34,921 bases of DNA from Actinomycetes bacterium (GTDB lineage: Bacteria; Actinomycetota; Acidimicrobiia; Acidimicrobiales; RAAP-2). Positions 1 through 34,921 of the stretch are shown here, one piece after another. Under the pieces are notes generated by a model. It made no database searches. It was given only the letters and a program-made list of their open reading frames with translations, and had not been told where the DNA came from. The translations under genes were made by a program, and so were the position numbers. Position 1 is the first letter of the stretch. Every line of letters begins with the position of its first letter. The DNA lies in NCBI GenBank assembly GCA_021837305.1, contig JAKBGV010000008.1, forward strand, positions 1-34,921. The letters are read 5' to 3'.

Positions 1-239
1 TTGCGCCGCAAGTACGGCACACGCCACTTGGACAGTTCGCTGATGTCACGACCCGCCTCGAGGATGCGCCCGCGGTCGGGCAACTCCTCGCGCAACAACA
101 GACGAAGGAACGTCGTCTTGCCAGAACCCGACGCGCCAACGAGAAAGACGAACTCGCCCTTCGCGATGTCGAGCGAGATGTCCTTTAGCGCGGGCGTCCC
201 GTTCTTGTACGTCTTCGACACGTTCTCGAAACGAATCAC
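1..239 (-). CDS. ftsE: Cell division ATP-binding protein FtsE (5' part; gene runs off the left edge)
   Basis: This is the first 79 codons of an ABC ATPase. FtsE pairs with the membrane protein FtsX at the division septum and controls peptidoglycan hydrolases. Residues 1-20 read [20 protein letters not shown], a typical FtsE opening, and the Walker A motif GASGSGKT is at 35-42. The GTG start at 237-239 is preceded by an AAGGGG-type ribosome site. It lies downstream of secA and prfB on the same strand, the usual actinobacterial order secA-prfB-ftsE-ftsX. A TAGAAT box about 60 nt upstream suggests its own promoter. The signature and Walker B motifs are outside the window. Assignment to FtsE rather than another ABC ATPase rests on the N-terminal sequence and the neighbours. 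Confidence 0.9.
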
Positions 240-297
240 GGCAATGCCCCTTCGGGTTCACTTGGTCGGTGGTGGAACACCCAGAATCTCCTTGCGC

Positions 298-303
298 ATT
301 CTA
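298..303 (-). promoter_or_regulatory. Candidate -10 box (TAGAAT) for ftsE
   Basis: TAGAAT on the minus strand lies in the 112-nt gap between prfB and ftsE, 58 nt before the ftsE start. It matches TANNNT and leaves room for a short leader with the AAGGGG ribosome site. No clear -35 was recognised. Confidence 0.4.
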
Positions 304-351
304 GTTTGCGAGCGGCTCCGCGTCGTCATCAGCCGGTGTGAAGCGCCGCAA

Positions 352-1483
352 TCAGTTCCCTGTGCGCTGACGGCGAAGTTCGGCCTCCATGAAGACGTCG
401 ATGTCCCCGTCGAGGACCGCGTCCACGTTCCCGGTCTCGACATCGGTTCGGTGGTCCTTCACCAACTGGTACGGCGCCTGGACGTAACTGCGAATCTGGG
501 ACCCCCAGGCGTTGTCCGACCGGTCCCCCGTCAGCGCATCCATCTCGGCGCGCCGCTGGACTCGAGCTCGTTCGGCGAGTTTGGCGGTCAGGATCTGCAG
601 TGCGCGCGCCCGGTTCTGGTGTTGACTGCGCTCGTTCTGACAGCTGACGACGATCCCCGAAGGCAGGTGCGTGATTCGAATGGCCGAGTCCGTCTTGTTG
701 ACGTGCTGACCACCGGCCCCCGATGATCGATAGGTATCGATGCGAAGGTCCTTCTCGTCGATATCGACCTCGTGGGCGTCGTCGTCGAGCAATGGTGTGA
801 CCTCGAGGCTGGCGAAGCTGGTCTGACGACGCGCCTGGGAGTCGAACGGGCTGATCCGCACGAGACGGTGCACGCCGCGCTCCGCGGAGAGCCACCCGTA
901 GGCGAAGGGGCCCTTCACGATGAACGTGGCTGATAGCAGGCCCGCCTCTTGTCCCTCGGTGACCTCATCCACCTCGACGCCAAAGCCGCGACGCTCGGCC
1001 CACCGCGAGTACATCCGCAGCAGCATCTCGGTCCAATCCTGGGCGTCGGTGCCGCCGGCACCCGCGTGGAGCTCGGCGATGGCGTCGTTCTGGTCGTAAG
1101 GACCCGAGAGCAGGCTCTGGGTCTCCAGAGCCGTCAGTGCGGCGTCCACCGCGGCCACGTTGGCGCGCAGCTCGTCGAGCAGCGTCCAGTCCACGTCACC
1201 CGAGCTCAATGATTCAGCGGAGAAGTCAATCAGCACCGCACAGTCGTCTAGAGAGCGTCGAAGTTGATCGAAGGCCTCAAGCTCGCTGGTCAAGCGGCCC
1301 AGTTCCGTGGTGACCGCACGCGCGTGATCCTGGTCGTTCCACAGATCCGGCGACGACGCCTCGTCGTTCAGTATCGCGTGACGGGCTCGGTGTTCGTCGA
1401 TGCTCAGGTACTCGCGAGCCGAGCCCCACCGCTCTTCGAGCACACCGAGCGACGCCTGCGCCTCTCGCAGCGCGTTCTCCGCT

Positions 1484-1497
<14 letters not shown>
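352..1497 (-). CDS. prfB: Peptide chain release factor 2 (RF2)
   Basis: RF2 terminates translation at UGA and UAA codons. The 381-aa product has the SPF stop-recognition tripeptide at 216-218 (within RISPFDSQARRQTSF), which separates RF2 from RF1, and the GGQ peptidyl-hydrolysis motif at 262-264 (GAGGQHVNKTDSAIR). The reading frame is open from ATG to TGA, so the programmed +1 frameshift used by prfB in many bacteria is absent. The chosen ATG overlaps the end of secA by 14 nt; an upstream extension of the same frame lies wholly inside secA and has no family similarity. Close coupling to secA suggests co-transcription. Confidence 0.96.
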
Positions 1498-4162
<2,665 letters not shown>

Positions 4163-4461
4163 GTCGTGTTTCACCCTACCGGTAGACGGACTGTCATCAT
4201 GGGGCTACGGGTGTCTGACCTGGTCTTTGACCCCACACCTGCCTGCGGCGGTGTCCACACGCGCTGTCGGCAGCCGAGGCTCTCCGACGTCGTTCCCGTG
4301 CACTTCACCGGCTCCCCTCGCGGCCACGGTGACCGTGAGCGGGCAGGACTTACTTCTAAACCGCGCCATGCTCAGCGTCGACAAGACGCCTTACGTGGGT
4401 CGTTTCGCCCGCGGCTGGCCTCGACTTTCAACCACAGAACCACCCGCAGCCCCGCCCCAGT
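4163..4461. other. Intergenic region upstream of secA with inverted repeats
   Basis: This 299-nt stretch between the glycosyltransferase stop and the secA start holds no recognisable gene. It contains a near-perfect palindrome CACGGT-G-ACCGTG (4325-4337) and a nested inverted repeat at 4210-4239 (outer GGTGT/ACACC, inner GGTC-TTT-GACC). The second could be the terminator of the birA-rfbD-glycosyltransferase unit, although no T-run follows it, or an operator for secA. The only small frame noted, 54 codons on the minus strand at 4205-4369, has neither a ribosome site nor family similarity. Confidence 0.4.
4173..4178 (-). promoter_or_regulatory. Candidate -10 box (TAGGGT) for secA
   Basis: TAGGGT on the minus strand ends 10 nt before the secA ATG at 4162. 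That would give a leaderless or nearly leaderless secA mRNA, as proposed for several other genes here. The same bases could instead act as part of a weak ribosome site (AGGG), so this call is tentative. Confidence 0.35.
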
Positions 4462-5307
4462 CTACGGCCGCGTGCGCCGAGACCACGAGTCGGCCGTCAA
4501 CATGGCCACCAGGCGTACGCCGAGCACCGCACTCGCCACCGGGGCCAGGAGCCGTCGCCAGCCGCGAGCGGTCTGCCACTCGAAACGCAAAGCGCTCTGG
4601 TGGTGCGCGACGATCATGGCCCGCGACGCGCGCTGCCTCGAGAGCCCCTCGACGTGGGTCACGACCGCGTCGGGTACCGCCGCGATGTCCCACCCAGCGC
4701 CGCGGACTTGCCAGCACAAGGCCATGTCCTCGGCGAACATGAAGTAGCGCTCGTCGAAACCACCCACCGCCTCAAAGACCGACCGTCGGATCAGGAAGCA
4801 GGCGCCCGAGACCCAGTCAACCGTGCCATCGGCACGGGGCGACCGGTAGCGCGCCGTCGCCGGGTTGCCCGGCCACCAGGGCGCGAGCAAGGCGTGGGCC
4901 CCGGCGAGCCACACGTTGGGAAAGACTCGTAGTGAGGGGTACCGCGACCCGTCGGGTCGTTCGATGGTCGGGCCGCCGACGCCGACGCCGGGGTGCTCGT
5001 CGAGGTAGTCCACCATCGTGGCCACCGCGCCGTCGTGCACGATGAGGTCGGGGTTCGCGATCAGCAGATAGGGATTGGACCGCTCGGCGGCCACGCCACG
5101 ATTCACGCCCCGGCCGTAGCCGAGGTTGAGACCGGGTTCCACGAGGGTCACCGCATCGAGGTCGACGTACGCGCTGGTCGAGCCGGGCAGACCGTTCTCG
5201 ACCACCACGATCCGATCGACGTCATTGGCGCGCAGCGAGCGCACGCAGTCCACCAACGCTTCGTCGGCGTGGTAGTCCACAACGACCGCGGTCACGGGCA
5301 CGGTCAC
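4462..5307 (-). CDS. Family 2 glycosyltransferase, probable rhamnosyltransferase
   Basis: The 281-aa product has a GT-A fold of the WbbL/RfbF rhamnosyltransferase type. Visible elements are the nucleotide-sugar binding start VTAVVVDYHADEALVDC, VENGLPGS, NLGYGRGVNRG, the IANPDL segment around the metal-binding site, and the acceptor-side block GGFDERYFMFAEDMALCWQ. A hydrophobic patch near the C terminus (LLAPVASAVLGVRLVAML) may touch the membrane. The GTG start overlaps the TGA of rfbD as GTGA, so translation is coupled to the enzyme that makes dTDP-L-rhamnose. This supports transfer of rhamnose to a cell-envelope glycan. The acceptor is not evident. Confidence 0.85.
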   Translation of the reverse strand: MTVPVTAVVVDYHADEALVDCVRSLRANDVDRIVVVENGLPGSTSAYVDLDAVTLVEPGLNLGYGRGVNRGVAAERSNPYLLIANPDLIVHDGAVATMVDYLDEHPGVGVGGPTIERPDGSRYPSLRVFPNVWLAGAHALLAPWWPGNPATARYRSPRADGTVDWVSGACFLIRRSVFEAVGGFDERYFMFAEDMALCWQVRGAGWDIAAVPDAVVTHVEGLSRQRASRAMIVAHHQSALRFEWQTARGWRRLLAPVASAVLGVRLVAMLTADSWSRRTRP

Positions 5308-6215
5308 GACGACGTCCGGTCCCGCAACAGTCGCGCGACGCCGTCGCGCCAGTCGGGCAACGCCGACCAGCGCGACCGCCATTTAGTGGTGTCCAGGTCG
5401 CTACGCGCCGGCCGCGTCGCGAGTGGTTGGGGCGAGAGCGCCGCGGTCGAGATGGGTGTGGCGAACGAGTCGTCGCGGCCCATCTCGTGGCCGACGAAGC
5501 GCGCCACCTCGAACCAGGTGGTGGTCCCCTCGTTCGCGACGTGCCACACGCCCCCGGGCCGTTCGCGCACGATCGTGACGAGCGCCCGGGCGAGGTCGGC
5601 GGCCAGCGTGACGGTTCCGGTCTGGTCGTCCACGAATCGGACGGTCGACCCGTTCCCAGCCCGTTCGGCGATGACGTGCACGACGCTCTGGCCGCGCACG
5701 CCCATCACCCACGACGTGCGCACGATGGTGTCCTGCGCACGGCACTGTTGTTCACCGACCCTCTTGGACGCCCCGTAGACGCTCTGGGGGTTGGGTGGGT
5801 CGTCCTCGACGTACCCGGCTCCCTTCTGCCCGTCAAAGACGTAGTCCGTCGAGACCGTGACGAAGTGGACGCCGAGCGTCGCACAAGACTCCGACAGCAG
5901 TCCCGTCGCGTCCGCGTTCACGGCGTAACACGCCTCGATGTCCTGTTCAGCCCGATCAACGGCCGTATAGGCCGCGAGGTTGACGACCACGTCCGGTCGC
6001 GCGAGCGAAAGCGCGTTCCTTACCGCCTCGCGGTTGGTGATGTCGAACTCGCGCCGCGCCAGCGCGAGCACCTCGAACTCATCGCTCCCGACGGCCACGC
6101 CGTCGGGTTGCCAGCTCGGGTCTGCGCCCGGCGGGAACTCCCCGCGCAACGTCGAGACGAGGTCCACCCCGACCTGGCCAGCTGCCCCGGTAACCAGCAC
6201 TCGCAGGGCGCTCAC
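5304..6215 (-). CDS. rfbD: dTDP-4-dehydrorhamnose reductase
   Basis: RfbD (RmlD) catalyses the last step of dTDP-L-rhamnose synthesis, the NAD(P)H-dependent reduction of dTDP-4-dehydro-L-rhamnose. The 303-aa product is an extended short-chain dehydrogenase with the cofactor glycine motif at 10-16 (GAAGQVG), STDYVFDG at 122-129 and the catalytic YGASK pair Y147/K151. Length is normal for the family. It overlaps birA upstream by 4 nt and the glycosyltransferase downstream by 4 nt, so the three are translated as a coupled set. The other rhamnose-pathway genes (rfbA, rfbB, rfbC) are not in the window. Confidence 0.95.
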   Translation of the reverse strand: MSALRVLVTGAAGQVGVDLVSTLRGEFPPGADPSWQPDGVAVGSDEFEVLALARREFDITNREAVRNALSLARPDVVVNLAAYTAVDRAEQDIEACYAVNADATGLLSESCATLGVHFVTVSTDYVFDGQKGAGYVEDDPPNPQSVYGASKRVGEQQCRAQDTIVRTSWVMGVRGQSVVHVIAERAGNGSTVRFVDDQTGTVTLAADLARALVTIVRERPGGVWHVANEGTTTWFEVARFVGHEMGRDDSFATPISTAALSPQPLATRPARSDLDTTKWRSRWSALPDWRDGVARLLRDRTSS

Positions 6216-6958
6216 GAGTCGCCGGCCTGGTCCTGGGCGCGCAGGTGCACGACGTCAGCCGCAGAGAAGACGCGCCGTTCGCCGCTCACGTCGACCACGA
6301 GCGCACCGTTCTCGTCGACGTCGACGGCGTCACCGACCACGGTGTCTTCGAGCAGGGTGACACGGACACGCCTGCCTATGGTCGCCGACGCGCTGCGGTA
6401 CTCGTCACGAAGTGTCTCCAGCCCCGCTTCGTCGTCGAGCAGGCCACGACGTCCCTCGACTTCCTCGAAGACGATGTCCGCGAGCGCGCGCGGCCATAGG
6501 GTCACGCCCGAGCGGTGCCGCACGCTGGTCGCCCTGAGCCCCGGCGGGTACTCGGTGAGGTTGACGCCGACGCCGACGACCACGGCGGGCGGATCGTCGG
6601 CTACCAATTCGGCGAGCAGCCCACCGAGCTTCTCGTCGTCGATCACGAGGTCGTTCGGCCACTTCAGTTGCGGTCGTACGCCGCTCAGGCGCACGAGGGC
6701 CGCGCGCACCGAAAGCGCCACCATCGCCACCGCCCACGACGCACCACGAAGTGTCGGGGGTCTCAGCAGCAGCGAGAGCAGCAGCGCGCTGTCGGCGGGC
6801 GCCTCCCAGCTGCGGTCCAGCCGTCCCCGACCGGCTCGCTGGAACCCCGCGAGGATGGCGCGCCCCTCGGGCGCGCCCGCGCGAGCCTGCTCCACGAGCC
6901 ACGAATTGGTCGAATCGATGGACGTCACGTCCTCGACCTGCCAGATCATCGAATCCAC
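6212..6958 (-). CDS. birA: Biotin--[acetyl-CoA-carboxylase] ligase
   Basis: BirA makes biotinyl-5'-AMP and transfers biotin to the lysine of biotin carrier domains. The 248-aa product begins directly with the catalytic domain (SIDSTNSWL), carries the adenylate-binding GRGRLDRSW at 43-51 and the KWPNDL motif, and ends with the small BPL C-terminal domain. There is no N-terminal helix-turn-helix, so it is a non-repressor (class I) ligase. The GTG at 6958 lies exactly six nucleotides after a TAGAGT box, which favours it over the ATG at 6949. It is divergent from the biotin-dependent carboxylase subunit at 7022, its obvious substrate. Coupling to rhamnose genes downstream is unexplained. Confidence 0.95.
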
Positions 6959-6964
6959 GCACAG

Positions 6965-6970
6965 ACTCTA
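6965..6970 (-). promoter_or_regulatory. -10 box (TAGAGT) for leaderless birA
   Basis: TAGAGT on the minus strand is followed by six nucleotides and then the birA GTG, which predicts transcription starting at the start codon. It shares two bases with the oppositely oriented -10 candidate of the carboxylase gene. Confidence 0.6.
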
Positions 6971-6974
6971 GGGT
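6969..6974 (+). promoter_or_regulatory. Candidate -10 box (TAGGGT) for the acyl-CoA carboxylase operon
   Basis: TAGGGT lies 47 nt before the GTG at 7022, leaving a short leader that carries a strong GGAGGA ribosome site. It overlaps the birA -10 box on the other strand by two bases. TAGAAA, further downstream near 6989, is a weaker alternative. Confidence 0.45.
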
Positions 6975-7021
6975 CGAGAGGCCGAGTGGTAGAAAAGGAC
7001 AGTGCTGAGACGGAGGAACAC

Positions 7022-8782
7022 GTGTTACAGAAGGTCCTAATCGCCAACCGTGGCGAAATCGCCGTGCGGGTCATGCGCACGTGTCGTGAGCTCGGCATCG
7101 CGACCGTGGCCGTCTACTCCGAACTCGACCGCCACGCGCTGCACGTTCGCCTGGCCGACGAGGCCTACGCGCTCGGTGGCTCGACCGCCGCCGAGAGCTA
7201 CCTCAATACCGAGGCGATCCTCGCGATCATCGAACGCTCCGGCGCTGACGCCGTGCACCCCGGCTACGGCTTTTTCTCAGAGAACACCGACTTCGCGCGC
7301 GCCATCACCGCACGCGGCGTCACCTTCATCGGACCGCCGCCCGAGGCCATCGAGGTCATGGGCGACAAGATCTCCTCGCGGCTCGCGGCCGAGCGCGCCG
7401 GCGTGGCCGGCGTCCCCGGTCGCAACGAGACGCTCCAGCACGCCGACGAGGTCGTGGAGTTCGGTCGCGAGTTCGGGTGGCCGGTCGCCATCAAGGCTGC
7501 GTACGGCGGTGGTGGACGCGGGATGAAGGTCGTGACAGGACCGGACGAGGCGGCCGCGGCCTTCGAGAGTGCCCAGCGCGAGGCGCTCAGCTACTTCGGC
7601 CGCGCCGAGTGCTACGTCGAGCGGTACCTGACGTGGCCGCGCCACATTGAGATGCAAGTGCTCGCCGACACCCACGGCAACACGCTCTGGCTCGGCGAAC
7701 GCGACTGCTCGGCCCAACGGCGCCACCAAAAGCTCGTCGAGGAATCGCCGGCCGCGAACTTCCCAGACGCCATCCGCGTCGCGATGGGCGAGGCGGCCGT
7801 CAAGGTCTCGCGCGCGTGCGGCTACGTGAACGCCGGCACCGTCGAGTTCCTCTACCAGGATGACGAGTTCTTCTTCCTCGAGATGAACACCCGGCTCCAG
7901 GTCGAACACCCGGTGACCGAGTTGGTCACGGGACTCGACCTCGTCGAGTGGCAGTTGCGCATTGCCTCGGGTGAAGCGCTCCCCTTCGGACAGGACGACA
8001 TACGTCGTGACGGGCACGCTATCGAAATCCGAATCAACGCCGAGGACCCAGCGGGTGGTCGCTTCGTCCCGTCACCGGGGACAATCACCGCGTTCCGCCA
8101 GCCGGCGGGGCCCGGTGTTCGCCTCGACGCCGGCTACGAGACCGGCGACACGATCTCCCAGTACTACGACAACCTCATCGGCAAGCTCATCGTCTGGGCG
8201 CCCGATCGCGAGCGCGCTCGGCGGCGGATGCTGCGCGCCATCGAAGAGACGACGATCGACGGTGTGGCGACCACGCTGCCGGCCGACACGATCATCCTGT
8301 CGAGCGACGACTTCGTGAACGGGACCCACTCCACGAAATGGGTCGAGGAGACCCTCGACTTCTCGGGGATCACGAGCCCCGGGGCCAGTGGCGCGGGCGC
8401 GGGCGCGGGCGACGGACTCGTTCGCCGCGACGTCCTCGCCGAGGTCGACGGGCGTCGAGTCACCGTCGCACTCTGGCTGGACGACACCGGTGACGACGGG
8501 TTGGGCAAACCCACGAGTACCGCCGCCAAGCCCCGCCGCCAGCACCACGCGGGCGTCGTCGGGAGCGGTTCGGGCACCGTCTCGGTGCCGATGCAAGGCA
8601 CCATCGTCAAGGTGTCCGTTGAAGTGGGCCAGTCAGTGAACGCGGGTGACACGCTGGTCATCCTCGAGGCGATGAAGATGGAGAACGCCGTCGGAGCCGA
8701 GAAATCGGGCGTGGTCACCGCAATCAAAGTCAAGCCTGGCGACGCGGTCAGCGCCGGCGACGTAGTCGCCGTCGTCGAATGA
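7022..8782 (+). CDS. Acyl-CoA (acetyl/propionyl-CoA) carboxylase alpha chain: biotin carboxylase plus biotin carrier
   Basis: This subunit carboxylates biotin with ATP and bicarbonate and carries it to a separate carboxyltransferase beta subunit, which is not in the window. The 586-aa product has a biotin carboxylase N-terminal domain ([20 protein letters not shown]), an ATP-grasp domain ([27 protein letters not shown]) and a biotin carboxylase C-terminal domain. A Gly/Ala linker encoded by GCGGGC repeats and a C-terminal carrier domain follow, with LEAMKMENA and the biotinylated Lys552. The layout matches actinobacterial AccA3-type chains. The GTG start has a GGAGGA ribosome site 5 nt upstream. 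Whether acetyl- or propionyl-CoA is used depends on the partner; methylmalonyl-CoA mutase nearby hints at propionyl-CoA. Confidence 0.95.
8393..8410 (+). repeat. Short GCGGGC tandem repeat in the carboxylase linker
   Basis: Three perfect copies of GCGGGC lie in frame and encode alternating Gly and Ala between the biotin carboxylase and biotin carrier domains. The unit length keeps the frame, so copy-number change would only alter linker length. Confidence 0.7.
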
Positions 8783-9936
8783 CGCCGCAGGACCGAGCTA
8801 CTACGGCCGTCACCGCGGCCCGCCAGGACCTACTCGACCTGAGCCACTTCATCCACGCGCATCCCGAACTCGGCTACGAAGAGTTCGTGAGCGCCGAGGC
8901 GGTCGCCCTGGCGGCCGAGTCCCACGGCTTTGTGGTCGAACGTGGAATCGCCGGTCTCGCGACGGCCTTTCGCGCCTCGGCCGGACACGGGTCGCTGCAC
9001 GTGGCGCTGTGCGCGGAATACGACGCGCTGCCCGACGTCGGTCACGCCTGCGGGCACAACATCATCGCCGCCGCGTCCCTCGGAGCGGCGATCGGCCTCG
9101 CGGCGGTCGCCGACGAACTCGACCTCACCGTCGTGCTGCTCGGGACCCCCTCCGAGGAGGGGGGTGGCGGCAAGATCGACCTCGTGAACGCGGGCTACTT
9201 CGACGACGTCCACGTCGCGATGATGGTCCACCCCTGGCCGAGTGACCGGCTCGACGCCGCGTGCCTGGCCGTGGACCACTTCGACGTGCGCTACGACGGC
9301 CGTGAGGCCCACGCTTCGGCCGCCCCCTGGGAGGGCATCAACGCCCTGGACGCGCTGACGATCGCCCAGGTGTCGCTGAGTCTCCTGCGTCAACAGCTAC
9401 GCCCCGGCGATCAGATCCACGGCATTGTCGTCGAGGGCGGATCGGCCGCCAATATCATCCCGTCGCGCGTCGTCGGACGCTATATGTGCCGGGCGACCAC
9501 GATCGACCGGCTGGCCGAACTGCGCGAGCGGGTCGATCGGTGCTTCAGCGCGGGCGCACTGGCGACTGGGGCCTCACTGACCATCACCACGCTCGGCAGC
9601 GCCTTCTCGCATATGGAGTCGGACCCCGACGTCCTCCGTCACTACCGCAGCGCAGCGGAGTCACTGGGCCGGAGTTTCGAGCTCGATGATCGCGGCGAAC
9701 CGGCGCCCACGCTCTCGACCGATATGGCCAACGTCTCCCTGGTCGTTCCGTCAATCCATCCACTCCTCGCCATCGCGACGAACGGCGCGGTTAATCACCA
9801 ACCCGAGTTCGCCGCCGCCTGCGTCGGCGACAGCGCCGACGGCGCCGTCATTGACGGTGCCCTCGCGCTCGCGCGCACGGCGATCCTCGTGGCCGAGGAC
9901 GCGCCACTTCGCCATCGACTCATGGAGCGCACATGA
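8779..9936 (+). CDS. M20 family metal-dependent amidohydrolase/dipeptidase
   Basis: The 385-aa product is an M20 metallopeptidase of the PM20D2/AbgB group, which cleaves amide or dipeptide bonds of small molecules. Conserved elements are [11 protein letters not shown] (28-36 region), [17 protein letters not shown] with the metal-site C91-G-H93, the glutamate pair E126/E127 in SEEGGGG, a histidine at MMVHPW, and [11 protein letters not shown] near the C terminus. The ATG overlaps the carboxylase TGA (ATGA), so the two are translationally coupled. The substrate cannot be read from sequence. The EYDALP-HACGHN signature resembles dipeptidases acting on unusual amino-acid conjugates, but that is only a family-level hint. 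Confidence 0.85.
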
Positions 9937-10226
9937 TCAACGAACACGCCATCGTCCACGTCGACCCTGACCGCGCCGAGGCCTTCGAGGCCGCGATGCG
10001 CCAGGCCTTTTCAATCATCGAGTCAGCGCCCGACTGTCACGGCGCCGAGCTTCGACGTCAGCACGAGGACCCGTCGACCTACCTACTGACCGTGCGCTGG
10101 ACCTCGGTCGACGCCCACCTGCGCTTTCGCGCGTCGAGCGCCTTCGAGCAGTGGCGCGCCGCGACTCACCCGTTCTACGTGGTAGCGCCCGAGGTCACGC
10201 ACTTCCACGAGCCGATCAGCCGCTAG
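9933..10226 (+). CDS. Small antibiotic-biosynthesis-monooxygenase (ABM) fold protein
   Basis: A 97-aa protein with the dimeric alpha+beta barrel pattern of the ABM/YgiN family: [20 protein letters not shown], then a middle strand with [18 protein letters not shown], then [15 protein letters not shown] and a final strand ending in HFHEPISR. Members range from quinol or heme-linked monooxygenases to proteins of unknown activity, so no reaction is assigned. The ATG overlaps the stop of the M20 gene (ATGA), making it the third coupled gene of the carboxylase operon. Its TAG stop lies in a CTAG shared with the stop of the convergent mutase gene. Confidence 0.75.
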
Positions 10227-10236
10227 TTCGGCTGAT
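10215..10236. terminator. Inverted repeat spanning both stop codons of the convergent ABM and mutase genes
   Basis: A perfect 8-bp inverted repeat, ATCAGCCG and CGGCTGAT, flanks the 6-nt loop CTAGTT. The palindromic CTAG in the loop supplies the TAG stop of both convergent genes. The hairpin is symmetric for both strands and may act as a bidirectional terminator or mRNA 3' end, although no T-run follows on either side. Confidence 0.5.
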
Positions 10237-11803
10237 AGACGCCAAAGACGCCGCGCAGGGTATCGGCCACCTCACCGAGCGTCGCCATCGCCGCCAACGC
10301 AGTCTTCATCGGGTACAGCACGTTGCTCGATCCGCGCGCGGCTCGCTCGAGGTCCTCGAGCGCGACGCGAACGGCGTCGGCGTCGCGGTCGCGCTTGACG
10401 CGCTGAACCCGCTCCACCTGACTACGTTGCTGGGCTTCGTCGATGGGGAACACGTCATTGGCGGCCCCGTCGTGATCGGCGAAGCGGTTGACCCCGACCA
10501 CGACCTTCTCGCCACGATCAACCCGGCGGGCGAAATCGTAGGCGGCGGCCTCGATCTCCTCCTGCATGTATCGCGCCTCAATGGCGGCCACCGCGCCACC
10601 CATCTCGTCGATGGTCGCGATGTACTGGCGCGCGAGCCGCTCCACCTCGTTGGTCATCGACTCAACGAAGTATGACCCGGCGAGCGGGTCAACGGTGTCG
10701 GCGATACCCGACTCGTAGCCGACGATCTGCTGGGTACGCAGGGCGAGCTTCGCCGCGCGCTCGGTCGGAAGCCCGAGTGCCTCGTCGAACCCGTTGGTGT
10801 GCAGGCTCTGGGTGCCGCCGAGGGCGGCGGCAAGTGCCTGGAGGGTCACGCGGACAATGTTGTTCTCGGGCTGTTGCGCGGTGAGGGTCGAACCTCCCGT
10901 CTGGGTGTGGAATCGGAGCATCAGCGACTTCGGGTCACGGGCGCCAAAACGGTCACGCATGACCGAGGACCAGATCCGACGGGCCGCGCGATATTTGGCG
11001 ACCTCCTCGAAGAGGTTGTTGTGGGCGTTGAAGAAGAAACTCAGTCTCGGTGCGAAGTCGTCGAGCGCGAGACCCGCTGCCAGGGCGGCCTCGACGTAGG
11101 CGATCCCGTTCGCGAGAGTGAACGCCACTTCCTGGACGGCGGTGGAGCCGGCCTCACGGATGTGGTAGCCCGAGATTGAGATGGTGTTCCAGTTGGGCAT
11201 CTCGCGTGCACAGTAGGCGAACGTGTCGACGATGAGTCGCATCGATGGTCGAGGGGGGTAGATGTACGTCCCGCGCGCCACGTACTCCTTCAAGATGTCG
11301 TTCTGAATGGTGCCGCGAAGCTGTTCGCCGCGCACCCCCTGCTCCTCACCAACCAACTGGTAGAGCAGCAGCAGCGTCGAAGCGGTCGAGTTGATGGTCA
11401 TGGATGTGGTGACCTTGTCGAGGGGTAGGCCCGCTAAGAGCAGGCGCATGTCCTCGAGCGAGGAGATCGCCACTCCCACCTTGCCGACCTCGCCTTCGGC
11501 GCGCACGTGGTCGGCGTCAAAGCCCATCTGGGTGGGCAGGTCGAAGGCGCACGACAAGCCGGTCTGCCCCGCGCCGAGCAGGAACTTGAAACGCTCGTTG
11601 GTCGCCTCGGCCGTGCCGAATCCGGCGTACTGGCGCATCGTCCACAACCGGCCGCGGTACATCGTCGGGTGGACGCCGCGGGTGTAGGGGAAATCACCCG
11701 GTTCCCCGAGCTCCGTGCCGGGATCGAAGCCCGCCACGTCGGGCGCCCCGTACACGGGGCGTACTTCAATCCCAGAATCGGTCACTCGAAGGTCATCGCT
11801 CAC
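10223..11803 (-). CDS. mcmA: Methylmalonyl-CoA mutase, large (catalytic) subunit
   Basis: This B12-dependent enzyme isomerises (R)-methylmalonyl-CoA to succinyl-CoA. The 526-aa product is the TIM-barrel acyl-CoA domain only: [74 protein letters not shown]. Tyr59 in RQYAGF matches the methylmalonyl-CoA mutase residue; isobutyryl- and hydroxyisobutyryl-CoA mutases have Phe or Ile there. The C-terminal B12-binding DxHxxG domain is missing, so a separate small subunit must be encoded elsewhere, as in other two-subunit mutases. The GTG start follows TAATCT by seven nucleotides, predicting a leaderless mRNA. It works in propionate, odd-chain fatty acid and branched-chain amino acid breakdown. Confidence 0.92.
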
Positions 11804-11810
11804 GATTCGT

Positions 11811-11816
11811 AGATTA
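11811..11816 (-). promoter_or_regulatory. -10 box (TAATCT) for leaderless mutase gene
   Basis: TAATCT on the minus strand ends seven nucleotides before the GTG of the mutase gene. No ribosome site lies between them and there is no room for a cobalamin riboswitch in the transcript. Confidence 0.55.
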
Positions 11817-11867
11817 GACGGTGGGTTTCACAGGTCTAGAACGATGACGTGACCTTCGGCTATCGAC

Positions 11868-11873
11868 CAGAAT
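11868..11873 (+). promoter_or_regulatory. Candidate -10 box (CAGAAT) for the RDD-protein gene
   Basis: CAGAAT is followed by exactly six nucleotides and then the GTG start at 11880. It fits the spacing seen at other starts in the window but has C in place of the first T. The same hexamer and spacing occur before the Rrf2 gene. Confidence 0.4.
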
Positions 11874-11879
11874 GGATGG

Positions 11880-12416
11880 GTGTACTGCCCCAGTTGTGGA
11901 AGCGAGTCGAACGGACCATTCTGTCCCGTCTGCGGTTCGGCGATCGATTCTTCCGCAGACACGACTCGGCCGCACGGTGAGCTCAGCGGTTGGTGGCGGC
12001 GTGTCGGAGCGACCGTCACCGACAACCTCATCTTGCTGGTCCCCACGACCGTGGCGCTCTGGTTGGTCAGCATGGTGGCGGGCTCGCTCATCGGCATGCT
12101 CGCCGGCTTCGCCCTCCAGGGCGCCTACCTGGTCACCATGCTCGTCTCGCCGCGAGGCCAGACGTTCGGCAATCGGATCGTTGCGACGAGGGTGTGTGAC
12201 CTCGCCACCGGGGGGACCATCACCCGTCGACAAGCCCTCTGGCGGTGGGGGTTCGTGGCTGCCTACAGCGCGATCACACTGCTCAACAATCCCATCACGT
12301 CCTCCATCGCGATGATGATCGCCGTCGTGGACGTGCTCTTCCCGCTCGCGAACCCGCTGAGACAAACGCTGCACGACCGGGTCGCGGGAACCCTCGTCGT
12401 GAGACAGCACCTCTGA
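11880..12416 (+). CDS. Zinc-ribbon RDD-domain membrane protein
   Basis: The 178-aa product starts with a small zinc ribbon (C3-x2-C6 and C15-x2-C18) followed by an RDD domain with about three hydrophobic segments: NLILLVPTTVALWLVSMVAG, a second stretch through GMLAGFALQGAYLVTMLVS, and one covering SSIAMMIAVVDVLFPLA. RDD features are visible as GWWRRVGATVTDNLI and the late HDRVAGTLVV. The function of the family is poorly defined; some members are linked to ion transport. The GTG start is chosen because it begins exactly with the zinc ribbon. It stands alone between a divergent and a convergent gene. Confidence 0.85.
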   Translation: MYCPSCGSESNGPFCPVCGSAIDSSADTTRPHGELSGWWRRVGATVTDNLILLVPTTVALWLVSMVAGSLIGMLAGFALQGAYLVTMLVSPRGQTFGNRIVATRVCDLATGGTITRRQALWRWGFVAAYSAITLLNNPITSSIAMMIAVVDVLFPLANPLRQTLHDRVAGTLVVRQHL

Positions 12417-12420
12417 CCGG

Positions 12421-12448
12421 CGTCGGCCACGCACGGCCGTCGCCGACG
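12421..12448. terminator. Possible bidirectional terminator hairpin between RDD and moeB genes
   Basis: CGTCGGC (12421-12427) and GCCGACG (12442-12448) form a 7-bp inverted repeat with a 14-nt loop that itself contains GGCC pairs. It fills most of the 39-nt space between two convergent genes. No T-run is present. Confidence 0.4.
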
Positions 12449-12455
12449 GTCTCGT

Positions 12456-13625
12456 CTAGGCGGCGCCGACGGCGACGTGGGGCATGCAGAGGTCGTCGTA
12501 CTCGGCGATGATGATCGGACCCGCGTCCTCGCCGCACGCCGGGCACGAAGGATCGCGGCGCACCTTGAACGTGCGGAAACTCTCGTCCATCGAGTCATAC
12601 GTGAGCAACCGGCCGACCAGTGGTTCACCGAGCTCGAGCAACAGCTTGATCGTCTCGATCGCCTGGATTGAACCGATGATGCCGGGCAGCACGCCGAGCA
12701 CGCCCGCCTCTGCGCAACTCGGGGCGAGCTCGGCCGGCGGTGGCTCGGGAATCATGCAGCGATAGCAGGGGCCGACGTAGGGGTTAAAGATCGTGACTTG
12801 ACCCTCGAAGCGGAAGATCGAGCCGTGCACGACCGGGATCCGCTTCACCAACGCCGCGTCGTTGACAAGGTAGCGCGTGGGGAAGTTGTCAGTCCCGTCG
12901 ACGATGACGTCGTACCCGTCGATGATGTCGAGCACGTTATCCGCGCCCAGGCGCACGTCGTAGGTCCTCACGTTCAAGTCGGGGTTGATCGCGGTCAGCG
13001 TCTGCTTGGCGCTGTCGACCTTGCGCATACCGATGCGGTCCATATTGTGCAGCACCTGTCGCTGCAGATTGGACGCGTCCACGACGTCCATATCGATGAT
13101 GCCGATGGTGCCCACTCCCGCGGCCGCGAGGTAGAGCGCCGCCGGCGATCCCAGGCCGCCGGCGCCGAGCAAGAGCACCTTGGAGTCGAGAAGCCGCAAT
13201 TGACCCTCGTCACCGACTTCGGGCAACAAGAGGTGGCGCTGGTAGCGGTTGCGCTGATCGGGATTGAGCGTGCGCGGGGTTGTCCACGTGAGGCCCTCGT
13301 CCTTCCACTTGTTGAACCCGCCGATCACCGACACGACGTCGGTGTAGCCGAGGTCCTGGAGGGTCTTCGCCGCGAACGCCGAACGGACGCCGCCGGCGCA
13401 GTACACGGCGATCGGCGCGTGCTTGTCAGTCAATCGTGACTCGACGGAGAACTCGAGGTTCCCACGGGGAATGTGCACGGCACCGGGCACGGCCCCCTGC
13501 TCGTGTTCGTCGGGCTCGCGCACGTCGAGGATTCGGTAGTAGTCCAGTCGGGCCGCGACGTCGCTCGGTTCGACTTCCCGAATCGCCTGCTTGGCCGCGT
13601 TGAGTAACTCGCGTGGTGTTGGCAA
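12456..13625 (-). CDS. moeB: Rhodanese-MoeB/ThiF fusion: sulfur-carrier protein adenylyltransferase/sulfurtransferase
   Basis: The 389-aa protein has an N-terminal rhodanese domain (RILDVREPDEHEQGA; active Cys76 in YCAGGVRS) followed by an E1-like ThiF/MoeB domain. That domain has nucleotide motif GAGGLGS at 154-160, the SNLQRQ segment, and zinc cysteines C287, C290, C361 and C364. Such enzymes adenylate the C-terminal Gly-Gly of MoaD, ThiS or CysO-like carriers, and the rhodanese supplies sulfur. In MoeZ and MOCS3 the rhodanese domain is C-terminal, so the order is reversed here. The TTG start at 13625 has AAAGGAG six nucleotides upstream; the longer upstream frame runs into the divergent gene and lacks similarity. 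The carrier protein is not in the window. Confidence 0.88.
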   Translation of the reverse strand: MPTPRELLNAAKQAIREVEPSDVAARLDYYRILDVREPDEHEQGAVPGAVHIPRGNLEFSVESRLTDKHAPIAVYCAGGVRSAFAAKTLQDLGYTDVVSVIGGFNKWKDEGLTWTTPRTLNPDQRNRYQRHLLLPEVGDEGQLRLLDSKVLLLGAGGLGSPAALYLAAAGVGTIGIIDMDVVDASNLQRQVLHNMDRIGMRKVDSAKQTLTAINPDLNVRTYDVRLGADNVLDIIDGYDVIVDGTDNFPTRYLVNDAALVKRIPVVHGSIFRFEGQVTIFNPYVGPCYRCMIPEPPPAELAPSCAEAGVLGVLPGIIGSIQAIETIKLLLELGEPLVGRLLTYDSMDESFRTFKVRRDPSCPACGEDAGPIIIAEYDDLCMPHVAVGAA

Positions 13626-13648
13626 GGGTCGCTCCTTTGTTTGGCGAA

Positions 13649-13654
13649 ATCCTA
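13649..13654 (-). promoter_or_regulatory. Candidate -10 box (TAGGAT) for moeB
   Basis: TAGGAT on the minus strand lies 23 nt before the TTG start, leaving a short leader that carries the AAAGGAG ribosome site. The ten bases TAGGATTTCG are the same as at the lpd promoter candidate. Confidence 0.5.
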
Positions 13655-13688
13655 CTGGCCCGGTCGAGATTCCTGGCACCGCGCGTGC

Positions 13689-13694
13689 TAGACA
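13689..13694 (+). promoter_or_regulatory. Weak -10 candidate (TAGACA) for the nitroreductase gene
   Basis: TAGACA ends seven nucleotides before the ATG at 13702. The final T of the consensus is missing, so this is weaker than the others, but no ribosome site is visible before this start. Confidence 0.3.
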
Positions 13695-13701
13695 ACCGAC
13701 C

Positions 13702-14316
13702 ATGGACCTCGCGACACTCCTCGCTCGACGGCGGATGGTCCGCTCCTTTGACGCGACGCCCGTCGACCCGCAGTGGCTCGACGAAACCTGCGCCACCGCG
13801 TTGTGGGCGCCGACCGCGGGAAACAGCGCCGGTGTGCGCATGCACACCATTGGCGCGCACCTGGTGGGCGCGTTCTTCGAACGTGCGACCGACCCGCAGT
13901 GGCGCCGAGAGTCACCGCGCGCACCCGGTCTCGCGCGCGCCGGCGCCGTCGTGCTTGTGACCTCGCGACCGCAGGACTACCTCGAGCGATACGGCGAGGC
14001 CGACAAGCAAGCCTCGGGACTGTCAACGATGGCGGCGTGGCCGATTCCGTACTGGCACACTGACGCCGCGATGGCCACGATGGCCCTCCTGCTCCTACTC
14101 GAAGAGGGCGGGTGGTCGGCGACGATCTGGGGCAACTTCCGGCGCGACGTCGAAGTCCTCGACTGGGTCGGGGCGCCCGAGGAGTCACTCTTCGCATCGG
14201 TACTGATCGGGCGGCCCGACGGCCACGACCACCGTTCACGGTCCCTTGACCGGACCGTCCCCGCGAGGGGCGCGCGCGTCCGTCGCGTCGAGGTCAGTCC
14301 CGAGCGAGCCCCGTGA
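13702..14316 (+). CDS. Nitroreductase-family FMN oxidoreductase
   Basis: The 204-aa product begins MDLATLLARRRMVRSFDATP, the classic nitroreductase opening whose Arg residues bind FMN phosphate, followed by ALWAPTAGNSAGVRMHTIG. Later elements (DAAMATMALLLLLEEGGW and VGAPEESLFASVLIGRPDG) are also typical. The C terminus is short and Arg-rich. Physiological substrates of such proteins cannot be predicted from sequence. The ATG at 13702 is preferred over an in-frame upstream start that lies inside the divergent moeB gene. The last 23 nt overlap the 3' end of the convergent pepA. Confidence 0.82.
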   Translation: MDLATLLARRRMVRSFDATPVDPQWLDETCATALWAPTAGNSAGVRMHTIGAHLVGAFFERATDPQWRRESPRAPGLARAGAVVLVTSRPQDYLERYGEADKQASGLSTMAAWPIPYWHTDAAMATMALLLLLEEGGWSATIWGNFRRDVEVLDWVGAPEESLFASVLIGRPDGHDHRSRSLDRTVPARGARVRRVEVSPERAP

Positions 14317-15781
14317 CCAAGTCGACGATCGTGCGCAGGCCAAAGGCCGTGCCGCCCTTGTTGACGTAGCCGCGCACGGCGTCGGAGCGGCCGGGTCCGG
14401 CGATGTCGAAGTGGACCCACGGCCGCCCGGCCGTGAAGCGCCGCAGGAACAGCGCCGCGATCACTGAGCCGGCGACGCCGGTCTTGCCGATGTTCTTGAG
14501 ATCAGCCACGTCCGACTCCAGCTGAGCGGCGTAGGACTCAGTGAGCGGCATGCGCCACACCTGTTCACCGCTGCGCGCACCCGACGCCATCACCGCGGCC
14601 GCGAGGTCGTCACTCGTGGCGTACACCGCGGCGACCTCGTCGCCGAGCGCGACGCGCTGCGCGCCGGTGAGTGTCGCGATATCGACGATGACATCGGGTT
14701 GAGCCTCGGCCGCGAGACTGAGCGCGTCGGCGAGGATCAGTCGACCCTCGGCGTCGGTGTTGAGCACCTCGACAGTGAGACCGTTTCGAATCGCGAGGAC
14801 GTCGCCCGGCTTGATCGCCTTGTCCCCCGTGAGGTTCTCGGTCATCGGGGCGATGGCGGTGACGCGCACACGGACCCCGAGTTCGCTCAGCACGTCGAGT
14901 GCCGCCAGGACGATGGCGGCGCCTGACATGTCGGTCTTTTGCCCCATCATGGACTCAGCGGGCTTGAGTGAGAGACCGCCGGAGTCGAACGTGACGCCCT
15001 TACCAACGAGCGCCACGTGGGCGAGCGGGGCGTCGGGTTCTGGGTCGTAGGAGGCGAAGACGAGCCTCGTCGGCTGGGCCGAGCCCTGACCGACCCCGAG
15101 CAGGCCACCGAGTCGTTCCGCGCGGATCCGCGACTCGGTCCAGGCTTCGACGGTGACCCGCGGACGGCGTTCGAGCCGCTCGATCACGCGACTCGCGAGC
15201 TCACGTGGTGGTAGGTCGCCGGCCGGGGTGTTGATCAGCCGCCTCGCCCAGTTGACCGCACCGGCGATGAGTGAGCCGCGACGCGCTCCCTCGACGGCGG
15301 CGTCGTGCGTGGCGACCGAGGGTAGTGGCGTCGCGAGCACGGCCAGGTCGAACGGTCGGTCCGTTTCGTCTTTGTAGTCAAAGGACGCGAGGACCGCCCC
15401 CTCGGCCACGGCCTGGGCGACGGGGCCGGCGTCGGGCGACTCACCGACCGCCAGCAAGAAGCCGATGGCGTCCTGGCCCGCGACGCGCACCCCCGCCGCC
15501 GCACCCGACCGGTAACCCTCGGCGTCACCCGCGCCCACCGACACCAGCACGAGCGTTGGTCCCTCGAACGTGCGCACGACGGCGTTCGTTCCCGCCACGC
15601 TGGTCAGGCCGTGACGGCGGCACCACGCCTCGTCCAGGCGCTCGACGAGTTCGACGCCGCCGATCGTGGTCGGGATCGCGGCGTCGAGGGACGCCGCGCC
15701 GTCGCGGACGACCACGGGCACGATGACCGTCGCGCGGTTCAGAGCGTCAGCGGTGGCGACGACGTGGACGATACGGGGCAT
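14294..15781 (-). CDS. pepA: Leucyl aminopeptidase (M17)
   Basis: A cytosolic dizinc/dimanganese aminopeptidase that removes N-terminal residues during peptide turnover. The 495-aa product has all expected metal and catalytic residues: K261, D266 and K273 in GKGVTFDSGGLSLKP, D284 in KTDMSG, and D343, E345 and R347 in NTDAEGRL. Their spacing equals that of E. coli PepA with a constant offset of nine. The ATG has an AGGAGG ribosome site that overlaps the stop region of the adenosyltransferase nine nucleotides upstream, so the two are co-transcribed. The 3' end overlaps the convergent nitroreductase gene by 23 nt. Confidence 0.95.
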   Translation of the reverse strand: MPRIVHVVATADALNRATVIVPVVVRDGAASLDAAIPTTIGGVELVERLDEAWCRRHGLTSVAGTNAVVRTFEGPTLVLVSVGAGDAEGYRSGAAAGVRVAGQDAIGFLLAVGESPDAGPVAQAVAEGAVLASFDYKDETDRPFDLAVLATPLPSVATHDAAVEGARRGSLIAGAVNWARRLINTPAGDLPPRELASRVIERLERRPRVTVEAWTESRIRAERLGGLLGVGQGSAQPTRLVFASYDPEPDAPLAHVALVGKGVTFDSGGLSLKPAESMMGQKTDMSGAAIVLAALDVLSELGVRVRVTAIAPMTENLTGDKAIKPGDVLAIRNGLTVEVLNTDAEGRLILADALSLAAEAQPDVIVDIATLTGAQRVALGDEVAAVYATSDDLAAAVMASGARSGEQVWRMPLTESYAAQLESDVADLKNIGKTGVAGSVIAALFLRRFTAGRPWVHFDIAGPGRSDAVRGYVNKGGTAFGLRTIVDLVTGLARD

Positions 15782-15790
15782 GGCTCCTCC

Positions 15791-16330
15791 TCAGTGCGAC
15801 CGCGCCGTGCGGTGACTCGGCCCTTCGGCCCATCGGGCCATGGTCCACACGAGGTCGCTCAAGCGGTTCAGGTAGGCCACGATGTGGCTCTCGGCGAGGG
15901 GGTAGTCGACGGCGGTGCGCTCGGCCCGGCGCACGACGGTCCGGGCGACGTCGAGGGCGGCGGACACCTGGTTCTCGCCCGGGACGACGAACTCGCTCGG
16001 CATCGTGGTCTCGGCCGAGAGATCGTCGATCGTGGCCTCGAGTCGCGCCACCATGGTGGCGCTCACCATGGACTTGTCCGCCACGAGCTTGTGGCGGTTC
16101 TCGGGCAGCGTCGCCACCTCGGCCATGAGGACCCACAGGTCCCGTTCGAGTGAGACCAGCAGCTCATTGAGTCGACCACCCGGCTCGCTCAAGGACCTCG
16201 CCCAGCCGAGTGCGGCCTGCGCTTCGTCGACCGCACCGTTGAGCTCGATCTGGTGAGAGCTCTTGGCCACGCGTCCGCCGAAATACAGTCCGGTGGTCCC
16301 GTCGTCGCCACCTCGGGTGTAAATCTTCAC
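15791..16330 (-). CDS. pduO: Cob(I)alamin adenosyltransferase, PduO type
   Basis: It transfers the adenosyl group of ATP to cob(I)alamin, forming adenosylcobalamin, the cofactor needed by methylmalonyl-CoA mutase. The 179-aa product shows the ATP-binding N terminus TRGGDDGTTGL (5-15), the Arg-rich helix RTVVRRAER (130-138) and YLNRLSDL (153-160), which define the PduO family. The GTG start follows TACGCT by exactly six nucleotides, predicting a leaderless mRNA. It is divergent from metH, another B12-dependent gene, across only 47 nt and is followed by pepA. Confidence 0.94.
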   Translation of the reverse strand: MKIYTRGGDDGTTGLYFGGRVAKSSHQIELNGAVDEAQAALGWARSLSEPGGRLNELLVSLERDLWVLMAEVATLPENRHKLVADKSMVSATMVARLEATIDDLSAETTMPSEFVVPGENQVSAALDVARTVVRRAERTAVDYPLAESHIVAYLNRLSDLVWTMARWAEGPSHRTARSH

Positions 16331-16336
16331 GAATTC

Positions 16337-16342
16337 AGCGTA
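16337..16342 (-). promoter_or_regulatory. -10 box (TACGCT) for leaderless pduO
   Basis: TACGCT on the minus strand is separated by six nucleotides (GAATTC) from the GTG start, so the transcript should begin at the start codon. Confidence 0.6.
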
Positions 16343-16362
16343 GTGAACGAATTGGTCACCGG

Positions 16363-16368
16363 TAGCCT
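16363..16368 (+). promoter_or_regulatory. -10 box (TAGCCT) for metH
   Basis: TAGCCT ends nine nucleotides before the metH ATG and no ribosome site is visible between them. The predicted transcript is leaderless or has one or two leading bases, which excludes a cobalamin riboswitch in the leader. Confidence 0.5.
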
Positions 16369-16377
16369 GGCGACTGC

Positions 16378-19878
<3,501 letters not shown>

Positions 19879-19910
19879 GGGGCTGACGACCAGTCAACAG
19901 GTCCTCAACC

Positions 19911-19916
19911 TAAACT
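19911..19916 (+). promoter_or_regulatory. -10 box (TAAACT) for the dimethylformamidase-like gene
   Basis: TAAACT is followed by six nucleotides and then the GTG at 19923. It lies in the 44-nt gap after metH and indicates a separate leaderless transcript. Confidence 0.6.
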
Positions 19917-19922
19917 TTCGCC

Positions 19923-21458
19923 GTGGCGTCCGTTCCCTCCCGACGAGACGTCCTTCGGGGCGTCGGCGCACTCGCTGGTGCGTTCGCGATCGCTTCAACG
20001 CTCGACGTCGCGGCGAACGGGGCCGCGATTCTCCCCTCTGATTTGACCGCGCAGTGGGTCCGGCGCGAGAACCTACGACCCGGTGACGGCTCGTGGCTGC
20101 GCGGCGTCGCGGCCACCGCGGGCGACCTTGAGGGCTACGCCAGTGCGACCAGCATCAACCGCGGCCAGTCGATCACCTTCTTCGTGAGCACCACGTCGCC
20201 TACCTACTCCATCAAGGTCTACCGGATGGGCTACTACCAGGGTCTCGGGGCTCGGCTCATCGAGACTCGGCTCGACCTCCCTGGTCACGCGCGCCCCATG
20301 CCGGCACCGGACCAGTACGGCACCGTCGACTGCCGGTGGCCGGCGTCCTTCCGCGTCGTCGCCGACCGGCGCTACGCGCCGGGCCAGTACCTCGTGCGCC
20401 TCGAGAACGCCGAGCACCAGTTCCGATTCGTACCGTTCCTCGTTCGAGACGATTCGTCCAGAGCCGCGTTCGTGTACATGAGTTCGGTCACCACGTGGCA
20501 GGCCTACAACACCTGGGGTGGTTTCAGCCTGTATCGCCAAGCCACGCCGGTCGGCAGCGTGACGGTCAGTGACGCCAACCGCGCCGTACGGGTCTCGTTC
20601 AATAGGCCCTACGACCGGGCCTTCGCCAATGGCGCGGCCGACTTTGTCGGTAACGAGTTCCCCCTCCTGTTCCTCGCCGAGCAACTGGGACTCGACCTCA
20701 CCTACTGGACCGACATCGACCTGCACCAGCGCGGGGCCAGCCTGACGCGACACCGGGCGTTGCTCTCGCTCGGCCACGACGAGTACTACTCGCCCGCCAT
20801 GCGCGCGGCGGTCGTCAATGGGGTCGACCACGGCGTCAATGTGGCGTTTTTCGGCGCGAACTTCTGCTACCGCAAGATCCGCTTCGAGCCGGGCGTGAAC
20901 GGCGCCGACCGGTTGATGATCAACTACCGTTCGACCGCCGACCCGATCACCGCCACCGACCCCGCACTGGCGACCGTGAACTGGAGTCAGTACCCCTCGG
21001 ACACCCCCGAGAGCACGTTCACGGGCTCGATCTACGGTGGTGTCGACGGTACCGGGTCGCTGACGGTCGTGGACGCCGGCTCCTGGTTCTGGCGCGGCAC
21101 CGGTGTTCGCGACGGCTCAGTGCTTGCCGGCGCGCTCGGGGGCGAGTTCAACCACTACGACCCCGCCGTGACCAATCCGGCCAACGTGCAGATCCTTGGG
21201 CACTCCAACGTCGGCGGTGGCATCAGTGACGTCACTTACGTGGCCGAACCCCGCCAGGGCGGCGTCTTCGCGAGCGGCACCGGGCACTGGGTGTTCGACC
21301 TGTCCGACGCGCCACGACTGGGCGACTTCTGGGTCCCTGCGGCGATACCCGGGGTCACCAACGTGATCCGTCGCGCGACGATCAACCTCCTCGCGCGCTT
21401 CGGGTCCGCCCCCGCGGGCGACACGACACGGTCGATCGCCAACACGAGCCAGTACTAG
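19923..21458 (+). CDS. Tat-exported N,N-dimethylformamidase-like (beta-subunit family) protein
   Basis: The 511-aa product starts with a twin-arginine signal (SRRDVLRGVGALAGAFAIAS, with R7-R8), so it is probably exported folded. The rest resembles the large-subunit family of N,N-dimethylformamidase: an early beta domain (SINRGQSITFFVST, YSIKVYRMGYYQG) and the long C-terminal domain with SFNRPYD, LTYWTDIDLHQ, LLSLGHDEYYSPAMR and VAFFGANFCYRKIRF. Many actinobacterial homologs have no known substrate, so activity on dimethylformamide should not be assumed. The GTG start is supported by the TAAACT box six nucleotides upstream. The 3' end stops ten nucleotides before the convergent lipBA gene. Confidence 0.75.
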   Translation: MASVPSRRDVLRGVGALAGAFAIASTLDVAANGAAILPSDLTAQWVRRENLRPGDGSWLRGVAATAGDLEGYASATSINRGQSITFFVSTTSPTYSIKVYRMGYYQGLGARLIETRLDLPGHARPMPAPDQYGTVDCRWPASFRVVADRRYAPGQYLVRLENAEHQFRFVPFLVRDDSSRAAFVYMSSVTTWQAYNTWGGFSLYRQATPVGSVTVSDANRAVRVSFNRPYDRAFANGAADFVGNEFPLLFLAEQLGLDLTYWTDIDLHQRGASLTRHRALLSLGHDEYYSPAMRAAVVNGVDHGVNVAFFGANFCYRKIRFEPGVNGADRLMINYRSTADPITATDPALATVNWSQYPSDTPESTFTGSIYGGVDGTGSLTVVDAGSWFWRGTGVRDGSVLAGALGGEFNHYDPAVTNPANVQILGHSNVGGGISDVTYVAEPRQGGVFASGTGHWVFDLSDAPRLGDFWVPAAIPGVTNVIRRATINLLARFGSAPAGDTTRSIANTSQY

Positions 21459-21471
21459 CGACGTTGCGCTA
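21456..21471. terminator. Short inverted repeat made of the two convergent TAG stop codons
   Basis: TAGCG, a 6-nt loop ACGTTG, then CGCTA. Each arm starts with the TAG stop of one of the two convergent genes. The stem is only 5 bp, so a termination role is uncertain, but the layout echoes the hairpin at 10215-10236. Confidence 0.3.
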
Positions 21472-23094
21472 CCTGCGCGCCGGTAGTGGCAGCGGCGTCG
21501 CCTCGCGCAACGCTTCGCCGGCGTGGTAACTCGATCGGGTGAGCGGCGAGGACTGCACGTGGTTGAGGCCAAGGCGGCGACCGCGTCGGGCCAGATCCTC
21601 GAACTCGGCCGGCTCCCACCACCGGGCCACCGGCACGTGGTTCGCCGTAGGGCGGACGTACTGGCCGATCGTCGCGATCGAGACCCCCACCGCCGCCAGG
21701 TCCGCGAGGGTCTCTTCGACTTCCTCGACGGTCTCGCCGAGGCCGACCATCATGCCTGACTTGGTCGTCAGGCCTTGCGCACTAGCGCGCGCGAGCACCG
21801 TCAGCGATCGCAGGTACCCCGCGCTCGGCCGGACGGCCCGCTGGAGTCGCGCCACGGTCTCGATGTTGTGGTTCACCACGTCGGGGCGCACATCGAGGAT
21901 CAACTGCAGGCTCTCGAGGTCGCCCTTCAGGTCGCTGATCAACACCTCGACAGCCGTCTCGGGCGAGCGTTCACGGATCGCCGTAACGGCGGCGGCGATA
22001 GCGCCTGCGCCACCGTCGGCCAGGTCGTCGCGGGCGACGCACGTGATTACCGCGTGGCGCAACCCGAGTCGTACCACGGCCTCGGCGACCCGATCAGGCT
22101 CGGTCGGGTCCAGGGGTAGCGGCTTGCGGGTGTCGATGAGGCAGAAGCCGCACGCCCTCGTACACCGCTCCCCATTCACCATGAACGTCGCCGTCCCCGA
22201 CGCCCAACACTCATAGATGTTCGGACAACCCGCCTCTTCACAGACCGTCACGAGACGCAGGTCATCGGTCAACTTGCGCAGCGACTGGTACTCGGTACCC
22301 ATGTGCGCCTCGATACGAAGCCACGAGGGTTTACGCGAGTGCAGCTCGACACCGGCGTCGGGGTCGACACCGGCTTTGCGCAGCCGGCGTAGCAGTGGTC
22401 GTTCCGACGTCGAGGTTGCGCCACTGCGGTCGACCGCGGCGAGCGAGCCCGGGCCACCGAGCGCCGAGTCGAGCGTGGCACCCAGGTACTCCTCGACATC
22501 AGCGAATACGACGTCCAGACCGAGCGAGCGCATGGAGCCGACGGGCTTGTCGGGGATGCCGCACGGCACAATCGCGTCGAACGCTTTCAGATCGACGTCC
22601 ACGTTGAGCGCGACACCGTGCAGGGTTCGACGTTGACCCGTGCGGTTTCGTTCGGTGCGAACGCCCACGGCCGCGATCTTGATCGGTCGCTCGTCCAACA
22701 TGGCCCAGACCCCGGGGTAGCCCTGGAGTCGTCCGACCCGACCGAGTTTGCCCTCGGGGTCGAAGTGCACGACGGTGGCGATTACGGCGTCCTCCAAGCG
22801 GCCGACGTGTTCGCGGCCCGCCCCCGGGGCGTCGTCCACGGTGACAATGGCCCACGCGACCACCTGTCCGGGTCCGTGATAGGTCACGTCGCCACCCCGG
22901 TCGGCATCCACGACGTCCGCGTCGAGACTCGACGGCGGGACGAGGAAGTGCTCGGGAACGGCGCGGATCCCCAACGTATACGTCGGCGGGTGCTCCATCA
23001 CGAGGACGTAGTCGTCCGCCGCCTCCATCAACGCCCGCTGGAGGTCGTTCGCCTCACGGAAGGTCACCCGTCCAACGTGGCGACGGCGCAGCAT
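21469..23094 (-). CDS. lipB-lipA: LipB-LipA fusion: lipoyl(octanoyl) transferase plus lipoyl synthase in one chain
   Basis: LipB moves octanoate from acyl carrier protein to the target lysine; LipA, a radical SAM enzyme, then inserts two sulfurs. Both are in one uninterrupted 541-aa frame. The LipB part (about 1-215) has RGGDVTYHGPGQ (66-77), catalytic K139 and C178 (PCGI). After a linker around 215-235, the LipA part has the auxiliary cluster cysteines C285, C290 and C296, the radical SAM cysteines C311, C315 and C318, and the terminal RSSYHAG (520-526). All key residues are intact, so both halves should be active. The ATG follows the E2 stop codon without a gap. Separate lipB and lipA genes are the norm; a sequencing-error fusion would need a lost stop with an intact frame. 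Confidence 0.93.
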   Translation of the reverse strand: MLRRRHVGRVTFREANDLQRALMEAADDYVLVMEHPPTYTLGIRAVPEHFLVPPSSLDADVVDADRGGDVTYHGPGQVVAWAIVTVDDAPGAGREHVGRLEDAVIATVVHFDPEGKLGRVGRLQGYPGVWAMLDERPIKIAAVGVRTERNRTGQRRTLHGVALNVDVDLKAFDAIVPCGIPDKPVGSMRSLGLDVVFADVEEYLGATLDSALGGPGSLAAVDRSGATSTSERPLLRRLRKAGVDPDAGVELHSRKPSWLRIEAHMGTEYQSLRKLTDDLRLVTVCEEAGCPNIYECWASGTATFMVNGERCTRACGFCLIDTRKPLPLDPTEPDRVAEAVVRLGLRHAVITCVARDDLADGGAGAIAAAVTAIRERSPETAVEVLISDLKGDLESLQLILDVRPDVVNHNIETVARLQRAVRPSAGYLRSLTVLARASAQGLTTKSGMMVGLGETVEEVEETLADLAAVGVSIATIGQYVRPTANHVPVARWWEPAEFEDLARRGRRLGLNHVQSSPLTRSSYHAGEALREATPLPLPARR

Positions 23095-24291
23095 CTAGTG
23101 CTCGCTGTCCAGGTCCAACCCGGCGAGCAACTCGGCCACCCGCTCGAGGTACGCGGTCGCGGTGAACGGCTCACAGACACGGTGGTCGAATGACAGCCCG
23201 ATGACCACGCGGCGACCGACGCCCACCGATACACCGTCCTCGAGGACGACCGGCACCCGACGGACGGCACCCATCGAGAGCACCGCCACCTCGGGCTGGA
23301 TGATGATCGGATTGGTCCAGAGCGAGTCCGGGCCCGTCGGACCGACAAGGGTGAAGGTCCCGCCCATGAGGTCATCAGTGGTGAGCTGGCGCGTCGTGAC
23401 GCGCTCGAAGAGCTCGTGGACTCGGCGAGCGAGTGCCCGCAGCGTGAGTCCGGCCGCGGCGTGCACGACGGGCACGAGCATGCCGTCGCGCAGGACCTCG
23501 CGCATGAACCCCAGATTCACCGTCCGGTGCACCACCAACTCGTCGCCCGCGAACGTGGCGTTCAAGAACTCGAACTCGCCCAGCGCCCGAACGGCCGCCA
23601 GTCCCATGACCATCTGGTCGGTGATCTCGACACCGTCTCGCGTGTGTCGTCCGATTGCGTCCAGCTGATCGAATATCGACGCGTCGGCCTCGATCGCGAC
23701 AAACCCGTGCGGGGTGCTCTGCGTGGATAAGGTCATGTGCTGGCCCATCCGGCGAAGACCGTTGGACAACGGTACGACGACTTCGTCTGTCGGACCGTTC
23801 GCGACCGCGCGTTCCGCGTCGCGACGCGTGATCGCTCCTCCCGGACCCGATCCGTGCACCGTCGTCGGCTCAACACCGCCATCGGCGAGGATCCGACGCA
23901 CGACCGGTGACATCACGACGCCCGCCACTCGCGGCGCACCCGTGGTGGCTACGGGGTCACCGGCGACCTTGACGGGCTCCTTCGTGGTCGTTGGCGGGCC
24001 GGAACTGGGCGCTGGGGCGCTCGGCTCGGGCGACGGCGCTACCGACCCGGCGGCGGCGTTCTCATCGATCACCGCGACTCGTGATCCGGTCTCGACGGTG
24101 TCGCCTTCAGCGGCCAGGATCTCGGTCAGGACCCCCGCCGCCGGCGACGGCATCTCTGAGTCGACCTTGTCCGTCGACACTTCGAAGAGCGGCTCGTCGC
24201 GCGCGACGGAGTCGCCAACTTTCTTGAACCACCGAGTGATAATTCCTTCGGTCACCGATTCGCCCAGTGACGGCAGCGTTACATCAGCCAA
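23095..24291 (-). CDS. Dihydrolipoamide acyltransferase (E2) of a 2-oxoacid dehydrogenase complex
   Basis: The 398-aa product has one lipoyl domain (MADVTLPSLGESVTEG at the start; lipoylated K42 in STDKVDS), a Pro/Thr-rich linker (about 80-120), an E1/E3-binding domain (about 125-165, MSPVVRRILADGGV) and a catalytic core. The core's catalytic motif is usually DHRxxDG; here it reads DHRVCEP, with H370 kept and the Asp replaced by E374. Start: the TTG at 24291 overlaps the lpd stop by 8 nt and has a GGGGG-rich stretch upstream; the longer frame is inside lpd. Coupling to lpd and lipBA places it in a lipoate-centred operon. Whether it serves pyruvate, 2-oxoglutarate or branched-chain acids is unresolved, because no E1 gene is present. 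Confidence 0.85.
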   Translation of the reverse strand: MADVTLPSLGESVTEGIITRWFKKVGDSVARDEPLFEVSTDKVDSEMPSPAAGVLTEILAAEGDTVETGSRVAVIDENAAAGSVAPSPEPSAPAPSSGPPTTTKEPVKVAGDPVATTGAPRVAGVVMSPVVRRILADGGVEPTTVHGSGPGGAITRRDAERAVANGPTDEVVVPLSNGLRRMGQHMTLSTQSTPHGFVAIEADASIFDQLDAIGRHTRDGVEITDQMVMGLAAVRALGEFEFLNATFAGDELVVHRTVNLGFMREVLRDGMLVPVVHAAAGLTLRALARRVHELFERVTTRQLTTDDLMGGTFTLVGPTGPDSLWTNPIIIQPEVAVLSMGAVRRVPVVLEDGVSVGVGRRVVIGLSFDHRVCEPFTATAYLERVAELLAGLDLDSEH

Positions 24292-25699
24292 CGTGGAGCC
24301 CCCTGCCCGATAGCGCCAACAGCGTCTCGCCGAAGGTCTCCGACAGCGACGGGTGCGGCTGGATGAGTGCTGCGGCCTCCTCAGCCGTCGCCTCCCAGTT
24401 GACGGCGTAGTAACCAGCACCCAACTGCTCGGTCACCCAGGGCCCCGCCATGTGCACGCCGAGGATCTGGCCCGCCGTACCATCGGCACGCTTCTCCGCG
24501 ATGATCTTGACGACCCCTTCGGTCTCGCCGATGATCTGGGCGCGACTGTTGCCCCCGAACGGGTCCTTCTTGACCACCACGTCATAGCCCCGCTCCTTCG
24601 CGGCGGCCTCGGTGAGCCCGACGAAGGCAACCTCGGGGTTGGAGTAGATCGCCCACGGCACGCGGTCGTAGTCGACCGGCACCACTGGCTCGCCCAGGAT
24701 GGTCTTGATCGCCACGATCGCTTCGGCGAATCCGACGTGCGCGAGCTGCGGGGTGTTTGCGACGATGTCGCCGATGGCGTAGACATTGGGGTTCGCGGTG
24801 CGCATCGAGGAATTCGCGACGACGAAACCGCGGTCGTTCACCTCGACGCCGGTGCCGTCACCGAGCAGGCCCTCGCTACGTGGGCGTCGCCCGACTGCGA
24901 GCACCACTACGTCCACGACGACGTCCTCGCCACCTTCCACGTGGACCGCCGTAGCGCCCTTCTTCGGCGTGTGGCCGGTCACGTTCACCCCGGCGCGCAC
25001 GTCGATCCCGCGCTTCTTGAAGGAACGCTGGACCACACTCACGACCTCGCTGTCGCAGCCCGCGAGAATCGTGGGCAGGCCCTCGAGGATCGTGACCGAC
25101 GTACCCATGTCGGACAGCATCGACGCGAACTCACACCCGATTGCCCCGCCGCCGATGACGGCGGCGCTCGACGGCAGCGTATCGAGGTCCAGGAATTCGT
25201 CAGAGGTCAGCACGATCGTGCCGTCGACGTCGAAGCCGGGCAAGGTTCGCGGCACCGAGCCGGCGGCGAGGATCACGTTGGTCCCCTTCGCCTCTACGCC
25301 CGCGTCGGATCCGTCCACGATTCGTACGACCTGGTCGGCGTCGAGTCGTGCCGTTCCCTCGAAGATGGTCACCTTGCGACCCTTGAGGAGGCCCGAGAGC
25401 CCCTTGTGCAGCTTGTCGACGACCTCGTTCTTACGCGCCTGGCTGACCGAGAAGTCAACCGACACCTCGCCGGTGCCGATGCCGAACGCACTCGCGTGTT
25501 CGATAGTGCGACGAACGTGGGCGGTCTCGAGGAACTCCTTGGCTGGTACGCAGCCGCGGTGCAGGCAGGTGCCACCCACCTTGTCACGTTCGATCAGTGC
25601 GACGTTGAGCCCCGCCGCGGCCCCGTACAGCGCGGCGGCGTAGCCGCCGGGGCCACCCCCGATGATCACAACGTCAAACTGCTGGACCTCGTTTGCCAC
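24284..25699 (-). CDS. lpd: Dihydrolipoyl dehydrogenase (E3)
   Basis: E3 reoxidises the dihydrolipoyl groups of 2-oxoacid dehydrogenases with FAD and NAD+. The 471-aa product has the FAD-binding GGGPGGYAAA (14-23), the redox disulfide C45/C50 in GGTCLHRGCVPAK, the NAD-binding GGGAIGCEFAS, the second FAD segment around NVYAIGD, and the active-site pair H449/E454 in HPSLSE. Start: the GTG at 25699 has an AAGGGA site 8 nt upstream. A TAGGAT box 42 nt upstream is the likely operon promoter. It is the first gene of lpd-E2-lipBA. Confidence 0.95.
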   Translation of the reverse strand: MANEVQQFDVVIIGGGPGGYAAALYGAAAGLNVALIERDKVGGTCLHRGCVPAKEFLETAHVRRTIEHASAFGIGTGEVSVDFSVSQARKNEVVDKLHKGLSGLLKGRKVTIFEGTARLDADQVVRIVDGSDAGVEAKGTNVILAAGSVPRTLPGFDVDGTIVLTSDEFLDLDTLPSSAAVIGGGAIGCEFASMLSDMGTSVTILEGLPTILAGCDSEVVSVVQRSFKKRGIDVRAGVNVTGHTPKKGATAVHVEGGEDVVVDVVVLAVGRRPRSEGLLGDGTGVEVNDRGFVVANSSMRTANPNVYAIGDIVANTPQLAHVGFAEAIVAIKTILGEPVVPVDYDRVPWAIYSNPEVAFVGLTEAAAKERGYDVVVKKDPFGGNSRAQIIGETEGVVKIIAEKRADGTAGQILGVHMAGPWVTEQLGAGYYAVNWEATAEEAAALIQPHPSLSETFGETLLALSGRGLHVG

Positions 25700-25740
25700 G
25701 GCGGATTCCCTTCGTCAATTTCGTCACTGAGACCTACGAA

Positions 25741-25746
25741 ATCCTA
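25741..25746 (-). promoter_or_regulatory. Candidate -10 box (TAGGAT) for the lpd-E2-lipBA operon
   Basis: TAGGAT on the minus strand lies in the 81-nt gap between rnhA and lpd, about 41 nt before the lpd GTG. It is followed by TTCG, as at the moeB promoter candidate. Confidence 0.45.
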
Positions 25747-25780
25747 ATGTTTTTGGCGCCGTGGCCGACACCCCCGCGCG

Positions 25781-26218
25781 CTAGTGCTGTTGTCCCTGCT
25801 GAAGATCGGCCGCTGCCGTGGCAAGTTCGTCGACGAACTCGTTCATCGGATCTCCCGCGTGGCCCTTCACCCAGGTGAAGATGACGGTGCGCCCGCCACG
25901 CAAGACGAGGTCGAACAGGGGTTCCCAGAGGTCCCGGTTAGCGACGGGCTGGCCCTGGGAGTTCTTCCAACCCCGTCGTAACCACCCGACGTACCAATGG
26001 TCGTTGAAACACTTCACCACGTAGGTGGAGTCGCTCACGATCTCCACGTCGCCGTCGGGATTAGCCCGCAGGGCTTCGAGGACCGCACGCAACTCCATCC
26101 GCTGGTTCGTCGTTCGCGCCTCCGCGCCGCTCGCGTACCCGTCGGCGCCCCGGGCCCAGGCCCAGCCCCCCGGGCCGGGATTCCCGCGACAGGCACCGTC
26201 GGTGTGGATCCGCGTCAC
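25781..26218 (-). CDS. rnhA: Ribonuclease HI
   Basis: RNase HI cuts the RNA strand of RNA-DNA hybrids. The 145-aa product has the full catalytic set, equivalent to D10, E48, D70, H124 and D134 of the E. coli enzyme: D7 (HTDGACRGNPGPGG), E42 (NQRMELRA), D63 (SDSTYV), H120 (VKGHAGDPMNE) and D130. The GTG at 26218 gives the family-typical length and overlaps the Rrf2 stop as GTGA; an in-frame GTG six codons upstream (26236) is less likely. Coupling to a transcription regulator is unusual and may be incidental. Confidence 0.94.
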   Translation of the reverse strand: MTRIHTDGACRGNPGPGGWAWARGADGYASGAEARTTNQRMELRAVLEALRANPDGDVEIVSDSTYVVKCFNDHWYVGWLRRGWKNSQGQPVANRDLWEPLFDLVLRGGRTVIFTWVKGHAGDPMNEFVDELATAAADLQQGQQH

Positions 26219-26673
26219 AGTTGGCGCGTGATCCACGCGTCCGGGTCCGAGGTGAAACGCGTCACCGAGACGGGCAGGTCACCGCGCAGCACCTGACCCA
26301 GCGTGACGTGCTCGAGCACCTCGCGCAGCGCGGCTCGCACCGCTACCCAGACGTCACGCAAATGCGTGGCGTCGCCACCGTAGTTAAGGGTCTCGGGACG
26401 CATCCCGCGCACGCCCGCCATCGGTCCACTGACCACGCGCAGGATGTCCGCGATCATGATCGTGTCGGGGTCGTGGGCGAGCTTGAACCCGCCCTCGGGG
26501 CCACGCTGGCTCGTAACCAAACCGCCACGGCGTAGATCGGAGAGAATCGCGCCAAGGAACTTCGCGGGGAGCTGCTGTTCGGCGGCCAAGTGTTCGGCGC
26601 TCACCGACGTGTTGCTGGCCGCCAGGGTGAGTAGCGCCCGAATGGCGTACTCGGCCTTCGCGGGAATCTGCAT
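26215..26673 (-). CDS. Rrf2-family transcriptional regulator without cysteines
   Basis: A 152-aa winged-helix repressor-type protein. The N terminus MQIPAKAEYAIRALLTLA and the recognition region LAAEQQLPAKFLGAILSDLR, then GLVTSQRGPEGGFKLA, are characteristic of Rrf2. IscR, NsrR and RsrR bind Fe-S clusters through three cysteines, but this protein contains none, so it cannot use a classical cysteine-ligated cluster. The stretch after residue 85 (VRGMRPETLNYGGDATHLRD) matches a group of actinobacterial Rrf2 proteins of unknown signal. The ATG at 26673 is preceded by CAGAAT with six-nucleotide spacing. It is divergent from thiE and overlaps rnhA. Confidence 0.85.
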   Translation of the reverse strand: MQIPAKAEYAIRALLTLAASNTSVSAEHLAAEQQLPAKFLGAILSDLRRGGLVTSQRGPEGGFKLAHDPDTIMIADILRVVSGPMAGVRGMRPETLNYGGDATHLRDVWVAVRAALREVLEHVTLGQVLRGDLPVSVTRFTSDPDAWITRQL

Positions 26674-26679
26674 AGGTCC

Positions 26680-26685
26680 ATTCTG
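26680..26685 (-). promoter_or_regulatory. Candidate -10 box (CAGAAT) for the Rrf2 gene
   Basis: CAGAAT on the minus strand is six nucleotides before the ATG, the same hexamer and spacing as at the RDD-protein gene. The first T of TANNNT is replaced by C. Confidence 0.4.
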
Positions 26686-26695
26686 CCCGTTTCGA

Positions 26696-26707
26696 CGGTC
26701 CCGACCG
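26696..26707. promoter_or_regulatory. Inverted repeat CGGTC-CC-GACCG in the Rrf2-thiE divergent region
   Basis: Two 5-bp arms around two bases, just upstream of the Rrf2 promoter candidate. It could be an operator, for example for autoregulation by the Rrf2 protein, but inverted repeats of this length are common in high-GC DNA. Confidence 0.25.
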
Positions 26708-26744
26708 AGTGATGGACGCCCGCGCGGCCCTTGGTCTCGCGGTG

Positions 26745-26759
26745 AGCGGACGGACCGCT
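26745..26759. promoter_or_regulatory. Inverted repeat AGCGG-ACGGA-CCGCT upstream of the thiE -10 box
   Basis: The repeat ends five nucleotides before the TAAAGT box, so a bound protein would cover the spacer and -35 region of the thiE promoter. It is a candidate operator only. Confidence 0.25.
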
Positions 26760-26763
26760 GACT

Positions 26764-26769
26764 TAAAGT
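26764..26769 (+). promoter_or_regulatory. -10 box (TAAAGT) for leaderless thiE
   Basis: TAAAGT is followed by six nucleotides and the ATG at 26776. The transcript should begin at that ATG, which leaves no leader for a thiamine-pyrophosphate riboswitch and argues against the GTG two codons upstream. Confidence 0.6.
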
Positions 26770-26775
26770 GTGCGA

Positions 26776-27408
26776 ATGTACGAACTCGACGAGCGCCGTC
26801 TGTACCTGTGCGTCGGCCACCGCGACGACCTCGCGGACTTCTTGCCGGCGGTTTTGCGCGGCGGCGTGGACGTCGTCCAACTTCGCGAGAAGGTCCTCGA
26901 CGACGAGCAACGACGGGTCTCGGGCACGTTGATGGCCGCCATCTGTCGGGACTTCGGCGTCCCCTTTATCATGAACGACTCGCCGTACCTCGCCGCCGAC
27001 GTGGCCGCCGACGGCGTCCACGTGGGTCAAGACGACGTGAGCGTGGCCCTCTGTCGCGACGTGTTGGGCCCCGACGCCATCGTCGGGCTCTCGACGCACG
27101 ACCCCGAGGAGTTCGCCCATTCACTGGAAGAGCCCACGACCTACCGAAGCGCCGGACCGATTGTGGCGACACCGACCAAACCCGGCCGAACGGGTACGGG
27201 GGTCGCGTACGCCGTCCACTGCACAGAACGAAGCGACCAACCGGTGTTCGTCACCGGTGCGGTCAACGCCGACAACGTCGGGTCCCTCGTACACGCCGGA
27301 CTGCGTCACTTCGTGGTCGTGCGTGCCCTGACCACGGCCCCGGACCCCTACGCCGCCACGGTCTCGCTCCGCCGCGCGCTGGACGAGGCGCTCGCCAACG
27401 TCGACTAA
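26776..27408 (+). CDS. thiE: Thiamine-phosphate synthase
   Basis: ThiE joins hydroxymethylpyrimidine pyrophosphate and thiazole phosphate to make thiamine phosphate. The 210-aa TIM-barrel protein has QLREK (35-39), FIMND (65-68 region), HVGQDD (82-87) and a phosphate loop GPIVATPTKPGRTG. The late glycine motif, usually GGI-x-N, reads TGAVNADNV. Its length is typical. The ATG at 26776 sits six nucleotides after TAAAGT. Its TAA overlaps the TAG of the convergent hydrolase-fold gene (CTAA). Other thiamine genes are not nearby. Confidence 0.88.
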   Translation: MYELDERRLYLCVGHRDDLADFLPAVLRGGVDVVQLREKVLDDEQRRVSGTLMAAICRDFGVPFIMNDSPYLAADVAADGVHVGQDDVSVALCRDVLGPDAIVGLSTHDPEEFAHSLEEPTTYRSAGPIVATPTKPGRTGTGVAYAVHCTERSDQPVFVTGAVNADNVGSLVHAGLRHFVVVRALTTAPDPYAATVSLRRALDEALANVD

Positions 27409-28151
27409 CGGTGCCGGTCGAGCCAGCCGAGCAACGTCGCCACCATTCGAGGGTCCGCGCGAAGCTGGTGACCGGCCCCCTGGATCAGACGCAGTTCGGC
27501 TCGGCCCTCGGCCGCGCTGAGCAGGTCTCGCGCGTCACTCGAGGGCACTTCGAGGTCGTCGGTTCCGTGGCCGATCAGGAGACGACGCGGCGGAATCGTG
27601 GCGACCGCCCCGAGCGGATCGACCGCCAGGACGTCGGCGCGTAACTCGTCGGGCGCGAGCAGGTCCTTCTCGTCACCCACCACGCCCGCGCCGATGATCC
27701 ATTGGCGAAAGGGGACAGCCGGACCGCACCAGGTGTCCAGGTGCGCCGGCGCGGCGAAGGTGGCGACACCGCGGACCCGCTCGTCGTCGGCGGTCGCCGC
27801 GAGCGCGAGTGCACCCCCAAACCCGAACCCCGCGAGGGAGATGCGTCCGCCACCCTGGTCGATCCGCGCGATGATGGCACCGAGGTCGCGTCGCCACTGG
27901 CTGGCTGAGAACGTCCCCGTGCTCCCGCCGACACCCGACAGCGTCCCGGTCGCCACTGTCCAACCCGACTCACTCGCCAGGTGTTCGGCGAGTTCGGGGA
28001 GTAGACCCGCTGCCTGACGACCCATGCCTGTCGCACGCGGCAGTCCGTGCACGAGCACGAGCACGTGGCCGGTCGCGGGACGGGTGCCCGAGGACGCGAT
28101 ACGAAGGTCGAGGACCGACGTGTCACTAGCGAGCTGTTCGTGGACGAGCAC
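27405..28151 (-). CDS. Alpha/beta-hydrolase-fold protein lacking the nucleophile serine
   Basis: The 248-aa product has the fold's HG turn (LVLVHGLPRATG), a nucleophile elbow, an acid loop (IGHGTDD, 193-199) and the terminal histidine H228 (GAGHQL). The elbow, normally G-x-S-x-G-G, reads GFGFGG, with Gly110 at the serine position. Classical ester or amide hydrolysis is therefore unlikely; it may be a binding protein or use another mechanism. The GTG at 28151 lies six nucleotides after the acyl-CoA dehydrogenase stop, with only a weak ribosome site, so the pair is probably one operon. Confidence 0.72.
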   Translation of the reverse strand: MLVHEQLASDTSVLDLRIASSGTRPATGHVLVLVHGLPRATGMGRQAAGLLPELAEHLASESGWTVATGTLSGVGGSTGTFSASQWRRDLGAIIARIDQGGGRISLAGFGFGGALALAATADDERVRGVATFAAPAHLDTWCGPAVPFRQWIIGAGVVGDEKDLLAPDELRADVLAVDPLGAVATIPPRRLLIGHGTDDLEVPSSDARDLLSAAEGRAELRLIQGAGHQLRADPRMVATLLGWLDRHR

Positions 28152-28157
28152 GCGGCC

Positions 28158-29273
28158 TTAGATGCCCAGTCGGTCAGCGAGCAACTCGCGGTGATACGCC
28201 GGGTCACCGAGGAAGAGCTCAGAACTCTTGGCCCGTTTGAAGTACAGGTGCGCGTGGTGTTCCCAGGTGAAGCCGATTCCACCGTGGATCTGGATGTTCT
28301 CGGCGGCACAGTGGAAGTACGCCTCGGAGCAGAACGACTTGGCGAGGCTGGCCGCGATCGGTAACTCATCGTTGCGCTCTTGGGCGGCCCAGGCCGCGTA
28401 GTAGGCGGCCGACTTCGCTGATTCCACGTCGAGCAGCATGTCGGCGCACTTGTGCTTGATCGCCTGGAACGACCCGATCGGCCGACCGAACTGGACGCGG
28501 TTCTTGGCGTACTCGACCGCGTTGTTGAGCACACGTTGGGCGCCGCCGACCTGCTCGGCGGCCAGGGCGGCCAAGGCGATCTGGACTGTCGTCTCGAGTC
28601 CAGCGAGCGCGCCGCCATCCGAGCCCACCAAGCGGGCCGGGGCGTCGGCGTAGGTGATGCGGCTCTGCTTACGAGTCTGGTCCATGGTCGCGAGCGACGT
28701 GCGCTCGACCCCCGAAGCGTTCAACTCCACGGCGAACAGGGAGAGTCCGGCCTCGGTCATCGCCGGTACGAAGACCACCGAGGCGCTCTGGCCGTCGGTC
28801 ACGTAGTTGCTCACCCCGTTCACGACCCAGGTTCCATCCGTGTCTCGTGCGGTCACCGATGTCGAGGCGAGATCCCACTGCCCGGTGTCGTCGGTGAGAG
28901 CCAGGGTGGCGATGGTATCCCCCGAGGCGATACCGGGTAAGTAACTCGCCCGGTCCTCGTCGGTTCCCACGAGCAGCACTGCGTTGGCCGCCAACGCCAC
29001 CGTGGAGAAGTACGGCGAGCACAGCAACGCGGCCCCCATCTCCTCGAACACCACGTACAACTCCACGGGGCCGAAACCCTGGCCGCCGAACTCTTCGGGG
29101 ATGCCGAGCCCTTGCAGGGCGAGCTCGTCGGCCATCTGGCGCCACACCGCCGGGTCGAACCCTTCGTCGGTGGCCATGAGCCGACGGACCTCGGTCTCTG
29201 GCGACTTCTCGTCCAAGAACCGTCGCACCATCTTGCGAAGCTCTTCCTGCTCCTCTGAAAAGCCGAAGTTCAT
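28158..29273 (-). CDS. Acyl-CoA dehydrogenase family protein
   Basis: A 371-aa flavoprotein of the acyl-CoA dehydrogenase superfamily, which oxidises acyl-CoA at the alpha-beta bond. It shows the N-terminal helical domain (MNFGFSEEQEELRKMVRRFL), a middle beta domain (LALTDDTGQWD), and the C-terminal domain with RVQFGRPIGSFQAIKHKCAD and IQIHGGIGFTWEHHAHLYFK. The usual C-terminal EGT segment that holds the catalytic Glu in many members is replaced by SELFLGDPAYHREL. This fits the actinobacterial FadE groups that form heterotetramers with an unequal partner, or a base placed elsewhere. Start: ATG at 29273 with GAGGG upstream; TATCCT lies about 45 nt upstream. Confidence 0.88.
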   Translation of the reverse strand: MNFGFSEEQEELRKMVRRFLDEKSPETEVRRLMATDEGFDPAVWRQMADELALQGLGIPEEFGGQGFGPVELYVVFEEMGAALLCSPYFSTVALAANAVLLVGTDEDRASYLPGIASGDTIATLALTDDTGQWDLASTSVTARDTDGTWVVNGVSNYVTDGQSASVVFVPAMTEAGLSLFAVELNASGVERTSLATMDQTRKQSRITYADAPARLVGSDGGALAGLETTVQIALAALAAEQVGGAQRVLNNAVEYAKNRVQFGRPIGSFQAIKHKCADMLLDVESAKSAAYYAAWAAQERNDELPIAASLAKSFCSEAYFHCAAENIQIHGGIGFTWEHHAHLYFKRAKSSELFLGDPAYHRELLADRLGI

Positions 29274-29317
29274 CGTTACCCTCGATTCCGGTCGGCTCGT
29301 GAGCCGTCGCACTTGCG

Positions 29318-29323
29318 AGGATA
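29318..29323 (-). promoter_or_regulatory. Candidate -10 box (TATCCT) for the acyl-CoA dehydrogenase gene
   Basis: TATCCT on the minus strand lies in the 90-nt divergent region, leaving a leader of about 40 nt with a GAGGG ribosome site. Confidence 0.4.
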
Positions 29324-29351
29324 GCGAAATCCATACACCCACGTCGCGTGG

Positions 29352-29357
29352 CATCCT
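29352..29357 (+). promoter_or_regulatory. Candidate -10 box (CATCCT) for the metallo-beta-lactamase-fold gene
   Basis: CATCCT is six nucleotides before the GTG at 29364. Spacing fits the leaderless pattern; the first base deviates from TANNNT. Confidence 0.35.
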
Positions 29358-29363
29358 GAAGGT

Positions 29364-29981
29364 GTGGACGAGTCGACAGTGATCTGGAGCGGCGCTGATC
29401 TGGATGTCCACCGGGTCGTGGTCGGACCGCTCGCCAACAACGTCTACGTCCTGCGGTGTCGTCGCTCGGCGCTAGCGGCGTTGATAGATGCCGCCGACGA
29501 GTCCGAGCGCCTCGTGCGGCTAGCGGACGCGCTCGGCGTGGTGAACGTGCTCGAGACCCACGGGCACCACGACCACGTGGGCGCGATTCCCGAGCTGCGC
29601 GCGTCGGGTCGCGTCGTCTGGGGCCACCCCGAGGACGTCGCACTGTTCCCCGCCCTCGATCGGCACCTCGCCCACGACCAGGTGATCGAAGTGGGTGAGT
29701 TGCGTGTGCGGGTCATCCACACCCCAGGGCACACCCCGGGCTCCACGTGTTTCTTCGTCGAGGGGAGCCCGGTGCTCTTCAGTGGCGACACCCTCTTTCC
29801 CGGTGGACCCGGAGCTACCGCCTTCGAGGGCGGCGACTTCCCCACCATCATCGCCTCAATCGACCAACGACTGTTCCGTCGCTTCGCCGACGACGTCCTC
29901 GTCCTACCCGGTCACGGCGCTCCCACAACCATCGGCGCCGAGCGTGCACACCTCGACGACTGGATCGCGCGGGGCTGGTGA
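29364..29981 (+). CDS. Metallo-beta-lactamase-fold hydrolase (glyoxalase II-like)
   Basis: The 205-aa product carries the full two-metal signature: H66, H68, D70 and H71 in THGHHDHVG, H123 in TPGHTPGS, D142 in FSGDTLF and H184 in LPGHG. It resembles hydroxyacylglutathione hydrolase-like proteins that cleave thioesters, but the short C terminus lacks the glutathione-binding domain of true glyoxalase II. The substrate is therefore unknown. The GTG start is at 29364. It is 38 nt upstream of sufC on the same strand, but sufC has its own -10 candidate. Confidence 0.87.
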   Translation: MDESTVIWSGADLDVHRVVVGPLANNVYVLRCRRSALAALIDAADESERLVRLADALGVVNVLETHGHHDHVGAIPELRASGRVVWGHPEDVALFPALDRHLAHDQVIEVGELRVRVIHTPGHTPGSTCFFVEGSPVLFSGDTLFPGGPGATAFEGGDFPTIIASIDQRLFRRFADDVLVLPGHGAPTTIGAERAHLDDWIARGW

Positions 29982-30007
29982 CCGGCCGAAAATCCGGGCG
30001 CGAACGA

Positions 30008-30013
30008 TAGGCT
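30008..30013 (+). promoter_or_regulatory. -10 box (TAGGCT) for leaderless sufC-sufS-sufU
   Basis: TAGGCT is followed by six nucleotides and then the GTG at 30020. It argues that this SUF unit is transcribed separately from the upstream hydrolase gene and without a leader. Confidence 0.6.
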
Positions 30014-30019
30014 CACCAT

Positions 30020-30778
30020 GTGTCTGTGCCCTTATTAGAACTTCGAAACGTCCACGCCGTCGCTGAAGAAACGATCATCTTGCGCGGTGTGGACCTCACC
30101 ATCAACCCCGGCGAGGTCCACGCGCTGATGGGGCCCAACGGCGCGGGCAAATCGACCTTGGCGAGCGTCGTCATGGGTCACCCCGGCTATCGCGTGACCG
30201 ATGGGCAGATCCTGCTCAACGGCGTCGACATCGCGACGTGGTCTCCCGACCAGCGGGCCCGCGCGGGCATCTTCCTCGCCTTCCAGTACCCCGAGGCCAT
30301 CAGCGGCGTCTCGGTCATCCAGTTCCTTCGCCAGGCCATGGTGGCTCGAAAAGGCCTAAGCGAGCTGTCGGTGCTCGAGGTACGACTCGAGCTCGCGGAA
30401 TGGATGGACCGACTCGGCATGGACCCGGCCTTCGCGGAACGGCACCTCAACGACGGCTTCTCGGGAGGCGAGCGCAAGCGCAACGAGGTGCTGCAGATGG
30501 CGCTGCTCGAGCCCGTCGTCGCACTGCTCGATGAGACCGACTCGGGACTCGATATCGACGCGCTGCGGATCGTGGCGCGCGGTGTGCGCACCGTGCGTAG
30601 CGAACACCCGGCGATGGGTGTCGTGGTGGTGACCCACTACGTCAAGCTGCTCGAAGAGATCGAGCCCGACCAGGTCCACATCCTCGTCGACGGGCAGATC
30701 GTGCACAGTGGCGGTGTCGAACTCGCCGCCGCCATCGAACACGACGGCTACGACGCGTGGCGGACGGTACTGCGATGA
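30020..30778 (+). CDS. sufC: Fe-S cluster assembly ATPase SufC (copy 1, with sufS and sufU)
   Basis: SufC is the ABC-type ATPase of the SufBCD scaffold that builds Fe-S clusters. The 252-aa product has Walker A GPNGAGKST (38-46), the SufC-type signature FSGGERKRNEVLQ (147 onward), Walker B VALLDETDSGLDIDAL and the switch histidine in VVVTHY. The GTG at 30020 fits the TAGGCT box. Its stop overlaps sufS (ATGA). A second, clearly different SufC is encoded at 33850-34578. No SufB or SufD gene lies on this strand in the window. Confidence 0.93.
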   Translation: MSVPLLELRNVHAVAEETIILRGVDLTINPGEVHALMGPNGAGKSTLASVVMGHPGYRVTDGQILLNGVDIATWSPDQRARAGIFLAFQYPEAISGVSVIQFLRQAMVARKGLSELSVLEVRLELAEWMDRLGMDPAFAERHLNDGFSGGERKRNEVLQMALLEPVVALLDETDSGLDIDALRIVARGVRTVRSEHPAMGVVVVTHYVKLLEEIEPDQVHILVDGQIVHSGGVELAAAIEHDGYDAWRTVLR

Positions 30779-32010
30779 GTTCTTACAACCCGCGTCGGGT
30801 CCGCGTCGACACCCCGCTCCTGGAGCGTGTCATCAATGGCCGTCCGATCACCTACCTCGACTCCGCATCCTCCACCCTGCCTCCGCGACCCGTCATCGAG
30901 GCGATGACTCGCTACTACGAGCTGCGACACGCCAACGTGCACCGCGGCGTCTACCAGACCGCCGTCGAGGCGACCGATGTCTACGAGGGTGCTCGAGCCG
31001 CCACCGCACGCTTCATCAACGCGCCCCAGGGTATGGACGAGGTCGTCTTCACCAAGAACACGACTGAGTCGTTCAACCTCCTCGCCAAGTCGTGGGGCGC
31101 GGCGAACCTCAAGGCCGGTGACGTAGTCCTCGTCACCGAGATGGAACACCACGCCAACATCGTCCCGTGGTTCCAGTTACGCGACCAGCTCGGCATCGAG
31201 GTCCGTTTCGTGCCGGTTCGCGACGACTTTCGCCTCGACGTGAGCGACCTCGACCGTCTGCTCGACGGCGTCAAACTGTTCTCATTCACCGCCGCGTCCA
31301 ACGTCCTCGGCACGCGTAATCCGGTCAAAGAGCTGACCCGAATCGCCCACGACCACGGGGCCCTGGTCGCTCTCGACGCCGCGCAGTCGGTCGGACATCA
31401 GCCGACCGACGTCGTGGACCTCGACGTCGACTTTTTCTGCTTCTCCGCCCACAAGATGCTCGGGCCGACCGGCCTGGGTGTGCTGTGGACCCGCGCCGAG
31501 ATCCTCGAGTCCATGCCCCCCTTCCTCGGCGGCGGTGGCATGATCGCCGACGTGCGGCTCGACGGCTACGTACCGGCGGCCGGCCCGACCCGCTTCGAGG
31601 CCGGCACCCCGCCGATCGCCGAGACGGCGGGCCTCACGGCCGCCATCCGATACCTCGAGGGCCTCGGACTCGCGAATATCGCTCGACACGAAGACGAGTT
31701 GACCGGTGACGCACTCAAGCGACTCGCCAACGAGTTCGACGGCCGCGTTCGGGTCATCGGACCGGTGGACACCGTCGATCGCGGCGGTGTGCTCAGCCTG
31801 GACGTCGACGGGGTCCACCCCCACGACGTCGCTCAAGTGCTCGACCAGTTCGGCGTGTGCGTTCGACCCGGCCACCACTGCGCCAAGCCCCTCATGCGCC
31901 GCTTCAACCTCGCGGCGACGGCGAGGGCGTCCTTCGGGCCGTATTCACTGACTTCCGACACCGATGTCCTGCTCGAAGCGCTCGGCAGCGCCGTCACGAT
32001 GTTCGCCTAG
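30775..32010 (+). CDS. sufS: Cysteine desulfurase SufS
   Basis: SufS takes sulfur from L-cysteine with pyridoxal phosphate and passes it on as a persulfide. The 411-aa product has the PLP lysine K227 in SAHKMLGPTG, the cofactor-binding TEMEHHANIVPW and DAAQSVGH blocks, and the sulfur-accepting C369 in RPGHHCAKPLM. These define the type II (SufS) group. The ATG overlaps the sufC TGA, and sufU follows three nucleotides after the stop, so the three are one operon. Confidence 0.96.
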   Translation: MSSYNPRRVRVDTPLLERVINGRPITYLDSASSTLPPRPVIEAMTRYYELRHANVHRGVYQTAVEATDVYEGARAATARFINAPQGMDEVVFTKNTTESFNLLAKSWGAANLKAGDVVLVTEMEHHANIVPWFQLRDQLGIEVRFVPVRDDFRLDVSDLDRLLDGVKLFSFTAASNVLGTRNPVKELTRIAHDHGALVALDAAQSVGHQPTDVVDLDVDFFCFSAHKMLGPTGLGVLWTRAEILESMPPFLGGGGMIADVRLDGYVPAAGPTRFEAGTPPIAETAGLTAAIRYLEGLGLANIARHEDELTGDALKRLANEFDGRVRVIGPVDTVDRGGVLSLDVDGVHPHDVAQVLDQFGVCVRPGHHCAKPLMRRFNLAATARASFGPYSLTSDTDVLLEALGSAVTMFA

Positions 32011-32013
32011 ACC

Positions 32014-32496
32014 ATGGCGAACCTCGACGACCTGTACCGCGAGATTATCCTCGACCACTACCGCACCCCACGCAACCGCGGTGAACTCGCCTCCCCACCC
32101 GCGATCCGTACCGAGGGCTACAACCCGCTCTGCGGCGACGAACTCGTTATCTACCTCGACATCCAAGACGGCGTACTCGTGGATATCAAGCTCTCGGGCC
32201 ACGGCTGCTCGATCTCCCAGGCGTCATCGTCGATGATGAGCGCCGCGGTCAAGGGAAAGACCATCGACGAGGTGCGCGCGGCCATCGAGCGCTTCAAGCA
32301 GTTGATGACCGTGCACGAGACAACCCTCGACGGCAACGGTGAGGCGCCCGTCGCCGACCTGCGAACGATGGGCGAACTCGCCGCACTCCAGGGCGTCGTC
32401 AAATTCCCGGTGCGCATCAAGTGCGCCACCCTGGCCTGGAACACGCTGAGTCAGGGGCTCGACGACTACGGCGTGCAGGGAACCGGGTCGAAGTAG
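32014..32496 (+). CDS. sufU: Zinc-dependent sulfurtransferase SufU
   Basis: SufU accepts the persulfide sulfur from SufS and passes it to the SufBCD scaffold. The 160-aa product has the zinc-site residues C40, D42 (NPLCGDE), C65 (GHGCSIS) and C137 (IKCATLAW) and the SufU-specific insertion between them (around 85-115), so it is not an IscU scaffold. It directly follows sufS. Its last 31 nt overlap the 3' end of the convergent LytR-CpsA-Psr gene. Confidence 0.95.
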   Translation: MANLDDLYREIILDHYRTPRNRGELASPPAIRTEGYNPLCGDELVIYLDIQDGVLVDIKLSGHGCSISQASSSMMSAAVKGKTIDEVRAAIERFKQLMTVHETTLDGNGEAPVADLRTMGELAALQGVVKFPVRIKCATLAWNTLSQGLDDYGVQGTGSK

Positions 32497-33824
32497 GGAA
32501 CCACCGCCGTCGGGTTGGCCGGACTCTTCGTAGCGGTTGTCGACTTGGTGGTTTTGGTTGTCGGACTCGTCGCCCGGGTCGTCGACGTCGACGCGATCGT
32601 GGTGGTAGTCGTGGTCGTGGGAACTACCGGCGGCATCGGTGTCTGCAACTGGGCGTTGGGTGGAGGGTTGGTAGGGGTCAGCAGCGATGAGCCGAAGATG
32701 TTAACGAGCAACTGTTGGGCCTGGGGCTCTTGGGTGAAGAGCACGTCACCCACCGGCGCAACCGTCGCGGGGACCGTCGGCAAGGTGTAGGTCAACATGT
32801 TCGACGGATTGAAGTTGTGGAACTTGACGGCGAACGCGATCAACTCATTGAGCGTGAAGCCACTGTCGAGCGTGATGCCCTGGGGAATCTTGGAGAGGAA
32901 CGTGTTGATCGTCAACGGGTTGTAGAGGCTCTTCGCCCGGCTGATCATCGCGCGCAAGAAGACATTCTGGCGATCGATCCGGCCGAAGTCGCTCGTGCCG
33001 TCGTAGTTCCACACGCCGTTCTGGAACCACTGGTAGTGACGGCTCCGCGCGACCGCGAGCGCCTGGAACCCGGTGACCAGCTGACAGCCGGGGTGGGGGA
33101 TGTTGAGCCCCGAGTAGGCGTCCTTGGCTGGATAGGGGAAGTCGAGATAGACCCCGCCGATCGCGTCGGCGGCATTGATCAGCCCGGCGAAGCTCACCTG
33201 GATCACGTGGTTGATCGGAATGCCGAAGTTCGCCGTGATCGTCTGGGCGAGCAAGGACGGGCCATTGCCGTAGTTGACGTTGATGCGGTTGAATTTGCCG
33301 AAGAGGGCCTGGTTGGCGAGCAGGGTGACCATCGTGTCGCGCGGTATCGAGAGGATCGTGATTGTGTCGGCCGCCGGGTCGACGTGCATGATTTTGACGA
33401 CGTCGCTGCGCTGGCCCGCGACGGAGTTGGTCGACGCACCGGTCTGGCGAGCAACGGCACCCGTCAATCCCGCTCGGGAGTCCGAACCGATCTCGAGGAT
33501 GTTGAAGGGCCGGCCAGAGAGTTGAGGCAGTTCGCCGACAACGTTCACCTTCGGAATCTGACCGAAGCGCCACTGGGCGTAGAGGTAGCCTCCACCGACC
33601 AACGCGATGAGCAGGCCGAGGATCACGACACCCGAGATGATCGCGATCCGTCGTCCCCGGTGGCGACGACGAACCTTGGCGGCGCGCACGGGACGGGAGG
33701 GGTTCGCCCGTTGTTCGACCGCCTGTCCAAGGGCGCGGAGCCGCTCTTCGTTCGCGAGTGAGCGCTTCGCCTCGGAACGTCGCTTCTCGCGGCCCCGCGA
33801 GGCGCTATGACGTCCGTCAGCCAT
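32466..33824 (-). CDS. LytR-CpsA-Psr (LCP) family cell-wall glycopolymer ligase
   Basis: LCP proteins transfer lipid-linked glycopolymers to peptidoglycan outside the membrane. The 452-aa product has a basic cytoplasmic N terminus (1-58), one membrane helix (about 60-80, IAIISGVVILGLLIALVGGG) and the LCP domain. That domain shows EIGSDSRAGL, RSDVVKIMHVDP, ILSIPRDTMV, KFNRINVNYGNG and ADAIGGVYLDFPYP. A long Thr/Ser-rich tail (about 390-440) follows. The Asp and Arg residues that bind the pyrophosphate substrate are kept. The ATG lies six nucleotides after TACAGT, in the 25-nt gap behind sufC copy 2. The product could act with the rhamnosyltransferase at 4462, but that is inference. Confidence 0.92.
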   Translation of the reverse strand: MADGRHSASRGREKRRSEAKRSLANEERLRALGQAVEQRANPSRPVRAAKVRRRHRGRRIAIISGVVILGLLIALVGGGYLYAQWRFGQIPKVNVVGELPQLSGRPFNILEIGSDSRAGLTGAVARQTGASTNSVAGQRSDVVKIMHVDPAADTITILSIPRDTMVTLLANQALFGKFNRINVNYGNGPSLLAQTITANFGIPINHVIQVSFAGLINAADAIGGVYLDFPYPAKDAYSGLNIPHPGCQLVTGFQALAVARSRHYQWFQNGVWNYDGTSDFGRIDRQNVFLRAMISRAKSLYNPLTINTFLSKIPQGITLDSGFTLNELIAFAVKFHNFNPSNMLTYTLPTVPATVAPVGDVLFTQEPQAQQLLVNIFGSSLLTPTNPPPNAQLQTPMPPVVPTTTTTTTIASTSTTRATSPTTKTTKSTTATKSPANPTAVVPYFDPVPCTP

Positions 33825-33830
33825 CGGTCA

Positions 33831-33836
33831 ACTGTA
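33831..33836 (-). promoter_or_regulatory. -10 box (TACAGT) for leaderless LCP gene
   Basis: TACAGT on the minus strand is six nucleotides before the ATG at 33824 and sits between the sufC copy 2 stop and that ATG. It gives the LCP gene its own transcript despite the 25-nt gap. Confidence 0.6.
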
Positions 33837-33849
33837 CTCCGCAGCCTCG

Positions 33850-34578
33850 TTACAGCGGATTCAGTTCTCGGAACGGCTCGTACCCGTCGCGCTCGAGGAC
33901 CTCGGAGAGCTCCGGCCCACCGGTGGCAACGACTCGCCCCCCGCTCACGACGTGGATCATCGTCGGCGTCAGCTCTTGGAGCAGTCGTCGGAAGTGGGTG
34001 ATCGCGAGCACGCCGCAGCCCCACTCGGTGGTGGAAGCCGCCAGTCGTCGCGCGACCGCGCCGAGCGCGTCGACGTCGAGACCTGAGTCGATCTCGTCGA
34101 GCACCGCGAAGCGCGGACGGAGGACCCCGAACTGGACCATCTCGGCGCGTTTACGTTCGCCACCCGACAGGTCCACGTTCACGAAGCGTTCCAGCAGTTC
34201 CGGGCGCAGGTCGACCCGCCGGGCCTCGTCAGCCATCCGCTCGAGCAGGCCCGCGGGCTCCGCACCCGCGGCCTCGAGCACGTCGATGAGTCGCACACCC
34301 GGTACTTCCATGGGCTGCTGCATCGCGAGGAAGAGCCCGGCGCGCACGCGGTCGGTCGCCGAGAGCGAGAGCAGCTCCACGTCGTCGATCGTCACCGAAC
34401 CCTCGAGGACCTCGTAGGCGGGGTGACCCGAGAGGGCGTGGGCGAGGGTTGACTTGCCCGAGCCGTTGGGGCCCATGATCACGTGGACCTCGCCCGAGCG
34501 CATGGTCAGGTTAAAGCCCCGCAGGACTTCCGTACCGCCCACCGCCACGCGCAGGCCCGAAATCGTCAAGGTCGTCAT
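33850..34578 (-). CDS. sufC: Fe-S cluster assembly ATPase SufC (copy 2, with Rieske protein)
   Basis: The 242-aa product has Walker A GPNGSGKST (36-44), signature LSGGERKRAEMVQ, Walker B FAVLDEIDSGLDVDAL and the switch histidine in AITHF. Its ATG overlaps the stop of the Rieske gene (ATGA). The order [sufB-sufD]-Rieske-sufC is the common actinobacterial SUF arrangement, so this is the likely partner of SufB and SufD. It differs from copy 1 at many positions (for example EIDSGLDVD against ETDSGLDID, and different H-loop surroundings), so it is not a recent duplicate. Confidence 0.93.
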   Translation of the reverse strand: MTTLTISGLRVAVGGTEVLRGFNLTMRSGEVHVIMGPNGSGKSTLAHALSGHPAYEVLEGSVTIDDVELLSLSATDRVRAGLFLAMQQPMEVPGVRLIDVLEAAGAEPAGLLERMADEARRVDLRPELLERFVNVDLSGGERKRAEMVQFGVLRPRFAVLDEIDSGLDVDALGAVARRLAASTTEWGCGVLAITHFRRLLQELTPTMIHVVSGGRVVATGGPELSEVLERDGYEPFRELNPL

Positions 34579-34889
34579 GGGAATGTCACCTCCACCCGTC
34601 CATCGCGCACCACGACGTCATATCGAGCGACCGGTCGGGTCGCGGGAAACGACTGGGGGGTACCGTCCCTGAGGTCGAAGATCGCGCCGTGTCGCGCGCA
34701 CTCGATGGTCGCGTCCGAGGAGTCGACCTCACCCTGGGCCAGGCTGAAGTCCTCGTGGCTGCATCGATCATCGAGCACGTAGAAGTCGTCCTCGATGCGA
34801 ACGATGACCAGCGTCCTCGGCCCGATCCGGACCTGACGAGCCTCGCCACTGACGTACTCGTCGACGGCGCCGACATCCTGGGCACTCAC
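34575..34889 (-). CDS. Rieske [2Fe-2S] ferredoxin-type protein of the SUF operon
   Basis: A 104-aa stand-alone Rieske protein with both cluster-binding boxes: C43-x-H45 in RCSHEDFSL and C64-x2-H67 in CARHGAIFDLRDG. It resembles the non-heme-oxygenase-type ferredoxin encoded between sufD and sufC in many actinobacteria, where it may supply electrons or serve as a cluster recipient. The GTG at 34889 overlaps an upstream TGA as GTGA, and its own stop overlaps sufC copy 2. Confidence 0.92.
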   Translation of the reverse strand: MSAQDVGAVDEYVSGEARQVRIGPRTLVIVRIEDDFYVLDDRCSHEDFSLAQGEVDSSDATIECARHGAIFDLRDGTPQSFPATRPVARYDVVVRDGRVEVTFP

Positions 34890-34921
34890 GCGCGCACCGG
34901 CACTGACGCCAGCGCGAGGGA
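34886..34921 (-). CDS. Probable 3' end of sufD (only the last 11 codons in the window)
   Basis: On the minus strand an open frame enters from the right edge and ends in a TGA that overlaps the Rieske GTG as GTGA. The visible residues are SLALASVPVRA. Identity as SufD is inferred only from the usual actinobacterial order sufB-sufD-Rieske-sufC and from the coupling pattern; the sequence is too short to identify. Confidence 0.35.
   Translation of the reverse strand, partial: SLALASVPVRA

Follow-up and report, generated by a model that had tools for sequence, protein, structure and literature searches.

Lipoyl groups are made de novo by the octanoyltransferase LipB and the lipoyl synthase LipA, and both enzymes as well as the order in which they act, LipB before LipA, are textbook knowledge. 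The thioester formed on the LipB cysteine (PMC9307952) and the ligand roles of the LipA motifs (PMC12246082) have been described. Separate, adjacent lipB and lipA genes are found in Dietzia, Rhodococcus, Streptomyces and Nocardioides in the same gene order as in the locus described here, often with the gene of a dihydrolipoamide acyltransferase (E2) upstream. They differ from our locus in that one or two stop codons, or a change of frame, lie between the two genes, and this separate arrangement is likely the ancestral state.

In the window, by which we mean the whole analyzed stretch of 34,921 nucleotides from a member of the Acidimicrobiia, the two genes are joined. The fusion gene lipBA occupies positions 21469..23094 of the minus strand (ATG start at 23094-23092, stop at 21471-21469) and encodes a protein of 541 amino acids; the plus strand across 21469-23094 is riddled with stops. 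An earlier note on this DNA had recognized LipB and LipA in a single open frame of this length. This is borne out, and the strand, which was absent from the note, can now be added. The octanoyl-ACP:protein N-octanoyltransferase (LipB) half comprises residues 1-215 (22450..23094, minus strand), as delimited by Pfam PF21948, TIGR00214 and the alignment with Mycobacterium tuberculosis (Mtb) LipB 1w66. It is followed by a connector of about residues 216-230 (22405..22449, minus strand), which is variable in length and sequence and has no start codon, and by the lipoyl synthase (LipA, radical SAM) half at residues 231-535 (21490..22404, minus strand), as delimited by TIGR00510 and the alignment with Mtb LipA 5exk. 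Pfam places the LplA/B catalytic domain PF21948 at residues 18-205, the LIAS N-terminal domain at 252-290 and the radical SAM domain at 309-465, and the LipA match in Pfam and NCBIfam together spans about residues 252-532. With 116.8 bits in the genome search and 114.2 bits in the protein scan the TIGR00214 (lipB) match lies above the cut-off of 83.55, and the TIGR00510 (lipA) match, at 331.9 and 330 bits, respectively, lies above the cut-off of 310.25. A structure model of the fusion protein aligns with Mtb LipB 1w66 over model residues 1-215 (Z 29.7) and with Mtb LipA 5exk over model residues 231-535 (Z 42.6).

The key residues of both families are located where the earlier note had placed them. 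In the LipB half we find the Cys/Lys catalytic dyad, K139 and C178, which lines up with E. coli LipB, together with H73 and H159. The LipA half carries the auxiliary cluster motif CX4CX5C (C285/C290/C296), the radical-SAM cluster motif CX3CX2C (C311/C315/C318) and the C-terminal RSSY at 520-523, all lining up with E. coli LipA; the serine of RSSY assigned to the auxiliary cluster is, by alignment, S522. K139, C178, the six cluster cysteines, R520, S521 and S522 are invariant across 44 aligned fused proteins, namely the window's protein and 43 fused relatives with identities down to 39%, and Y523 is not. From the strict conservation of these family residues we infer that the fusion protein would have both enzyme activities.

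How far the fusion extends, which the earlier note could not say, was surveyed within the Actinomycetota. The fusion protein matches 363 of 395 Acidimicrobiia genomes, a subset of which was inspected at the locus level, and the inspected matches are fused apart from breaks at contig edges or by frameshifts and an additional copy located on a short contig. Nearly all of the matches listed for this class are single spans with both halves in one open frame, and in those genomes with two listed matches the inspected loci are still fused and have a longer linker (L115-L122). A renewed search of 15 nonmatching genomes of the class gave no LipA above the cut-off. None of the 58 LipA loci from other Actinomycetota is fused; a separate lipB lies upstream of 45 of them, and 13 have none nearby. 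Elsewhere in the phylum the matches listed consist of LipA alone or have stops before LipB. The fusion is thus class-wide in the Acidimicrobiia, and the copy in the window is intact and ordinary. In the plasmid collection the matches listed cover both halves only as two pieces, and the two that are annotated are separate lipA and lipB genes.

Several candidates for split genes in the class were examined. In G215 the LipA part contains a frameshift (L135), in L009 a frameshift lies inside LipB on a contig with a coverage of 1.25x, and the apparent splits in G279, G211, G286, G339 and others look, from their coordinates, like contig-edge or frameshift breaks. The extra copy, found in G052 on a contig of 5 kb (L136, contig C83), is a lipB-lipA pair without fusion; this Acidimicrobiia genome also has a fused copy, and the unfused one is probably contamination or a paralogue. 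A fused gene is also present in a metagenome-assembled genome titled Bifidobacterium breve (L036), which groups with the Acidimicrobiia in the LipA tree and is probably a mislabelled record.

In the LipA tree and in the LipB tree, which are both quick trees without bootstrap and with no root inferred, a single branch sets the fused rows apart (SH-aLRT 97 and 92, respectively). Because each tree places the fused forms beyond one branch, a single fusion of adjacent lipB and lipA genes is the simplest history. It would have taken place in or before the common ancestor of the Acidimicrobiia and would then have been kept across the class.

The genome from which the window comes (1.66 Mb, 105 contigs) is 73% complete, so that a second copy could be missed, and within it the fusion ORF is the only strong LipA match and the only LipB match. 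The earlier note had considered separate complete lipA and lipB genes elsewhere in the genome, and none were found in this 73% complete assembly. Four E2s are encoded, one adjoining lipBA and the others on contigs C99, C12 and C27, in addition to a GcvH. As the fusion gene is the sole lipB and the sole strong lipA, its product probably modifies all four E2s and GcvH, and lipBA is most likely the main, perhaps the only, de novo lipoyl-making route of this genome. A divergent second ORF of the LplA/LipM type is located on contig C9 of this genome (G000:C9:32170; L088 1432-2106). It contains the sequences RRRGGGG, RKVVGVTQWR and LHG, has a borderline Pfam score of 28.7 bits and may attach octanoate or lipoate and so offer a second attachment route.

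The genes upstream of lipBA are those of an E2 (23095..24291, minus strand, with an inferred TTG start at 24291) and of a dihydrolipoyl dehydrogenase (E3; 24284..25699, minus strand, TIGR01350 over its cut-off), the first gene of an apparent E3-E2-lipBA operon. As the earlier note had stated, the fusion gene directly follows the E2 gene, the stop codon of E2 abutting the start codon of lipBA (TAGATG). The lipoyl-lysine motif STDKVDSEM of this E2 is intact. Its C-terminus reads FDHRVCEP as compared with the canonical active-site motif DHRxxDG; altered motifs are common to near relatives of this genus (L003-L009, L038: DHRVCEP, DHRVCDS, DHRVSDA), and DHRxxDG is kept in several other members of the class with a readable motif. 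Because the lipoyl motif is intact, the adjacent E2 may be a catalytically altered, carrier-like E2. On the other side of lipBA, convergent with it and separated by a gap of about 10 bases, the plus strand encodes at 19923-21458 a protein that appears to carry a twin-arginine signal and has a domain resembling the dimethylformamidase beta subunit (PF20254).

Between the conserved residues 187 and 258 the intervening segment is 55-101 residues long among the fused proteins. Its mean majority share is 0.40 as compared with 0.64 for LipB and 0.71 for LipA. Part of this linker corresponds to the ordinary N-terminal region of LipA, the alignment with Mtb LipA beginning at model residue 231, and the lowest interior pLDDT of the model is found at 224-226. 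In both deep fusion clades the connectors repeatedly show a short F-[ST]-R-G motif (e.g., L018, L037), which was seen neither in the connector of this genus nor at the C-termini of separate LipBs. AlphaFold2 modeled the window's protein with a pLDDT of 89.8 and a pTM of 0.90, and an Actinomarina member, predicted from sequences of this distant clade only, with a pTM of 0.83. By our own estimate a pTM of about 0.55-0.6 would be expected for two such domains without a fixed relation, and a defined packing of the halves is therefore predicted. With each of the two models, known structures of LplA ligases align across LipB and then with the same LipA helix, at about 433-444; the alignment ends mostly at about 433-441 in the window's protein and at 435-444 in the Actinomarina model. 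This indirectly suggests the same relative placement of the halves in the two predictions, which are not fully independent since most rows of the second alignment also occur in the first. According to the models, a fixed packing of the two halves is probable.

Any reading of the locus has to face the question whether two genes have been joined by an assembly or annotation artefact. The assembly of 105 contigs, being 73% complete, leaves room for such an error. The earlier note had pointed to residues 205-245 as the place where it would become visible, but neither a stop nor a frameshift is found there, and in 60 Acidimicrobiia loci, which stem from many separate assemblies, the sequence joining the LipB part to the LipA part likewise stays in one frame and is free of stops. 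The fused gene is also present in an isolate (Acidiferrimicrobium, L035) and in single-contig genomes. Residues 200-257 contain no ATG, GTG or TTG codon, so that a standalone LipA cannot begin there from a common start codon. The dN/dS of the linker is about 0.06-0.16 (0.10 in comparison with the closest relative), similar to both halves, and the linker thus evolves as coding sequence under purifying selection. With the junction open in 60 loci we reject the artefact, whose probability we regard as negligible. Another reading would restrict the fused gene to the service of the adjacent E2 complex. The abutting stop and start codons and the apparent operon would fit this, but three further E2s and a GcvH are encoded in the genome, which has no other lipB. 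Moreover, an E2 gene is found near lipB-lipA also in relatives with unfused genes (L048-L056, L109, L114), and since they share the arrangement the adjacency points to no special link with this E2. We therefore consider exclusive service to be very unlikely. The proposal of the earlier note that the adjacent E2 could be the substrate stands in so far as this E2 is probably one substrate; it is not the sole candidate among four E2 lipoyl domains and GcvH.

With high confidence we thus regard lipBA as encoding a bifunctional octanoyltransferase/lipoyl synthase that arose by one lipB-lipA fusion and most likely provides the main, perhaps the only, de novo lipoyl route of the genome. The LipB half would take octanoate from octanoyl-ACP, hold it as a thioester on C178 and transfer it to the lipoyl-domain lysine of an E2 or of GcvH; the LipA half would then insert two sulfur atoms drawn from its auxiliary [4Fe-4S] cluster. 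The fusion would set a 1:1 ratio of the two activities and hold both sites close. Whether it does more than that is a matter of how the halves are arranged. They could be two independent enzymes on a floppy linker, tethered so as to be made in equal amounts only, with neither channelling nor a working interface. The poor conservation and the variable length of the linker agree with this, and separate LipB and LipA suffice in relatives and in E. coli; the high pTM of both models and the LplA structures reaching the same LipA helix in each of them argue in the other direction, and we give simple tethering an even chance. The channelling considered in the earlier note, in which the octanoylated lipoyl domain would stay on the enzyme while moving from LipB to LipA, has in its favour that the two steps are consecutive on one carrier, and the predicted fixed arrangement of the halves is compatible with it but is no proof. 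The lipoyl domain, however, would have to reorient between two protein-sized docking sites, and channelling appears rather doubtful to us. Still more tentatively, the models allow an integrated enzyme in which a helix of the LipA barrel (about 427-439) would dock on LipB, at the position that the final helix of the catalytic domain occupies in lipoate ligases, and one bound domain would be octanoylated and then sulfurated with little release; this we hold to be unlikely.

To sum up, sequence and conservation as well as phylogeny and predicted fold speak for a LipB-LipA enzyme in a single chain. Both steps of de novo lipoylation have here been joined by nature in a single protein, and the Acidimicrobiia, a large class of soil and water bacteria, have retained this union throughout; among the Actinomycetota sampled the fusion marks the class as a group. 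It offers a natural single-protein system for asking if sulfur insertion is coupled to octanoyl transfer, and possibly a one-gene lipoylation module for engineering. We found no description of a LipB-LipA fusion in the open-access papers searched, and the passages of Tanabe et al. 2023 (PMC10332631) that the search reached make no mention of one. Domain databases may well show the fusion already.

Among the closest known systems is NCBIfam NF053790, LplA_LipA_fuse (bifunctional lipoate-protein ligase/lipoyl synthase), which likewise has an attachment enzyme N-terminal to LipA. Its attachment half is the ligase LplA, whereas that of our protein is LipB, and the fusion protein scores 350.8 bits as compared with a cut-off of 800, matching only profile positions 328-605, that is, the LipA half. 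With LipB (TIGR00214; Mtb LipB 1w66) the protein has in common the fold, the Cys/Lys dyad and the motifs RGGxxTYHGPGQ and HGxALN, and it differs by the additional C-terminal LipA domain. With LipA (TIGR00510; Mtb LipA 5exk, human LIAS) it shares the fold, CX4CX5C, CX3CX2C and RSSY, to which it adds the N-terminal LipB domain.
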